From Gilvibacter sp. SZ-19 (GTDB lineage: Bacteria > Bacteroidota > Bacteroidia > Flavobacteriales > Flavobacteriaceae), in contig NZ_CP019333.1 of the NCBI RefSeq assembly GCF_002163875.1, positions 1,432,864 through 1,496,863 of the forward strand: a stretch of 64,000 nucleotides of DNA. Direction: 5' to 3'. The position numbers and the translations under genes are program-made. Positions 1 to 64,000 of the stretch are shown one piece after another; positions within the stretch are counted from its first letter, which is position 1, and each line of letters starts with the position of its first letter. The notes under the pieces were generated by a model, which saw only the letters and a list, made by a program, of their open reading frames with translations, did not search any database and was not told where the DNA came from.

Positions 1-1921
1 CCATGGCTGTCCATGATGGGGCCAAAGGAATGTAATCTTCTCCAGCGGCAGCTTCTAAACTTCGGGCGTAGGCATAGTTGAGGTCTTGTTGCAGATACAG
101 CCATGGTGTAGGCTGATACCGCAATCCGAGGTCAAAGCCCAGGCGACGGGTCTCCCCGCTGGGTTCTACTATGGCTTCATCGCCTACATAGACAAATTCT
201 TGCTCTAGGTATAAACTCCAAAGTGCAAAATTCACAAAGAGCTTGTCGTTGGGTTTAAAGTTTAGTCCTAGGTCTGCTCCAAAGGCTTTTGGCAAACTAC
301 TGTCTACAGCTCCTGGAGTTACAGAAACTCGCGTATCGTTAGAGTGGAATCCCAGGCCATTCTTTAAGTACAACTGAACCGTACTGCTCGGCTCATAGAA
401 GAGATTGAACTTAGGGCTCAATCTCAGCGAACTCGCCGTAGGATTAGAGAAGTTGGAGGCGAGCCTGTCTGTATAGTCAAACTGAAAACCATCCAGGCGC
501 AGCCCTGGGTTCAAGCGCCATTTCCCTAATTTTAAATTGGCAGCGGCAAATAGGAATCCGTGGGTTTGGTCAACATCTCCAAAGGCCAATTGCTCCAAGG
601 TCTCTTTGCGATTTTTTGTGCGAGCAAGCTCCAAATCGTCTACATTGTCGTAGCGCAATCCGGCCCCAAACTGATACTTTATAGTCTTATCCCCTAAGTT
701 GAATTTATGGTCAAGAGTGGTCTGAAAACCCATCAGTTCACGATTCTCAAACTGCCTGATCTGATCTCCATCTACAGGATTCTCCAAAAAGAAGGTAAAG
801 TTCGAAAAGAGTTCAAAGTCGTAGCGGGAATAGTAAAGGGTAGAATTTATCTTACTGCCATTATTGAGGCGCTTAAAGTGATTGACTACCAAATTAGATC
901 TCGAGGTATTGCCGCCTTCTGTGTCGTCTATGGCTCCAAAGCGATCTATCTGGCCAGAACGCACTGCTCGCCAAGGGATCTGCCCAGATGCTGTCCACTT
1001 ACTGGCAAAATGCGAAGCGCTGAATTCCAACTTCTCGTCTTGTGCCAATTGTGTGCTGAACTTAGTAAATAAGTTTACGCGATTAAAGTTCTGCGGACTT
1101 ATAAAAGGGCCATCAAAGGCATTGAATGATCCGGCAGCGTAAGCTTTGGTCTTTGGGCCATCTAAAAGCTTGAACATGCCAACAGTTCTAAAGCTGGCAA
1201 AATCACCATAGCTTACACTTAGGCTGTTTTGTTCTAATTGGTCCTTGGTTTTAAAGGCTACATAACCAGCGGTGGTAAAATCGCCTTGAGCTGCTTGGTA
1301 TGGGCCTTTGCCAAAATCAATGGTCGCAAGCGTTTCGGGGATCACAAAGTGTAAGTCGCTATAGCCTTGGCCATGCGCATGTGATACCTTATTTACTGGC
1401 AGGCCATCCACACTCAAATTAATATCTGTTCCGTGGTCTATATCGAACCCGCGCAAAAAGATCTGTTCTGCTTTTCCGCCACCGGCATGTTGTCCGATAA
1501 AGAGTCCGGGTACCCTTTGCAGTAGTTGCTGAGAGGAAAGCACCGGATTCAATTTTAGATCCACATCACTTATTTGTACATCTAAACCTACGGCCGGACT
1601 GATCACCACTTGAGACAGCGAAAGTCTCGCTTCTTGAAGGGCCCAGTTGTTTTGTTCTTGGGTTAAAAAATCCGCAGCAATAAAGACTAAAGACTCAAAG
1701 CCAATATGAGAGAACTGGATCTCATCGGTAGCTTGAACACCTTCTAGCATAAAAAATCCGTTGGCATCGCTATGGGTGTGTTCTACCTTGGATTTGTTTA
1801 TCACCACCACGTCTTGTAAGGCTAGGCCAGAGGCATCCGTAATGTGACCTTGCAGGTTTTGTGACAATAGGTTTGTTGAACTCAATAGTATTAATAGAAT
1901 CTGAAAAATAGGACGCAACAT
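1..1921 (-). CDS. TonB-dependent outer membrane receptor, 3' end cut by window edge
   Basis: The frame is open from ATG at 1921 to base 2 (640 codons) and runs off the left edge. A signal peptide ends near LLSQ. It is followed by a carboxypeptidase-regulatory-like domain (about residues 22-100), a TonB plug domain with RGFDIDHGTDINLSVDG, and barrel strands. The plug carries a histidine-containing segment, HAHGQGYSDLHF, that I associate with one subgroup of TonB receptors. By family it imports a scarce ligand (metal chelate, glycan or peptide) across the outer membrane using TonB energy; the ligand cannot be told from sequence. It diverges from uvrC across about 130 bases. Shadow frames hide it from simple ORF lists because its C-terminus lies outside the window. 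Confidence 0.93.
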   Translation of the reverse strand, partial: MLRPIFQILLILLSSTNLLSQNLQGHITDASGLALQDVVVINKSKVEHTHSDANGFFMLEGVQATDEIQFSHIGFESLVFIAADFLTQEQNNWALQEARLSLSQVVISPAVGLDVQISDVDLKLNPVLSSQQLLQRVPGLFIGQHAGGGKAEQIFLRGFDIDHGTDINLSVDGLPVNKVSHAHGQGYSDLHFVIPETLATIDFGKGPYQAAQGDFTTAGYVAFKTKDQLEQNSLSVSYGDFASFRTVGMFKLLDGPKTKAYAAGSFNAFDGPFISPQNFNRVNLFTKFSTQLAQDEKLEFSASHFASKWTASGQIPWRAVRSGQIDRFGAIDDTEGGNTSRSNLVVNHFKRLNNGSKINSTLYYSRYDFELFSNFTFFLENPVDGDQIRQFENRELMGFQTTLDHKFNLGDKTIKYQFGAGLRYDNVDDLELARTKNRKETLEQLAFGDVDQTHGFLFAAANLKLGKWRLNPGLRLDGFQFDYTDRLASNFSNPTASSLRLSPKFNLFYEPSSTVQLYLKNGLGFHSNDTRVSVTPGAVDSSLPKAFGADLGLNFKPNDKLFVNFALWSLYLEQEFVYVGDEAIVEPSGETRRLGFDLGLRYQPTPWLYLQQDLNYAYARSLEAAAGEDYIPLAPSWTAM

Positions 1922-2038
1922 TGTTTTTGTTTTGGCTGTTTGTCATACTTACGCAAGTGATAGCTGTCTGGATTTCTGCGGATGCAGATTTATGAATAAT
2001 GCATCCTGAGGTAGCTGTTTTAAATGAGTAACAAGCTG

Positions 2039-2046
2039 TATCTTTG
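2039..2046 (+). promoter_or_regulatory. -7 box of uvrC, leaderless arrangement
   Basis: TATCTTTG matches the Bacteroidota -7 consensus TAnnTTTG exactly. Only four bases separate it from the GTG at 2051, so transcription probably starts at or beside the start codon and the mRNA would be leaderless. No clear -33 TTG is seen about 20 bases upstream. Confidence 0.6.
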
Positions 2047-2050
2047 AGTT

Positions 2051-3847
2051 GTGGATAAGGCTTCCGTAAAACTTCAGATCGCAACACTTCCAGATGCTCC
2101 CGGTGTATATCAGTATTATGACGAGGAGGGAAAACTGTTGTATGTCGGCAAGGCCAAGAACCTTAAAAAACGCGTCTCCTCTTACTTTACCAAGCAACAC
2201 GACAACGGTCGTATTCGGCTCATGGTCAAAAAGATCGCCAAGATCAAACACATAGTGGTAGCAACCGAAAGCGATGCCCTTCTGCTAGAGAATAATCTGA
2301 TCAAGAACCAACGGCCGCGCTATAATGTGCTGCTCAGAGACGATAAGACCTATCCGTGGATCTGTATAAAAAACGAGCGTTTCCCTAGAGTTTTCCCCAC
2401 GCGAAAGGTCATTAAAGATGGGTCCGAATACTTTGGCCCTTACACCAGCATGAAAACAGTGCACACGCTGTTGGATCTTATTAGAGGTTTGTATCCGCTG
2501 CGCAATTGTAATTACGACTTGGCGCAACAAAAGATAGACGCCGGCAAGTACAAGGTCTGTTTGGAGTTTCATTTGGGGAACTGTTTGGGGCCTTGTGAAA
2601 ACAAGTACTCCGAAGAGCAGTACAATCAGAATATCGAAGCCATTCGCGAGATCATAAAAGGGAATTTTAAAGATTCCATTGGGCGTTTTAAACAGCAGAT
2701 GAAAGCCCATGCCGAAGCCATGGAGTTTGAGGATGCTCAGCGCATTAAAGAAAAGCTCACCGTGCTAGAGAACTACCAGGCCAAATCCACCATAGTGAAC
2801 CCCAAGATCAACAATGTGGATGTGTGCTCCATAGTTTCGGACGAAAGCTATGGCTATGTGAACTTTTTACAGCTATCCTATGGTTCTATAATCCGGTCGC
2901 ATACTTTGGAAATGAAGAAGAAGCTCGACGAATCGGATGCGGAACTACTCAGTCTGGCTGTAGTAGAAATGAGGCAGCGATTCAATTCCCAGAGCAAGGA
3001 GATCTATCTGCCCTTTAAGCTAGACTTGGGCGACGATATTAAAGTGCATGTTCCCAAAGTGGGCGATAAAAGGCACATTCTAGACCTTTCCATTCGCAAT
3101 GCCAAATATTACCGAATGGAGCGCTTTAAGCAAACCAAGATCACAGACCCGAATAGGCACGAGAATAGGATCATGGCCCAAATGAAAAAGGACTTACGTC
3201 TGTCTGAGGAGCCGCGTCATATCGAATGTTTTGACAACTCCAATATTCAAGGGACCAATCCTGTAGCGGCCTGTGTGGTCTTTAAAAATGGCAAGCCCAG
3301 TAAGCGCGATTACCGCAAGTTCAACATCAAGACCGTAGAAGGCCCAGACGATTTCGCCTCTATGGAAGAGGTGGTATACCGCCGCTACAAACGCCTTTTA
3401 GAAGAGGAGCAACCCTTGCCACAGCTCATTGTCATTGACGGAGGAAAGGGCCAGCTTTCATCGGCCTTAAAGGCTTTAGAAGCTTTAGATCTAAGGGGCA
3501 AGATCGCCATAGTTGGTATTGCCAAACGCTTAGAGGAACTGTTTTTTCCAGACGACCCTATTCCGCTTTACTTAGATAAGAAGTCGGAGACGCTGCGCAT
3601 TATTCAGCAGCTCCGTAATGAGGCGCACCGCTTTGGAATTACCTTCCACAGAGACAAGCGTAGCAAGGAAGCATTGGAGACCGAATTGGAGACCATTCCC
3701 GGAATAGGAGAAAAGACTGTGATCACCTTGTTGCAGCATTTTAAGAGTGCCAAGCGTGTTCGCAACGCAACCTTTGGCGAATTGGAGCAACTTGTAGGTG
3801 TAAGCAAGGCCAGTTTGATTGCCAGGCATTTTAATATTACCCCCTGA
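2051..3847 (+). CDS. uvrC: Excinuclease ABC subunit C
   Basis: Makes both incisions around bulky DNA lesions in UvrABC nucleotide excision repair. Visible parts: GIY-YIG nuclease at about residues 14-95 (PGVYQYYDEEGKLLYVGKAK), a UvrB-binding UVR helix pair near 208-243, the RNase H-like C-terminal nuclease from about 390 (HIECFDNSNIQG, VIDGGKGQL) and helix-hairpin-helix repeats near 545-595 (IPGIGEKT). The length of 598 aa is normal. The start is GTG: an in-frame TGA lies at 2045-2047, and GTG at 2051 is the first start codon that keeps the conserved LPDAPGVYQYYD N-terminus. It ends 3 bases before the patatin gene, so the two are probably co-transcribed. Confidence 0.98.
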   Translation: MDKASVKLQIATLPDAPGVYQYYDEEGKLLYVGKAKNLKKRVSSYFTKQHDNGRIRLMVKKIAKIKHIVVATESDALLLENNLIKNQRPRYNVLLRDDKTYPWICIKNERFPRVFPTRKVIKDGSEYFGPYTSMKTVHTLLDLIRGLYPLRNCNYDLAQQKIDAGKYKVCLEFHLGNCLGPCENKYSEEQYNQNIEAIREIIKGNFKDSIGRFKQQMKAHAEAMEFEDAQRIKEKLTVLENYQAKSTIVNPKINNVDVCSIVSDESYGYVNFLQLSYGSIIRSHTLEMKKKLDESDAELLSLAVVEMRQRFNSQSKEIYLPFKLDLGDDIKVHVPKVGDKRHILDLSIRNAKYYRMERFKQTKITDPNRHENRIMAQMKKDLRLSEEPRHIECFDNSNIQGTNPVAACVVFKNGKPSKRDYRKFNIKTVEGPDDFASMEEVVYRRYKRLLEEEQPLPQLIVIDGGKGQLSSALKALEALDLRGKIAIVGIAKRLEELFFPDDPIPLYLDKKSETLRIIQQLRNEAHRFGITFHRDKRSKEALETELETIPGIGEKTVITLLQHFKSAKRVRNATFGELEQLVGVSKASLIARHFNITP

Positions 3848-3850
3848 TCC

Positions 3851-6076
3851 ATGCGACTAACCGCTTTACTTTTTGTGTTTTTATTGCTGATGGGAACCGT
3901 CTCGAACGCCCAACAGGACACCACTGATGTCAAAGTAGGCTTGGTGCTTAGTGGCGGCGGTGCAAAAGGTTTGGCGCATATAGGAGCCCTAAAAGTTATC
4001 GAAGAATCTGGCTTGCGCATCGATTATATTGGTGGTACCAGTATGGGGGCCATTGTTGGAGGTCTTTACGCCTCCGGATACAGTGCCGCTCAGTTAGACT
4101 CCATATTTAGAGCCCAAGATTTTGACAAACTCATTCAAGACGAACTCCCGCGAGATGCCCGAACTTTTTACGAGAAAGCGGATGCGGAGAAATACGCTAT
4201 AACACTACCTTTTGACGGCTTTAAAGTAGGCGTGCCTGCCTCGCTCTCCAAAGGGCAAAACGTATACAATCTGCTTTGGCAGCTCACCCAACATTTGGGT
4301 GGTGAAGTTGACTTTAAGGCCATGCCGATTCCGTTCTTTTGTATGGCTACCGATGTGGAAAGGGGAACACCCGTTATGTTGGAATCTGGCTACTTGCCTC
4401 GTGCCTTAACGGCCAGTGGGGCGCTGCCATCGCTATTCAGTCCTGTTGAGCTTAATGAAAGAGTGCTCATAGACGGTGGCGTGGTCAATAATTATCCGGT
4501 AGACGAACTTCGCGCCAAGGGAATGGATATCATCATCGGGATAGACGTGCAAGACGAACTGCGAGATAGAGAAGAACTAGGGTCGGCCCTAGATATTTTG
4601 GTGCAGATAAATAACTTTCGAACCATCCAGGCCATGGAGACCAAGATCCCAAAAACGGACATCTATATCAATCCGGCCATAGACGAATTTACCGTAGTGT
4701 CATTCGATCAAGGCTCGGCCATAGTGCAATCTGGAGTAGATGCCGCTTTGGAGCAGCTCGATGCCTTAAATGAACTGGCAAGTAAACAGCAAAAGGCTGC
4801 TTTGATCTACAATGTAAAACAGCCCTCGGCCAAGCTAAAGATCAATCAGGTAGATATTAGCGGAAATGATAAATACAGCCGTTCTTATGTGTTGGGTAAA
4901 CTCAGACTCAGATCGCCTTCAGAGACTAGTTTTGCAAGTTTTAGCGACGGGGTGAATAATCTTATGGCTACCGGGAATTTTCAAGCCATAGATTACGACT
5001 TCAACCGCACCGAAGATGATTCCACTAAAGTCTCCATCAGACTTAAAGAAAGCAACAGTAGAATGCTGCTTCGCCTCGGGGCGCATTACGATAACCTGTA
5101 CAAAAGTGCCGCGTTGGTCAATGTGACCTTTAAAAGGTTGTTGACCAACAATGACATTGCTTCTTTTGACCTTGTTGCGGGCGATAACCTGCGTTATAAT
5201 TTCGACTATTATGTGGACAAGGGTTATTATTGGAGTATCGGGTTGCGATCTTACCTCAATGAGTTCGAGACCAATGTGGGGCAGGAGTTGTTTCTCAATG
5301 ACCTGATAGATCCGGGGCAGATCAATCAGTTGGCCTTGGAGTATTTTGAATGGACCAATCAGTTTTATGTGCAAACCCTATTTGGCAATGCCTTTGCATT
5401 TGGCGTTGGAGTTGAGCACAAAAAGATGATCCAGTTCAGTGATACCTTTGGGCTCACTCCAGACGATTCCAGAACCTATTTTGACGATACCGATTACGGA
5501 AGTTTACTCGGGTTTCTAAAGTTCGATACGCGAGACGATGTGTATTTTCCAACCAAAGGATTTTTCTTTGAAGGGCAAATGAACGTCTATCTCACGGCTT
5601 CTGGTCGCAATGATAGATTTGAAGAGTTTTCTATTGCTAAGGCCCGTTTGGGCGGAGCCAAGCGCTTTGGAGATTTCACAATATTTCTCGGCACCGAAGG
5701 TGGCTTTAAAGTCGGAGACGATTCTACCCGAGCTTTCGACTTCTTTCTCGGCGGATTTGGTTTTAGACAAACTGGTAATTTAATGCCCTTTGTAGGCTTG
5801 GAACCTATGAGCTTTAGAGGCGATACTTACCTAAAAGCAGACTTGCGATTGGACTACGAACTCTTTGCCAATAATCACCTCTTTGGGGTAGTGAACATTG
5901 CTAATATTGGCAACAACCTTTTTACCAACAAGGAGTGGATAGACGGTATAGATTACAGCGGATTTGGTCTGGGCTATGGCTTTGAAACCTTTGCCGGGCC
6001 CCTGCAACTTATTTACAGTTATTCTCCAGAAATTGCCGAAAGCAATTGGTACGTGTCCCTTGGTTTCTGGTTTTAA
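3851..6076 (+). CDS. Patatin-like phospholipase fused to an outer-membrane beta-barrel
   Basis: The signal peptide ends near SNAQQ. A patatin domain follows: glycine-rich oxyanion loop SGGGAKG (about 34-40), nucleophile motif GTSMG with Ser64, and the DGG motif with Asp208 (VLIDGGVVNNYP), giving a complete Ser-Asp dyad. Residues about 320-395 look like a POTRA module (KLKINQVDISGNDKYSR). The rest is a 16-strand-type Omp85/D15 barrel ending in the terminal aromatic GFWF. This is the layout of PlpD-type (type Vd secretion) proteins, in which the barrel places the lipase at or beyond the outer membrane. Whether the lipase is released or stays periplasmic cannot be seen. Second gene of the uvrC unit. 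Confidence 0.93.
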   Translation: MRLTALLFVFLLLMGTVSNAQQDTTDVKVGLVLSGGGAKGLAHIGALKVIEESGLRIDYIGGTSMGAIVGGLYASGYSAAQLDSIFRAQDFDKLIQDELPRDARTFYEKADAEKYAITLPFDGFKVGVPASLSKGQNVYNLLWQLTQHLGGEVDFKAMPIPFFCMATDVERGTPVMLESGYLPRALTASGALPSLFSPVELNERVLIDGGVVNNYPVDELRAKGMDIIIGIDVQDELRDREELGSALDILVQINNFRTIQAMETKIPKTDIYINPAIDEFTVVSFDQGSAIVQSGVDAALEQLDALNELASKQQKAALIYNVKQPSAKLKINQVDISGNDKYSRSYVLGKLRLRSPSETSFASFSDGVNNLMATGNFQAIDYDFNRTEDDSTKVSIRLKESNSRMLLRLGAHYDNLYKSAALVNVTFKRLLTNNDIASFDLVAGDNLRYNFDYYVDKGYYWSIGLRSYLNEFETNVGQELFLNDLIDPGQINQLALEYFEWTNQFYVQTLFGNAFAFGVGVEHKKMIQFSDTFGLTPDDSRTYFDDTDYGSLLGFLKFDTRDDVYFPTKGFFFEGQMNVYLTASGRNDRFEEFSIAKARLGGAKRFGDFTIFLGTEGGFKVGDDSTRAFDFFLGGFGFRQTGNLMPFVGLEPMSFRGDTYLKADLRLDYELFANNHLFGVVNIANIGNNLFTNKEWIDGIDYSGFGLGYGFETFAGPLQLIYSYSPEIAESNWYVSLGFWF

Positions 6077-6078
6077 TG

Positions 6079-6113
6079 ACCTGAATTGAACAGTAGTGGA
6101 ATTATTCAGGTTC
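6079..6113 (+). terminator. Possible terminator after the patatin gene
   Basis: ACCTGAAT (6079-6086) and ATTCAGGT (6104-6111) form an 8-bp perfect stem starting three bases after the stop codon. The following T tract is poor (TCT), so this is only a weak intrinsic terminator. Confidence 0.4.
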
Positions 6114-6167
6114 TATAATTGAGATAATCGCTACCGATGGCACGCATATTTTTTCGATATTTGTGTA

Positions 6168-6236
6168 ATGGCACCTAAACGGAATTACAGACTGTTTTTT
6201 AAGCTGCGAGCCAGGCTCAAGCGCAATCCTGAATAA
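6168..6236 (+). CDS. Candidate 22-residue basic peptide upstream of hmgA
   Basis: ATG at 6168 opens a 22-codon frame that stops at 6234-6236. The product begins MAPKRNYRLFFKLRARLKRN and holds eight Lys/Arg plus Tyr and two Phe. A near-consensus -7 box, GATATTTG (6156-6163), stands four bases before the ATG, the same leaderless spacing as uvrC and hflX. The ORF ends two bases before an inverted repeat that leads into hmgA. It may be a small cytoplasmic protein, a leader peptide or chance; I do not recognise a family. Confidence 0.35.
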   Translation: MAPKRNYRLFFKLRARLKRNPE

Positions 6237-6237
6237 G

Positions 6238-6290
6238 GAATTGTTAGGCCCTTATGGGTATAGCCTGACTATTTTGTAACCTAACAATTC
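6238..6290 (+). promoter_or_regulatory. Inverted repeat in the hmgA leader
   Basis: GAATTGTTAGG (6238-6248) is an exact reverse complement of CCTAACAATTC (6280-6290). A small inner hairpin CCC-TTAT-GGG sits at 6249-6258. The right arm ends six bases before the hmgA ATG, where it could mask the start region as RNA or act as a repressor site as DNA. The loop holds TATTTTGTAA, one T short of a -7 box. Confidence 0.5.
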
Positions 6291-6296
6291 AAACAG

Positions 6297-7454
6297 ATGC
6301 CTTTTTATCATTCTTTAGGGAAGATCCCACACAAGCGACACACTCAGTTTCGCAAGCCAGACGGAACGCTTTATGCCGAGCAGCTCTTCGGTACCATTGG
6401 TTTTGATGGTATGTCTTCTAATTTATATCACGAGCACAGACCTACACAGGTTAAATCTATTGACAGTCAATACAGCGTTGCCCCAAAGGTGGCACGCGAG
6501 AACAATATGCAATCCTTTCGTTTTCACGGGTTCAAAGTACCTCCTACAGCAGACTATCTAGAAAGCCGTAAGATCATTTTGACCAATAGCGATTGCAACA
6601 TCATTTTGGCGGCACCTACGGAGTCCCAGAAAGACTATTTCTACAAGAACACAGATGCAGACGAACTGATCTTTGTTCACCGAGGAAGCGGGAAACTGCG
6701 GACCCATATGGGGAACCTGGATTTCAAATACGGAGACTATCTGCTAGTTCCTCGCGGCATCATTTACAAGATGGATTTCGACACGGACGATAACCGACTT
6801 TTCATAGTCGAATCTTATCGACCAATCTACACGCCTAAGCGTTATCGCAATTGGTTTGGGCAACTTTTGGAACATTCGCCTTTCTGTGAGCGTGACATTC
6901 GCCGTCCGCAGGAATTGGAAACCTACGATGAAAAAGGCCACTTTTTGATCAAGATCAAAAAACAGGACGACATCTTTGATATGGTATATGCCACGCATCC
7001 ATTTGATGTGGTGGGTTACGACGGATACAATTATCCTTACGCCTTTTCCATTCACGATTTTGAACCCATAACTGGGCGCATCCACCAACCGCCACCAGTG
7101 CATCAGACCTTTGAGACCGATGCCTTTGTGGTGTGTTCCTTTGTGCCTAGACTGTACGATTACCATCCGCAGAGTATACCTGCACCATACAATCACAGCA
7201 ATATTGACAGCGATGAGGTGTTGTATTATGTAGATGGCGACTTTATGAGCCGCAACGACATAGATGCCGGGCACATTTCTTTGCATCCTGCGGGGATTCC
7301 ACACGGACCACATCCAGGAGCAACAGAACGCAGCATAGGGCAAGTAAAGACAGACGAATTGGCCGTTATGGTAGACACTTTTAAACCTTTAAAGGTGACC
7401 GAAGAAGCGATGAAGATCGCAGACGGCGATTACTTTAAGTCATGGTTGGAGTAA
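6297..7454 (+). CDS. hmgA: Homogentisate 1,2-dioxygenase
   Basis: Fe(II) cupin enzyme that opens the ring of homogentisate to maleylacetoacetate in tyrosine/phenylalanine degradation, in the cytoplasm. The family signature is spread along the protein: YHEHRPTQ near 44, the cupin core around 120-175, and the C-terminal metal region YNHSNIDSDEVLYYVDG with His300 and Glu307 plus IPHGPHPG with His336. At 385 aa it belongs to the short bacterial form. It lies 100 bases upstream of 4-hydroxyphenylpyruvate dioxygenase, which makes its substrate, so the two form a pathway pair. Fumarylacetoacetase and the isomerase are not in this window. Confidence 0.96.
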   Translation: MPFYHSLGKIPHKRHTQFRKPDGTLYAEQLFGTIGFDGMSSNLYHEHRPTQVKSIDSQYSVAPKVARENNMQSFRFHGFKVPPTADYLESRKIILTNSDCNIILAAPTESQKDYFYKNTDADELIFVHRGSGKLRTHMGNLDFKYGDYLLVPRGIIYKMDFDTDDNRLFIVESYRPIYTPKRYRNWFGQLLEHSPFCERDIRRPQELETYDEKGHFLIKIKKQDDIFDMVYATHPFDVVGYDGYNYPYAFSIHDFEPITGRIHQPPPVHQTFETDAFVVCSFVPRLYDYHPQSIPAPYNHSNIDSDEVLYYVDGDFMSRNDIDAGHISLHPAGIPHGPHPGATERSIGQVKTDELAVMVDTFKPLKVTEEAMKIADGDYFKSWLE

Positions 7455-7554
7455 GACATAAGAACATATTGTCAACCCATTGTAGGGCGATGTGGTAAGC
7501 TAGTACTGCTTAACCCAATACTTCAATGAACACATCACCCATAAAACAAAAACA

Positions 7555-8694
7555 ATGATTACCGACAATACATCACAAGCATTAGAAAAGATAGTTCCGC
7601 AGGCAGACGACTTCTTGCCGCTACTAGGAACAGACTTTGTAGAACTTTATGTGGGCAACGCCAAGCAGGCAGCCTACTATTACGAGCATGCCTGGGGCTT
7701 TACCCCAATCGCCTATAGCGGCTTAGAGACTGGAAACAAAGAGACTGTCTCTTATGTGCTACAACAAGACAAGATCCGTTTGGTCTTGACCTCGCCTTTA
7801 GGCCCTGGAGGTCCAATTAACAAGCATATTAACGATCATGGCGATGGTGTAAAAGTAGTTGCCCTTTGGGTAGACGATGCCAAAAAGAGCTTTGAAGAGA
7901 CCGTAAAACGCGGTGCGGAGCCCTATATGGAACCGACAACGCGAGAAGATGCCAACGGCAAAGTGGTCCTTTCTGGTATCCACACCTATGGAGAGACCGT
8001 ACACGTCTTTGTAGAACGATCTGCTTATGACGGGCCTTTCTTGCCAGGATATAAAGCTTGGGACAAGCCAGTAAAGCCAAAGAGCGTTGGTCTAAAATAC
8101 ATAGACCACATGGTGGGTAATGTTGGCTGGAACGAGATGAACAAATGGTGCGAGTTCTACGCTAAAGTCATGGGCTTTGCGCAATTGGTTTCTTTTGATG
8201 ATAACGACATCTCTACCGAATATACTGCCCTTATGAGTAAGGTAATGTCTAATGGAAATGGCCGTATTAAATTCCCGATAAACGAACCTGCAGAAGGCCG
8301 CAAGAAATCTCAGATCGAAGAGTATATCGACTTTTACAACGGTGCTGGTGTGCAACACATCGCCGTGGCGACGGATAACATCATTGAGACTGTAGGGCAA
8401 CTGCGTGACAATGGCGTAGAGTTCTTATATGTACCAGAGACCTATTACGACACGGTTTTGGACCGTGTGGGAGAGATAGACGAAGACCTAGAGCCGCTTA
8501 AAGAGTTAGGCGTTCTTATTGATAGAGACGACGAGGGATATCTATTGCAGATCTTTACCAAGCCTGTTTTAGATAGACCTACAATGTTCTTTGAGATCAT
8601 CCAACGCAAAGGAGCTCAGTCTTTTGGAAAAGGAAATTTCAAGGCGCTTTTTGAAGCTATTGAGCGCGAACAAGAAGCCCGTGGAACCTTATAA
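7555..8694 (+). CDS. hppD: 4-hydroxyphenylpyruvate dioxygenase
   Basis: Converts 4-hydroxyphenylpyruvate to homogentisate with Fe(II) and O2. Two vicinal-oxygen-chelate halves are visible. The iron triad is His185 (YIDHMVGNV), His268 (VQHIAVAT) and Glu347 (FFEIIQRKG), all in the C-terminal half as expected. The C-terminal helix GKGNFKALFEAIE that gates the active site is present. The length of 379 aa is typical. A strong intrinsic terminator follows 18 bases after the stop, so hmgA-hppD probably ends a transcript here. Confidence 0.98.
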   Translation: MITDNTSQALEKIVPQADDFLPLLGTDFVELYVGNAKQAAYYYEHAWGFTPIAYSGLETGNKETVSYVLQQDKIRLVLTSPLGPGGPINKHINDHGDGVKVVALWVDDAKKSFEETVKRGAEPYMEPTTREDANGKVVLSGIHTYGETVHVFVERSAYDGPFLPGYKAWDKPVKPKSVGLKYIDHMVGNVGWNEMNKWCEFYAKVMGFAQLVSFDDNDISTEYTALMSKVMSNGNGRIKFPINEPAEGRKKSQIEEYIDFYNGAGVQHIAVATDNIIETVGQLRDNGVEFLYVPETYYDTVLDRVGEIDEDLEPLKELGVLIDRDDEGYLLQIFTKPVLDRPTMFFEIIQRKGAQSFGKGNFKALFEAIEREQEARGTL

Positions 8695-8712
8695 AAACGC
8701 TAAATAATAGTT

Positions 8713-8739
8713 AAAGGCGGATTTGATCTCCGCCTTTTT
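8713..8739 (+). terminator. Intrinsic terminator after hppD
   Basis: AAAGGCGGA (8713-8721) pairs perfectly with TCCGCCTTT (8729-8737) around a 7-base loop and runs into a T tract. Confidence 0.85.
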
Positions 8740-8797
8740 CCTACTTTTTGGAATAGAACTTGCAATCCCCACATTAAACACTTAATGCCCACCTACT

Positions 8798-9574
8798 ATG
8801 AAACGATTATTAACATTGACCTTATTGCTCGTCTTTAGCGGGCTTATGGGACAAACCAAAAAAGCCTATGGGGATGGCGAATGGTTTCGGTTCCGGATCC
8901 ACTACGGCCTAATAACTGCGGGTTACGCAACGCTCGAAGTAGATCAGGAGACCTTTAACGGAAAAAGCGTTTACCACGTAAAAGGCGAAGGCCGCACAAC
9001 GGGCGTGACCAAGCTGTTCTTTAATGTGGAGGATTATTACGAATCTTATATAGACACAGAAAAGGACATTCCATATCGTTTCATTAGAAAGATAGACGAA
9101 GGAGGGCATACCAAAGACATTCAGATCGACTTTAACCACGATACCAACAAAGCCTTAGTGTTTAACAGAAAACACAATGAAAAGGAGACTTTGAGTTTTC
9201 CTAAGGATGCGCAAGACATGGTCTCGGCCTTTTACTATCTGCGCAATCGTTTGGATGTTTCCAATATGCAGGAAGGCGATGTTACCGAGATGAATATGTT
9301 CTTCGATAAAGAGAACTACAAATTCAGATTGAAGTTCCTTTACAGGGAAACACTTAAAACGCGTTTTGGCAAGATTCCTTGTATGGTATTTAGACCCTCG
9401 GTTATGGCCGGGCGTGTTTTTAAGGAGCAAGAGAGTTTGACCGTTTGGGTCTCTGACGATGAGAACCGTATTCCGGTGCGGATAAAAGCGAGCTTGGCGG
9501 TTGGTAATCTCAAGGCCGATCTGGTAGAATTCAAAGGCTTGAAACACTCTTTTACAATTCAAGTCGAAGACTAG
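8798..9574 (+). CDS. DUF3108-family periplasmic protein
   Basis: The signal peptide ends near GLMGQ and a single beta-rich domain fills the rest, matching my recollection of DUF3108 proteins (GEWFRFRIHYGLITAGYATL at the N-terminus, a central EDYYESYID, and FKEQESLTVWVSDD near the end). The biochemical role is unknown; related folds bind lipid-like ligands in the envelope. It begins after the hppD terminator and ends five bases before the tryptophan dioxygenase gene, so it probably heads a transcript with that gene and the M23 peptidase. Confidence 0.85.
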   Translation: MKRLLTLTLLLVFSGLMGQTKKAYGDGEWFRFRIHYGLITAGYATLEVDQETFNGKSVYHVKGEGRTTGVTKLFFNVEDYYESYIDTEKDIPYRFIRKIDEGGHTKDIQIDFNHDTNKALVFNRKHNEKETLSFPKDAQDMVSAFYYLRNRLDVSNMQEGDVTEMNMFFDKENYKFRLKFLYRETLKTRFGKIPCMVFRPSVMAGRVFKEQESLTVWVSDDENRIPVRIKASLAVGNLKADLVEFKGLKHSFTIQVED

Positions 9575-9579
9575 CCCTA

Positions 9580-10545
9580 ATGGACGAAAAACTACAAGAC
9601 CAACTACAGAAATTACAAGAGAAGTTCAAGAACTCTGGGCAGGATATGAATTCCTATCTAGATGGCTTGCTCTATGACAAGTATTTGACCTATTGGGATT
9701 ATATCCACCTAGACACGCTTCTGAGTTTACAGATTCCGCGCACCTATTTTCCGGACGAGGAGATCTTTATTGCCTATCACCAGATCACCGAACTGTATTT
9801 TAAGCTCATTATTCATGAGCAAAAGCAGATCATTGACGATAAATTGCAACAGGCGGACTTTTTCACCAAGCGTTTGGAACGTATCAATCGTTACTTCAGG
9901 ATCCTCATTGATTCTTTCGACGTGATGATACGTGGGATGGAAAAGGAGCAGTTCCTAAAGTTTCGCATGTCACTTTTACCCGCCAGTGGATTTCAATCGG
10001 CTCAGTACCGCATGATCGAATTCTACAGTACGCCGATGGAGCATTTGGTACATGTGTCCTTGAGAGATCAGTACTCAGAAGCAGATTCCATTGAGGATAT
10101 GTACGAACAGATCTATTGGAAGCGCGGCGCAACAGACCTAGAAACCCAGAGCAAAACTTTGACCCTAAAACAGTTCGAGTTTCGGTATACCCCGCGCTTT
10201 ATTCGAATCATGAATGAGGTTAAAGGGCAGACCCTATACCACAAGTATTTGGCCTTGCCGGAATCAGAAAAAAATAATCAAGCGCTTATAAACGAATTGC
10301 GAAAATTCGACGTTAACGCTAATGTCAATTGGTTACTCATGCATATGGGTGCGGCATTTAGGTACCTGCACAAAGAAGGGCAAACGGTCTTGGCAACCGG
10401 GGGAACCAATTGGAAAGAATTTCTTCCACCAAGTTTTCAGAAAATCCATTATTTTCCTAATCTTTGGAGTCCTGAAGAGAAGGAGAATTGGGGGCGTGAG
10501 TGGGTTACTCATGCTTATAACAGCGCAAAAACCAAACAACATTGA
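9580..10545 (+). CDS. Tryptophan 2,3-dioxygenase family protein
   Basis: Heme enzyme family that oxidises L-tryptophan to N-formylkynurenine. Family landmarks: the distal heme-pocket helix IAYHQITELYFKLIIHE with His67, the LLPASGFQSAQYR segment (132-144), the probable proximal His255 (LLMHMGAAFRYL) and the substrate loop ATGGTNW. The 321-residue length and the FPNLW tail place it in the atypical Bacteroidota subgroup, longer than the common bacterial enzyme of about 280. The neighbours hppD and hmgA handle tyrosine, so the region looks devoted to aromatic amino acid breakdown. Substrate preference is inferred. Confidence 0.9.
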   Translation: MDEKLQDQLQKLQEKFKNSGQDMNSYLDGLLYDKYLTYWDYIHLDTLLSLQIPRTYFPDEEIFIAYHQITELYFKLIIHEQKQIIDDKLQQADFFTKRLERINRYFRILIDSFDVMIRGMEKEQFLKFRMSLLPASGFQSAQYRMIEFYSTPMEHLVHVSLRDQYSEADSIEDMYEQIYWKRGATDLETQSKTLTLKQFEFRYTPRFIRIMNEVKGQTLYHKYLALPESEKNNQALINELRKFDVNANVNWLLMHMGAAFRYLHKEGQTVLATGGTNWKEFLPPSFQKIHYFPNLWSPEEKENWGREWVTHAYNSAKTKQH

Positions 10546-11768
10546 AAAGATTACTGTGGCTGAGTGTAGTGCTTGGATTATGCTGGGCCTGTGAAAAGGA
10601 GAAACCAGAAGAGGAAGTTGCAACCATCACCGAGGCGCCCAAGATAGAAGAGGCCTACGGATTCATTCTCAACGATTTTAATGTAGTACGCGATACGGTT
10701 CGCTTTGGCGACACCTTTGGCGTTATTATGGATAACAACCACGTGCCCGCAGCCAAGGTTTACAGTGCGGTAGAGGCTGTTAAAGACAGTTTTGACGTAC
10801 GCCGCATAGTGACCGGAAAGCCTTATGTGGTCTTAAATTCCAAGGACAGTCTGAATCAGGCTCAGGTGTTCATTTACGAGAATAACCGCATAGAATATAC
10901 TGTTGTAGACCTGCGCGATAGCGTGGCAAAAGCTTATCACGGGCGTAAGCCTATCCGTCTGGTGGAGAAGACTGCATACGGAGTCATTACAAGTTCCCTC
11001 TCAGAAACTATGGAAGAGCAAAATCTCAGCGCTTCTATGACCGATCGCTTGGCAAATATTTACGCTTGGACCATCAACTTCTTTGCCCTGCAACAAGGAG
11101 ATCGCTTTAAGGTAGTCTACACAGAACGTTTTATAAACGATACTATCCCAGCCGGAATAGAAGACATAAAAGCCGCCTATTTTGAGCATAAAGGGCGTCC
11201 GCTATTGGCGTTTAATTTTGTGGAGGACCCAGACTTGGGAGTTTCGGATTATTACGACGAAGAAGCCAACAACCTGCGTCGGGCCTTTTTAAAATCGCCG
11301 ATCCGCTTTAATTACAGACTTTCTAGTCGTTATAATCTTAAAAGACGCATTGCCTATTACGGCTACAAGGTGCGGCCACACCGCGGAACTGACTTTGCTG
11401 CAGCGGTGGGTACTCCTATCATAGCCACTGCGGATGGGACCGTGATAGAGTCGGCCCGTAGAGGTGGAAACGGTAATTATGTGAAGATCAAGCACAACAG
11501 CACTTATATGACGCAATACCTGCACATGAAAAGCCGTAAGGCTAAGGTGGGTGACTACGTGCGTCAGGGTGATGTGATCGGTTGGGTTGGGATGACGGGA
11601 AACACCGGTGGCCCTCATGTTTGCTACAGATTCTGGAAGAACGGGCAGCAGGTAGACCCCTTTCTACAAGATTTACCAGCCTCCAAACCCCTTGCAGATT
11701 CTCTCAAGCCTCAGTACTTTGAGTATATCGCTCCGCTTAAGGAGAAGCTGGATTGTATTATTTTTTAG
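10542..11768 (+). CDS. M23-family peptidase (putative lipoprotein) with a Cys in place of a zinc His
   Basis: Starts at TTG (10542), overlapping the upstream stop as TTGA, which suggests translational coupling. The N-terminus is hydrophobic with a weak lipobox (CWAC, Cys17). The C-terminal LytM domain (about 262-375) contains the metal motif HRGTD (His280, Asp284) and GPHVCYRF, with His359 and Cys361. In M23 enzymes this last motif is normally HxH with the second His binding zinc; here it is HxC. The enzyme would cut peptidoglycan cross-bridges if active; Cys could still bind zinc. A terminator follows after 27 bases. Confidence 0.92.
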   Translation: MKRLLWLSVVLGLCWACEKEKPEEEVATITEAPKIEEAYGFILNDFNVVRDTVRFGDTFGVIMDNNHVPAAKVYSAVEAVKDSFDVRRIVTGKPYVVLNSKDSLNQAQVFIYENNRIEYTVVDLRDSVAKAYHGRKPIRLVEKTAYGVITSSLSETMEEQNLSASMTDRLANIYAWTINFFALQQGDRFKVVYTERFINDTIPAGIEDIKAAYFEHKGRPLLAFNFVEDPDLGVSDYYDEEANNLRRAFLKSPIRFNYRLSSRYNLKRRIAYYGYKVRPHRGTDFAAAVGTPIIATADGTVIESARRGGNGNYVKIKHNSTYMTQYLHMKSRKAKVGDYVRQGDVIGWVGMTGNTGGPHVCYRFWKNGQQVDPFLQDLPASKPLADSLKPQYFEYIAPLKEKLDCIIF

Positions 11769-11795
11769 GAATTTCTTAAAAAACGGTTAATAATT

Positions 11796-11827
11796 ATCTG
11801 ATAGATAATGTATTCTATCAGATTTTC
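11796..11827 (+). terminator. Terminator after the M23 gene
   Basis: ATCTGATAGA (11796-11805) and TCTATCAGAT (11814-11823) form a perfect 10-bp stem with an 8-base loop, followed by TTTTC. It insulates the upstream operon from the Oar-like receptor. Confidence 0.7.
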
Positions 11828-11910
11828 TACGGTATTAAGCTGTATATTAAGAAAGTATTAAAAAGTGCCAATTTAACCATAAGGTAATGTTAAAATACAG
11901 CACTTAGTAA

Positions 11911-11918
11911 TACTTTTG
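11911..11918 (+). promoter_or_regulatory. -7 box of the Oar-like receptor
   Basis: TACTTTTG is an exact TAnnTTTG match 23 bases before the ATG, in a very AT-rich stretch. No clear TTG stands at the usual -33 distance. Confidence 0.65.
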
Positions 11919-11941
11919 TACCAATCAAAATTAACTGTTTT

Positions 11942-14900
11942 ATGAGAAAAATTACTTTCTATTTAACCGTGGCTTGTTTGTTACTCGGCGCTAGTGCATT
12001 TGCGCAAGGGGTAACTACGGGGGGCATGAACGGTCGTGTCCTTGACAACAACGCCGAACCTCTTCTAGGGGCTAATGTGGTTGCTGTCCACACGCCAACT
12101 GGAACGACTTATGGTGCGATAACCGATTTCGACGGTTTTTATCGTATCTCAAACATGAGAGCTGGTGGTCCTTACACCGTGACCATCTCTTACGTTGGAT
12201 TTGAAGACTTTGTTAGAAATGGAGTGTTCTTACAACTGGGTAACTCTCAAAAAATTAGTGTTAACCTTTCTGAATCTACCAATGCGCTAGATGAAGTATT
12301 GATCGTTGCACAGCGAAACAATGTTTTCGATTCAAAGAAAACAGGAACAGAAACTACAGTGTCGTCTAGAGACATCGCAACACTACCTGCAGTTACTCGT
12401 TCTATCGCTGACTTTGCGCGTATTACTCCTCAAGCTCAGCTTACCGAAGGTAACGACGGATTCTCTATCTCACTTGCTGGTCAGAACAACCGTTACAACG
12501 CGATCTACATTGATGGTGCTGTAAACAACGATGTGTTCGGTCTTGCAGGTTCAGGTACCAATGGTGGACAAACTGGAGTAAACCCATTCTCTGTGGATGC
12601 GGTAGAAACTTTCCAGATCAACATTGCGCCGTTTGACGTGCGTCAGTCTGGATTCTCTGGTGGGTCTATCAACGCTATTACGCGTTCTGGTACTAATGAG
12701 GTAGAAGGGTCAGCTTATTTCTACCTGCGTAATCAAGGTCTTGCTGGAAAAACTCCAACAGGTCTTGTTGACGAAGGTGAGGCTCGCGAAAAGCTTGATG
12801 ATTTCTCAGCTAAGCTTTACGGGGTACGTGTAGGAGGTCCTATCATTAAGGACAAACTATTCTACTTCATTAACTACGAGCGTCAGGATGAGGAAACTCC
12901 TCAGCCATTCAACTTTAGCCAGTACGAAGGGCGTTCTTCTTTAGAAGACATCAACAACCTGGTTAACTTCTTGCGTTCTACTTACGGGTACGACCCAGGA
13001 ATCTTTAATGCGAACACGCGTACACTAGTTAGTGACAAGATCACTGCCAAGTTAGACTACAACTTGAACAACGCTAACAAATTCACCTTGCGTCACTCTT
13101 ACGTAAAAGGAGACAACTTGGAGGCGCGTAACTCTAACCCATTCAACATTGGATTCATCAACGGTTCTGAGTCTTTCTTGACTACGACCAACTCCACTGC
13201 TTTCGAATGGCGTTATTCTGGTACCAACGTAGCGAACAACCTTGTTATTGGTTACACCACTGTACGTGATGACCGTGACCCTGCAGGTTCTCCTTTCCCT
13301 ACTGTTGATATCCAAGACGGAAACGGAACTATCTCTTTCGGAGCTGAGCCGTTCTCTACTGCTAACTTGTTAGATCAAGATGTACTTACTATCAACAACA
13401 ACTTTGAGATCTATTCCGGACGTCACACCATTACCTTGGGTGCGAACTTCGAATATGCTAAAGTGAAGAACCTTTTCTTCGCCTTTAACTTTGGTGACTA
13501 TACTTTCGAAGATCAATTTGACGACAACGGAGTATTGGTATCTAGCGGTTTGAATCAGTTCCTTACTGGTCAGCAAGCTGACGTATACCAGCACGGTTAT
13601 TCTCTATTGGGTAACGGAGTTGTTGGTGATGAGTCTGCTGGTGCTTCTGAATTCACAGCTTCACAGCTAGGATTCTACGCTCAAGATGACTTCCAAGCTA
13701 CAGATGACTTGAAAGTTACTTTCGGTCTTCGTGTTGATATTCCTTACTGGGAAGACGGTTTGGCTAACGATGACTTCAACAACCGTACTGTTGGCTTGCT
13801 AGAAGCTGCCGGTAAAGACCTTAAAGGTGCTCGTGTTGGACAGTCTATCAATGCTAACCCATTGTTCGCTCCACGTCTAGGTTTCAACTGGGACGTAAAT
13901 GGAGAGAGCAAAACTCAGATCCGTGGTGGTATGGGAGTATTTACTTCTAGACTTCCATTGGTATGGCCAGGTGGTACTTACAACAACAACGGTATCACTG
14001 GTGGATTCAACTTTGAGTTCGGTCAGGACTTTGAGCCAGACGTGAACAACCAGTTCGAAGATCCAGCTCCAGGTTCTGGAGGTGTAGGAGGTAACGTAGA
14101 CCTTATTGCTGCTAACTTCAAATTGCCACAGGTAATGAAGTATAACATCGCAGTAGACCAGAAACTTCCTTTCTGGGGTCTTATCGCTTCTGCGGACTTC
14201 TTGTATACTGATGTTATCAATGACATCTTGTATCAGAACTTGAACCTAAAAGGCCCAACAGGTGCTTTGAACGGTGCTGATACGCGTCCAACATATAGCC
14301 GTAGTGATGAGATCGACCCAACTTACGGGCGTATCATCCTTGCTTCTAACACAACTCTTGGACACGCTTACAATGTTACTGCAACTATCCGTAAGCCATT
14401 CGAGAACGGATTCCAAGGACAAGTGTCTTGGTCTTATGGAGATTCCTTCAAAGTATTTGACGGAACATCTTCTCAGAACTCTTCTCAGTGGAGAAACCGT
14501 CAGACTGTAAACGGTAAGAACGCTGATCTTGGAGTAGATGCTCGTTCAGACTTCTCTCTAGGACACCGTATTACTTCTAACGCCTCTTACGAGATCTCTT
14601 GGAATGAGAACCTTAAGACTACTTTCGGATTCTTCTACGAAGGTGTTCAAGGAAACCCATTCAGCTATGTATACCGTGAAGGTCGCGACATCTTAAACGA
14701 TGACTCTCGTGACAACGCACTTATCTACGTACCAGCTAACCAAGGTGAGATCAACCTAGTAGACCAATCAGATAACGGTGGTCTTACTAGCGCTGAACAG
14801 TGGGCAGCTCTTGATGCATTTATCGAGGGTGACGACTACTTGCGTTCTCGCAGAGGTCAGTACGCAGAGCGTAACGGTGACCGCGGACCATGGAGCCACG

Positions 14901-15193
14901 TAATTGACTTCAAAGTACTACAAGACTTTAGCTTGAAGATCGGAAATACCAAGCACACCTTCCAGGCGTCTTTGGATATCTTCAACTTCACTAACTTGTT
15001 GAACAAAGACTGGGGTCAGCGTAACTTCGTTCCTGGAAACGTAGGACTTCTAAGAACAGTAACTGCAGGGCCAAACCCAGCCTTTACTTTCGATCCTACT
15101 CAGTTCGAAGATGGCGTACGTGTAATTGACGATTTCGGACTACAGTCATCAAGATGGCAAATGCAAGTTGGATTGCGTTACCTATTCAACTAA
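11942..15193 (+). CDS. Oar-like TonB-dependent receptor
   Basis: The signal peptide ends at AFAQG. A carboxypeptidase-regulatory-like domain covers about 27-115 (MNGRVLDNNAEPLLGANV), then a plug domain (SIADFARITPQAQ, YNAIYIDGAVNNDVFG), then a large barrel ending RYLFN. Length (1083 aa) and plug sequence resemble the Oar group of myxobacteria and Bacteroidota, whose ligands are mostly unknown but include secreted proteins. Codon use is markedly more uniform than in neighbouring genes (AAC, TAC, TTC, GGT, GTT and CGT preferred), the usual sign of very high expression. It is monocistronic, framed by its own promoter and a strong terminator. Confidence 0.94.
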   Translation: MRKITFYLTVACLLLGASAFAQGVTTGGMNGRVLDNNAEPLLGANVVAVHTPTGTTYGAITDFDGFYRISNMRAGGPYTVTISYVGFEDFVRNGVFLQLGNSQKISVNLSESTNALDEVLIVAQRNNVFDSKKTGTETTVSSRDIATLPAVTRSIADFARITPQAQLTEGNDGFSISLAGQNNRYNAIYIDGAVNNDVFGLAGSGTNGGQTGVNPFSVDAVETFQINIAPFDVRQSGFSGGSINAITRSGTNEVEGSAYFYLRNQGLAGKTPTGLVDEGEAREKLDDFSAKLYGVRVGGPIIKDKLFYFINYERQDEETPQPFNFSQYEGRSSLEDINNLVNFLRSTYGYDPGIFNANTRTLVSDKITAKLDYNLNNANKFTLRHSYVKGDNLEARNSNPFNIGFINGSESFLTTTNSTAFEWRYSGTNVANNLVIGYTTVRDDRDPAGSPFPTVDIQDGNGTISFGAEPFSTANLLDQDVLTINNNFEIYSGRHTITLGANFEYAKVKNLFFAFNFGDYTFEDQFDDNGVLVSSGLNQFLTGQQADVYQHGYSLLGNGVVGDESAGASEFTASQLGFYAQDDFQATDDLKVTFGLRVDIPYWEDGLANDDFNNRTVGLLEAAGKDLKGARVGQSINANPLFAPRLGFNWDVNGESKTQIRGGMGVFTSRLPLVWPGGTYNNNGITGGFNFEFGQDFEPDVNNQFEDPAPGSGGVGGNVDLIAANFKLPQVMKYNIAVDQKLPFWGLIASADFLYTDVINDILYQNLNLKGPTGALNGADTRPTYSRSDEIDPTYGRIILASNTTLGHAYNVTATIRKPFENGFQGQVSWSYGDSFKVFDGTSSQNSSQWRNRQTVNGKNADLGVDARSDFSLGHRITSNASYEISWNENLKTTFGFFYEGVQGNPFSYVYREGRDILNDDSRDNALIYVPANQGEINLVDQSDNGGLTSAEQWAALDAFIEGDDYLRSRRGQYAERNGDRGPWSHVIDFKVLQDFSLKIGNTKHTFQASLDIFNFTNLLNKDWGQRNFVPGNVGLLRTVTAGPNPAFTFDPTQFEDGVRVIDDFGLQSSRWQMQVGLRYLFN

Positions 15194-15231
15194 TTCGAAT
15201 AGCTTAGGCAAAACAGCTTAAACAAATATTT

Positions 15232-15273
15232 AACCCTGCAGTAGAACACAGTTCACTGCAGGGTTATTTTTTT
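15232..15273 (+). terminator. Strong intrinsic terminator after the Oar-like receptor
   Basis: AACCCTGCAGT (15232-15242) pairs perfectly with ACTGCAGGGTT (15255-15265), followed by a seven-base T run. Confidence 0.9.
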
Positions 15274-15279
15274 ATGTCT

Positions 15280-15287
15280 TACCTTTG
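15280..15287 (+). promoter_or_regulatory. -7 box of the small membrane protein gene
   Basis: TACCTTTG is an exact consensus match directly behind the terminator. It overlaps an upstream in-frame TTG at 15285, which argues against that codon as a start and for ATG at 15309. Confidence 0.65.
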
Positions 15288-15308
15288 TTTAAACAACTTC
15301 ATTTAACC

Positions 15309-15752
15309 ATGTATACCACCGTTCAGTTTTTGCATTCGTATTGGGCCTATTTGGTCGTTCTTGTTGTCTTTTTGGCCACCTTCAATGCCTTGCTAGGCTT
15401 TTTTAGCAAGCGTGACTATGGCGCCAAGGATTTCCGCATTTCTTTGTTCGCGCTTATAGTGACGCACATACAACTCCTGATCGGCTTGGTGCTTTATTTC
15501 GTTTCTCCGCTAGGATTCCAATCCATTAGCGCCAACGGTATGGGCACAGTTATGAAAGACTCTGTACTGCGGTTAAATGCCGTGGAGCATCCAACGGTAA
15601 TGTTGATCGTTGTTGTTCTAATCACCATTGGCTACTCCAAGCACAAGAAGAAATTGGTTTCCAGACCTAAGTTCAAGACCTTGATGATCTTTTATACCCT
15701 TGCGTTTGTGCTTTTATTGAGCCGTATTCCTTGGGGGCAGTGGTTTGATTAA
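15309..15752 (+). CDS. Four-helix membrane protein, flavobacterial
   Basis: 147 aa with four hydrophobic helices (about 8-30, 44-66, 87-107 and 119-138) and short loops. The first helix begins LHSYWAYLVVLVVF, a later loop holds NAVEHPTVMLIVVVL, and a Lys-rich loop reads SKHKKKLVSRPKFKT. It is similar to small flavobacterial proteins sometimes labelled cytochrome b-like because of His residues within helices (LHSYW, THIQ, EHPT), but no heme binding can be shown. The start is taken at ATG 15309, since the upstream TTG falls inside the promoter. Function unknown. Confidence 0.85.
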   Translation: MYTTVQFLHSYWAYLVVLVVFLATFNALLGFFSKRDYGAKDFRISLFALIVTHIQLLIGLVLYFVSPLGFQSISANGMGTVMKDSVLRLNAVEHPTVMLIVVVLITIGYSKHKKKLVSRPKFKTLMIFYTLAFVLLLSRIPWGQWFD

Positions 15753-15929
15753 GCTTATGGCGCATGCTGCTGCGCAGCACCGGGCTTTCCACACTACACG
15801 GTAGTTTGTTGCAATCCCTTGCGCGGGGAGTAAAGAATCATTAACAATCACACTCTAGCTTTTACTTTCAAGGACAAGTCCTTGCACCTTCTTTCACACT
15901 TTTTTCCATCGATGAAACTACTGAAGAAG

Positions 15930-15948
15930 CAATGTCCAGTGGACATTG
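15930..15948. repeat. 19-base palindromic hairpin
   Basis: Nine-base arms CAATGTCCA and TGGACATTG around a single G. Its right arm runs into TTGAGATTCA (15946-15955), which can also pair with TGAATCTCAA at 16063-16072. Confidence 0.85.
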
Positions 15949-15974
15949 AGATTCAAGTACGGCAAAAAAATCTA

Positions 15975-16118
15975 GCGACGCTCGCTCGGCTTTGAAAACC
16001 TAGCTACCCTCAGCCACAGATTCATTGAAAGCTCCTGAGCCTCACGGCTCAGATCGGCACAATGAATCTCAAGCCCAACTGCTGCTAGCTGGTTTTCTAC
16101 AGCCTCGCTCGGAGTCGC
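15975..16118. repeat. Nested inverted-repeat structure, candidate structured RNA or cruciform
   Basis: Five helices nest around one axis: GCGAC (15975-15979)/GTCGC (16114-16118); GGCT (15988-15991)/AGCC (16101-16104); GAAAACC-T-AGCTA (15994-16006)/TAGCT-GGTTTTC (16086-16097) with one bulged T; AGATTCATTG (16018-16027)/CAATGAATCT (16060-16069); CTGAGCC (16035-16041)/GGCTCAG (16046-16052) closing a TCAC loop. A direct repeat CTCGCTCGG occurs in both outer arms (15981-15989 and 16104-16112). The strand of any transcript is unknown. Confidence 0.7.
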
Positions 16119-16157
16119 GAGAAAAAACTATTTTTAGTTCAATATTCAATTAGTTGA

Positions 16158-16511
16158 ATGAGTCATAGAATAAAAATTCATGAATCTGGTGTAATTGTAA
16201 AAATCCAGCCTGGGATTTATAGAGTCTATGCATTGGGAGGGTGGAAAGTACGTCTTGGAGCTTTCTCGATGTCGATAATAGATCAAAAGACGGGGAATGA
16301 GATCAATTCAAAACAAGTTAAGTTTGGAGTGCAAGACCGTCGACATGGAGTCAGGGTAAAGCAAATTGCAACATTAAGTGTACCCGAATGGCGCGACTAT
16401 GAAGTAAGATTTCATAATCCAAGTGATCTTCAAGTTTATCATGCAATATTCTTTCCTGGTTTATTTGAAAAAATTTTAGATAATAAACAGCTAGAGATTA
16501 GCTTCGGCTAA
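16158..16511 (+). CDS. Orphan protein of unknown function, AT-rich
   Basis: 117 aa, no signal peptide and no membrane helix; alternating hydrophobic pattern suggesting a beta-rich fold (GVIVKIQPGIYRVYALGGW, QIATLSVPEWRDYEVRF). I do not recognise the family. Codons are more AT-rich than in the neighbouring genes (ATA, AAA, AGA, TTA), suggesting recent acquisition. It sits directly downstream of the palindromic stretch; a hairpin overlaps its ATG and a near-consensus -7 box (TATTTTTA, 16129-16136) lies 21 bases upstream. Its stop overlaps the stop of the convergent 46-codon gene. Confidence 0.65.
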   Translation: MSHRIKIHESGVIVKIQPGIYRVYALGGWKVRLGAFSMSIIDQKTGNEINSKQVKFGVQDRRHGVRVKQIATLSVPEWRDYEVRFHNPSDLQVYHAIFFPGLFEKILDNKQLEISFG

Positions 16512-16648
16512 ACCTGCTTTCTCGCTCTTTTATTACGGCGATTGCGATGATACCTTCCGTTTCTGGTAAAGAAGGTCACAAAACCCCAAATCAGGCAAAT
16601 AACGCCTATTAAAACGAGGATGTCTTTAGCTTCTGAAGGAATATTCAT
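16508..16648 (-). CDS. 46-residue single-helix membrane peptide
   Basis: ATG at 16648 opens MNIPSEAKDILVLIGVICLI, one hydrophobic helix at about residues 9-28, followed by a strongly basic tail (RYHRNRRNKRARK) that would sit in the cytoplasm. Hydrophobic helix plus positive tail is unlikely to arise by chance. It is too short for most ORF callers. Its stop (16508-16510) overlaps the stop of the orphan gene on the other strand. Function unknown. Confidence 0.65.
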   Translation of the reverse strand: MNIPSEAKDILVLIGVICLIWGFVTFFTRNGRYHRNRRNKRARKQV

Positions 16649-16703
16649 AGCCTTAAGATACGAATTATCCTTATAAGCTACGAAATATCAGTTAGTTGTG
16701 TAT

Positions 16704-17756
16704 TTAGTCTATTTCCTTAATCAGGTAGACCAAAACCGGAAAGTGATCCGAATAGCCTCCTGTAAAGCCACCATTAGCAAAGGAACGGTACGGATAGCCT
16801 TTATAGCGACCCCTTGGATTAGAAAGGTAGGCTTTGTTGTAGATCTCAGCCTTGTAGTAGCGGTAGCTGCTGTAGTCCTCTTCTAAAAGCGCATCAGACA
16901 AAATGATCTGATCAAAAAGGTTCCAGCCATCGCGGTAGGCTAAAGTTCCCAGCCCCTTTTTAAACATGGCTTCCATGGGGTTGTATAACTCCTTTGGGCC
17001 AACCTTGTCCTTATCTGCTTTAGCGCCTAGGGTTTTCTTTACACTTTTGTTCGTTGGGTCGTCGTTAAGGTCGCCCATGGTGATGATCTTAGCATAAGGG
17101 TCTGCACTGTGCAAGGAGTCGATAATGCTCTTGTTAAGCTCTGCAGCTTGTACACGCTTGTAGCGACTGCGCGCTTCTCCTCCGGAGCGAGATGGCCAGT
17201 GATTTACAATAACGTGGATCAGGTCTCCGTCTAACATTCCAGAAACTACCAATTGATCACGCGTGTAAACACGTTTGTCACGGTCGTCGTTGTCGTAGAT
17301 AAGCAGTGGTTTTGCTTCGTAATTTGTTGGAGTAAATAAGGCCTTTTGATATAATAAGGCCACATCGATCCCACGGCGGTCTGGCGAATCGAACTGAATG
17401 ATCCCGTAGTCATAAGGCAACAATTCCGGCTGATTGACCAAGTCTTCTAAGACTTTGCGGTTCTCTGTTTCTGCCACTCCAATTAGCGCTGGCGCTGTAC
17501 CCGTTACATCGCGGCCCACATCGGCAATAACCTTGGCCATATTGGCAAGCTTTGCTGCGTAGATCTCTTCGGTCCAGTGATCGCGTCCTTCAGGAGTTCT
17601 GTCGTCGTCAAATGTGATGGGATCATCTTCGGTATCGAAGAGGTTCTCTACATTGTAAAAAGCAATGGCGTTTACTTTATAGGATTTTTGTCCTTGCGCA
17701 AAAACTGCTGTTGAAATCAAGCATAGAAGGCCAAAAACAAGAGATCTGATATTCAT
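16704..17756 (-). CDS. Secreted endonuclease/exonuclease/phosphatase-family protein
   Basis: 350 aa from ATG 17756; the longer reading frame is rejected because this start gives a clean signal peptide (MNIRSLVFGLLCLI ... VFAQ). EEP-fold catalytic landmarks in order: FYNVENLFD (Asn), AETENRKVLEDL (Glu), VNHWPSR (His), MGDLNDDPTN (Asp/Asn) and GGYSDHFPV (Asp-His). Such proteins cleave phosphodiester or phosphomonoester bonds in nucleic acids or lipids. Export plus a divergent TonB receptor/DUF5689 pair with overlapping promoters suggests scavenging of a phosphorus-containing polymer such as extracellular DNA (inference). A leader-less paralogue lies at 26796-27740. Confidence 0.93.
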   Translation of the reverse strand: MNIRSLVFGLLCLISTAVFAQGQKSYKVNAIAFYNVENLFDTEDDPITFDDDRTPEGRDHWTEEIYAAKLANMAKVIADVGRDVTGTAPALIGVAETENRKVLEDLVNQPELLPYDYGIIQFDSPDRRGIDVALLYQKALFTPTNYEAKPLLIYDNDDRDKRVYTRDQLVVSGMLDGDLIHVIVNHWPSRSGGEARSRYKRVQAAELNKSIIDSLHSADPYAKIITMGDLNDDPTNKSVKKTLGAKADKDKVGPKELYNPMEAMFKKGLGTLAYRDGWNLFDQIILSDALLEEDYSSYRYYKAEIYNKAYLSNPRGRYKGYPYRSFANGGFTGGYSDHFPVLVYLIKEID

Positions 17757-17805
17757 ATCAAGCTGCAATATTATATTTATGTAAATGGGTAAACAAAACC
17801 TGGGC

Positions 17806-17813
17806 CAAAAGTA
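17806..17813 (-). promoter_or_regulatory. -7 box for the secreted EEP gene
   Basis: On the minus strand the sequence reads TACTTTTG, an exact match, 50 bases upstream of the ATG at 17756. It stands back to back with the plus-strand box at 17834-17841, 20 bases apart. Confidence 0.65.
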
Positions 17814-17833
17814 GTTATTCTCTGTAAAAGACG

Positions 17834-17841
17834 TAGTTTTG
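17834..17841 (+). promoter_or_regulatory. -7 box for the TonB receptor at 17941
   Basis: TAGTTTTG, exact consensus. The expected -33 regions of this and the divergent promoter overlap, so one bound regulator could control both genes. The leader to 17941 is about 90 bases. Confidence 0.65.
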
Positions 17842-17940
17842 TGGGCCATTAATTAACTATTTAATAATCGAACTTATTCAAGCTTTTTCTACATTCAAAA
17901 GAAAGACAGAATAAGTTCATCAATTCAACTACTAAACAGC

Positions 17941-20799
17941 ATGAAGAAATTCTTTGCCAGCTTGTTTCTTGTTTTGATCTGCGGATTCGCTACAGCTCAA
18001 ACACAGGTTACAGGTGTTGTTGTTGATACCGATTCCAGTGAGCCTATCAATGAGGTTCGGGTTCTTATCAAAGGAACTACTCTGGGAGATCTGACCGATG
18101 CATCGGGAAGTTTTGCGATCAACGATCCGGAACTCCCACTAGGTGAACAGGTCTTGGTGGTATCTAAAACAGGGTACATTACCCAGCAATTGCCTATTAC
18201 TATCCAAAGTGGGCAAACCGTAAACATCGATCGTATTTTAATGGAGATTGACCTTACCGAGGTCGAAGCTCAGATTGGGATCATCAGTCTTTCTGACAAC
18301 CAATTGGACGATGAAAGCAGCTCTGCTTACAACATCTCCGGGCTTTTGCAAGCTTCTAACGACGTGTTTTTGAACGCAGCAGCCTTTGATTTCAGTGCTA
18401 CTTTCTTTAGACCACGCGGTTATGACAACGCGAACGGAAAGGTACTGATCAACGGTATTGAAATGAATAAACAATTCAACGGTCGCCCGCAGTGGTCAAA
18501 CTGGGGAGGTCTTAACGACGCTCAGCGCAACCGTGAATTTACCATGGGAATCAAAGCCAATGAATACCAATTTGGTGATTTGGCTGGGGTTAACAATATT
18601 GTGATGCGCGCCAGTCAGTACAGACAAGGTGGTCGTGTATCTTATGCCATGGCCAACAGATCTTATGCAGGTCGTGTAATGGGCTCATACAACAGTGGTG
18701 TGAACCAGAACGGATGGGCATACAGCATTTTGTTGTCTCGTAGATTTGGTGATGAAGGATACATTCACGGTACTCTATACGATGCCAATTCCTTTTTTGC
18801 ATCCGTAGAGAAAAAGATCAACGACAACCACAGTTTGAACTTCTCTGCTTTGTATACGCCAAACCGCAGAGGACGTTCGGCTCCATTGACCCAAGAGATC
18901 CGCGATCTGAAAGGGATCCGTTACAACCCGAACTGGGGTGATTTGAACGGAGAGCGTCGCAACAGTCGCGAGCGCGAGATCGAAGAGCCGGTGATCATGT
19001 TGAACCACTACTGGAACATAGGTGAGAATACCACCTTGAACACTAACCTTGCTTATCAGTTCGGAAAGATCGGGAACACTCGAATCGACAACGGAGGTAC
19101 ACGTTTGGTTGAGTTCAATGGGCAAGAAGCGTATTTAGGTGGTGCTCGTAACCCGAACGCAGATTACTACCAAAACCTACCGAGTTTCTTTTTACAAGAT
19201 GCTAGTCCTACCGCTCAAGACTTTCAAAATGCCTTTTTGGCCCGTCAGAGTTTTGTGAACGGAGGTCAACTGGACTGGGTAGCCTTGTATCGCGCTAACG
19301 AGATCTCTGTAGCCAACGGTGGAAACGCTATTTATGTGTTGCAAGAAGATCGCACAGACGATACACAGTTTACCGCCAACACTATTTTGAGCACGCAGCT
19401 TACAGAGAATATCACTTTGAACGGATCTTTGAACTACAGAAACTTAAAGAGTGAGAACTTTGCTGCAGTAAAAGACCTTTTAGGTGCTAATGGGTATTTA
19501 GATGTAGACTTCTTTGCCGGAGACGATTCTAACACAGACATTGGCTTAAGAGCGCAGTCAGACTTGAGAAATCCAAACCGTTTGGCAGGTCTTGGAGATC
19601 GTTATAAGTACAACTATGAGATCAACGCCGATGTGATCACAGGATTCGCTCAGGCGCAGTTCAAATACAATAAAGTAGATTTCTTTGTCGGAGCTAATAT
19701 TGGTTCTACAAGCTACCAACGTACCGGACTGTTCGAAAACGGAAACTACCCTGGAGCCAGCTCTTTTGGCGACAGCGAAAAGGTGAACTTTAGCACTTAC
19801 GGTATTAAAGGTGGAATGACCTACAAAGTAACAGGACGTCACTTGATCGACCTGAATGGAGCTTACTTTACCAACGCGCCTAGCATCAGAAATACTTTTG
19901 CTAATGCACGTCAGAACAATATCGTTTCTGCAGGAATCGAAGAGGTGAAGATCCAAACGGCAGACTTGAGCTACATTTACCGCTCACCTATCGTAAAAGG
20001 ACGTATCACCGGATTCTACACTCAAGTACAAGACGGATCTGACATTGGGTTCTTCTTTACCGAGAATCAGTTTGGGGCCACTTCTTCTGCCTTTACGCAA
20101 GAAGTTACAACGGGGATCGATCAACGCCACTTAGGTGTGGAGATGGGAGTTGAAGCTCAACTTACCCCAACTATCAAAGTAAAGGCGGCTGCCTCTGTAG
20201 GCCAGTACATCTTTACCAACAACCCTAATGTATCTTACTACAGTGATGACTTTATCGATCCTAATACCGGATTGCCATCTTTGGAGCCATTCACTATTGG
20301 AGACGGCACTGCCAAGCTTAAGAACTACCACGTAGCTGGTGGTCCGGAGCGCGCTTACCAGATCGGTTTCGAATACCGCGACCCAGATTTCTGGTGGGTA
20401 GGACTTACTACCAACTACTTCAGCAATGCTTATGTAGATGCTAGTACGCTTCGCAGAACAGATGCATTTACTCAAGATGTAGACGGATTGACCTTTAACG
20501 ATTACGACCCGGAAGTAGCACGCGGTTTGTTGCAACAAGAACAACTAGACGATTACTTCTTGGTTAACGTTGTGGGAGGTAAGTCATGGAAGATAGGAGA
20601 CTACTTTGTAGGTTTCTTTGCAACCATTAACAACGTCTTGGATCAGCAATATGTTACCGGTGGATTTGAGCAGTCACGACTTGCCAACTACCGCGATGTA
20701 CTAGACGATCAAAACAATACAGGAGGTCCTGTATTCGGGAACCGCTACTTCTTTGGTAACGGTACGACATACTATGTCAACTTATATTTACGATTTTAA
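17941..20799 (+). CDS. TonB-dependent receptor paired with a DUF5689 lipoprotein
   Basis: Signal peptide to TAQTQ; carboxypeptidase-regulatory-like domain at about 22-110 (VTGVVVDTDSSEPINEVRV); plug region with FRPRGYDNANGKVLINGIEM; a barrel of about 700 residues ending YYVNLYLRF with a terminal Phe. An outer-membrane importer by family. The gene is followed after 20 bases by a DUF5689/choice-of-anchor-J lipoprotein, comparable in arrangement to SusC/SusD pairs though the partner is not SusD. It diverges from a secreted EEP nuclease. Codon choice is well adapted, suggesting substantial expression. Confidence 0.93.
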   Translation: MKKFFASLFLVLICGFATAQTQVTGVVVDTDSSEPINEVRVLIKGTTLGDLTDASGSFAINDPELPLGEQVLVVSKTGYITQQLPITIQSGQTVNIDRILMEIDLTEVEAQIGIISLSDNQLDDESSSAYNISGLLQASNDVFLNAAAFDFSATFFRPRGYDNANGKVLINGIEMNKQFNGRPQWSNWGGLNDAQRNREFTMGIKANEYQFGDLAGVNNIVMRASQYRQGGRVSYAMANRSYAGRVMGSYNSGVNQNGWAYSILLSRRFGDEGYIHGTLYDANSFFASVEKKINDNHSLNFSALYTPNRRGRSAPLTQEIRDLKGIRYNPNWGDLNGERRNSREREIEEPVIMLNHYWNIGENTTLNTNLAYQFGKIGNTRIDNGGTRLVEFNGQEAYLGGARNPNADYYQNLPSFFLQDASPTAQDFQNAFLARQSFVNGGQLDWVALYRANEISVANGGNAIYVLQEDRTDDTQFTANTILSTQLTENITLNGSLNYRNLKSENFAAVKDLLGANGYLDVDFFAGDDSNTDIGLRAQSDLRNPNRLAGLGDRYKYNYEINADVITGFAQAQFKYNKVDFFVGANIGSTSYQRTGLFENGNYPGASSFGDSEKVNFSTYGIKGGMTYKVTGRHLIDLNGAYFTNAPSIRNTFANARQNNIVSAGIEEVKIQTADLSYIYRSPIVKGRITGFYTQVQDGSDIGFFFTENQFGATSSAFTQEVTTGIDQRHLGVEMGVEAQLTPTIKVKAAASVGQYIFTNNPNVSYYSDDFIDPNTGLPSLEPFTIGDGTAKLKNYHVAGGPERAYQIGFEYRDPDFWWVGLTTNYFSNAYVDASTLRRTDAFTQDVDGLTFNDYDPEVARGLLQQEQLDDYFLVNVVGGKSWKIGDYFVGFFATINNVLDQQYVTGGFEQSRLANYRDVLDDQNNTGGPVFGNRYFFGNGTTYYVNLYLRF

Positions 20800-20819
20800 T
20801 AGCTTTTAAAAAATTAATC

Positions 20820-22262
20820 ATGAAAATCATGAATCTATATAAACTAATGGCCGTGCTACTTTTTGTAGCCGTAGGATTCTCCTGTGTTCAGGACGATGAA
20901 TTTGACCTGCCTAACACCACTGTAGACATTGTAGAGGTAGAAGGTAATGTGATCACGATAGATGCCCTTCGCGGTATCTTTGAGCAGGCTGTTGCCGATG
21001 GCGATAGCGAAGTAACTTTTACTGCAGAGGACAACTTGGTGGTAGAAGGATATGTAGTATCTAGCGACGAAGGTGGAAACTGGTTCGAGGAGATCGTTAT
21101 TCAAGACAAGGCAGAGAACCCAACAACTGGTGTTAAGGTGTTGGTAGACGTAAACCCATTGTTTACGCGTTTCGAGAAAGGTCGTAAGATCTTAGTTAAA
21201 CTAGACGGATTGACTGTAGCAGTTACTAACGGAGTACTTGGTCTAGGTTTAGGCGGAGGAGACTTCATCGACAAGTTGCCTCCATCTGTATTGGTTGGTG
21301 AAGGATCTGATGAGAACCTTTGGAGAATCTTTAGAACAGATGAGGTTGCTACTATCGTGCCTCGCGAGACCACTTTGGCAGAGATCAGCGCTTCTGGTGG
21401 TGATTCAGCCTTAGAGAACGTTTACATTCGTATTAGCGATGTACAGTTCAACAGAAATGACGTACTAGGTGAAAACCCATTGACCTTTGCTGCGGAGCCA
21501 ACAGACGAATTTGACGGCGATCGTACCCTAGAGGGTTGCGAAGGTGGTTCTATCATAGTTCAGACTTCTACTTTTGCAGACTTTAAAGCACTTTTGTTGC
21601 CAAACGGACGTGGAGCTATAGACGGGATCCTATCTCGTGATTTCTTTGACGATTTCTTCACTATGGTGATCAACGAGCCAGCAGATATTGCCTTTGGCGA
21701 TGTATCTGAGCGTTGTGATCCTGATTTCACAGCTTGTACCGGGCCTTCTGGTGGAGGTTCAGCTTTCTTTAGCGAAGACTTTGAAGGAATTGGTAGCCTT
21801 GCAGACCTTGTTTCTGCCGGATGGACCAATGTAAACACTGTAGGTGGAAGCACCGAGTGGGTATTAGGTACTTTTAGCGGAAACAGCTACGCACAGATCA
21901 CTGCATTCTCTAGTGGAGAAGACACTATCGAGTCCTGGTTGGTAACTCCAGGTATCGATATGGATGGAACTACTGCAGAAGAGCTTATGTTCGACGTACA
22001 AGCTAACTTTGACAACGGAACTGTACTTAGCGTACTTTTCTCTACTAACTTCACCGGAGATCCAACTACTGCAGATTGGAACTTATTGGATGCAACTATC
22101 CCGGTAGGTCCTTCTAGTGGATTCGGAACTTTTGAAGCTGTAGGTCCTGTAAATGTTTCTTGTTTAGAAGGAACAGTACACTTTGCATTCTTATACACCG
22201 GATCTGAATCTGGTGCATCTACGCGTTATCACGTAGATAATGTAGAGGTGACTGGAATCTAA
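20820..22262 (+). CDS. Surface lipoprotein with DUF5689 and choice-of-anchor-J domains
   Basis: Lipoprotein signal with GFSC (Cys22). The N-terminal half (about 35-300) carries the DUF5689 pattern, OB-fold-like (VEGYVVSSDEGGNWFEEIVI, TVAVTNGVLGLGLGGG, LENVYIRISDVQF). After a Gly/Ser linker, residues about 315-480 form a jelly-roll choice-of-anchor-J module (FFSEDFEGIGSL, ESWLVTPGIDMDG, YHVDNVEV). Jelly-roll modules of this kind bind ligands at the cell surface. Co-transcribed with the receptor, so it is likely the ligand-capture subunit (inference). A terminator follows. Confidence 0.9.
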   Translation: MKIMNLYKLMAVLLFVAVGFSCVQDDEFDLPNTTVDIVEVEGNVITIDALRGIFEQAVADGDSEVTFTAEDNLVVEGYVVSSDEGGNWFEEIVIQDKAENPTTGVKVLVDVNPLFTRFEKGRKILVKLDGLTVAVTNGVLGLGLGGGDFIDKLPPSVLVGEGSDENLWRIFRTDEVATIVPRETTLAEISASGGDSALENVYIRISDVQFNRNDVLGENPLTFAAEPTDEFDGDRTLEGCEGGSIIVQTSTFADFKALLLPNGRGAIDGILSRDFFDDFFTMVINEPADIAFGDVSERCDPDFTACTGPSGGGSAFFSEDFEGIGSLADLVSAGWTNVNTVGGSTEWVLGTFSGNSYAQITAFSSGEDTIESWLVTPGIDMDGTTAEELMFDVQANFDNGTVLSVLFSTNFTGDPTTADWNLLDATIPVGPSSGFGTFEAVGPVNVSCLEGTVHFAFLYTGSESGASTRYHVDNVEVTGI

Positions 22263-22283
22263 GAACGATTTTATATACACTTT

Positions 22284-22317
22284 AAAAACCCTGCACTTCG
22301 GTGTGGGGTTTTTTTAT
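22284..22317 (+). terminator. Intrinsic terminator after the DUF5689 gene
   Basis: AAAACCCTGCAC and GTGTGGGGTTTT form a stem with a TTCG tetraloop (22297-22300) followed by T residues. Two imperfect pairs are present. Confidence 0.8.
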
Positions 22318-22388
22318 GCTAAAATTGCAGTGAACATATTGGGTTGCAGCATATAAGGAAATAAGCCGTTAGCATAATAAACCATCTA

Positions 22389-23714
22389 ATGCGATCCTAT
22401 ATTTTATTGATTTGCTGCCTCTTATCGAGTTTATCTCAGGCGCAAATACCCAATGAGCTTTCTGCGGAAGACAAAGTTTACGGGCTTTCCAAGTTTTGGC
22501 AAGAGGTCAACTTTAGCTATATCTATTACGATCAGATAGACCAACTGAAGTGGAATGCTCTTTTTAAACAATACATCTCAGAAGTCCAGCAAACCGAAAA
22601 TGACTATCAATACTACAGGCTGATACAGAAGTTCTCGGCTTATTTAGAAGACGGTCATACCGATGTTTGGTTGCCCAAGTATTTACGCCAGAACATATTC
22701 AATGGCGAGTTTGGCGACTATCATTTTTACTTGAAAAATTTCTCAGGGCGAGCCATTGTAAGCCGAGTGAACAAGAGTAAAAGTGGCGAAATTCCAGTGG
22801 GGTCAGAGATCATTGCCATAAATGATATCCCTGTGGCAAAGTATATGAAAGAATTTGTGGAGCCTTACGTTTCTTCGTCCACAGCTCATGTGCGAGAAGA
22901 TAGGGCTGTGGAGTATTTGCTAGAAGCCTATCAAGGCACAAAATTCAAGTTGACGTTTCGATTACCTTCTGGACTCGAAAAAGAGTTAAACCTTAGTGTT
23001 GCAGCCTGCGCTGAGGATTCTTTTGTGCCGGCCAAAGAACCTTTTAAATTGGTAGATCTCAATTGGCAAGCCAATGATATTGCGGTACTTTCCATTAATT
23101 CCTTTAACACCTGGGATACCTTTAGTGAATTCAAAGAAAAACTCCCTGAATTGCAAAAGGCAAAAGGGCTCATTATTGATCTTAGAGAGAACGGAGGAGG
23201 AAACTCTGGTGTTGCTAAGGTGGTGCTACATTATTTGACCAAGGATACTATCTTTTATGGTCCTCGTTCGCAAAGTCGCAAGTATATCCCAACTTTAAAG
23301 GCCTGGAACCAGAGTGAATATTATCACGATTTCCCATACCGTCCAGATACTTTGGGTATAGGTGATAGGAATTTGCTAAAAGGAAAACGCGTGGTGGTTC
23401 CTACGGCGGTTCTGATTGGCCATGGAACAGCTTCCGCAGCAGAAGATTTCCTGATCTATTCTCACGAAATGGACCACATGATAAAAATAGGGGAGCCTAC
23501 CTACGGCAGTACGGGTATGCCATTAATGTTTCAGATGCCGGGCGGTGGTGTGGCAAGGGTCTGCACAAAAAAAGACACCTATCCGGACGGAACTGTTTTT
23601 GTTGGAGTAGGTATACAACCCGACATTGAAGTGTCTCTAGATCTAGAAGATTTCCTTGCCGATCGTGACTCTGTTTTACAACAAGCACTAAACTATCTGA
23701 ACAATAAGCTATAA
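22389..23714 (+). CDS. S41-family (tricorn/IRBP-like) peptidase, secreted
   Basis: Signal peptide ends near SLSQAQ. The N-terminal helical region contains the DGHT motif (His90), a PDZ-like segment follows (GEIPVGSEIIAINDIPV), and the peptidase core holds LIIDLRENGGGNSG and GHGTASAAEDF with nucleophile Ser349 and Glu352. The catalytic Lys of CtpA/Prc enzymes (FGKG) is replaced by YGSTG, so catalysis should follow the tricorn-like Ser-His-Glu scheme. Likely a periplasmic or outer-membrane-associated protein/peptide processing enzyme. Transcribed alone and convergent with the OmpA gene. Confidence 0.9.
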   Translation: MRSYILLICCLLSSLSQAQIPNELSAEDKVYGLSKFWQEVNFSYIYYDQIDQLKWNALFKQYISEVQQTENDYQYYRLIQKFSAYLEDGHTDVWLPKYLRQNIFNGEFGDYHFYLKNFSGRAIVSRVNKSKSGEIPVGSEIIAINDIPVAKYMKEFVEPYVSSSTAHVREDRAVEYLLEAYQGTKFKLTFRLPSGLEKELNLSVAACAEDSFVPAKEPFKLVDLNWQANDIAVLSINSFNTWDTFSEFKEKLPELQKAKGLIIDLRENGGGNSGVAKVVLHYLTKDTIFYGPRSQSRKYIPTLKAWNQSEYYHDFPYRPDTLGIGDRNLLKGKRVVVPTAVLIGHGTASAAEDFLIYSHEMDHMIKIGEPTYGSTGMPLMFQMPGGGVARVCTKKDTYPDGTVFVGVGIQPDIEVSLDLEDFLADRDSVLQQALNYLNNKL

Positions 23715-23716
23715 GA

Positions 23717-23753
23717 CTAAAAAACCCTCCGAAGCGCAATGCAACGGAGGGTT
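23717..23753 (-). terminator. Terminator for the OmpA/SprF unit
   Basis: AACCCTCCG (23723-23731) and CGGAGGGTT (23745-23753) form a perfect 9-bp stem. On the minus strand it is followed by a run of seven T, so it works best for the leftward OmpA transcript; it may also stop S41 transcripts. Confidence 0.8.
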
Positions 23754-23801
23754 CACTTGGTTGGTTAGTTACTTGTCTTTTCCAAGCAATTTTTAAGCTT
23801 T

Positions 23802-25673
23802 CTAACGCTCAACTATGATAAAGTCAGAGCGACGGTTTTGCTGATGTTGTTCGTCTGTACATCCGCCTGAACAATCCACTAATGGATCGGTCTTACCTTT
23901 ACCAATTCCGCTAATTCGGTTGGCGTCAATTCCTTTGGAGATCACGTATTGGACCGTAGACTGTGCTCTGCGTTCAGAGAGCTGCATATTGTAACGGTTA
24001 CCACCGCGGTTGTCGGTGTGACTTTCAACACGGATCACCATAGTTGGGTATTTTTTCATCACCTGAACCAGTTTGTCTAGTTCAAAAGCAGCCTGCGGCT
24101 TGATGTTAGACTTATCGAAGTCGAAGAAGATTGGTTCTAGTACCACACGATCTTCTTGAATGATCTCTTCTATAGGATCTAAACCAATGCGCACAGCTAA
24201 TGGACCATCTTCAGAAGAACTCGCTACGGCAGTACCGCTTTCGTAGTCTTCTTTTTCTGCGGTCAAGGTGTAGTTCACATCACACTCGCCCATAAATTCA
24301 ACTTGCCCACGATCGTTGGTCATCTTAGTGCCCAAACGATTGCGACTGCTGTCGTAAATATCAACCTTAGCATTTGTTATAACTGATCCCGTTACATTGT
24401 CAACAACGCTAACTACCATGTTCACATCGCAAGGAGGAATTCCAGCTACCTGATAGATATCGTCACTTCCTTTACCGCCTGCGCGATCCGAAGAAACAAA
24501 TCCACTCATGCTTGCCTCGTCATACATAAAGGCAAAGTCGTCACCACCACTGTTTACAGGAACCCCCAAGTTGGTCACCGATCCGCCTTCTGATTTGAAA
24601 ACGTCTAAACCACCAAGACCAGGATGTCCATCACTAGAGAAGAATAGAACTCCAGAGTCAGTTACATGAGGGAAAACTTCTTTTCCTTCGGTGTTAACAG
24701 CCTCAACGTTCTGTGGCGCTCCGTAGCTACCGTCGGCATTAACACTTACCATGTAAATATCGGCCATACCCTTACCACCTGGCATATCAGACACAAAATA
24801 AAGTGTCTTGCCATCTTTACTCAAGGCAGGATGTCCGGTAGAATATTCGCTGCTGTTAAACGGAAGTGGCTTTACGTCAACCCACTTACCATTTACCAAT
24901 TCTGCGGAGTACAGATTCAGTTGGTTTACACCATCTTCGTCTTTTTTGTACTTTCCTTTATAGTAGTTGTTTCTGTCAAAATAGATGCGGTTCCCATCGG
25001 CAGAGAAGGCAACAGTTCCTTCGTGGAACTTGGTGTTAACATCGCCAGGGATCAATTCTGCGGAGCCAATAGTTCCATCGGTCCAGTTGGCAGCGTAAAT
25101 GTCTAAGAATGGCTGGTCGTTCCACCCGTAGTCTCTTCTGCTCGTATTTCTGGCAGAGGAGAAGAACATAGTGTTGCCACTCATGGTTCCACCAAATTCC
25201 GAAAATTCGGAGTTGATATCTCCAGCGTTCTCTACAGTGTACTGCGGAGTGCTGTTAAGCAGTCCAGGAATGTAGTTCGGGTTCTTCATGAACTCAACAG
25301 CGCGTTTGTCTCTTGGCTTCATGCCCGCAAACTTTTTCATCGCGTCGTTTGAAGCTGCAAAATCACCATTGGCCTTTAAACTCTGGGCGTAGTTATAAAC
25401 GGCTTCAGCATTCACATCGCTATCGTCCATAAGACGCTTGTAGTATGTGGCCGCTTTTTCTGTGTCATTAATGTTGTAATAGCTGTTTGCCAAACGTTCG
25501 TAAACGTAAGAATCAGCTTTTCCGCGAGCTATAAGACGCTCGTAGTCTTCAATTGCTTCGGTATACTCCAAGCGATCGTAATGCTTGTCGGCTGCCTTGG
25601 TATCTCTGTTCTGAGCAGTCAAGCTGGCCGTGCTAACCGTTAGTGCGAATATAAAGAGGTATATTTTTTTCAT
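23802..25673 (-). CDS. OmpA-family protein with TPR and PD40 propeller (PorE-like)
   Basis: Signal peptide MKKIYLFIFALTV...LTAQ. Domains in order: TPR helices (about 25-125), WD40-like PD40 beta-propeller blades (about 150-405, e.g. HPALSKDGKTLYFVSD, EVFPHVTDSGVLFFSSDG), a carboxypeptidase-regulatory-like insert (about 420-490, ITNAKVDIYDSS) and a C-terminal OmpA domain (about 505-620, FDFDKSNIKP, VESHTDNRGG, LSERRAQS). This is the architecture of PorE-type proteins that link type IX secretion components to peptidoglycan, and of partners of SprF. It lies 18 bases downstream of the PorP/SprF gene and is co-transcribed with it. Confidence 0.94.
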   Translation of the reverse strand: MKKIYLFIFALTVSTASLTAQNRDTKAADKHYDRLEYTEAIEDYERLIARGKADSYVYERLANSYYNINDTEKAATYYKRLMDDSDVNAEAVYNYAQSLKANGDFAASNDAMKKFAGMKPRDKRAVEFMKNPNYIPGLLNSTPQYTVENAGDINSEFSEFGGTMSGNTMFFSSARNTSRRDYGWNDQPFLDIYAANWTDGTIGSAELIPGDVNTKFHEGTVAFSADGNRIYFDRNNYYKGKYKKDEDGVNQLNLYSAELVNGKWVDVKPLPFNSSEYSTGHPALSKDGKTLYFVSDMPGGKGMADIYMVSVNADGSYGAPQNVEAVNTEGKEVFPHVTDSGVLFFSSDGHPGLGGLDVFKSEGGSVTNLGVPVNSGGDDFAFMYDEASMSGFVSSDRAGGKGSDDIYQVAGIPPCDVNMVVSVVDNVTGSVITNAKVDIYDSSRNRLGTKMTNDRGQVEFMGECDVNYTLTAEKEDYESGTAVASSSEDGPLAVRIGLDPIEEIIQEDRVVLEPIFFDFDKSNIKPQAAFELDKLVQVMKKYPTMVIRVESHTDNRGGNRYNMQLSERRAQSTVQYVISKGIDANRISGIGKGKTDPLVDCSGGCTDEQHQQNRRSDFIIVER

Positions 25674-25691
25674 GTTCTTCGAAGAATAGGA

Positions 25692-26606
25692 TTAGAAATA
25701 TCTAGGCGACTTGAGCACGCGCTTATTTAAGAAGATATCAAAGGTTAGAATGATTTCGTGCGATGCGCTGGTCACCACATCCAAATCAGAAACTACGCTG
25801 TCGTAAGCGTATCCGATTCTAAAGTTTGGTGTGGCTTGGAAACCTACAAGACCACTAAAAGAGTCGTCTAGACGGTAGGAGGCACCCAGCTCGAATTTTT
25901 CGTAGAACAGTGCGTTTAGGTTCGCATCAAAAGAGAAGGGTGCATCAAAGGCCCCTTTAACCAGAACGTGTGGCTTAAGCTTCACATTTTCTGAAAGATC
26001 AAATACATATCCTGTGGCGGCAAAGAAGTGATTGGTCTCAGAACCGTACTTCAGACCGTTTTCGTCTAAGTGTACCGAATTCAACAAGTTCGGAACAGAC
26101 ACAGACAGGTAGAATCTGTCGGTGTAGAAGAACGCACCGGCACCGATATTCGGATAGGTATTGTTAATATCCTGAGAGAAGAATGGATCTCCTGGGTCTG
26201 TCAACAATAATGTAGACAGGGCTACATCGTGGAAGGTCGCACCGGCTTTAAGACCAAGGGCTAACTTAGCATTATCGCTTACCTGAAGGGTGTAAGAGAA
26301 ATCGATGAATACATTGGTCTCTTTCACTGGACCTAGTTCGTCCTTAATGGCAGAAAGTCCAAGTCCTGTTTTCTCACCTATCGGAGCATGACCAGAAAAG
26401 GTGACGGTCTCTGGAGCACCATCAAAACCAGACCATTGTCTGCGGTAAAGCGCTGTCATCGACAGGGATTCTTTAGACCCTGCATAGGCCGGGTTTATCA
26501 CATTCATATTATACATGTACTGGGTGTACTGCGGATCTTGCTGAGCGTCAGCATCCTGTAAACCAAGAACACAAAATACGAGTAGTAGCGTGTAGAGTTT
26601 TTTCAT
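25692..26606 (-). CDS. PorP/SprF-family type IX secretion membrane protein
   Basis: 304 aa with signal peptide (to ADAQQ), the typical opening DPQYTQYMYNMNVINPAYAG, repeated amphipathic strands of an outer-membrane barrel, and an internal GASYRLDDSFSGLVGFQ-like strand pair. In gliding flavobacteria SprF helps deliver the giant adhesin SprB and is encoded directly after it. Here no large adhesin precedes it; the upstream gene is an EEP-family enzyme. The pair with the OmpA gene downstream is conserved. Confidence 0.94.
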   Translation of the reverse strand: MKKLYTLLLVFCVLGLQDADAQQDPQYTQYMYNMNVINPAYAGSKESLSMTALYRRQWSGFDGAPETVTFSGHAPIGEKTGLGLSAIKDELGPVKETNVFIDFSYTLQVSDNAKLALGLKAGATFHDVALSTLLLTDPGDPFFSQDINNTYPNIGAGAFFYTDRFYLSVSVPNLLNSVHLDENGLKYGSETNHFFAATGYVFDLSENVKLKPHVLVKGAFDAPFSFDANLNALFYEKFELGASYRLDDSFSGLVGFQATPNFRIGYAYDSVVSDLDVVTSASHEIILTFDIFLNKRVLKSPRYF

Positions 26607-26716
26607 TCTTGTTTAGTTATATCAATGCAAATTTTTGATGTTTCACGCTTGGTATTTTAAGGCGTTATGCGGTGTTGATAGCCGCTTAGCCAAACCAATG
26701 GAAACACTAATTTAAC

Positions 26717-26724
26717 CAAAATTA
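26717..26724 (-). promoter_or_regulatory. -7 box of the SprF/OmpA operon
   Basis: Minus-strand TAATTTTG, exact consensus, 111 bases upstream of the SprF ATG. This implies a leader of roughly 100 bases in the 189-base gap, in which I see no ORF. Confidence 0.55.
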
Positions 26725-26795
26725 TGATAGTTCAACCCCCAATCTATAATAATAGATAAGCGACATAATTCATCGACAAACGCGGGGTTGAAATC

Positions 26796-27740
26796 CTAAA
26801 ATTTATGAATTGAGAAGCTGGCATAGACGGGAAAATGGTCGCTGAATCCGCCTAAATGTTTCTTCCCAACATAGGTCCTAAATGGATTTCCTTTGAATCG
26901 GCCACTGTATTCCCTGAGATAGATCGGGTCAAAAATATCTGCGGATTCAAACCGAAGTCCAAACTTGTCTTTGGTTCTTAAGGTTTCGCTTACCAGAATC
27001 TGATCGAACAGATACCAACTGTCTCTGTATTTGGAGCTTCCGCGTTTACGGGTATGAAGCCTTTCCATGGGGTTATAAAAGGCAGCTGGAACTAGATTTT
27101 CTTTAATGCTTGCAGAATCCGGATTGTCGTTAAAGTCGCCCATAATTACAATATCTGCTTCTTGATCTTCTGCCCGAACGCTCTCCACAACCTCTAAACA
27201 GGTCTGAGCTGCTTTTACTCTTTTGTATTCGGTAAGTTCGGCTCCTTCTCGTCGAGAAGGCCAATGGTTGACCATCAGATGCACAGGAGCTCCCTCTAAA
27301 AGACCCTTAACATAAAGAATGTCTCGGGTATAGTCTCTTGCTCCATCCAAATTATTCACATAGACCGCAACCGTCTTGCTGTCCAACACTTCAAAATGAC
27401 TGTCTCTATAGAGTAGGGCTGTGTCGATACCCCGCTCATCCGGAGCATCAAAATGCACATAGCGATAGCCGTATTTTCTGAGGTGTTTACTGCCAACTAG
27501 ATCGCGGATCACAGTTTTGTTCTCCACCTCTGCGATCCCTACAATTGCCGGAGGTTCGCCAAGTTCATCTACACCTATTTTGGCAATTACGGAGCCGAGC
27601 TTCTTAAGCTTTTTCTCGTAGCGTTTTCGGTTCCAGCGGCGTTCGGATTTGGGTGTAAAATCATCGTCCAAGGTGTATGGATCATCGTGGAGATCGAACA
27701 GATTCTCCAAATTGTAAAAGGCAATGTTCTGTTGTTTCAT
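26796..27740 (-). CDS. Endonuclease/exonuclease/phosphatase-family protein without export signal
   Basis: 314 aa; begins directly with the catalytic core (MKQQNIAFYNLENLFD), so it is cytoplasmic. It has the same landmarks as its paralogue at 16704-17756: AEVENKTVIRDL, VNHWPSRR, MGDFNDNPDS, WYLFDQILVS and GGFSDHFPV. All metal and catalytic positions are present. Substrate unknown: phosphodiester bonds in nucleic acid are the family default. Diverges from hflX and stands alone upstream of the SprF promoter. Confidence 0.92.
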   Translation of the reverse strand: MKQQNIAFYNLENLFDLHDDPYTLDDDFTPKSERRWNRKRYEKKLKKLGSVIAKIGVDELGEPPAIVGIAEVENKTVIRDLVGSKHLRKYGYRYVHFDAPDERGIDTALLYRDSHFEVLDSKTVAVYVNNLDGARDYTRDILYVKGLLEGAPVHLMVNHWPSRREGAELTEYKRVKAAQTCLEVVESVRAEDQEADIVIMGDFNDNPDSASIKENLVPAAFYNPMERLHTRKRGSSKYRDSWYLFDQILVSETLRTKDKFGLRFESADIFDPIYLREYSGRFKGNPFRTYVGKKHLGGFSDHFPVYASFSIHKF

Positions 27741-27842
27741 GCTGATAGCTGAAGGAGTTGGTCAAATTACAAAAATTCGCTGCAATCTCCCTTTTTATAA
27801 GGAATTGAAGCAGTAAAAAATACATCGAATCAAGTGGTTTTG

Positions 27843-27850
27843 TACCTTTG
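27843..27850 (+). promoter_or_regulatory. -7 box of hflX, leaderless arrangement
   Basis: TACCTTTG, exact consensus, ends five bases before the hflX ATG at 27856. Transcription would start at or next to the start codon. Confidence 0.65.
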
Positions 27851-27855
27851 CACCC

Positions 27856-29073
27856 ATGCTAGAGCAAAAAGAAATAGCTTACGAGAAAACCGTGTTGGTC
27901 GGGATAGTGACCCAAGGTCAGGATGCCGATACCTTAGAGGACTATTTGGACGAACTCCAATTTTTGGCTTATACGGCCGGAGGAGAGGTGACCAAAAGGT
28001 TCACCCAACGCATGGAGCGTCCAAATCCGAAGACCTTTATTGGAACCGGGAAAATGGAAAAGCTGCAGGAGTACGTAAAAGAGAACGATATCACAACGGT
28101 GATCTTTGACGACGAGCTCACTCCTGCGCAGCAGAATAATATAGAGAAATTACTGCGCTGTAAGATCCTGGACAGAACCGGTCTGATTCTCGACATTTTT
28201 GCCCAAAGGGCTAAGACGAGTTATGCCCGTACACAAGTGGAATTAGCGCAATACGAATACTTATTACCTCGATTAACTGGCTTGTGGACACACTTAGAAC
28301 GTCAGCGCGGGGGTATTGGAATGCGCGGTCCTGGAGAAACGGAAATTGAGACAGACCGTCGTATCGTAAGAGATCGTATCGCCTTGCTTAAAAAGAAACT
28401 TCAGACCATTGACAAGCAAATGGCTGTGCAACGCGGAAACCGCGGAGCTTTGGTACGCGTGGCTTTGGTTGGTTATACCAATGTGGGGAAATCCACCTTA
28501 ATGAATGTGATCTCTAAATCCAATGTTTTTGCAGAGAATAAACTCTTTGCAACACTTGATACCACGGTGCGAAAGGTAGTGATCGGTAATTTGCCATTTT
28601 TGCTAAGCGACACGGTTGGGTTTATCAGAAAGCTACCAACGCAATTGGTAGAATCCTTTAAAAGTACACTGGACGAGGTTCGCGAAGCTGACCTGTTGTT
28701 GCATGTAGTAGATATCTCGCATCCGAACTTTGAGGAGCATATCGAATCTGTGAACGGTATTTTAGATGAGATTCACTGCACCGATAAACCAACCCTTATG
28801 GTGTTCAACAAGATCGATGCCTATACCCATGAAGTAATTGCCCCCGATGATCTCACCACAGAGCGCACCACTAAGCACAATACTCTAGAACAGTGGCAAC
28901 GTACCTGGATGGCCCGAGCTAATGGGGATGCCATTTTTATATCCGCCTTGAACAAGGAGAATCTCGAAGAATTCAGAAAGACGGTTTACGAGAAAGTTCG
29001 CGAGATACATATCACGCGTTTTCCGTATAATCATTTCCTTTATCCGTCTTACGAAGAAGGAGATCAAGAATAA
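27856..29073 (+). CDS. hflX: GTPase HflX
   Basis: Ribosome-associated GTPase that splits stalled or hibernating ribosomes. The N-terminal HflX domain has the glycine-rich loop ERQRGGIGMRGPGE (148-161). GTPase motifs: P-loop GYTNVGKST (206-214), G3 DTVG (252-255) and G4 NKID (318-321). The length of 405 aa is normal. Its promoter leaves essentially no leader. A bidirectional terminator follows four bases after the stop. Confidence 0.98.
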   Translation: MLEQKEIAYEKTVLVGIVTQGQDADTLEDYLDELQFLAYTAGGEVTKRFTQRMERPNPKTFIGTGKMEKLQEYVKENDITTVIFDDELTPAQQNNIEKLLRCKILDRTGLILDIFAQRAKTSYARTQVELAQYEYLLPRLTGLWTHLERQRGGIGMRGPGETEIETDRRIVRDRIALLKKKLQTIDKQMAVQRGNRGALVRVALVGYTNVGKSTLMNVISKSNVFAENKLFATLDTTVRKVVIGNLPFLLSDTVGFIRKLPTQLVESFKSTLDEVREADLLLHVVDISHPNFEEHIESVNGILDEIHCTDKPTLMVFNKIDAYTHEVIAPDDLTTERTTKHNTLEQWQRTWMARANGDAIFISALNKENLEEFRKTVYEKVREIHITRFPYNHFLYPSYEEGDQE

Positions 29074-29076
29074 AAA

Positions 29077-29106
29077 AAGCCGCTTTTTCTAGCGGCTTTC
29101 TTTTTG
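29077..29106. terminator. Bidirectional terminator between hflX and the DUF3078 gene
   Basis: AAGCCGCT (29077-29084) and AGCGGCTT (29091-29098) form a perfect stem flanked by A-rich sequence on the left and T-rich on the right, so it serves both converging genes. Confidence 0.85.
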
Positions 29107-29123
29107 TTTTCAATACTGCGGAT

Positions 29124-30059
29124 TTAGAACTTGTAGTTCACTCCAAAGAGCCAGTAGCTCTGAATATCGTTGTCTACATTGTCGAATGTTGGAGTTGGGT
29201 CACCATCCATAACATTGGCCAAGGCATTAGCCAAAGCTTCTTGTTGGTTACCTCTTAGACCCAATTCAAATCCAATACCGATACCTTTCCAAAGGGTGTA
29301 ACCCAAGGAGTTGATCCAAGTCCAGTTAGACAAGTCGCTAGACTCGTAACTCTGGAATGCCGATAGGTTGGATTTAAAGTTTAGTTTTCCGATAGATCTG
29401 GTATAGTCTACCAAGATCTTTGCTCCCAAAGAGGAGTTGAACACGGCATCGTTGTCTGCAAACACAAAGTTGTAGTTCAACGGGTGTACTACCACAACTA
29501 AGTTTTCGATAGGGGTCCAAGTGGCACCCACACCAAGATCCAAATAACCTGGGTCGTTGAAGTTGTTCAAAATAGTAGAACGGTATTCGGCTAAACCGGA
29601 AACAGCTAAGTTTTTCGCAATATTACGACCGTAAAGCGAGCTGATGTTGAATACATCTGTAGCCTCTTGGAAGCTGTCATCGTCTGTTGGGTCGTCTTGA
29701 TCGTCGAACTTTACCCAACCCAGATTCACGTTAAGCGCGTTTCTCCAGAAAAACTTTTCTTGTTTTAAGTTGGCAAAGCTGTTAAAGGTGATCCCGATGT
29801 TTCCTGAGGATACATTCGGCGTTCCTTGCGCGTACCAATTACTGAATTCAGAAACGTTGAATCCTACGGTTCCAAAGGCTCCAAATTTCCAACCCGGCAG
29901 GGCGTCTAATTGTGCTTGTAGTCCATTTGCGCGACCTTGAATGGCAGCGATAGAATCTTTCTTAGCTGCAATAGCGGCTTTTAGTTCTTCTTCGGTTTCT
30001 TGTCCCCAACTTAGTGCGGGCAAAACCAATAGGGCAAAAAGTAGTGCAATTCTCTTCAT
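29124..30059 (-). CDS. DUF3078-family outer membrane protein
   Basis: 311 aa, signal peptide to SWGQ, a short coiled segment rich in Ala, Lys and Glu (about 22-52), then amphipathic strands ending in WLFGVNYKF with terminal Phe, typical of an outer-membrane barrel. The DUF3078 pattern is seen in FNVSEFSNWYAQGTPNVSSG and RNALNVNLGWVKFDD. Function unknown. It has its own promoter and lies downstream of the SUF operon, as I recall from other flavobacteria. Confidence 0.9.
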   Translation of the reverse strand: MKRIALLFALLVLPALSWGQETEEELKAAIAAKKDSIAAIQGRANGLQAQLDALPGWKFGAFGTVGFNVSEFSNWYAQGTPNVSSGNIGITFNSFANLKQEKFFWRNALNVNLGWVKFDDQDDPTDDDSFQEATDVFNISSLYGRNIAKNLAVSGLAEYRSTILNNFNDPGYLDLGVGATWTPIENLVVVVHPLNYNFVFADNDAVFNSSLGAKILVDYTRSIGKLNFKSNLSAFQSYESSDLSNWTWINSLGYTLWKGIGIGFELGLRGNQQEALANALANVMDGDPTPTFDNVDNDIQSYWLFGVNYKF

Positions 30060-30117
30060 TGCTTGTGTGTTTTTTATTGATAAAACAGGGCGCTATCCCT
30101 CTTAATTAGTTACCCGG

Positions 30118-30125
30118 CAAAGATA
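30118..30125 (-). promoter_or_regulatory. Promoter of the DUF3078 gene
   Basis: Minus-strand TATCTTTG (exact -7 box) with a TTG at 30149-30151, 23 bases upstream, in the expected -33 position. The leader is about 50 bases. Confidence 0.65.
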
Positions 30126-30186
30126 CGCCATATAATTCCTGTAGAAATCAAGGGATACTAAAGTTTAGGAATTTGGATGAAAGGAC

Positions 30187-30206
30187 GTAAAACTTCGACG
30201 TTTTAC
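30187..30206 (-). terminator. Hairpin at the end of the SUF operon
   Basis: GTAAAAC (30187-30193) and GTTTTAC (30200-30206) form a 7-bp perfect stem that overlaps the DUF2480 stop codon. There is no good T tract on the minus strand, so termination is uncertain. Confidence 0.4.
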
Positions 30207-30709
30207 CTGCGCTTGTATATGGGTACAGAAGAACAGGCTTCGCCAAAGAGTACGCTTTTAGCTACACCTTGCAGTCTGTTGCTTAAGGCGATCAAGGCTT
30301 GTTCTGGGATATCACGATCTCCGCAGCCTTTAACAATGACAGGCTTGTCTTGAAATTCGCTCAAATCTAACTGCTCCATAAACTGCTGCGCATAGGTAGT
30401 CATTGCTGTCGTTCTGTCTCCCAAAACGACTGTCTTAGCTACAGGATTCACCAAAGACGCGACCAGCATAAAGGCCCAGCCAGGTAAAATGGCATCTGTA
30501 CTGCAATGCAAGGCTACCACCTTGTCTTGAAAAATACTGAAATCAGTTTCTTGTAAATGGGCGCGAAACTCTTTTTCTTTTAAGATGAATCCGGCTTCTA
30601 GCCATTGTGAAATATCGAGATCAACAACCTCCACTTCTGGAAATAATGCTTCCAGATCTAAGTTGATCAATGGGCTTTTAGCCACTCTATTTACAATGGG
30701 CTCTTCCAT
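30203..30709 (-). CDS. DUF2480-family protein
   Basis: 168 aa, cytoplasmic, opening with EPIVNRVAKSPLINLDLE as in other Bacteroidota DUF2480 proteins and containing DRTTAMTTYAQQFME and the Cys residues of VIVKGCGDRDIP and FGEACSSVP. The molecular role is not known. It is the last gene of the SUF operon, three bases after the HMG-CoA synthase gene. The position suggests a link to Fe-S metabolism (inference). Confidence 0.88.
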   Translation of the reverse strand: MEEPIVNRVAKSPLINLDLEALFPEVEVVDLDISQWLEAGFILKEKEFRAHLQETDFSIFQDKVVALHCSTDAILPGWAFMLVASLVNPVAKTVVLGDRTTAMTTYAQQFMEQLDLSEFQDKPVIVKGCGDRDIPEQALIALSNRLQGVAKSVLFGEACSSVPIYKRR

Positions 30710-30712
30710 GCT

Positions 30713-32137
30713 TTAGGCCTTGTTTTGCGCGTATGTTCTAAGACCAATTGCGGTTTCCTTTTCTGATTCGATATGGGTAAGCACTATATCATCAGAAACA
30801 ACTAAGGGTTGTTGTTGGGCTCCGGTATGCAATTGCTGATAGGTTTTAATATCTACCTGTTTGCGGGCTTGCAGTTGTTTTTTCAGATCCATATTGGCTA
30901 TCCCAGCCTTCCAGCTTGGGAGCACTTCACCTTGGAACACCTTAGATTTAGAACCACTTCCGTAGGCAATGAATCCAAGAGATTTTCCTGTTAGATCTAT
31001 GCCGTCTTCTTGGGCATGCATAAGCAAACTTACCAATGCCATGAAAATAGAGGCCGTGTACATATTTCCAATTACAGAAGATGCGCGTTCGGTGATCTCT
31101 ATATGATCTGAGACAAACTTAGTGTATAAGCTCGACTTGGCAACAGTGCGCTTCCAGCCTTTCTGGTCCTCATCTGGATTGCCAACTTCTGCTATCAAGG
31201 CCTCGTATTTCGGTGTGTCTTTGATCCAATCCAACCAGTTGCGTAAAATGATTCGACGCCCGTGATAGGCATAAGGCAGGTGAAAGACCAAGTAGTCCCA
31301 ATTCATAAAATTGGCAGTGCTTTTTTGCTCTTTATAATGCGCCAATGCTTCTGTAATCCTGTCGGAATAACAGGCATTCGAATATTGTCCGTCAAAAACA
31401 GGCTCTTCGCGGTAAACGTTTACAATACGATGTGGGTCCGACCATAAGGAACCTGTCTGTTCAGAATTCGGTAATGAAATAGCAGCGAAATCGGTCAACT
31501 CTTTTAAAAGGTCTTCTTTTACAAAGCTACGGCGAGGCTTAAAGAAGTCTCCTACACTTTGCATTCCAATGCCCCATGTATCTCCAAGGCATACTATTTT
31601 AGGGTCCGCAGTGATCAAAACTGCTACTGCGCCTGCGCCTTGGGTGTATTCTCCTGTGGAGTGTAATTCGTATTTAGAAAGATCAGAAGCAATGACAATT
31701 GCTTTTCTATTTTGCCCTCCTTTTACCCAGTCCAAACAATTTTGCATGGCGTCTACAGCGCCAACACAAGCAAAGGTCAGATCAACAACATCGCAGTTTT
31801 TAAAACAGCGATTGCCATATTGAGGTGCTAAACGCTGCTCTACATATTCTGTGGCATAGGTTGCTGTGGGCTTGGAACCGTCTACGGCACTTTCTGTTCC
31901 AACGTAGATCCGGCCAATTTCACGTGGATCCAAGTTGTTGTCGTCTATGAGTTTCCAGAGTGCGTTGGCTGCAAAACTAGCCGCGTCCTCATCGGTATCG
32001 GGCAAGGCCATTTGCTCTAGGCCAAGTCCTTTTCTCAGTTTCTCATAAGGGATTTCTCGTGCTTCGGCCAGGTCTGCGATATCCAAATACAATTTGGGGA
32101 TATAGACAGCTATGGCATCGATTCCGTATGTGCTCAT
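30713..32137 (-). CDS. mvaS: Hydroxymethylglutaryl-CoA synthase
   Basis: Condenses acetyl-CoA with acetoacetyl-CoA to HMG-CoA, the second step of the mevalonate route to isoprenoids. Thiolase fold with general base Glu82 (VGTESAVDG), nucleophile Cys124 (DLTFACVGAVDAM) and His286 (LVFHLPYAYHGR). The length of 474 aa is eukaryote-like and long for bacteria. It sits inside the SUF operon, 11 bases after the DUF59 gene and just ahead of DUF2480; no other mevalonate-pathway gene is in the window. A PksG-type beta-branching role is unlikely without a polyketide cluster. Confidence 0.93.
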   Translation of the reverse strand: MSTYGIDAIAVYIPKLYLDIADLAEAREIPYEKLRKGLGLEQMALPDTDEDAASFAANALWKLIDDNNLDPREIGRIYVGTESAVDGSKPTATYATEYVEQRLAPQYGNRCFKNCDVVDLTFACVGAVDAMQNCLDWVKGGQNRKAIVIASDLSKYELHSTGEYTQGAGAVAVLITADPKIVCLGDTWGIGMQSVGDFFKPRRSFVKEDLLKELTDFAAISLPNSEQTGSLWSDPHRIVNVYREEPVFDGQYSNACYSDRITEALAHYKEQKSTANFMNWDYLVFHLPYAYHGRRIILRNWLDWIKDTPKYEALIAEVGNPDEDQKGWKRTVAKSSLYTKFVSDHIEITERASSVIGNMYTASIFMALVSLLMHAQEDGIDLTGKSLGFIAYGSGSKSKVFQGEVLPSWKAGIANMDLKKQLQARKQVDIKTYQQLHTGAQQQPLVVSDDIVLTHIESEKETAIGLRTYAQNKA

Positions 32138-32148
32138 ACCTTAAAATT

Positions 32149-32475
32149 TTACAACATGCCCAGTTCCAGTTTGGCTTCCTCGCTCATCAGGTCCTGGCTC
32201 CAAGGTGGGTCAAAGGTGATCTCCACTTCGGCGTCTTTTACAGCCTTGATGGACTTGACTTTATCTTCTACCTCCTTGGGCAGGGTCTCTGCCACCGGAC
32301 AGTTTGGTGTGGTTAGGGTCATTAGTATTTTAACGTCCATGTCTTCATTGACAAGCACGTCGTAAATCAGTCCTAATTCATAAATATCAACTGGAATTTC
32401 CGGATCAAAAATGGTCTTTAATACCTTTACGATCTTTTCTCCAAGTTCGGCGGTATCTACAGTTTGCTCGCTCAT
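32149..32475 (-). CDS. sufT: DUF59 (MIP18-like) Fe-S assembly protein, SufT type
   Basis: 108 aa single MIP18 domain with DPEIPVDIYELGLIYDV (24-40) and the reactive Cys59 in LTTPNCP. Helps maturation of Fe-S proteins, probably in cluster transfer. It lies two bases after sufE in the SUF operon, which supports the SufT name. Confidence 0.92.
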   Translation of the reverse strand: MSEQTVDTAELGEKIVKVLKTIFDPEIPVDIYELGLIYDVLVNEDMDVKILMTLTTPNCPVAETLPKEVEDKVKSIKAVKDAEVEITFDPPWSQDLMSEEAKLELGML

Positions 32476-32477
32476 AT

Positions 32478-32903
32478 TTATGCCTTTAATTGAGATTGAT
32501 ACGCCACGGCGTATAGTTTGATTTGTTTTATCATAGAAACCAAGCCATTGGCTCGGGTTGGAGACAAATGCTCCTTAAGGCCTATCTCATCTACAAAAGC
32601 GAGATCTGCATTTACTATGGCCTCTGGAGATTGTCCAGAAAATACACGGATCAACAAGGCGACTATTCCTTTGGTAATTATCGCATCGCTGTCTGCCGTA
32701 AGTATGACTTTCCCGTCCTGAAGTTCGGCGTGTAACCAGACTTTGGACTGGCAGCCTTTGATGATGAATTCATCTGTTTTGTACTGCGGATCGATAAGGG
32801 GCAAGGATTTCCCCAAGGCGATCATATGCTCGTAGCGCTGCATCCAATCTTCAAAGAATGCAAATTCTTCAATTATTTCTTCTTGAATTTCCGCTATGGT
32901 CAT
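32478..32903 (-). CDS. sufE: SufE sulfur acceptor
   Basis: 141 aa; takes persulfide sulfur from SufS and passes it to SufBCD. Acceptor Cys51 lies in FIIKGCQSKVWL as in all SufE proteins. It overlaps the upstream META gene by four bases, indicating translational coupling. Confidence 0.96.
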   Translation of the reverse strand: MTIAEIQEEIIEEFAFFEDWMQRYEHMIALGKSLPLIDPQYKTDEFIIKGCQSKVWLHAELQDGKVILTADSDAIITKGIVALLIRVFSGQSPEAIVNADLAFVDEIGLKEHLSPTRANGLVSMIKQIKLYAVAYQSQLKA

Positions 32904-33322
32904 TCTTCTATTTTTTCCAATTGCATTAAAACCGTATCTGCATTGACCAGATTAATTTTGCCGTCATCTGAAACAGCAACTCCATTAACGGCACCGAGCC
33001 CCTGCATGAATTGTTTTTCCAATTCCATGCGGCCTTCACAGAACATTTTAGTAGACCCTAAAGCCTCTATGCTCATGCTGCTGCCATTCTGAGAAAAGTT
33101 TCCAAAGATCTTGTTGCAGCCAGAAGTGCCATTCACGCTATTTCCGCTAGCGTCAAAGGTCAATTCCATGCCTTCACTACTTAGATCTTCGCCATTCATA
33201 GACACGATCTTATAATTTCCGTTAAGCTCCATATCGGCTTTAGCTTTACCGTTGGTAGCACTTTGTTTACTGCCGTTACAACTCAGCATTAAACCGAGTA
33301 TTAATAATATTCCAATTCTCAT
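32900..33322 (-). CDS. META-domain lipoprotein inside the SUF operon
   Basis: 140 aa, lipobox MLSC with Cys15, then one META (HslJ-like) domain: LNGNYKIVSMNGEDL, GTSGCNKIFGNF, and the metal-site-like KMFCEGRMELEKQFM. META domains occur in heat-shock or envelope lipoproteins without a defined activity. It sits 14 bases downstream of sufS and overlaps sufE, so it is co-expressed with Fe-S assembly despite being an envelope protein. Confidence 0.88.
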   Translation of the reverse strand: MRIGILLILGLMLSCNGSKQSATNGKAKADMELNGNYKIVSMNGEDLSSEGMELTFDASGNSVNGTSGCNKIFGNFSQNGSSMSIEALGSTKMFCEGRMELEKQFMQGLGAVNGVAVSDDGKINLVNADTVLMQLEKIEE

Positions 33323-33336
33323 ACTTCTAATTTAGG

Positions 33337-34575
33337 TTAACTAAGCATTTGCTGTGCGCGCTTCACTCCGGCTACCAATCTGTCGATCTCTTCGGTAGTG
33401 TTGTAGAATGAAAAGGACGCCCGCACAGTTCCAGGGATCTGATAAAAATCCATGATAGGCTGTGCACAATGGTGTCCGGTACGCACTGCTATACCTAATT
33501 TGTCAAGAATGGTGCCAACATCATACGGATGCACGCCCTCTAAATTAAAAGAAATAACCGAGGTCTTGTCGGCCGAGGTTCCATAAATGCGCAAACCGGG
33601 AATCTCGAGCAACTGCTTAGTTGCATATTCTAACAGCTGCTGCTCGTAGGCTGCTATGGCTTCTAAACCAATCGAATTCAAGTAATCTATTGCGATGCCA
33701 AAGGCAATACCGCCAGAGACATTTGGAGTTCCGGCTTCGAACTTATGGGGCAGTTCCGCATAGGTTGTTTTCTCAAAGCTTACTTCTTTGATCATCTCAC
33801 CTCCACCTTGATAAGGCGGTAATTTATTCAACCAACTTTCTTTTCCGTAAAGAAACCCGATACCTGTAGGGCCACACATCTTATGGGCGGAACTCACGTA
33901 AAAATCGGCATCTAAATCTTGGACATCGACCTGCTGGTGAGCACAAGCTTGAGCTCCATCTATCAAAACGGCTGCCCCGTGCTGGTGGGCCAGTGCTATG
34001 ATCTCTTTTACAGGATTAATGGTGCCTAAGGCGTTAGAAATATGGTTTACGAATACGAGTTTGGTCTTGCTGTTTAATAAGGATTTGTACTGCTGCATTT
34101 GCAAAGCACCTTCCTCGTTCATCGGGATCACTTTTAAAACCGCTCCAGTGCGTTGACAAAGCATTTGCCAAGGCACTATGTTGGAGTGATGCTCCATGGC
34201 CGACACTACAATCTCGTCTCCCTCTTGCAAAAGGTTGCTAAAACCGTTGGCGACAATATTGATACTGTGTGTGGTCCCAGAGGTGAAGATCACCTCGTGT
34301 TGTTTTTCTGCCCCTATATACTTCTGAATCTTTTTGCGTGCAGCTTCGTAGGCGTCTGTCGCTTCTTGTGACAGCGCGTGGACTCCGCGGTGGATATTCG
34401 CGTTGTAATTGCTGTAATAATCAACAATGCTGTCAATGACCACTTGCGGTTTTTGCGAGGTAGCGGCATTGTCAAAATACACCAAGGGATAACCGTTCAC
34501 TTCGCGTTTTAAGATTGGAAAATCTTTGCGAATAGCGGTAACATCAAAGGGTATTTTGGCTGTTTGATTCATCAA
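33337..34575 (-). CDS. sufS: Cysteine desulfurase SufS
   Basis: PLP enzyme releasing sulfur from cysteine for Fe-S assembly. PLP Lys232 lies in SSAHKMCGPTGIG, the active-site Cys370 in RTGHHCAQP, the class II hallmark. The N-terminus has YFDNAATSQKP and the length (412 aa) is standard. 14 bases after sufD. Confidence 0.98.
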   Translation of the reverse strand: MMNQTAKIPFDVTAIRKDFPILKREVNGYPLVYFDNAATSQKPQVVIDSIVDYYSNYNANIHRGVHALSQEATDAYEAARKKIQKYIGAEKQHEVIFTSGTTHSINIVANGFSNLLQEGDEIVVSAMEHHSNIVPWQMLCQRTGAVLKVIPMNEEGALQMQQYKSLLNSKTKLVFVNHISNALGTINPVKEIIALAHQHGAAVLIDGAQACAHQQVDVQDLDADFYVSSAHKMCGPTGIGFLYGKESWLNKLPPYQGGGEMIKEVSFEKTTYAELPHKFEAGTPNVSGGIAFGIAIDYLNSIGLEAIAAYEQQLLEYATKQLLEIPGLRIYGTSADKTSVISFNLEGVHPYDVGTILDKLGIAVRTGHHCAQPIMDFYQIPGTVRASFSFYNTTEEIDRLVAGVKRAQQMLS

Positions 34576-34589
34576 GTCCGAGGGCTTTC

Positions 34590-35903
34590 TTATAGGTTAA
34601 AACCAAGTTGAACTCCAATCTTTTCGGCGATCAACAGGTTGATACGCTTTTTGAGTTCTGGGATCTTCACACTTTCCAAAACGTTGTTGGCAAAGGCGTA
34701 CATCAAAAGGGCGTTAGCCTCTTTTTTTCCAATACCACGAGAACGTAGATAGAACAATGCATCTTCGTCCAATTGACCAATGGTACAACCGTGAGAACAT
34801 TTCACATCGTCTGCAAAGATCTCCAATTGTGGTTTGGCGTTAATGGTCGCCTTGTCACTGATAAGGATGTTGTTGTTCTGCTGGAAAGCATCGATCTTCT
34901 GAGCGATCTTATCCACCAAAACTTTTCCGTTGAACACCCCTACAGCGGCATCGTCATAGATGCCTTTATAGTCTTGGTGACTCTCGCAGTTCGGAGACTG
35001 GTGATGTACCAAAGTGGAATGATCCACATGTTGTTTCTTCTCAATAATGGTCACTCCTTTCAGTGTGGAATCACAGTGTTCTCCCTGCTGGTAGAAGTTC
35101 AAATTATTTCTGATGAGCTTTCCGCCAAAGGAGAAAGTGTGTACGCGGCAGTTGCTGTCGCGTTCTTGCTTTATGTAAGTACTGTCTATCAGCGAAGCGG
35201 TTTCAACATCGTTCTGCACCTTGTAGTAATCCACATAAGCGCGCTTCTCTGCAAAGATCTCCGTAACCGAATTGGTCAAGATCGGATGCTCGGCCAAACT
35301 TTGGTGACGCTCAATGATCTGTACATGTGCATTCTCACCAACAACAATAAGATTACGCGGTTGGATCATAAGTGCTGCTTCACTTCCTGTAGCAAAATTG
35401 ATGATCTCAATAGGTTTCTCAACTTCCTTATGTGCAGGTATGTGAATGTAAGCGCCTTCTTTGGCAAAGGCCGTATTGAGTGATGTTATGCTGTCTGTCT
35501 CCGCAGCTTTATTAAAATAAGCTTCAATTACAGGGCGGTATTTGTCTTTACTTAAGGCCGCAGAAAGCAAGCAAACGTCTATGCCGTCGTGTGTTGTCTC
35601 CGACAAGAAAGAACTGTAAACGCCATCGATAAACACAACCTTGTAAGTGTCAATATCGTGCAAGAAGTACTGCTTAACATTCTTGTACTCCAAAGCGTCC
35701 GATTTCTTTGGGAAAACGGTGTAATCTGCTTTGAGCATCTTGTCTAGCGGGGTGTACTTCCATGCTTCCTGCTTGCGCGATGGGAACCCTCCGCTCTCAA
35801 AGTTCTTAATGGCTGCAGCGCGAATATCGTGGATCACATGTTGGTGATCCAAGGTATCCTCATAGGCCATATAAGACGAGATCAATTTGTCTTTTAAACT
35901 CAT
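34590..35903 (-). CDS. sufD: SufD subunit of the SUF scaffold
   Basis: 437 aa right-handed beta-helix protein, partner of SufB in the SufBC2D scaffold. The C-terminal signature DVKCSHGCTIGQLDEDALFY and GIGKKEANALL is clear. It follows sufC by one base. Confidence 0.96.
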   Translation of the reverse strand: MSLKDKLISSYMAYEDTLDHQHVIHDIRAAAIKNFESGGFPSRKQEAWKYTPLDKMLKADYTVFPKKSDALEYKNVKQYFLHDIDTYKVVFIDGVYSSFLSETTHDGIDVCLLSAALSKDKYRPVIEAYFNKAAETDSITSLNTAFAKEGAYIHIPAHKEVEKPIEIINFATGSEAALMIQPRNLIVVGENAHVQIIERHQSLAEHPILTNSVTEIFAEKRAYVDYYKVQNDVETASLIDSTYIKQERDSNCRVHTFSFGGKLIRNNLNFYQQGEHCDSTLKGVTIIEKKQHVDHSTLVHHQSPNCESHQDYKGIYDDAAVGVFNGKVLVDKIAQKIDAFQQNNNILISDKATINAKPQLEIFADDVKCSHGCTIGQLDEDALFYLRSRGIGKKEANALLMYAFANNVLESVKIPELKKRINLLIAEKIGVQLGFNL

Positions 35904-35904
35904 A

Positions 35905-36660
35905 TTAGGCCGTTTTTACTTCTTCTTTGATCCAGTCGTATCCTTTTTCTTCTAGCTTCAAGGCCAAATCTTTGTCTCCGGATTTAACGATCTTTCCATC
36001 CATTAGTACGTGTACTTTGTCTGGAACTATGTAATCCAAAAGGCGCTGGTAGTGCGTGATGACTAGAACAGCATTATTTTCACTGCGGAGTTTATTCACC
36101 CCGTTTGCAACAATGCGCAAGGCGTCAATATCCAAACCAGAATCGGTCTCATCCAGAATTGCCAACTTTGGTTCTAGCATAGCCATTTGGAAGATCTCGT
36201 TGCGTTTCTTTTCACCTCCGGAGAAGCCTTCGTTCAAAGAACGCGATAAGAATTTGCGATCTATCTCTAAAAGCGCTGCTTTTTCGCGGATCTTTTTCAA
36301 CATCTCTGCGGCTGGCATTTCTTCCATGCCTTTAGCTTTGCGCGTTTCGTTAATGGCTGTCTTTACGAAGTTGGTTACCGATACTCCCGGGATCTCTACC
36401 GGATATTGGAAAGAAAGGAACACCCCGTGATGAGCGCGCTCTTCCGGATCCATTTCTGAGATATCTTCTCCTTCTAACAGCAAGCTGCCTTCTGTCATTT
36501 CATAGTCCTCGTTCCCTGCGATAACAGAGGCCAAGGTACTTTTTCCAGAACCGTTTGGACCCATAATAGCGTGTACCTCTCCGGCACCGATCTGCAGGTC
36601 AATTCCTTTTAGAATGTCTTTGTCTTCTACACTTGCGTGCAAATTTTCTATCTGTAACAT
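35905..36660 (-). CDS. sufC: SufC ATPase
   Basis: ABC-type ATPase of the SufBCD complex, 251 aa. Walker [10 protein letters not shown], signature [10 protein letters not shown] and Walker [13 protein letters not shown] are intact. I take ATG at 36660 rather than 36681: it gives the family start [12 protein letters not shown], and it is one base after the stop of the lipoprotein gene (TAAGATG), whereas the longer start would overlap that gene. Confidence 0.97.
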
Positions 36661-36661
36661 C

Positions 36662-37024
36662 TTACTGTTTTGTTTCTTCAATTTCTATATCGGGCCCAAC
36701 AGCTGTCGGACTTACTTCTACAATTTTCTTAATGGTCAGAATAGAATCCCAACCTTCTGCATTGGCAGGTTTTGCCTTAACAACGGCTTCCAAGGTAACA
36801 GGAACCATATCGTAAGGGGTCTTTTGCCAATTTGCTGCTTTGGTAGCTAACTCTTGCGTCATGGCATCGTTAGTTACGGTGTACATCACCTCATTAACTT
36901 CCAAAACGGCATTGTCTTCGAACAGCAAAAAGTTGCCTTTATAGGTTTTAGTTGCCGTCGATTGCTCTTCTGCACAACTGGCCAGAAGGGCTAAAACAAA
37001 AAATAGACTAACTAGTTTTCTCAT
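36662..37024 (-). CDS. Lipoprotein of unknown function between sufB and sufC
   Basis: 120 aa with a clear lipobox LASC (Cys17) and a small soluble domain ([47 protein letters not shown]) that may be an OB-like barrel. I do not recognise a named family. It is tightly embedded: two bases after sufB and one base before sufC. Its product faces the periplasm, unlike the cytosolic SUF machinery, so either it has a stress-related envelope role or the location is a historical insertion. Confidence 0.85.
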
Positions 37025-37026
37025 CT

Positions 37027-38475
37027 TTATCCTACTGAGCCTTCTAGGCTGATTTCTAATAGTTTCTGAGCTTCCACAGCGAATTCCATAGGAAGTTTGT
37101 TCAGTACTTCCTTGCTAAATCCGTTCACGATCAAGGCAATGGCCTTTTCTGTATCGATACCACGTTGGTTACAGTAGAAGATCTGGTCTTCCCCGATCTT
37201 ACTGGTCGTCGCCTCGTGTTCTATGGTTGCAGATTTGTTCTTGGCCTCTATATATGGGAAAGTATGCGCCCCACACTCGTTCCCCATCAATAGCGAGTCA
37301 CATTGCGAGAAGTTACGCGCATTCTCCGCTCTGGAATTGATCTGTACCAATCCGCGGTACGAGTTCTGCGACTTTCCGGCAGAGATCCCTTTAGAGATAA
37401 TGGTACTCTTGGTGTTTTTTCCAAGGTGGATCATCTTAGTACCGGTATCGGCCTGCTGGTAATTATTGGTCACCGCGATCGAATAGAATTCTCCGATAGA
37501 GTTATTCCCTTTAAGGACACAACTAGGATATTTCCAGGTTACTGCGGATCCGGTCTCCACCTGTGTCCAGCTTATTTTGGCATTGTTCTCACAGATTCCG
37601 CGCTTTGTAACAAAGTTGAAAACTCCACCTTTCCCATCTTTGCCTCCAGGATACCAGTTCTGTACCGTACTGTATTTGATCTCGGCATCGTCTAGGGCAA
37701 TGAGTTCTACTACAGCAGCGTGCAATTGATTCTCATCGCGCATCGGAGCGGTACATCCTTCAAGGTAACTCACATAAGAACCTTCATCTGCGATCACCAA
37801 AGTTCTTTCGAACTGTCCGGTTCCAGCTTGGTTGATTCTAAAATAGGTGGAAAGCTCCATCGGACAACGAACGCCTTTAGGAATGTAACAGAATGATCCA
37901 TCACTAAAAACTGCAGAGTTCAAGGCTGCGTAAAAGTTATCGCGTTGCGGAACTACAGAACCGATATATTTCTTTACCAATTCTGGATGTTCTTTAATTG
38001 CTTCGGATATGGAACAGAAAATGATTCCCTTTTCGGCCAAGGTCTCTTTAAACGTCGTCGCTACAGAAACCGAGTCCATTACGATGTCTACCGCAACACC
38101 GGCCAGTTTCTTTTGCTCTTCTAAAGAGATCCCCAATTTGTTGAAAGTCTCCAACAATTCTGGGTCTACCTCGTCCAAACTCTCATACTTGGCTTTCTTT
38201 GCAGGAGCCGAATAATAAGAAATAGCTTGGAAATCTGGTTTTTCGTAGTTCACGTTAGCCCACTCAGGCTCTTCCATTTCTTGCCAATATCGGAAAGCCT
38301 CCAGACGCCATTCGGTCATCCATTCGGGCTCTTCCTTCTTTTTAGAAATGGCGCGAACAATATCTTCGTTCAATCCCACAGGAAAGGTATCGGACTCAAT
38401 ATCTGTGTAGAATCCGTACTCGTACTCTTTGGTCTCGAGTTCCTTTTTTAAATCGTCTTCGGTAAACTTATTCAT
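37027..38475 (-). CDS. sufB: SufB scaffold protein
   Basis: 482 aa, the main Fe-S assembly scaffold. Conserved blocks: [19 protein letters not shown] (N-terminus), [41 protein letters not shown] and [17 protein letters not shown]. Second gene of the operon, 21 bases after sufA. Confidence 0.98.
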
Positions 38476-38496
38476 GGATTGATTATATCTTAAAAA

Positions 38497-38826
38497 TTAA
38501 AGCGAAAAGCTTTCTCCGCAGCCACAAGTTCTGTTGGCGTTGGGGTTATTGAACACAAAGCCTTTGCCGTTTAGTCCGCCACTGTATTCCAGGGTTGTCC
38601 CTACCAGATACAGAAAGCTGCGCTTGTCCACTAAGATGCGAACTGCGTTATCTTCGAACACTTTGTCCTCATCGGCTTTGGTATTGTCGAATTTGAGTTC
38701 GTATGACAAGCCGGAACAGCCGCCACTTTTAACACCTACGCGAACGTAGTCAGTGTCGGTATTGAAGCCCTCTTCTTGCATGAGCTGGGCTATCTTGGTT
38801 TTTGCTATATCACTTACTTTGATCAT
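38497..38826 (-). CDS. sufA: A-type Fe-S carrier SufA/IscA
   Basis: 109 aa HesB/IscA protein with the three cluster ligands Cys37, Cys101 and Cys103 (GGCSGLSYEL and the C-terminal CGCGESFSL). Carries clusters from SufBCD to targets. First gene of the operon; a -7 box lies 30 bases upstream. Confidence 0.96.
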   Translation of the reverse strand: MIKVSDIAKTKIAQLMQEEGFNTDTDYVRVGVKSGGCSGLSYELKFDNTKADEDKVFEDNAVRILVDKRSFLYLVGTTLEYSGGLNGKGFVFNNPNANRTCGCGESFSL

Positions 38827-38855
38827 TCTTTTGTAGACTGATTCTAAATTGTATG

Positions 38856-38863
38856 CAAATATA
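38856..38863 (-). promoter_or_regulatory. -7 box of the SUF operon
   Basis: Minus-strand TATATTTG, exact match, 30 bases before the sufA ATG. The -33 region holds TTA, not TTG, at about 19 bases. No obvious IscR/SufR-type palindrome is seen in the 115-base gap. Confidence 0.65.
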
Positions 38864-38941
38864 CGGCAAAAGGCCCGGACATTAACGTTTTAACATATTA
38901 TTAAAACGCATGGAATAATAAGGCTTTTCAATGCTTCTTTA

Positions 38942-40021
38942 CTAGAATTCAGCGAAGCGTTCGTCGAAGATAAAATTGTCGTCGGTAAGGGTTTTTAGAA
39001 AGGCGATGATCTGCGCTTTTTCTAAAGCGGTTAGTGGGATTCCTAAACTGCCGTCCTCATTTCTCAATAAAGGGTCCAAAGTAGGGCTGTCTGTAATGCC
39101 ATTTGCATAGTGATCTAAAACAGCCTCAAGGTCGGGCAGTCGGCCGTCATGCATATAAGGGAAAGTCGCCTCTATGTTGCGCAAGCTCGGTACTTTGAAC
39201 TTTAAGCTATCACTTGGCTGCCCGGTCACTCTAAAACGTCCAAGATCGTTGAATTCAGGGTCAATACTTAGGCCATTATTGCGGTAAGTCTGATCTGTTT
39301 GGAGCATTCCAGCATGGCAGCTGGAACATTTGGCTTCAAAAAGGCCTAGACCAGCTGTTTCTTCTGCGGTCAGGGTAGTGCCGTCGTTACGCAAATAACG
39401 GTCGTATTTGCTGTCTGCGGAGACCATCATCAGCATAAATTGAGACAAGGCCTTAAGAATATTATCAGGGTCTATCTGTCCGTTGTCAAAGGCTGCGGCG
39501 AACATATCCACATACTCTGGGTCTTGGCTCAGAGTAGCGACAATATTGCTAAAGGTATTGTTCATTTCTACCTCGGTAGTGATCGGTATAATAGGCTGAG
39601 CGTCCAAATGATCTGCGGCGCCATCCCAGGTGAAATCTTCCATAAAAGCCAAGTTGTGCAAGGGCTGCGCATTGCGTTTTCCAATGGCACCATCTACACC
39701 GTGACTGGTAATGTGCGTATGGTGCGTAAATGCAAAGGCCTGGATGTGACAAAATCCGCAGGAAACCACCCCATCCGAAGCTAAACGTCCGTCATAGAAC
39801 AGCTTCTTACCCAGTACAAAACCGTTTTGAGTAGGTGGGTTTTGACTTAGATCATAAGTTAGGTCTGGGAAATAATCTGGAATTTCAAGTGTCAACGCTA
39901 TATCTGTCGCCACAGTATCTTCTAGTGGATCTTCTGAAACTGGAACAGCCTCATAAGGCTCATTATCTCCGCAAGAGAAGATCATCAAACTAAAGAGTAC
40001 TATGTAGCAAGATCTAATCAC
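38942..40021 (-). CDS. Di-heme peroxidase, MbnH/MauG-like lipoprotein
   Basis: 359 aa with lipobox IFSC (Cys17). Two c-type heme sites: CGFCH (88-92) and CSSCH (232-236), with RNAQPLHNLAFMEDFTWDG and the distal-ligand segment FPYMHDGR (288-295). This is the cytochrome c peroxidase/MauG family. The gene is three bases after an MbnP-like gene; in characterised MbnH/MbnP pairs the di-heme enzyme oxidises a Trp of MbnP to kynurenine and creates a copper site. The MbnH-type function is inferred from that pairing; a plain cytochrome c peroxidase is the alternative. Confidence 0.9.
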   Translation of the reverse strand: MIRSCYIVLFSLMIFSCGDNEPYEAVPVSEDPLEDTVATDIALTLEIPDYFPDLTYDLSQNPPTQNGFVLGKKLFYDGRLASDGVVSCGFCHIQAFAFTHHTHITSHGVDGAIGKRNAQPLHNLAFMEDFTWDGAADHLDAQPIIPITTEVEMNNTFSNIVATLSQDPEYVDMFAAAFDNGQIDPDNILKALSQFMLMMVSADSKYDRYLRNDGTTLTAEETAGLGLFEAKCSSCHAGMLQTDQTYRNNGLSIDPEFNDLGRFRVTGQPSDSLKFKVPSLRNIEATFPYMHDGRLPDLEAVLDHYANGITDSPTLDPLLRNEDGSLGIPLTALEKAQIIAFLKTLTDDNFIFDERFAEF

Positions 40022-40023
40022 AA

Positions 40024-40770
40024 TTATTCTACAGAAAAGGCGGTTGCAATATTGCTGGCTATGATAGGTGCGTAGACAGGATCCACTTGAATATCGTCTT
40101 TCTCTTGAAGTGAAAAGGACTGCAGTCCGGCATCAAAAATACGAGCCACATCAAAGATGAGGTTAATATTTAGTGTGTTGTCGTTCACCGTGATATCTTC
40201 GGAAAGGTCTAGTTCTATGGTCTTGTAATTGTCTAAAGTTGTTCCGTGAGATCCAACGTGTATCAAAAATGGTGCATTCTTGGTGGTTCCAGCGTCATAA
40301 TCACCCTCGAATTTGATGAATTTATAACCTGCGGACCAAGCCCAGAGCATGTCTGTTTCTTCTGCTGTTGGGATAAAGTTGTTTATTCCATTAAGGGGAT
40401 AGTTGGACTGATCCACGCCAAATCCGAATCGAATCTTAGTGTATTTTCTACCGTCCACATTGGCAAGGGTTACGTTCTTGCTAGCATTATCTGCCTGATT
40501 GATCACAAAATAACTCTCGTTTTGCGGCACGGTGTACTCTTGTCCATTGGCACCGATTAAAACAATATTGCTGATGATATACTTTAACTCACTCACGCGA
40601 TATACTTCTGAGGAGGCATTGACGTAATTTTGAGAATCTAAGATCAGATCGCTGCCTGCAACTTGATTCTTAAAGATAAGGTTGACCTCTCCGGGAAGCG
40701 CCTCAGTGTCGTCAGACTTACAGCTCCACAACAAGCCAATGGTCAAAGTGAGCAGGAATAACTTTTTCAT
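40024..40770 (-). CDS. MbnP-like copper-binding lipoprotein
   Basis: 248 aa, lipobox WSC (Cys17). Family pattern: GEVNLIFKNQVAG, YRVSELKYIISNIVLI, KYTKIRFGFGVD, the Trp-rich DMLWAWSAGYKFIKFEG (Trp143, Trp145) and PFLIHVGSHGTTL (His171, His175). One of the Trp residues is the candidate for oxidation to kynurenine by the adjacent MbnH-like enzyme; the two His are candidate copper ligands. Both proteins are lipoproteins, so they can meet on the same membrane face. Confidence 0.9.
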   Translation of the reverse strand: MKKLFLLTLTIGLLWSCKSDDTEALPGEVNLIFKNQVAGSDLILDSQNYVNASSEVYRVSELKYIISNIVLIGANGQEYTVPQNESYFVINQADNASKNVTLANVDGRKYTKIRFGFGVDQSNYPLNGINNFIPTAEETDMLWAWSAGYKFIKFEGDYDAGTTKNAPFLIHVGSHGTTLDNYKTIELDLSEDITVNDNTLNINLIFDVARIFDAGLQSFSLQEKDDIQVDPVYAPIIASNIATAFSVE

Positions 40771-42168
40771 TTACTTATACTTTACGATCAAGGCGTCTTT
40801 CCCGCCTTTGTTTAAACTGATGTCGCCATCTGAACTATCAGTGTCACCTACCGCAACAAAACTGCGTGCATCTGCTGGGCTGCAGTCGTTGAACAATTCA
40901 ACTCCGGAGCCACCAATACTATCTTGCCATAGCAGATCTCCGTTAATGGTGGTCATGATAACCCAGGCATCGTTCTGACCTTGGTTGGTTCCAACTTGCC
41001 CGTCACTGCTACGACTGGTTCCTACCATTAGGAGTTCTCCGTCTAGCATTTGGTTTACCGACCTCGCCGATTCAAACAAACTGCCTCCGTAGCTTTCTTC
41101 CCAAAGAAAATTACCACTATCGTCAAAGGCTACAGCCCATAGGTCTGCGTTGCCTTTTGGTGCAGAAACATCGCCATCAGTAGAACGACTGTCTCCTACC
41201 ATAACGTAGTTGCCCGCTGCGGATTGTACCAATCCGTAGGCAATATCGATCTCCGAACCTCCAAAGGATTTCTCCCAAAGCAGGTCGCCACTATCACTAA
41301 TTCGGACAGCCCAAAAGTCATAACTGCCCTTGGGGTTGGAAACGTCAAAATCATCACTCTCTGAAGCGCCCGTCATTAAAAACCCTCCGTCTTGGGTTTG
41401 TAATACCTGATAGCTTCTATCATTATTGGTTCCACCAAAAAAGCGTCTCCAAATAAGATCTCCATTGGAATCCAGACGCATGCCCCAAAATTCGCCCACG
41501 CCGTGTTTAGGGGTAACAGCAACTCCACTAGCAAAACCGTCGTTTCCGGCTCCGCCACTAGCGGTGATGTCTAAAAATCCGCTTACAAAATATCCTCCGT
41601 CTGCAGTCTGAATCACCGAACTTGCCTGATCACTACCTGCAAAACCATAACTCTGCTGCCATTGCAAGTCTCCGGAAGACGAGAGTTTTACTATCCAATA
41701 GTCTTGAAATCCGGCATTTGCCGTTGCATCTCCATCGCTAGATCGGCTAAAACCAACTAAGGCAAAGCCACCATCTTGGGTGTTAATGATGTCTGCGCCA
41801 CGGTCGTCTGCGGAGCCTCCATAAGTGCGGCTCCATAAAATGTTTCCTGTAGGGTCCAAACGGAGTACCCAATAGTCGCTATCCGTGGCTGTTTTGTCAG
41901 TAATGTCGCCATCGGTGCTTTGCGTATAGCCCAATACAGCGAAACCCCCATCTGCAGTGCGCACTACAGCATTGGCCACATCATCTCCAGAGCCTCCATA
42001 AGTGAAAAGCCAGTCTACAACTCCTTCAAAATCTGCAGTTTGACCTGTATCGTCTGTAGTGTCATCGGTTTGGCTACCGTCATCGGTATTGTCTGCCGGC
42101 AAGTCAGATTCAGAACAAGCTGATAGACTTAGAAGCAATAATAATATGTACCAAAAGCGACTTGGCAT
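40771..42168 (-). CDS. Beta-propeller-like repeat lipoprotein
   Basis: 465 aa, lipobox LSAC (Cys18), then an Asp/Thr-rich linker (about 20-45), then about seven repeats of roughly 55 residues with the pattern YGGSxDD-xxxVxxTxDGGFxxxGxSxSxDGD-xxKGxxDxWVxRLDxxGxLxW. Such repeats fold as a propeller or solenoid with Ca-binding DGD loops. No catalytic site is visible. It abuts MbnP directly and shares a TAATG junction with the upstream choice-of-anchor-B gene. Confidence 0.85.
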   Translation of the reverse strand: MPSRFWYILLLLLSLSACSESDLPADNTDDGSQTDDTTDDTGQTADFEGVVDWLFTYGGSGDDVANAVVRTADGGFAVLGYTQSTDGDITDKTATDSDYWVLRLDPTGNILWSRTYGGSADDRGADIINTQDGGFALVGFSRSSDGDATANAGFQDYWIVKLSSSGDLQWQQSYGFAGSDQASSVIQTADGGYFVSGFLDITASGGAGNDGFASGVAVTPKHGVGEFWGMRLDSNGDLIWRRFFGGTNNDRSYQVLQTQDGGFLMTGASESDDFDVSNPKGSYDFWAVRISDSGDLLWEKSFGGSEIDIAYGLVQSAAGNYVMVGDSRSTDGDVSAPKGNADLWAVAFDDSGNFLWEESYGGSLFESARSVNQMLDGELLMVGTSRSSDGQVGTNQGQNDAWVIMTTINGDLLWQDSIGGSGVELFNDCSPADARSFVAVGDTDSSDGDISLNKGGKDALIVKYK

Positions 42169-43586
42169 TAGCGTTTAATGAGTTTTTGTGTGACGGTATT
42201 ATTGATCTGCAAGCTGTAAAAACCAGCAGCAAGTTGGCTAACATCTAGGTTAATTGTCGTTGCATTCGCATTCGAATCCAGCTTCTTTACCAACTGACCT
42301 GCCAGGTTGTATATCTTAATGGACGAGATAGGGGCTGTAAATTGAATATTGAGTTGATCTTCCATTGGATTCGGATAGGCGATCGCTTCTAATATTTCTG
42401 CTTCCGCAGTACTTAAAACACTGTTGTCTCTCACCAAAAAGAAACCGTTATCTTGATCTGAAACTACGATGTTCCCACTTTCAAAAAAGGGATAAACGTT
42501 CCAAGAGCCAGCACCAGTTCCTGCGTTGTCACTGCTTGGCCAAGTGTCAAAATAATGAGATTCCACAACAGTTCCCGAGTCAATTCCGGAGATATCTAAC
42601 ACGCGCAAACCTGCGCGATAACTGGCCAAATAGAACTGATCTCCTACCACATAGCCGTTGTGGTCGGTGGCGGAGTTTTGACTAAAATAGTTGAAGGCGA
42701 ATTCCGGGTTGTCCAGATCTGAAACATCGAATATTATGGTTTTGGTCTCGAATCCGAAGATGATCTCGTCAACCTCATCGGCCAAAAGAAAATAGCGTTG
42801 ATCTTCTGTAAGCCAGCCTTGGTGGGTATATCCAGTGTCGCTGTAATCTACCATAGACAACATACTTGGATTGTCTTTGTCTGTCACATCTACTATGACC
42901 ACCACGTCCTCATTGCTACCAAAAAAGAGCTCTTTTCCTATATGTTCCGTGTCCGGCCCGGTGTAAGTCACAATTTGGGCGTCGTGACTATAGCCGCTAT
43001 CTGCAAATCCACCTGCAAATTGAGGACTCAATGGTGTTTGAATGTTCACCATATGTATTCCACCGCCAAAAGTGTCGGTTCCAATGGCGTAAGCAAATCC
43101 GGTATCTTCGTTTATAGCGATATTATGGGCGCTTCCAAATCCGCTATAATGAGCGTCCTGGTCAAATGTCACTGGCGGGCTACTAACGGTTCTCAGACGA
43201 GTTAGGTCAAAGACCTGCATGCCGTGATCGTCGGCCTCGCTGACAATAAAAGCGAAGTTTTGGTATACCTTAATATCGCGCCAAATGCTGGATTCGGTAA
43301 AAGTGGGAAGCTTACCTAAATAAACCACATCCAAAGGGTCTGAAATATCTACAAAAGCGGTTCCATTGCTAAGTCCAATCAAAGCGTATTCCTTGCCAGT
43401 TTCGGTATCTGTCCAACCCCAGTTGTCATTGGCTAAAAAAGCGTCAAATGTTTCAAGGGGAATACGGTCCATTAGGTCCAGACCTTGACAAGGGAAGCCG
43501 TCGGCGGTACCCGATTCACAAGGAATCTGAGCCACAAGTAAATTAGAGCTTATAAAAAGCAGCGCGAGTAATATCTTTTTCATCAA
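42168..43586 (-). CDS. Choice-of-anchor-B protein with type IX secretion sorting domain
   Basis: 472 aa: signal peptide to LVAQ, choice-of-anchor-B (LVIVD-like) propeller with NWGWTDTETGKEYALIG, GMQVFDLTRLR and YTHQGWLTEDQRYFLLADE, then a C-terminal sorting domain (about 395-472, AYPNPMEDQLNIQF ... QKLIKR). It should be exported through the outer membrane by the type IX system and anchored or released. 56% or so of the blocks are shared by eye with the next gene. Function unknown. Confidence 0.9.
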   Translation of the reverse strand: MMKKILLALLFISSNLLVAQIPCESGTADGFPCQGLDLMDRIPLETFDAFLANDNWGWTDTETGKEYALIGLSNGTAFVDISDPLDVVYLGKLPTFTESSIWRDIKVYQNFAFIVSEADDHGMQVFDLTRLRTVSSPPVTFDQDAHYSGFGSAHNIAINEDTGFAYAIGTDTFGGGIHMVNIQTPLSPQFAGGFADSGYSHDAQIVTYTGPDTEHIGKELFFGSNEDVVVIVDVTDKDNPSMLSMVDYSDTGYTHQGWLTEDQRYFLLADEVDEIIFGFETKTIIFDVSDLDNPEFAFNYFSQNSATDHNGYVVGDQFYLASYRAGLRVLDISGIDSGTVVESHYFDTWPSSDNAGTGAGSWNVYPFFESGNIVVSDQDNGFFLVRDNSVLSTAEAEILEAIAYPNPMEDQLNIQFTAPISSIKIYNLAGQLVKKLDSNANATTINLDVSQLAAGFYSLQINNTVTQKLIKR

Positions 43587-43632
43587 ATAGCAATTAGTAT
43601 GCTAAGTTAAAACAATTTAGTCGGGTCTTACC

Positions 43633-44904
43633 CTACTGTCTTGCAACAATAAAGAGGCCTCCAGTGATATCGCTTACAATGACATTTCCAGATGGCAAAT
43701 AAGGATATACACTCCAGACGCCGTTAAAAGAGGTGTCGTCATTGTCTGGGTAGGTGTCAAAAAAAGCTACTTCTGTAAGATTTGTCGCAGCTATATCGCT
43801 GATGTCAATAAGGCGCATTCCCGCAGTATAGTTGGCCAAATAGAAATCGTTGTTCTGCACATAACCGTTGTGGTCTATGGCAAAGGTCGGGCCCAAATAT
43901 GTAGTGTGTACCACGGGAGCATCCAGATCGGAAAAGTCAAAAACTATGGTTCTGCTGCGATTGCCTATTTGGATCTCATCCAGCTCATCTCCCAATAAAA
44001 AGTAGCGTTGATCTTCTGTAAACCAACCTTGATGCGTGTAGCCAACATTAGAATATTCGCTACTGGCCAGAGCAATAGGATTGGCTTTGTCCGTAATATC
44101 TACGATAACGATCTGATCCTCGTTACTTCCTATGAATATCTCTTTGCCTAGGTGTTCGGTGTCTGGACCATTGTAAGTTACCACCTGAGCATCGTGTGTA
44201 TAATTACCATCCGCGTAGCCACCTTCTACCACAGGGTTGATCGGATCTTGTATGTTGACAAATAAAGGCCCACCTTCAAAACTACTGGCGCCTACTATAT
44301 AAGCGTAACCTGAATCTTCATTGATCACAATATTGTGAGCACTGCCAAACTCGCCCAACACAGCATCCGCAGTAAACGTCTCTGGAGCAGTTGTTACATC
44401 GCGAAGTCGAGTCAGATCAAAGACCTGCATGCCATGGCCTTCTGCTTCTGCAACAATAAAAGCGTGATTGTTATAGGTTTTGATGTCTCTCCAATTACTG
44501 GATGAGGTTGCAGAGGGCAACTTACCCAGATATACAGGATTCGATGGACTAGTAATATCTACAAATGCAGTTCCGTTGTTAAGGCCCATAAGGGCGTATT
44601 CGCGGCCTGTTGTAGGGTCTACCCAGCCCCAAGAATCGTTGCCGCGAAGGGCGGTGAAGATCTCTAGTGGAATCTGGCTCATCAGGTCTATGCCGTTACA
44701 CGGATAAGAGCCGGCTTGGCCGCCATCGCAGGCCAAAAATCCTATAATGCTAGGGCCGTCATCAACAGGGTCGTCATTAGTGTCATTTTCTGTAGTAACT
44801 GGGTCCGGAAGGCCTCCATCGTCAGAAGCGCAACTGTACATCAGGCAGCAGAGAACCATTGCCATAAAGCCCCCAAATACTAGTTTAGTCTTTAAAGTTA
44901 CCAT
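43633..44904 (-). CDS. Choice-of-anchor-B lipoprotein
   Basis: 423 aa paralogue of the neighbouring gene, but with a lipobox-like MYSC (Cys25), an acidic linker (about 29-52) and no sorting domain; it ends at LFIVARQ. Same blocks: SWGWVDPTTGREYALMG, GMQVFDLTRLR, YTHQGWFTEDQRYFLLGDE and IDHNGYVQ. Thus one copy is tethered by lipid and the other is sent out by type IX secretion. First gene of the operon ending with MbnP and MbnH. A near-consensus -7 box (TATCTTTA, minus strand, 44918-44925) lies 13 bases upstream. Confidence 0.9.
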   Translation of the reverse strand: MVTLKTKLVFGGFMAMVLCCLMYSCASDDGGLPDPVTTENDTNDDPVDDGPSIIGFLACDGGQAGSYPCNGIDLMSQIPLEIFTALRGNDSWGWVDPTTGREYALMGLNNGTAFVDITSPSNPVYLGKLPSATSSSNWRDIKTYNNHAFIVAEAEGHGMQVFDLTRLRDVTTAPETFTADAVLGEFGSAHNIVINEDSGYAYIVGASSFEGGPLFVNIQDPINPVVEGGYADGNYTHDAQVVTYNGPDTEHLGKEIFIGSNEDQIVIVDITDKANPIALASSEYSNVGYTHQGWFTEDQRYFLLGDELDEIQIGNRSRTIVFDFSDLDAPVVHTTYLGPTFAIDHNGYVQNNDFYLANYTAGMRLIDISDIAATNLTEVAFFDTYPDNDDTSFNGVWSVYPYLPSGNVIVSDITGGLFIVARQ

Positions 44905-44911
44905 ACCTTTG
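44904..44911 (+). promoter_or_regulatory. -7 box of thiL
   Basis: TACCTTTG, exact consensus, 38 bases before the thiL ATG. It overlaps the first base of the divergent lipoprotein gene, so the two promoters are interlocked. Confidence 0.6.
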
Positions 44912-44949
44912 CAAATTAAAGATAATCAACATACTTAAGGGTATTTGGC

Positions 44950-46008
44950 ATGTTAAAAAACAAGGACGAATCGCGCACTCCATTATCTGAATTTGGAGAA
45001 TTTGGACTCATAGATCACTTGACCAAACATTTTGAAATTCAGCACAAAACCACCGTTAAAGGTATAGGCGATGATGCAGCTATAATTGCTGCGGATGAGC
45101 AGCTGGTGGTGACCACTGATCTGTTGGTAGAAGGTGTTCATTTTGATCTGAGCTATATGCCGCTCAAGCATTTGGGATACAAGGCGGTCATTGTGAACCT
45201 TTCCGATGTTTATGCCATGAATGCAGCTGCCAAGCAGATTACGGTATCTATTGCGGTATCTAATCGCTTCCCGGTTGAAGCACTTGAAGAACTTTACGCC
45301 GGAATAAAGACGGCTTGTGATATTTATAAGGTTGATCTGATTGGTGGAGATACGACCAGCTCGGTGACGGGACTGATCATTTCGGTGACAGCCATTGGTG
45401 CAGTGGCAAAGGATGAGGCTGTACTCCGCAGCGGAGCTAAAGAAAACGATCTCTTAGTAGTTACAGGTGATATTGGTGCGGCTTATATGGGCTTGCAAAT
45501 ATTGGAGCGAGAAAAAGAGGTTTTCAAGGTGAACCCCAACTCACAACCCGACTTGGAAAACTATACCTATTTATTGGAGCGACAACTAAAACCGGAAGCT
45601 CGCAAGGATATTCCTGCACTTCTTAAAGCCTTAGAAGTAAAACCCACGGCAATGATCGACGTGAGTGATGGCCTGTCGTCAGAGATCTTGCATTTGTGTA
45701 AGCAGAGCGAAGTTGGGTGTAATTTGTACGAAGATAAATTGCCACTAGATCCGCAGTTCATTTCGGTTTGCGAAGAATTTGAAGTAGACAGCACCACTAT
45801 GGCGCTAAACGGAGGAGAAGATTACGAATTGCTCTTTACCATTCCTACTTCGGATTTTGATAAGATAAAGGGTAACCCAAATTTGACCGTTATAGGACAT
45901 ATGACTCCGGCCACTGAAGGTATTCACTTAATTACAAGAGCAAACACCAAGATACCAATTGTAGCTCGAGGCTGGAACGCCTTTAATAAAGAATCCGATC
46001 AGGAATAG
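44950..46008 (+). CDS. thiL: Thiamine-monophosphate kinase
   Basis: Makes thiamine diphosphate from the monophosphate with ATP. AIR-synthase-like fold: FGLIDHL, GIGDDAAII, VTTDLLVEGVHFDL, LSDVYAMNA, IGGDTTSS, MIDVSDGLSSE and NGGEDYELLFT are all present. 352 aa. The last 10 bases overlap the convergent zinc-ribbon gene. Other thi genes are not nearby. Confidence 0.97.
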   Translation: MLKNKDESRTPLSEFGEFGLIDHLTKHFEIQHKTTVKGIGDDAAIIAADEQLVVTTDLLVEGVHFDLSYMPLKHLGYKAVIVNLSDVYAMNAAAKQITVSIAVSNRFPVEALEELYAGIKTACDIYKVDLIGGDTTSSVTGLIISVTAIGAVAKDEAVLRSGAKENDLLVVTGDIGAAYMGLQILEREKEVFKVNPNSQPDLENYTYLLERQLKPEARKDIPALLKALEVKPTAMIDVSDGLSSEILHLCKQSEVGCNLYEDKLPLDPQFISVCEEFEVDSTTMALNGGEDYELLFTIPTSDFDKIKGNPNLTVIGHMTPATEGIHLITRANTKIPIVARGWNAFNKESDQE

Positions 46009-46205
46009 ATCTCGTTCAAATAGGACTTAAACCTGTTGTTGGTCTGTTTCCAATATTCGGTTAGCGGAACCTTTTGTCCATAGCCGTCGTCTGTAAACTC
46101 CTTATGACAACGTTTACAACGGTATTCGTTGATTTGAAAGTGATGATTGGCGGTGAGTTCTAGTCTGTGGCCGGTAAGTTTACAGCGGAGGAATTTTGAA
46201 AACAT
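45999..46205 (-). CDS. Small Cys/His-rich protein, zinc-ribbon-like (copy 1)
   Basis: 68 aa with RCKLTGHRL (Cys8, His12) and YRCKRCHKEFT (CxxC), spacing suited to one zinc. No signal peptide. Similar in layout to phage-type DUF1660 proteins. Eight bases downstream of a related gene; overlaps thiL by 10 bases tail to tail. Function unknown. Confidence 0.8.
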   Translation of the reverse strand: MFSKFLRCKLTGHRLELTANHHFQINEYRCKRCHKEFTDDGYGQKVPLTEYWKQTNNRFKSYLNEIYS

Positions 46206-46212
46206 AAGTAGG

Positions 46213-46479
46213 TTAATGGGTTACGTTGGGTAATCGGTATTTGGCGCGTCTGATAAAAAAATCGCGCAAGCACTCGTTGATCTCTCGAGTCTTATTAGTT
46301 AGTCTTTCCAGTTTTCCCTGGGAATTGGTTGTAAATTCTTCTTTACAATGGGTACAGCAATACTCGCTAACGGAATCGGTTACCTTTTGTTTTACGACAA
46401 AATGGTGACCAAACGTTTTGCAACGTAGCCGTCCAAGGGCGGTAGTTTTGATGGTAGTTGCATTCATAGTGTTTAGCAT
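46213..46479 (-). CDS. Small Cys/His-rich protein, zinc-ribbon-like (copy 2)
   Basis: 88 aa (84 if the second ATG at 46467 is used). LRCKTFGHHF and YCCTHCKEEFTTN mirror copy 1, so the two arose by duplication; the C-terminal basic extension (LRDFFIRRAKYRLP) differs. Transcribed toward copy 1, probably as one unit. Could be a nucleic-acid or protein-interaction adaptor; unproven. Confidence 0.8.
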   Translation of the reverse strand: MLNTMNATTIKTTALGRLRCKTFGHHFVVKQKVTDSVSEYCCTHCKEEFTTNSQGKLERLTNKTREINECLRDFFIRRAKYRLPNVTH

Positions 46480-46548
46480 TGGGGATAGGAAATATAGGAA
46501 TTAATGCAAAAAACACGATAAAAAGCATAAAAAAATCGATGAAATGCA

Positions 46549-47319
46549 CTATAAAATGAATTTTGTTAAGAAAATTAGCACTTTATCGATGTTTTCAAAG
46601 GGACTCATATGTCCGGTTTCAAGTATTTCAGTCTGATTTTTATTAGCCTTTGCGGCCGATATAAGTTCGTTTACATCGACCAAAGGATCTTCTTGACCAA
46701 CAAGGAGATAGCCATTTTTACCAAGGTTTTGAAACAAAAGACCGTGATCTTCTCTGTGTATCATGGCCTGAGTAGCAGCAATAATGGCCTCAGACGACAT
46801 GGTGCAAGCCTTATTAATAAGGTCTTCTATTATTGGTTTTAGCTTTTGTTGTGCTTTTGGCGGGAACAAACTAGGGACTACGGTTTTGACAAATAGCTGC
46901 GGATCTTGGCGAATCACCTCAATGGCTTGTCTGCGTTTTTCTTTACGCTCCTGCGAATCTGCTTTCCAAGTACTGTTGAGCAATCCGAGTCGTAAAACCC
47001 TATCCGGTTGCATTTTCGCCATACTTAAGGCTACATATCCTCCCATGGAATGGCCTATGAGTTTAAAAGTTTTTACACCTATTGCGTCCAATACTTGAAA
47101 TACATCCGCAGTAAAAGACTCCATTCGAGACTCCAGGCTCAATCGACTTTTACCATGTCCCGGAAGATCAATGCAGATCACTCTAGATGATTTTGCTAAG
47201 GAGGTGACAAACTTATCCCACATGCTGTGGTCTTCTAAAAAACCGTGTAAAAGCACCACTACTTCTCCTTGACCTTGGTCCGTATAAAAAAGCAGTTCTG
47301 AATTTTGGGGCTTGGTCAT
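46549..47319 (-). CDS. Alpha/beta-fold hydrolase
   Basis: 256 aa, no signal peptide. Oxyanion motif HGFLEDHSMWD, nucleophile elbow GHSMGG with Ser91, acid loop GQEDPLVD and His in ETGHMSPFE form a complete triad. Sequence style (LPGHGKS, cap domain with DPQLFVKTVVPSLFPP) resembles MenH/BioH-like esterases, but the substrate cannot be assigned. Diverges from brnQ across 31 bases. Confidence 0.92.
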   Translation of the reverse strand: MTKPQNSELLFYTDQGQGEVVVLLHGFLEDHSMWDKFVTSLAKSSRVICIDLPGHGKSRLSLESRMESFTADVFQVLDAIGVKTFKLIGHSMGGYVALSMAKMQPDRVLRLGLLNSTWKADSQERKEKRRQAIEVIRQDPQLFVKTVVPSLFPPKAQQKLKPIIEDLINKACTMSSEAIIAATQAMIHREDHGLLFQNLGKNGYLLVGQEDPLVDVNELISAAKANKNQTEILETGHMSPFENIDKVLIFLTKFIL

Positions 47320-47350
47320 AATGTGTATCTTGGGATGCGCTAGCTAAACG

Positions 47351-48643
47351 ATGAGCAAATCTAAAGAATTACTGCTTACGGCCTTTGCCCTTTTTGCCCT
47401 CTTTTTTGGAGCAGGCAACTTATTATTACCTCCGCTTTTGGGGTACAAGGCAGCTGGTGATTGGCCTATTGTTGTCCTAGGCTTTGCCATTACCGCCGTA
47501 CTAATTCCTATTATAGGTATATACGCCCATGCCAAGTTGCAAGGCACTATGTATGATTTTGGCAAAAAGGTCTCGCCACTTTTCAGTGTTATCTTTTGTA
47601 TAGTGGTTTACGCCATCTCTATTGCAATTCCTGCACCTAGAACTGCGGCCGCAACGCATGAGATTGCCGTATACCCGCTTTTTGAAACTCCTTCTTGGCT
47701 TACCAGTGCTATTTATTTTGCCCTGGTTCTGGTCTTTGTGCTGAACCGAAGTAAGATCATGAGTATTATCGGTAAGTATCTCACGCCACTCATTGTGATT
47801 ATGCTTTTGGCAGTGATCGGAATAGGGATGTTTGCCAGTGAAGCAATAGTGCATGAGGCCACAGACCTTTCCCCTCTAACTACAGGAGTGCTGGAAGGCT
47901 ATCAGACTTTTGATGCCATCGGAGCCGCAGTGGTGGGAGCGGTAATTATCATCTCTTTGAATCTTAGAGGACATACCAATTACGAATTTAAAAAGCAGCT
48001 CATTTGGAAAGCTGGGCTAATTGCGGGATTAGGCTTGTTGGTCATGTATGCCGGATTGGTTGCTGCCGGAGCTTATTATGGCAATGACATCTTAGGTGCC
48101 GATGCAATGAGCAGCACTATGCAACGGGCAACCCTTTTAAGAGGTATCATACAGGGAACTTTAGGGGCTCAGGCCAATACGCTTTTGAGCCTGCTTTTAG
48201 CTTTGGCCTGTTTTACCACCGCAGTAGGGATCATTGCCGGCGCGGCAGATTACTTTAAAGGGGTCTTTAATGAGTCCACCCGAGTTTACAAACTCACTGC
48301 TGTAATTGGCTGTGTGCTTGGGGTGGTCATTGGACAGTTAGACTTCCACTCTATAATAGTGGTGGCCATACCTGTACTTGCTTTTATTTATCCGCTTACC
48401 ATAGTTTTGATTGTGCTCAATGCCTTGCCCGATCGCTATGGCTCTGCGAAAGTATTCAAGGCAGTTGCTTTAGTGACCTTCTTGTTCAGTATGCCAGATG
48501 TGATTTCCGGTATTTGGGGGGCAGAAGCCCTTGGCAATTCTTTGGCTTGGATTCCTCTTTCACAATTCAGTTTGGGTTGGGTCTTACCCGCTTTGTTAAC
48601 CTTTGTTTTTGCCAATTTTTTGTTTCCACGAGCTGCGGATTGA
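47351..48643 (+). CDS. brnQ: Branched-chain amino acid transporter BrnQ
   Basis: 430 aa with about 12 hydrophobic helices. The N-terminal signature ALFALFFGAGNLLLPPLLG, then IPAPRTAAATHEIAV, YQTFDAIGAAVVGAVII and GIIAGAADYFKG identify the LIVCS family, which brings in Leu, Ile and Val with Na+ or H+. Monocistronic. Confidence 0.95.
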   Translation: MSKSKELLLTAFALFALFFGAGNLLLPPLLGYKAAGDWPIVVLGFAITAVLIPIIGIYAHAKLQGTMYDFGKKVSPLFSVIFCIVVYAISIAIPAPRTAAATHEIAVYPLFETPSWLTSAIYFALVLVFVLNRSKIMSIIGKYLTPLIVIMLLAVIGIGMFASEAIVHEATDLSPLTTGVLEGYQTFDAIGAAVVGAVIIISLNLRGHTNYEFKKQLIWKAGLIAGLGLLVMYAGLVAAGAYYGNDILGADAMSSTMQRATLLRGIIQGTLGAQANTLLSLLLALACFTTAVGIIAGAADYFKGVFNESTRVYKLTAVIGCVLGVVIGQLDFHSIIVVAIPVLAFIYPLTIVLIVLNALPDRYGSAKVFKAVALVTFLFSMPDVISGIWGAEALGNSLAWIPLSQFSLGWVLPALLTFVFANFLFPRAAD

Positions 48644-48874
48644 CGTCTATCTGCCGAAATCAATACTTTCTTAACATTTTGGTGATTTTTCGAAATCGTT
48701 GTAGTAGTTAATCTGCTTAAAATCAGCAGTTAAAAAGAAGAATAAAAGCTGCGGATATCACAATTAAGCGCCTGTAAAATTTGAAATTTTTTTCTCAGAC
48801 CGACTTAAAATTGGGAATCTGATAATTCTTGTGAATTCCCCTTTGATTTGATTTGCAAGCTAATTGTCCTTGGC
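48644..48874. other. AT-rich intergenic stretch, no gene seen
   Basis: Between brnQ and the CBM48 gene; contains only short imperfect hairpins (for example CTGCT/AGCAG near 48714-48739) and poly-A/T tracts. No ORF of note and no clear brnQ terminator. Confidence 0.5.
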
Positions 48875-48882
48875 TACATTTA
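48853..48882 (+). promoter_or_regulatory. Promoter of the CBM48 gene
   Basis: TTG at 48853-48855, a 19-base spacer, and TACATTTA (48875-48882), one mismatch from the -7 consensus. The ATG follows at 48906, which excludes the upstream in-frame TTG at 48864 as a start. Confidence 0.5.
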
Positions 48883-48905
48883 CCCCGTTAGCAAAAACAC
48901 CCATT

Positions 48906-49202
48906 ATGGCTATTACAAAGCAATTTTTAAAATCAAAGCCGGTATGTAAAGTGACCTTTACTGTACCAGCAGAAGAGGCCAACGAAGTAAAAGTAGTTGG
49001 TTCCTTCAACGAGTGGAATCAAGAAGCCACTCCGCTAAAGAAACTAAAGAACGGAACCTTTAAAGGAACTGTGAATCTAGATAAAGGTGCCTCTTATGAG
49101 TTTCGTTATTGGATCGATGGCGCTTACGCCAACGACGAACAAGCCGATGCATACCAGTGGAACGACTTTGCAGGTGCAGACAACTGTGTCTTGAACCTCT
49201 AA
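48906..49202 (+). CDS. Isoamylase-N/CBM48-like glycogen-binding domain protein
   Basis: 98 aa made of one early-set Ig-like domain: CKVTFTVPAEEANEVKVVGS, FNEWNQEATPLKK, GASYEFRYWIDGAYANDEQAD. This domain is found in glycogen-branching enzymes and AMPK beta subunits, and in small stand-alone Bacteroidota proteins. The aromatic residues expected for glucan contact (Trp in FNEW, YRYW-like) are present. No catalytic domain. Likely cytoplasmic; role unknown. Start set by promoter position. Confidence 0.88.
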   Translation: MAITKQFLKSKPVCKVTFTVPAEEANEVKVVGSFNEWNQEATPLKKLKNGTFKGTVNLDKGASYEFRYWIDGAYANDEQADAYQWNDFAGADNCVLNL

Positions 49203-49227
49203 GGTCTGGTAGTATTTAGTTCAGATG

Positions 49228-49257
49228 AGCCTCTCATTTTTTGAGAGGCTTTTTTTG
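49228..49257 (+). terminator. Terminator after the CBM48 gene
   Basis: AGCCTCTCA (49228-49236) pairs with TGAGAGGCT (49242-49250), followed by eight T. Confidence 0.88.
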
Positions 49258-49458
49258 TACCTTATTTTGAAGCTATTTAACCCATTCAATACTGGTTAAA
49301 AAATTACCCTTTCCGCACCTGTTCTTTGCCTTTTTATTGGTTCGTAGCGCTGCTATGCACCGCAAAAAAGGCTTCAAACAGTCACAAAAATGGTTAATTT
49401 TCACTTCAGTTTGAATAGATTAAATAACTTCTATTCTCTCAGCTAAAAATTTAAGGTC

Positions 49459-49920
49459 ATGAAGAAACTACTCTTCTTATTTGCATTTTGTCTTACTACA
49501 ATATCATTTGCACAGGATTATAAGAAAGATCTCGATGATGTTATCGCAGCTTCAGAAGGTTATATTGATATCTTTTACAAAGGTGACACAGCCTTGGCTT
49601 ACACCTATATAGATAAAAGTCTTCGCAAAGTTGGTTGGCGTTTTAATGAAGAAAAGAAAGCTTATTCCGGTAACAGAGAATTGCCTTTTGAGGCCGTGAT
49701 AGATCTTTCTAAACGATTAAAAGAAAGGCCTATTCCCAAAGATGCTCAAGCGATTCGAGAGGTTGAGGTTCTAGAGGTCAACGATAAGATCGCGATAACA
49801 AAGGTTACGGCTTCTTGGGGTATTGACTATCTGAATCTGGTTAAAAAGGACGGAGCCTGGAAGATCATCAATATTGTTTGGCAGTCGGCTCCACAATGGA
49901 CCTATAGGCCAGAGGATTAA
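49459..49920 (+). CDS. Secreted NTF2-like (lumazine-binding-like) protein
   Basis: 153 aa with signal peptide to SFAQD. The cone-shaped NTF2-like pattern is visible: helices with GYIDIFYKGDTALAYTYIDKS and strands ending LVKKDGAWKIINIVWQ. Similar Bacteroidota proteins are annotated as putative lumazine-binding, a label without biochemical proof. Stands alone; 256 bases upstream and 255 downstream hold no gene. Confidence 0.82.
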   Translation: MKKLLFLFAFCLTTISFAQDYKKDLDDVIAASEGYIDIFYKGDTALAYTYIDKSLRKVGWRFNEEKKAYSGNRELPFEAVIDLSKRLKERPIPKDAQAIREVEVLEVNDKIAITKVTASWGIDYLNLVKKDGAWKIINIVWQSAPQWTYRPED

Positions 49921-50175
49921 CTGGAGTCGTCGCTGACAGCTTTGAGATAGAAAAAGTTGAGCAAAATTTGCGCAGATTTATGAATCTGAGTTGCTGACTG
50001 TTTGAAAAACCTCAAACAATTGGTAATTTATTGTGGGGAGGGGTTTGGGCCCCTAAGGACAAAATCCACTTTTTATTTCAATTACGATTATTGAAAGAAC
50101 TGGGAAGTTCACCTCATATCTAGTGGCAAAATAATTGCTAATCTACCTCACAAAAGAGATGAGCATAAAAATAAA
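49921..50175. other. 255-base gap with small hairpins
   Basis: GTTTGA-AAAACC-TCAAAC (near 50000-50020) and AGGGG-TTTGGG-CCCCT (near 50038-50055) are perfect short hairpins but lack T tracts. I see no ORF or promoter box that I would defend. Confidence 0.4.
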
Positions 50176-51468
50176 TCAAGAATTCATAAGCTCCTCGATC
50201 TCCTCAACCTCAATAGGAATATTGCCCATCAGATTATGCGGTGCCCCCTTTTCTTGAACTACCACATCATCTTCTAAACGCACGCCGAAACCTTCTTCCG
50301 GAATGTAGATTCCAGGCTCAACGGTAAAGACCATATTGGCGGTCATGGGCTCCCAAAGAATACCATAATCATGCGTATCAAGACCAATATGGTGCGAAGT
50401 TCCGTGCATGAAGTATTTCTTGTAAGCCGGCCAATCTGGGTTCTCGTTCTGCACATCAGCTTTGTCGATTAGACCTAAGCCTAAAAGCTCCGAAGTCATA
50501 AGTTTGCCAACCTCTACATGATATTCCTTCCAGAGTGTGCCAGGTACCAGCATGGCTGTGGCTTCGTCCTTTACACGATTAACTGCATTGTAGACTGCTT
50601 TTTGGCGGTCTGTAAAACGACCATTTACTGGGATGGTTCTAGTCATATCACTGCTGTAGTTGGCGTATTCTGCGCCTACATCCATTAAGATAAGATCACC
50701 ATCCTTACACTGCTGATTGTTCTCTATATAGTGCAATACATTGGCGTTGTTCCCGCTAGCAATGATAGGTGTGTAAGCAAATCCTTTAGATCTGTTTCTG
50801 AGGAATTCGTGCATGTATTCTGCTTCGATCTCATACTCCCAAACTCCTGGTTTTACAAAATCCAAAACACGACGAAATCCTTTTTCTGTGATGTTACAAG
50901 CTGTTTGCATCAAGTCCAATTCGATCTGATGTTTTACCGAGCGCAAGCGCTGCAAAATTGGGTTTGCTTTGGCCCAGGTATGTGCTGGGAACTGCGCCTT
51001 GGTCTTGGCGATAAAACGATCCTCACGGGTTTGGGTCTCAACGGCCTGACGGTAGTGTTCGTTCGTATTGAAATAGATACATTCCGCCTGAGTCATAAGT
51101 TCAAAGAAGATCTTGTCAAAGTCTTGCAGCCAATAAACCGTCTTGATCCCAGAGGTCTCGAAAGCTTTTTCCTTAGTGAGTTTTTCACCTTCCCAGACGG
51201 CAATGTGAGCGTTGGTCTCTCGTAAGAATAAAACCTCGCGGTGTTTTTCCTCTACAGCATCCGGAAACAACAAAAGAATACTTTCTTCCTGATCCACTCC
51301 GCTTAAAAACAAAATGTCTCTATGCTGATTAAAAGGCATAGTGCTATCTGCGCTTACAGGGTAAATGTCATTACTGTTAAAGACCGCAATACTCTTAGGC
51401 TTCATCGCTGCCATAAAGTTCTTGCGGTTGTGAATGTATAAGCTGTTGTCTATCGGATGGTATTTCAT
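50176..51468 (-). CDS. pepP: Xaa-Pro aminopeptidase (aminopeptidase P)
   Basis: 430 aa pita-bread metallopeptidase that removes N-terminal residues preceding proline. Metal ligands: Asp263 and Asp274 (LMDVGAEYANYSSDMTR), His359 (HGTSHHIGLDTHD), Glu384 (TVEPGIYI) and Glu399 (VRLEDDVVV), all present. N-terminal creatinase-like domain about 1-170 (FNQHRDILFLSG). No signal peptide, so cytoplasmic. Monocistronic; -7-like TACTTTTA on the minus strand at 51487-51494. Confidence 0.96.
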   Translation of the reverse strand: MKYHPIDNSLYIHNRKNFMAAMKPKSIAVFNSNDIYPVSADSTMPFNQHRDILFLSGVDQEESILLLFPDAVEEKHREVLFLRETNAHIAVWEGEKLTKEKAFETSGIKTVYWLQDFDKIFFELMTQAECIYFNTNEHYRQAVETQTREDRFIAKTKAQFPAHTWAKANPILQRLRSVKHQIELDLMQTACNITEKGFRRVLDFVKPGVWEYEIEAEYMHEFLRNRSKGFAYTPIIASGNNANVLHYIENNQQCKDGDLILMDVGAEYANYSSDMTRTIPVNGRFTDRQKAVYNAVNRVKDEATAMLVPGTLWKEYHVEVGKLMTSELLGLGLIDKADVQNENPDWPAYKKYFMHGTSHHIGLDTHDYGILWEPMTANMVFTVEPGIYIPEEGFGVRLEDDVVVQEKGAPHNLMGNIPIEVEEIEELMNS

Positions 51469-51617
51469 GATCTTCTAATTGAGCCCTAAAAGTAGCAAAA
51501 TCTAAGCGTTTAAAAGGCTTAAGCCTGATGTTAAACTTCATCTAAAATTTTTGTGCTGGGAGCCCGAAGTCGTAATTTAACGTTCTGAATTAGTTCATTA
51601 ACCAACCATTGATAAAA

Positions 51618-54461
51618 ATGCGACACTACCTTCTCGCGCTGGGAATGCTCAGTTTTAGTTTTCTAAACGCGCAAACCCCGGCCACTTCTGCTGCTCAAGT
51701 AGAAGCCGGTATCCAAGCCAAAGCGCAACTCACGGAAACTTCATTAGTTAAGAACCTGCCATTTACCAACATTGGCCCTACGGTCATGAGTGGTCGAGTA
51801 GTTGACTTAGCCGTTAATCCAAACGATCCTACCGAGTTTTACGTAGGCTACGCTAGCGGCGGTGTTTGGTACACCAACAACAATGGGATCTCATTCTCGC
51901 CAGTGCTAGATAACAGTCCTACGCAAAATGTCGGGGATATTGCAGTCGATTGGAAAAACGGTACCCTATGGGTGGGGACTGGAGAGGTCAATGCTTCCCG
52001 TTCTTCTTATGCGGGGATCGGTTTGCTGCGTTCTGACGATATGGGAAAGACCTGGACCAATATGGGTCTAAAAGATTCGCATCACATCAGCAGGATCTTG
52101 ATCAACCCAAACAACCCGGATGAAGTGGTTGTAGGTGTTGCAGGGCACTTGTATTCTACCAATGCCGAGCGCGGTGTATTCAAAACTGTGAACGGTGGTA
52201 AGACCTGGAACAAAGTACTTTTTGTGAACGATCAAACAGGGATAATAGACGTGGCTGTTGACCCGAACAACTTCAATAATATGTATGCCTCTGCCTGGGA
52301 TAAGGATCGCAAAGCTTGGAACTTTAGAGGTAGCGGAGCAGGCAGTGGAATTTATAAATCTACCGATGCCGGAAACACTTGGACCAAGGTCAGTGTTCCT
52401 AACAGTGGCTTTCCAACAGGAGAAGGAGTTGGTAGAATTGGACTTTCCGTTGTAGATGCCAATACCGTATATGCCATACACGATAATCAAGATCGCAGAC
52501 CAGATATGGGAGGTGGTCGTGGTAACGGTGGTTTGACAAAGAACGATTTTAAAGGTATGGCCAAGTCCGCCTTTTTAAGTTTGGAAGACAGCAAACTCAA
52601 TGCTTTTCTTAGAGAGAATCGCTTTCCGCAGCAATACCAAGCCAGTAACGTAAAACAAATGGTGCGTTCTGGTAGTTTGGAGCCAGAGGATCTTGCACTT
52701 TATTTGGAAGATGCCAACAGTCAGTTGTTTGACACTCCAGTAATTGGTGCAGAGGTTTACAAGAGCACCAACGGAGGAAAGACTTGGAAAAAGACGCACG
52801 AAGGCTATTTAGATGATCTTTATTACTCCTATGGATATTACTTCGGAATGATCCATGTAGATCCAAGCAATGCCGATAATATCTATGTTTACGGAGTTCC
52901 TATTTTGAACTCTAAAGACGGAGGTAAGACCTTTAAATTCATAGGTGGTGACAATGTGCATTCAGATCATCACGCACTTTGGATCAACCCTAAAAAACCT
53001 GGGCACCTAATTAACGGAAACGACGGCGGAGTGAACATCTCCTACGACGACGGGAAGACCTGGATGAAGAACAACAGTCCTTCTGTAGGGCAGTTCTACG
53101 CTATCCAAGTAGACAATGAAACGCCTTATAATGTCTATGGTGGTTTGCAAGATAACGGCGTTTGGAAAGGTTCGAGCACCAATACTGAATCTACGCGCTG
53201 GCAAGCGAGCGGTCAATACGGCTTTGAATCCATCATGGGTGGAGACGGGATGCAGATCCAGGTAGATAGCCGAAACAGTGATATCGTTTACACCGGATTC
53301 CAATTCGGAAACTACTTTAGACTCAACTTGGGCACAGGAGATCAGAAAAGACTCAGCATAAGACACAAATTGGGCGAGCGTCCGTATCGCTTCAATTGGC
53401 AGACACCGATCTTGTTGTCTCCTCACAACCAAGACATCTTGTATTTGGGTGGAAACAAATTGATGCGTTCTATGAACCAAGGAGACGATTTCGAAGCTAT
53501 TTCTGGCGATCTGACCACTGGAGGTAAAAAAGGAAATGTAGCTTATGGAACCTTGACGACTATAAGCGAATCGATCTTTCAGTTTGGAATGATCTATACC
53601 GGAAGTGACGACGGATTGATCCATTTGACCCGAGATGCAGGTGGATCTTGGACCAATGTGTCCTCTGGTTTACCGAATGATCTTTGGGTATCTCGTGTAG
53701 AGGCTTCCAAGCATAAGAAAGCACGTGTCTATGCAAGTTTGAACGGCTACCGTTGGGATGATTTTTCTCCTTATGTGTATGTAAGTGAAGATTTTGGAGC
53801 GACTTGGAAGAACATAAGCAGCAATTTGCCCGCCTCTCCGGTAAATGTGATCAAGGAAGATCCTAAGAATATGAATGTGTTGTATGTAGGAACAGATAAT
53901 GGGGCCTATGTTTCTGTGGATAGAGGTCAAAGCTGGCATCCGTTCAGCGAAGGATTGCCTAATGTAGCGGTGCACGATCTAATTGTTCATCCGGATGCTT
54001 CAGAACTCGTTTTGGGTACTCACGGCCGCTCTATTTATAAAGCCGATGTTTCTATGTTGCAAGCCATCAGTGCCGACGTGATGAATAGTGTGGTGATCAA
54101 AGGCCTGGACCCGATAAATCATTCCAGACGTTGGGGAGCTTCCTTTGGCAAGTGGTACGATGCCTTTGAACCTGAAGTTACTGTGGACTTTTACAGTCCT
54201 GCAGCAGGAAAGGCAACTGTTACCATAACCAATGCTGCCGGTGTAGAGGTACAGCGTATGCAAGTGCAGGCAGATAAAGGCTTCAACACTATGAATTACG
54301 ACCTGAGCATGAGCTCCAAGGCCCAGAAAGCCCTCAGCAAGGATAAATCCGCAGGAGTATATCCGGCTCAGAACGGAAAATACTACCTGCCAAAAGGAGA
54401 CTACACCATTACCATAAAGGCTGGTGGAAGTTCCGCCAGTTCGGCCTTAAGCCTGAAGTAG
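51618..54461 (+). CDS. Large secreted BNR/sortilin-like beta-propeller protein
   Basis: 947 aa. Start placed at ATG 51618 (an in-frame TTG nine bases earlier is less likely). Signal peptide to FLNAQ. Two propellers with many Asp-box motifs: SDDMGKTWTN, STDAGNTWTKV, DDGKTWMKN, SEDFGATWKN, SVDRGQSWHPF; VPS10/sortilin-like start NIGPTVMSGRVVDLAVNP. A C-terminal module (about 840-947, VTVDFYSPAAGKATVTITN) resembles an Fn3/Ig-like tail rather than the usual type IX sorting domain. Annotated elsewhere as glycosyl hydrolase-like, but no sialidase active site is visible; it may bind proteins or glycans. Confidence 0.9.
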   Translation: MRHYLLALGMLSFSFLNAQTPATSAAQVEAGIQAKAQLTETSLVKNLPFTNIGPTVMSGRVVDLAVNPNDPTEFYVGYASGGVWYTNNNGISFSPVLDNSPTQNVGDIAVDWKNGTLWVGTGEVNASRSSYAGIGLLRSDDMGKTWTNMGLKDSHHISRILINPNNPDEVVVGVAGHLYSTNAERGVFKTVNGGKTWNKVLFVNDQTGIIDVAVDPNNFNNMYASAWDKDRKAWNFRGSGAGSGIYKSTDAGNTWTKVSVPNSGFPTGEGVGRIGLSVVDANTVYAIHDNQDRRPDMGGGRGNGGLTKNDFKGMAKSAFLSLEDSKLNAFLRENRFPQQYQASNVKQMVRSGSLEPEDLALYLEDANSQLFDTPVIGAEVYKSTNGGKTWKKTHEGYLDDLYYSYGYYFGMIHVDPSNADNIYVYGVPILNSKDGGKTFKFIGGDNVHSDHHALWINPKKPGHLINGNDGGVNISYDDGKTWMKNNSPSVGQFYAIQVDNETPYNVYGGLQDNGVWKGSSTNTESTRWQASGQYGFESIMGGDGMQIQVDSRNSDIVYTGFQFGNYFRLNLGTGDQKRLSIRHKLGERPYRFNWQTPILLSPHNQDILYLGGNKLMRSMNQGDDFEAISGDLTTGGKKGNVAYGTLTTISESIFQFGMIYTGSDDGLIHLTRDAGGSWTNVSSGLPNDLWVSRVEASKHKKARVYASLNGYRWDDFSPYVYVSEDFGATWKNISSNLPASPVNVIKEDPKNMNVLYVGTDNGAYVSVDRGQSWHPFSEGLPNVAVHDLIVHPDASELVLGTHGRSIYKADVSMLQAISADVMNSVVIKGLDPINHSRRWGASFGKWYDAFEPEVTVDFYSPAAGKATVTITNAAGVEVQRMQVQADKGFNTMNYDLSMSSKAQKALSKDKSAGVYPAQNGKYYLPKGDYTITIKAGGSSASSALSLK

Positions 54462-54488
54462 ATAGCGTATTTAAAATAAATCTAAATA

Positions 54489-54530
54489 ACAAGGGAATCA
54501 AACTTTAATTCTTGGGTTTGATTCCCTTGT
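54489..54530. repeat. 15-bp perfect inverted repeat in the sdh promoter
   Basis: ACAAGGGAATCAAAC (54489-54503) is the exact reverse complement of GTTTGATTCCCTTGT (54516-54530); the loop is 12 bases. The -33 TTG lies in the loop and the right arm fills the promoter spacer. No T tract follows. It may be the terminator of the BNR gene, an operator for sdhCAB, or both. Confidence 0.85.
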
Positions 54531-54542
54531 GTCGTAAATTTG
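54512..54542 (+). promoter_or_regulatory. Promoter of sdhCAB
   Basis: TTG (54512-54514), a 20-base spacer, and TAAATTTG (54535-54542), an exact -7 box. The sdhC ATG follows at 54569, so the leader is about 20 bases. Confidence 0.75.
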
Positions 54543-54568
54543 TACCACTAAAAAGTAATCGCAATCCT

Positions 54569-55234
54569 ATGGGAATTTTATCCTCTTCAATTGCCCGTAA
54601 AGTCGCCATGGCGCTTTCGGGATTGTTTCTTGTAGTTTTCTTGACCCAACACTGTGTGATCAATATGACCTCCGTATTGGATCCAGACACCTTTAACAGC
54701 TGGTCTCATTTTATGGGAACTAACGGTTTGGTGCAGTTTGCACTACAGCCTGTTCTGATCTTTGGTGTGGTATTTCACTTTGTGATGGGCTTTGTCCTAG
54801 AGATGAAGAACAGAAGTGCCAGAGCTCACAAATACGCCATGTACAAAGGTAGCGCTAATGCATCTTGGGCTTCTAGAAACATGATCATATCTGGTATCGT
54901 GGTATTGGCCTTCTTAGGGCTTCACTTTTATGATTTCTGGGTGCCAGAGATCGTACACAAATACATCGAGACACATCCGGAGGATCCGACACGCTACTAC
55001 GCTGAAACAGTGCACAAGTTTGAAAGCCCAGTTCGCGTTGGACTTTATGTATTGGCTTTCGCATTACTAGCTGTACACTTGTGGCATGGATTCTCATCCA
55101 GCTTCCAATCGGTTGGATTCAACAACAAATACTCTAAGGCCTTGCAAGGATTTACCAAAGCCTTCGCCATTGTGATCCCGTTGTTGTTTGCTGTGATCGC
55201 GCTTTACCATCACTTTAATCAAATTCCACACTAA
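54569..55234 (+). CDS. sdhC: Succinate dehydrogenase cytochrome b subunit
   Basis: 221 aa, five transmembrane helices (type B, single-anchor subunit). His residues in the helices ([36 protein letters not shown]) are candidate heme ligands. Anchors SdhAB and passes electrons to menaquinone. ATG 54569 is chosen because the longer frame would start inside the promoter. First gene of sdhCAB. Confidence 0.95.
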
Positions 55235-55245
55235 TACTATCGCAT

Positions 55246-57249
55246 ATGTCAGTTCTAAATTCAAATATACCTGCAGGACCACTAGCCGATAAGTGGACAA
55301 AACATAAAAATGAAATTGACCTGGTTAACCCAGCCAACAAGCGTAATATAGACGTAATTGTGGTGGGAACAGGTTTGGCAGGCGGATCTGCTGCTGCTAC
55401 CCTAGCAGAGCTTGGGTACAACGTAAAGACCTTCTGCTATCAAGATTCTCCAAGACGTGCGCACTCAATTGCTGCCCAAGGAGGAATCAACGCTGCTAAG
55501 AATTATCAAGGAGATGGTGACTCTACTTACCGTCTCTTCTACGATACCATCAAGGGAGGGGATTATCGCTCTCGCGAAGCCAACGTATACCGTTTGGCTG
55601 AGGTGTCTGGAAATATCATTGACCAATGTGTGGCTCAAGGAGTTCCTTTTGCTCGTGAGTACGGAGGTCTACTAGATAACCGTTCCTTCGGAGGGGTTTT
55701 GGTTTCTCGTACCTTTTATGCCAAAGGTCAGACGGGACAGCAATTGTTACTCGGAGCTTACTCCGCAATGAACCGTCAGATCAACCGTGGGAAGATCAAA
55801 GCGTTCAACCGTCATGAAATGCTCGACTTAGTGATCGTAGACGGCAAGGCGCGCGGAATTATAGCGCGTGATCTGGTTACTGGAGAATTGGAGCGTCACT
55901 CGGCACACGCTGTAGTGATCGCAACCGGTGGTTACGGAAACGTATTCTACCTTTCAACCAATGCCATGGGAAGTAACGTAACTGCTTCTTGGAAGATCCA
56001 CAAACGCGGTGCTTATTTTGCAAACCCATGTTTTACGCAGATTCACCCAACGTGTATTCCAGTTTCTGGAGACCATCAGTCTAAATTGACTTTGATGTCC
56101 GAATCATTGAGAAACGACGGACGTATTTGGGTCCCTGCCAAAAAAGAAGATGCCGAAGCCATCCGCGCAGGTAAGCTCAAGCCAACAGAACTTAAAGAAG
56201 AAGATCGCGACTACTATCTAGAACGCAGATACCCATCATTTGGTAACCTTGTGCCTCGTGACGTTGCTTCGCGTGCAGCCAAGGAGCGTTGTGATGCAGG
56301 ATTCGGTGTGAACAAGACTGGAGAAGCTGTATACTTGGACTTTGCCGCGGCCATTGAGCGCTACGGAAAAGAACAAGCTGCTATTCAAGGAAATCACAAT
56401 CCGACCAAAGAAGAATGGCTCGCTCTAGGAGAAAAGGTCATTGAAACCAAATACGGAAACCTCTTCCAGATGTATGAGAAGATCGTAGATGAGAATCCGT
56501 ATAAAACCCCAATGATGATCTACCCTGCAGTACACTATACTATGGGTGGAATTTGGGTGGACTACAACCTGCAAACCACTATTCCTGGTTGTTATGCAGC
56601 AGGAGAGGCTAACTTCTCAGACCACGGAGCGAACCGTTTAGGAGCTTCTGCTTTGATGCAAGGTTTGGCAGACGGTTATTTTGTATTGCCATACACTATA
56701 GGAGACTATTTGTCTAATGATATCCGTACCGGACCAATCAGCACAGAGACACCTGAGTTTGAGGAAGCCGAGAACAACGTGAGAACTACACTGGAGAAGT
56801 TGGTCAACAACAACGGAACCAAATCCGTAGATCACTTCCACAAACGCTTGGGTAAGATCATGTGGAACGAGGTAGGAATGTCTCGTAACGCAGAAGGTCT
56901 TAAAAAAGCCATGAAAGAGATCAAAGCGCTGCGCGAAGAATTCTGGAAAGAAGTTCGTGTACCTGGTGAGATGAACAGTATGAATCCGGAGTTAGAAAAA
57001 GCCATGCGAGTAGCAGACTTTTTAGAGCTTGGAGAACTCTTTGCCAAGGATGCACTAGAGCGCAACGAATCTTGTGGAGGTCACTTTAGAGAAGAATATC
57101 AGACCGAAGAGGGTGAAGCCCTCAGAGACGACGAAAATTATATGTACGTAGCAGCTTGGGAGTATAAAGGCGAGCCTGCAGATGCAGTTCTGCACAAGGA
57201 ATCGCTAGACTACGAAAACATAGAAGTTAAAACCAGAAGTTATAAATAA
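55246..57249 (+). CDS. sdhA: Succinate dehydrogenase flavoprotein subunit
   Basis: 667 aa. FAD fold [19 protein letters not shown] (about 39-57), covalent-FAD His73 ([17 protein letters not shown]), active-site [10 protein letters not shown] and the C-terminal [10 protein letters not shown]. Length and lack of a fused tail fit the Bacteroidota/Wolinella-like group, which also runs as fumarate reductase. 11 bases after sdhC. Confidence 0.98.
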
Positions 57250-57255
57250 ACCGTT

Positions 57256-58002
57256 ATGAACTTAACACTTAAGATCTGGAGACAAAAAGATGCCCAGTCC
57301 AAGGGTAGCATGCAAACCTATTCCATTTCTGGAATTGAAGGCGATATGTCTTTCTTGGAAATGCTGGACGTACTCAATACTGAACTCATTGAAAAAGGCG
57401 AGGAGCCTGTAGTATTCGATCACGACTGTCGTGAGGGGATCTGCGGATCTTGTTCGCTTATGATCAACGGAGAGCCTCACGGGCCAGACCGTTTGATCAC
57501 TACTTGCCAGCTGCACATGCGTAAATTCAACGACGGTGACACTATTGTTATCGAGCCGTTCCGCGCAAAAGCATTCCCGGTGATCAAAGACCTTATGGTA
57601 GACCGTTCTGCTTTTGACCGCATTCAACACGCTGGAGGATACATTTCTGTAAATACTTCAGGTAACACCATAGACGCTAACGCTATTCCAGTAGAAAAGG
57701 CAGACGCAGACGCTTCTTTTATGGCAGCGGCTTGTATTGGTTGTGGAGCCTGTGTGGCGGCTTGTAAGAACGCCAGCGCTATGCTATTCACCTCAGCTAA
57801 AGTGAGCCAATATGCTTTATTGCCTCAAGGTAAAGTGGAGGCAACCCGCCGCGTATTGAACATGGTGGAGCAAATGGATAAAGAAGGTTTCGGAAACTGT
57901 ACCAATACCGGAGCTTGCGAGGTAGAATGTCCTAAAGGTATCTCTTTAGAGAACATCGCTCGTATGAACCGCGAGTACTTATCTGCTAGCGTTAAAGGCT
58001 AA
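57256..58002 (+). CDS. sdhB: Succinate dehydrogenase iron-sulfur subunit
   Basis: 248 aa. [2Fe-2S] ligands Cys58, 63, 66 and 84 ([10 protein letters not shown]); C-terminal [4Fe-4S] and [3Fe-4S] ligands in [11 protein letters not shown] (160-170) and [12 protein letters not shown] (215-226). Ends one base from the stop of the convergent histidine kinase with no terminator in between. Confidence 0.98.
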
Positions 58003-60258
58003 TTACATCGCACGTAAGTGCTGATTAGAAACATTCTGAATTCGCTGCAAGAAGATATTCTTTAGAATGGTCTGCTTGAATTTTGTGATGTCGTAAGGCT
58101 TCACAATGATATCATTCATACCGGCCTCGAATATACTGAATCGTACTTCTTCTATTTCTACAGCTGTTAGGGCCAAGATAGGAATGCGCTTGTTGAACAT
58201 TCGTATCTCTTTGGTGGCCTGAATTCCGTCTTTTATCGGCATATTGATATCCATAAGTATAAGATCAAAGTCTTGTACTTTGGTCATATCTACTGCTTGT
58301 TGTCCGTTTTCTGCGATAAAACAATTCACCTTGTGTTTTTCTAGGATCTTCTGAGTTACCTTCTGATTGATTCGGTTATCCTCCACCACTAAAATGGTCT
58401 TTCCTTCTAGATTCTTAGGATCGATCATAGATGTGGAGTCCTTTTCTGGTGTTTCTTGCACCACCTCAAAGCTCAGCGAAAAGCTGAATTCCGAGCCCTT
58501 GCCCAGTTCACTTTTCAGGTGGATGTTAGCTCCGGATTTGTTTAACAATTTCTTCACAATTGGCAATCCAAGTCCAGTGCCTTGGTAATTGTAGTTCTCC
58601 TCTTGTCCTATTTGCGAGAATTCATCGAAGATATCGTTCTGTTTTTCTGCGGGAATTCCAATTCCGGTGTCTATCACACTGAAATTGGCTTTTACGGCCT
58701 CGCCAGCTACAGATTCTTTAACAACCTTGACGGTTATAGTACCGTTCTCTGTGAACTTACAGGCATTACTGATAAGATTCATAAGAATTTGCGCCAATTG
58801 CATGGCGTTTCCTCTAACTGTGGTAGGCAGTTCGTGGTCTATCTCTAATTGGAACTTGTTTTTGTTTTGTATGAGCAGGTATTCGAAAGAACCCGAAAGT
58901 GTGCCTATAAGATCGCGCAAGTTAAAAACTGTGTATTCGTCTTGTTGGCTGTTGGAGTCGAGTTTGTTTATCTGAAGCACATCGTTAATAAGGGCCAAAA
59001 GATAATCCGCAGAGAACTTCAGTAAACTCAAGTCCTTTTTGTGTTTGCTGAGCGATTTATCTTCCATCAAAAGCGTGCTCAAACCTATAACTCCATATAA
59101 AGGTGTGCGCAATTCATGGCTTACTGTAGAAAAGAACTTTGTCTTGGCCTTGCTCATGCGTTCCGATTCTTCTTTGGCTTTCTTGAATTCGCGGTTCTTT
59201 ATCTTGAGTTCCTGAACCAGTTTCTTCCTGTTTCGAGAAACTAAAAACAACAAGATCATAGAAAGCAAGCAAAAGGCAGAAAGCGTTATAAGGTAATTGT
59301 TAAGCCTGTTCTTATTGGTAAGCACTTCTTCTTGCATCTGCTGTTCCAACTGAGCGGCCTTCATGTCTCGTTTGTATTCGTCCACCTGAAATTTAGCCAC
59401 CATCATTTCTGTTTCGGTAGAGGCAATATCGCTTAGATTTTGGCTGAGGTACTGGTTGTACTTTTCCTGCATTTCAAAGGCTTCCTTGTACCTTTGCTGC
59501 GCAAAGAGACTTTGACTATAACCGTAATAAGCAGATTCTAATTCGACCGGGAGATCAGCCGCTGTGGCTTCTTCTATTACCTTATTGTAATACAGATCGG
59601 CGGTTTCATAGTCTTGTTTAATCAAGTAATATTCCGCAGAAAGTCCGTCTAAACCTATACCAAAAGACTCGAAGTCATGGTGCTTCCGCAGCGCTTTAGA
59701 TTTGACAATATGAATATATGCCGCTTCATAATCTTCCAGATCCATAGCAGTCAATGCGGCATTGTAATGCGCTTTGGCAAGTCTTACAGAATCCTTGATC
59801 ATAGTAAAACCTTCTATGGCTTGGTTGTGGTATTTTTTGGCGAGTTGATAATTGATATTTACAGTAGAATACATATTGCCCAGATCCATATATGACAAGG
59901 CTACTGCAGTGTCATTTTTAGCTTCCATGGCGTATTTCTGAGACTTTAAAAAGCTCTCTTTTGCATTAACCGTGTCTGTTATTACGAGATAATCATAGGC
60001 CAAATTGCGATACGCCAGATGCAAAAGCTCTGGTTTCTTCAATACATTGGCAGCATCTAAAAGCGTAATATTAAGCTTTAGTGATTCTTTGTATTTTCCA
60101 TTAAAGTAATAGGAATCCGAGGAGTCAATCAACGCACGAAACTCCCTTTCTGTAAGGGGTTTCTTTCCATCTGTCAGGTTTTGTGCCGTAGCCTGCGAAA
60201 GGCAAAATAGCAATACGCCAAGGGCACAAAAGCGCAATACGGGGTAGCACTTATGCAT
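58003..60258 (-). CDS. Hybrid sensor histidine kinase with TPR sensor and receiver domain
   Basis: 751 aa. Signal peptide; periplasmic TPR repeats (about 40-280); coiled coil; one membrane helix (about 321-341); HisKA box FFSTVSHELRTPLYG with His381; HATPase motifs NLISNACKFTENG, DTGIGIP and GTGLGLPIVKKLL; receiver domain from about 618 with Asp670 (DLILMDINMP) and Lys720 (VKPYD). No output domain and no partner regulator nearby, so it must signal to a distant phosphotransfer or regulator protein. The TPR sensor probably detects a protein or peptide in the periplasm (inference). Confidence 0.95.
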   Translation of the reverse strand: MHKCYPVLRFCALGVLLFCLSQATAQNLTDGKKPLTEREFRALIDSSDSYYFNGKYKESLKLNITLLDAANVLKKPELLHLAYRNLAYDYLVITDTVNAKESFLKSQKYAMEAKNDTAVALSYMDLGNMYSTVNINYQLAKKYHNQAIEGFTMIKDSVRLAKAHYNAALTAMDLEDYEAAYIHIVKSKALRKHHDFESFGIGLDGLSAEYYLIKQDYETADLYYNKVIEEATAADLPVELESAYYGYSQSLFAQQRYKEAFEMQEKYNQYLSQNLSDIASTETEMMVAKFQVDEYKRDMKAAQLEQQMQEEVLTNKNRLNNYLITLSAFCLLSMILLFLVSRNRKKLVQELKIKNREFKKAKEESERMSKAKTKFFSTVSHELRTPLYGVIGLSTLLMEDKSLSKHKKDLSLLKFSADYLLALINDVLQINKLDSNSQQDEYTVFNLRDLIGTLSGSFEYLLIQNKNKFQLEIDHELPTTVRGNAMQLAQILMNLISNACKFTENGTITVKVVKESVAGEAVKANFSVIDTGIGIPAEKQNDIFDEFSQIGQEENYNYQGTGLGLPIVKKLLNKSGANIHLKSELGKGSEFSFSLSFEVVQETPEKDSTSMIDPKNLEGKTILVVEDNRINQKVTQKILEKHKVNCFIAENGQQAVDMTKVQDFDLILMDINMPIKDGIQATKEIRMFNKRIPILALTAVEIEEVRFSIFEAGMNDIIVKPYDITKFKQTILKNIFLQRIQNVSNQHLRAM

Positions 60259-60283
60259 AATTCATCGATAAATTTGGGTAAAT

Positions 60284-60291
60284 CAAAGATA
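60284..60291 (-). promoter_or_regulatory. -7 box of the hybrid kinase gene
   Basis: Minus-strand TATCTTTG, exact, 26 bases before the ATG at 60258. Confidence 0.6.
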
Positions 60292-60360
60292 TGAAAAAGA
60301 ATGTAAAAACCTAGTTTACAGTGTATTTTGAGTGTTTTTTATTGTTTTATCTTTAGACTG

Positions 60361-61512
60361 ATGAAATCCAAACTACCAAACACAACGACCAGTATCTTTA
60401 GTGTAATGTCTGCTATGGCGGCCAAATACGGAGCTTTGAATTTGTCTCAAGGCTTTCCCAACTTTGAAATCGATCCGCTTCTGAGCGATTTGGTCGCAAA
60501 GGCCATGCGCGAAGGTCACAACCAATATGCCCCTATGCCCGGACTTTTGCCACTTAGGGAGCAAATATCGGCTCAAACCCAGGCAGCACATAACAAATAT
60601 TACGATCCTGATTCAGAAATAACCATAACCGCGGGAGCAACCCAAGCAATTTATACGGCTATAACTGCTTTGGTTCATCCAGGAGATGAGGTGATCTTAT
60701 TTGCACCAGCCTATGACTGTTACGCCCCAGCTGTAGAAATCCAAGGAGCCAAAGCAGTAGCCTTGCAGTTAGAGGCGCCAACTTACCGTATCGATTGGGA
60801 ATTGGTCAAAGAGCACATCACTACCAAAACGCGAATGCTCATTATCAATTCTCCGCACAATCCAAGTGGAACCTTGCTGTCTGAAAATGACATGCTGGCC
60901 TTAGAGCAATTGGTGGTGGAACACGATCTTTTGGTACTCTCTGACGAGGTGTACCAACATATTGTATTTGATGGTCAGACCCATTATAGTGCAGCTCGTT
61001 TCGAAGGGCTGGCAGCGCGCTCGGTGATCACAGCTTCCTTTGGGAAGACCTTTCATGCTACGGGCTGGAAGCTCGGATATTGTCTGGCTCCAAAGCCTTT
61101 AATGGAAGAGATCCGTAAGGTGCATCAATATTTGGTCTTTAGTGTGAATCATCCGGTACAAAGAGCCTTGGCTACCTATTTGGAAGAGCCGTCGCATTAT
61201 TCCAATTTAGGGTCGTTTTATCAACAAAAAAGAGATACCTTTTTACAAGGATTGGAAGGCACAGCTTTTAAGGCAGTTCCCAGTGGGGGAACCTATTTTC
61301 AAATGGTGGATTACAGCGCCATTTCTAGCGAAGGGGACATTCATTTTGCGGCCCGTCTTACACAGGAATACGGCTTGGCTGCTATACCGACCTCCGTCTT
61401 TAATAAAGAGGAGCGTAATGATCATATGCTGCGATTTTGTTTTGCCAAAACAGATCAAACCTTGGCAAAGGCCGCCGCTATTCTCAAACAAATACAACCG
61501 CAATTGGCCTAA
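60361..61512 (+). CDS. Methionine/kynurenine-type aminotransferase (YbdL-like)
   Basis: 383 aa fold-type I PLP enzyme. Lys229 lies in ASFGKTFHATGWKLGY; NSPHNPSGT and LSDEVYQHIVFD are present, and the start NLSQGFPNFEID is typical of YbdL/KAT II. Transfers amino groups from Met, Gln or aromatic amino acids to 2-oxo acids. ATG 60361 is preferred over an upstream ATG at 60328: a TATCTTTA box (60348-60355) lies five bases before it. Linked to an omega-amidase two genes on, which fits glutamine-dependent transamination. Confidence 0.93.
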   Translation: MKSKLPNTTTSIFSVMSAMAAKYGALNLSQGFPNFEIDPLLSDLVAKAMREGHNQYAPMPGLLPLREQISAQTQAAHNKYYDPDSEITITAGATQAIYTAITALVHPGDEVILFAPAYDCYAPAVEIQGAKAVALQLEAPTYRIDWELVKEHITTKTRMLIINSPHNPSGTLLSENDMLALEQLVVEHDLLVLSDEVYQHIVFDGQTHYSAARFEGLAARSVITASFGKTFHATGWKLGYCLAPKPLMEEIRKVHQYLVFSVNHPVQRALATYLEEPSHYSNLGSFYQQKRDTFLQGLEGTAFKAVPSGGTYFQMVDYSAISSEGDIHFAARLTQEYGLAAIPTSVFNKEERNDHMLRFCFAKTDQTLAKAAAILKQIQPQLA

Positions 61513-61538
61513 TTAGGTCAAACTAGAACAGTAATACT

Positions 61539-62012
61539 ATGGAAGCTGAATTTATCAATGCTGTACGCGAGGCCCGTTTAAAGGACATTGAGGCCTATTT
61601 GAACACCCAACCGAACTTGTTGAACTGGAAAGATCAACGCGGATCTACGGCCTTGTTGCTTGCAACATATTACGGACACGAAGCCGTAGTGGAGTATCTT
61701 TTAAAGCGCAACCCAGAGATCAATGCCCAAGATCAAGCCGGGAATACGGCTTTGATGGGGGTTTGTTTTAAAGGCTATTTGAATATAGCTAAAATGCTTA
61801 TCCAAGCGGGGGCCGATGTCAACAAGACGAATTTCAATGGAGCTTCAGCGCTTATCTATGCGGCCATGTTCAATAAAGAAGAACTCGTGGCTTTATTGTT
61901 AGAAAATGGCGCCGATACTGGTCAAAAAGACGAAAGAGGTCTCACTGCAAAGGATCATGCTCAAATGCAGGGATTTTCAAATTTGGTGGCTTTAATTGCA
62001 TCTTATGAATAA
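61539..62012 (+). CDS. Ankyrin-repeat protein
   Basis: 157 aa, four ankyrin repeats of 33 residues (GSTALLLATYYGHEAVVEYL, GNTALMGVCFKGYLNIAKML, GASALIYAAMFNKEELVALL). No signal peptide; a protein-binding adaptor. It overlaps the omega-amidase start by eight bases (ATGAATAA) and follows the aminotransferase by 26 bases, so all three are one operon. Confidence 0.93.
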   Translation: MEAEFINAVREARLKDIEAYLNTQPNLLNWKDQRGSTALLLATYYGHEAVVEYLLKRNPEINAQDQAGNTALMGVCFKGYLNIAKMLIQAGADVNKTNFNGASALIYAAMFNKEELVALLLENGADTGQKDERGLTAKDHAQMQGFSNLVALIASYE

Positions 62013-62793
62013 GAAGCCCAATTTAACCCTTGCAATTTTGCAGCAGGATCTGGTTTGGGAGAATCCGCAAGCCAATCGAATGCTTTTTGAAAACATACTG
62101 TCAGAATTGACAAAGCCTTGCGATCTGGTGGTCTTGCCCGAGATGTTCACTACGGGTTTTAGTATGAATGCTGCGGACTTGTGGGAGGAACCAGACGGCC
62201 CAACTACACAGTGGATGAAGCAGATGGCGGCAACTCATAACACAGCCATCACAGGTAGTATCATCATCAAAGAGAACAACAAATTCTATAATAGGTTGCT
62301 TTTTGTATATACCGACGGAGAAGTTCGCACCTACGATAAACGTCATTGTTTTACTTTGGCGGGAGAACATGAGGTCTACACACCAGGAACCGACCGCTTA
62401 CAAGTGGAATTAAACGGTTGGCAGATCTGTCCGCTTATCTGCTACGATCTGCGTTTTCCGGTATGGGCGCGGAACACTTCGGATTACGATCTGTTGCTTT
62501 ATGTTGCTAATTGGCCAAAAACTCGGATAAAGGCTTGGGACACACTCTTGCAAGCGCGGGCCATTGAGAACATGAGTTATTGTGTTGGAGTAAACCGAAT
62601 TGGAGAAGACGGTAACGGCTATCCATATGTTGGACATTCTGCAGTTTATGATCCTCTCGGGGAGCTGATTTCTACTGCGGATTTTGAATCGACCATTGCT
62701 CAAATAGTTGAACTAGACGCTGCGTATCTGCAAAAAGTACGCGACAAGCTCCGCTTTTTAGACGATAGAGATTCTTTTAATCTGGAAGTCTAA
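62005..62793 (+). CDS. Nitrilase-superfamily omega-amidase (YafV-like)
   Basis: 262 aa from ATG 62005 (an in-frame TTG at 61996 lies inside the ankyrin gene). Catalytic triad Glu46 (VLPEMFTTGF), Lys112 (TYDKRHCF) and Cys146 (LICYDLRFP). Removes the amide from 2-oxoglutaramate or 2-oxosuccinamate, the by-products of glutamine/asparagine transamination, and so pulls the upstream aminotransferase reaction forward. Overlaps the convergent Ig-like gene by 17 bases. Confidence 0.92.
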   Translation: MNKKPNLTLAILQQDLVWENPQANRMLFENILSELTKPCDLVVLPEMFTTGFSMNAADLWEEPDGPTTQWMKQMAATHNTAITGSIIIKENNKFYNRLLFVYTDGEVRTYDKRHCFTLAGEHEVYTPGTDRLQVELNGWQICPLICYDLRFPVWARNTSDYDLLLYVANWPKTRIKAWDTLLQARAIENMSYCVGVNRIGEDGNGYPYVGHSAVYDPLGELISTADFESTIAQIVELDAAYLQKVRDKLRFLDDRDSFNLEV

Positions 62794-64000
62794 AGGTCAC
62801 CTCTCGAATCCAGTTAGAATTCATTTCTTCTGCGCCTTGGGTGTAGAAAACAGGCTCTGCCTGCGTCTTGTTTAAAAAATTACCCGGATCCCAGCGGCCG
62901 TTACCATTTAGATCGTAAATAACGCGTATGTAATATTCCCCTGGTGCAATGTATTGAAACTTTACAGGCTTGGCTGCTGTAAGATAATAGGAGTCATCTA
63001 GGTCGCCGTTGGATTTGACCAGCTCCACGATCACAGGATAAGACTTCACGTTGGCAAGGTTTACTGTAAGGGTACCGAAATCGCTATAATTCTGCGTGGC
63101 TACACGGTAGTTCAAGGTGTCATTCTTATTGCCAAAGTAATCGGTCAAGGCACCTGGTAGGATCTCTATATTATAGGTTTGAGATTCCTTGTATTCGAAA
63201 GGGAACTCCACGCGATTGTATAGGCTGTCAATCTTGTAGTCAAAGACTATCTGCATCGAATCCTTATTGGTGATCTTGATTAGTTCTGGCAGTACACTGT
63301 CTATAGGCGTGTCACTTTTTAAAGCGAATACCTGATCAAAATCGATACGTCCGGATTTCTCTGCACGGACATTCAGCGTGTCCAGATTAAAATCTCTCCA
63401 ACGCAGCACCAAGGTGTCTAAAAGGTCTTGGTTCTTAGCGTGGAAGATCAGACTGTCTGCTTTGATCTTTGGGCGGATCCACAAACGAATACTGTCTCTT
63501 TCTTGGTCTTTGGTCTGTCTGGTCTCAAAACCATTGGCTGGAGCTGATAATGCTACCTTTAGACTATCAGCAGCACCGCGATAACCAAACAGCACTTGCC
63601 CTCCAGAAACTTGAACGGGACGCTCCAAATTATAATCCAAGACCTCCTTAAATAAAGACAGCTCGTAAGTTGTATCTGCAGGGACTTCAATGTACTGATT
63701 CAGATAGCCGATCTTGTCTTGCCCAGGCTCAAAGGTGTAATTGAAGTTAGAGTCCTTCATGGCCGTGAGCAGGTATTTTCCTGCCTTTAAATTCTCTAGT
63801 GCAAAGCTCGAGGTACTATCGGTCACATTGGTGATATAGTAAGGTTTTTCTAAAAAGACCACGGAGTCGGTATAGGTAGAATCTACCTGATACAACATGA
63901 CCGTAAGATCTTTTTCTGGCTCGCGCAAAAAGGCATCTTTAACACGACCGCTTACCGATAGGCTGTCTATATAACTGCCGGTTGAGAAAACATAACGGTA
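62777..64000 (-). CDS. Ig-like-domain (SbsA-like) protein, 5' end cut by window edge
   Basis: The frame is open to base 64000 (407 residues seen); the apparent start inside the window is only a TTG in mid-gene. Contains beta-sandwich segments (SVSGRVKDAFLREPEKDLTV, a carboxypeptidase-like start; FALENLKAGKYLLTAMKD) and ends with YYIRVIYDLNGNGRWDPGNF, a Ca-binding-like loop. Resembles flavobacterial lipoproteins with an N-terminal Big_5 domain. Function unknown. Confidence 0.85.
   Translation of the reverse strand, partial: YRYVFSTGSYIDSLSVSGRVKDAFLREPEKDLTVMLYQVDSTYTDSVVFLEKPYYITNVTDSTSSFALENLKAGKYLLTAMKDSNFNYTFEPGQDKIGYLNQYIEVPADTTYELSLFKEVLDYNLERPVQVSGGQVLFGYRGAADSLKVALSAPANGFETRQTKDQERDSIRLWIRPKIKADSLIFHAKNQDLLDTLVLRWRDFNLDTLNVRAEKSGRIDFDQVFALKSDTPIDSVLPELIKITNKDSMQIVFDYKIDSLYNRVEFPFEYKESQTYNIEILPGALTDYFGNKNDTLNYRVATQNYSDFGTLTVNLANVKSYPVIVELVKSNGDLDDSYYLTAAKPVKFQYIAPGEYYIRVIYDLNGNGRWDPGNFLNKTQAEPVFYTQGAEEMNSNWIREVTFRLPD

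Follow-up and report, generated by a model that had tools for sequence, protein, structure and literature searches.

Mosaic of dispersed palindromic repeats with a variable nested-hairpin body in an intergenic region of Gilvibacter sp. SZ-19

The closest described systems are the REP, BIME and REPIN repeats, which combine stems of 20-40 nt with a GT[AG]G or CGTC tetranucleotide and with RAYT (REP-associated tyrosine transposase) transposases (PMC3733652, PMC6006769), and the atypical structures of the Bacteroidetes TnpA-Y1 subclass 2.6 genes, which lack the GT[AG]G tag and have copies in the host genome (PMC6006769). The locus described here is a gene-free gap of 405 bp (15753-16157) between the end of a 155-aa ORF (15752) and the start of a 117-aa ORF (16158), in a 64,000-nt stretch of the Gilvibacter sp. 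SZ-19 genome that is hereafter called the window. Like REPs, the gap harbors a dispersed palindromic repeat in intergenic DNA, in this case consisting of a hairpin 'head' and a larger hairpin 'body'. However, the 18 units read in the SZ-19 genome carry CTAG between head and body instead of the REP foot GTAG/GTGG (or CGTC); the nested stem of the body spans 144 nt as opposed to the 20-40 nt of a REP hairpin; and the RAYT gene of this genome is flanked not by this repeat but by another hairpin. Thus, the repeat resembles REPs in kind but fails the tests that define them, and is accordingly set apart from the classic REPs. With moderate confidence, we favor its interpretation as a non-autonomous, mobile-like DNA hairpin repeat, similar to REPs or MITEs, and prefer this to a gene or a terminator of the usual kind. 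A search of the open-access literature yielded no description of this repeat family, which is apparently undescribed in the open literature.

The gap is built as a mosaic of palindromic, non-coding elements that also occur dispersed over the genome, in the order R1, small hairpin, head (R2) and body (R3) (Table 1). The stretch matches, piecewise, 26 other places in the 3.10-Mb SZ-19 genome, 14 of them at E <= 2.5e-5, and it is these piecewise matches that delimit R1, the CAAGGAC hairpin, R2 and R3. Positions 15895-16118 are one unit of a 'head-CTAG-body' family, in which a short head hairpin is followed by a nested hairpin of about 145 nt with conserved internal loops. A head-body unit is present at 18 of the 26 head-pattern matches in this genome, with R3 as the body in nine cases and bodies of several other types in the remaining nine. 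The 117-aa ORF is probably outside the element. Elsewhere in the window, between two ORFs at 49290-49450, there is another nested palindrome with TTCAAACAG, which has the top inverted-repeat count in the window and is possibly a related body without a head. At L022, L027, L100 and L105, additional small palindromes recur in the surroundings of the units, for example, those of the ATGTCATCTCGATAC...CTCGATGACC and CAATGTCCAGTGGACATTG types.

Table 1. Features of the repeat mosaic, its flanking genes and the RAYT gene of the same genome (window coordinates unless a locus or contig is named; paired ranges are the two arms of a helix)
Feature	Position	Strand	Description
155-aa ORF	15285..15752	+	flanking gene outside the element; marks the locus; homologs in 96/100 Flavobacteriaceae genomes
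R1	15759..15829		dispersed palindromic repeat GGCGCATGCTGCTGCGCAGCACCGGGC...CAATCCCTTGCGCGGGG; matches in the SZ-19 genome, e.g. at 2607367 and 2194555
Small hairpin CAAGGAC-AA-GTCCTTG	15869..15884		recurs upstream of other heads
R2, head	15895..15975	+	CACACTTTTTTCCATCGATGAA...CAAAAAAATCTAG; ends in CTAG
Perfect 9-bp palindrome CAATGTCCA-G-TGGACATTG	15930..15948		within the head; interrupts the head hairpin of the window copy
CTAG	15972..15975		junction of head and body; found in all head-body units read in SZ-19
R3, body	15975..16118	+	nested hairpin; covariance-model match 15964-16121, 167 bits; nine copies in the SZ-19 genome, including this one
5-bp helix	15975-15979/16114-16118		
4-bp helix	15988-15991/16101-16104		
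12-bp helix	15994-16006/16086-16097		7+5 bp, one bulged base
4-bp helix	16011-16014/16081-16084		
10-bp helix	16018-16027/16060-16069		perfect
7-bp helix	16035-16041/16046-16052		apical
117-aa ORF	16158..16511	+	no Pfam match at E 0.001; beside the locus in G000 (SZ-19) and congener G002, absent in congener G001
RAYT gene	L030:4700-5440 (G000:C1 about 1300700-1301440)		flanked by inverted hairpins CTAGCGCCAGACTCCGTCTGG

A previous sequence-only reading of the window had proposed nested helices with stems of 4, 5, 7, 10 and 12 bp within 15975-16118. All of these are present, the 12-bp stem consisting of 7 and 5 bp around one bulge, and small extra helices accompany the six listed in Table 1. 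When folded as RNA, the segment 15966-16126 (161 nt) reaches -61.8 kcal/mol, with a z-score of -6.2 against 200 dinucleotide shuffles, which is lower than the energy of any of the 397 tiles of 161 nt that make up the window (lowest tile, -59.4). The same reading had counted at least six perfect inverted repeats in the 405 bp, a number that holds if 6-bp stems are included (about eight at >=6 bp, with loops of up to 45) but drops to four when stems of >=7 bp are required; at least four such longer stems occur in 3% of the 405-bp segments of the 64 kb, that is, the density is raised but not unique.

Sequence and model searches of the genomes identified nine full copies of R3 in SZ-19, 14 in the congener G001 and six in the congener G002; the same search found none in a third congener, G003, and a member of another genus, G025, has one weak copy. 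The genome-wide copy count and the check for compensatory changes had both been proposed by the sequence-only reading, which had named the lack of homologs with conserved stems as the result that would speak against it; the opposite was found, with the stems covarying strongly. In particular, double changes affect 13 of the 33 base pairs among the first nine R3 copies. In the alignment of 31 R3 matches, which was fitted to the model and is biased towards it, with the weakest few rows fitting poorly, doubly changed pairs increase to 24 of 33, 92.6% of the cells are paired, and the covariation is 0.391, compared to 0.137+-0.009 in shuffled alignments (reached in 0 of 500) and a maximum of 0.067 in slid controls. 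An asymmetric internal loop of 3/11 nt is kept while the central stem takes clearly different sequences. Simple palindrome repair should have removed this loop, so that its retention next to changing stems argues against such repair and suggests that selection acts on the shape of R3.

Compensatory change does not decide between an RNA and a DNA hairpin. An RNA, in the form of a structured non-coding RNA or RNA element whose body is transcribed, whose nested stem works as RNA and whose R3 is possibly read from the minus strand, appears unlikely but would fit the strong covariation, and some signals point to the minus strand. When the alignment is limited to its 28 best rows, the plus strand shows 34 A-C against 6 G-T cells of the wobble type, A-C here corresponding to G-T wobble on the minus strand; by column types, the numbers are 14 and 5; and CTAG with 4-7 T comes after the R3 hairpin on the minus strand. 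However, the asymmetry by column types has a p-value of 0.06, the folding z-scores of R3 are equal on both strands (p=0.75), and the bodies from other genera show a tendency towards the plus strand (p=0.07). Furthermore, the copies occur in both orientations to the neighboring genes, and sister species differ in the body at one locus. The comparison with Rfam, also proposed by the sequence-only reading, gave no match at the gathering score, Flavo-1 included, and at E values of up to 10 returned only two chance matches of eukaryote/archaeal type. Given the inconsistent strand signal and the lack of an Rfam match, RNA is rated as a rival and not as the main reading; the structured RNA that had been listed among the candidates is thus not demonstrated.

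The head points to a wider family. The head covariance model came out without structure, and the head was searched with a 47-nt model of sequence only, which matches at least 113 of the 299 Flavobacteriaceae genomes and at least 99 of the 236 genera. In a phylum-wide draw of 395 genomes, at a stricter E value of 1e-6, eight genomes match the head, SZ-19 included, and one of these belongs outside the family. In other genera, related heads with CTAG are followed by differing nested hairpins: 18 of 28 bodies have z-scores below -2 (median -2.5), GAACTC is located 47-51 nt after CTAG in 13 of 24 bodies (5% in shuffled sequences), and TCAAACA is found in 16 of 24 (2% in shuffled sequences). R3-like bodies recur in G203, G240 and G025. 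The dispersed copies in SZ-19 and its congeners, together with the widespread head, strongly support a flavobacterial palindromic repeat family, another candidate of the sequence-only reading. Heads also occur in tandem, with seven in G203 and four in G260 at a spacing of roughly 320-540 bp. Within the G203 arrays (L328:15498-17880 and L325:1300-2550), R3-like units are interleaved with palindromes of the GTCATxCCTGCC...GGCAGGxATCCA type.

Comparison of the congeners reveals different bodies at fixed loci. At the window locus, G001 and G002 retain R1 and the head, and CTAG is followed by another palindromic composite with the leftover last ~20 bp of an R3-like end; in G003, a related head precedes CTAG, and the body is of a third type. 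In total, four species of one genus have three bodies at this position. At a second locus, R2-R3 is common to SZ-19 and G001, and G002 has another unit. At a third one (1400365/712160), read by eye, the body present in SZ-19 recurs in G001 only as a tail, placed behind R3. No clean empty/filled pair that would capture a single event for R3 at base resolution was found in the loci compared. Exchange at a locus could also be explained without an enzyme if heads recombine with each other or template switching takes place. Taken further, this would make the repeats inert palindromic relics that spread and are exchanged only via homologous recombination, tandem duplication and template switching between similar heads, with no dedicated enzyme. 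Such a scenario accommodates the tandem arrays in G203 and G260, the chimeric units in which tails of older bodies are left, and the fact that no enzyme was found, but seems rather improbable in view of the stems and the fixed internal-loop geometry that are maintained across copies and genera, and of the dispersed, near-identical units with a common start in the genome G218.

These G218 units are the best sign of a possible recent dispersal. A single unit gives 47 matches, five of which, the query included, have lengths of 347-571 bp at 96-100% identity; besides the query, four cover most of the unit (347-359 bp, 96-99%), and the others are partial, many being located at contig ends. Twelve matches begin at one base (query position 102 or 103), their flanks differ, and by eye no target duplication is obvious at the junctions. 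The outer ends of this ~347-bp unit differ from those at the window; in the window's genus, the copies are old and diverged.

In 28 other genera for which the stretch downstream of the ortholog of the 155-aa gene was read, no intact head is present behind this gene. A scan of 29 other-genera loci for the head detected only weak partial matches in L380 (E 0.028) and L391 (E 0.0038); in the 29th locus, L390, the stretch covered is still coding, and the region past the gene lies outside it. Most of the 28 loci have a short hairpin terminator after the gene and, at a distance of no more than a few hundred bases, coding sequence similar to the exonuclease-phosphatase gene that the window carries on the opposite strand; the neighbors differ in a few loci. 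Judging from these comparisons, the repeat at this locus characterizes the window's genus among the genera sampled, and insertion in this genus would be a simpler reading than loss elsewhere. The idea that this gene end has been a slot since before the origin of the genus was rejected, given the lack of an intact head in the other-genera loci.

The presence of a hairpin terminator in most of the orthologous loci of other genera is also what could be expected if the repeat were a gene-end element, that is, a terminator (perhaps bidirectional) or an mRNA 3' stabilizer that replaced the ancestral terminator after the 155-aa gene. In the gene context of 28 copies, according to simple ORF calling, 17 are between tandem, eight between convergent and only three between divergent genes, in both orientations, and the rarity of the divergent context agrees with such a role, as does the A run that flanks R3, often along with a T run. 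Nevertheless, we consider this role quite unlikely: the element is much larger than a terminator, its conserved internal loops and head are needless for termination, the window copy ends in GTCGCGAGAAAAAA, with no T run, and termination could arise as a by-product of insertion.

Under the favored interpretation of a non-autonomous, mobile-like repeat, the hairpin would act at the DNA level, as the form recognized by an enzyme that works in trans, candidates for which are a recombinase and an HUH/Y1-type transposase with specificity for single strands. This putative enzyme would move or exchange the units, yielding small non-autonomous elements that are tolerated near gene ends. Much more tentatively, the units might constitute a Flavobacteriaceae-wide non-autonomous class in which the CTAG head serves as a docking site and the bodies are swapped, cassette-like, by a putative single-strand-acting enzyme. 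The search for enzymes, which covered the class represented by the Y1_Tnp profile, found none tied to the repeat, and the 18 head-body units read in SZ-19 are far fewer than the copies of typical REPs. The suggestion of the sequence-only reading that the stretch is the end of a mobile element came close, although not exactly so, because head and body together have the appearance of a complete small unit, one that sits in intergenic sites and is swapped there.

It is very unlikely that the units are classic REPs or REPINs mobilized by RAYT. SZ-19 does encode one RAYT (NCBIfam NF047646, 96.8 bits), and the inverted hairpins CTAGCGCCAGACTCCGTCTGG that flank its gene have the CTAGCG start in common with R3 (CTAGCGAC), which can be taken as a lead only. 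By contrast, Y1_Tnp has no match in G001, a genome that contains 14 R3 copies and 20 heads; across 35 genomes, RAYT and the head show no association in their presence (8/16 vs 6/19, Fisher p=0.32); and the stem-loops listed beside the RAYT genes of relatives do not look like heads. On these grounds, RAYT as the mobilizer was rejected as a present-day requirement.

If the interpretation as a mobile-like DNA hairpin repeat is right, more than a third of the sampled Flavobacteriaceae genomes carry a palindromic repeat in which the body is variable at fixed loci whereas the fold and the internal-loop geometry are kept. Such a repeat would account for part of the palindrome-rich intergenic DNA in this family and would be a good subject for the study of the survival and movement of long DNA hairpins in bacteria. 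It would also be a warning against taking covariation alone as proof of RNA.

Among the known systems, Flavo-1 and other Rfam RNAs are likewise flavobacterial and structured, but have no match here. The repeat resembles integron attC sites in being a long hairpin with imperfect pairing that could be active as a single strand in folded form; however, its two ends read CTAGCGAC/GTCGC, and no GTTRRRY/RYYYAAC pair is seen by eye. MITEs share the small size, the non-coding and dispersed character and the palindromic structure, and differ in that neither a target-site duplication (by eye, in G218) nor a parent transposase (in the Y1_Tnp search) was found for the present repeat. The structures of the TnpA-Y1 subclass 2.6, which were compared by description only, adjoin the transposase gene (PMC6006769), whereas here none was found tied to the repeat. 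From REPs, BIMEs and REPINs, the family is distinguished by the nested stem of about 145 nt, CTAG, the separate head hairpin, the small number of copies and the lack of an association with RAYT; what it has in common with them are dispersed intergenic palindromes, a tetranucleotide beside the stem, the absence of an obvious target duplication and the formation of mosaics with other repeats.
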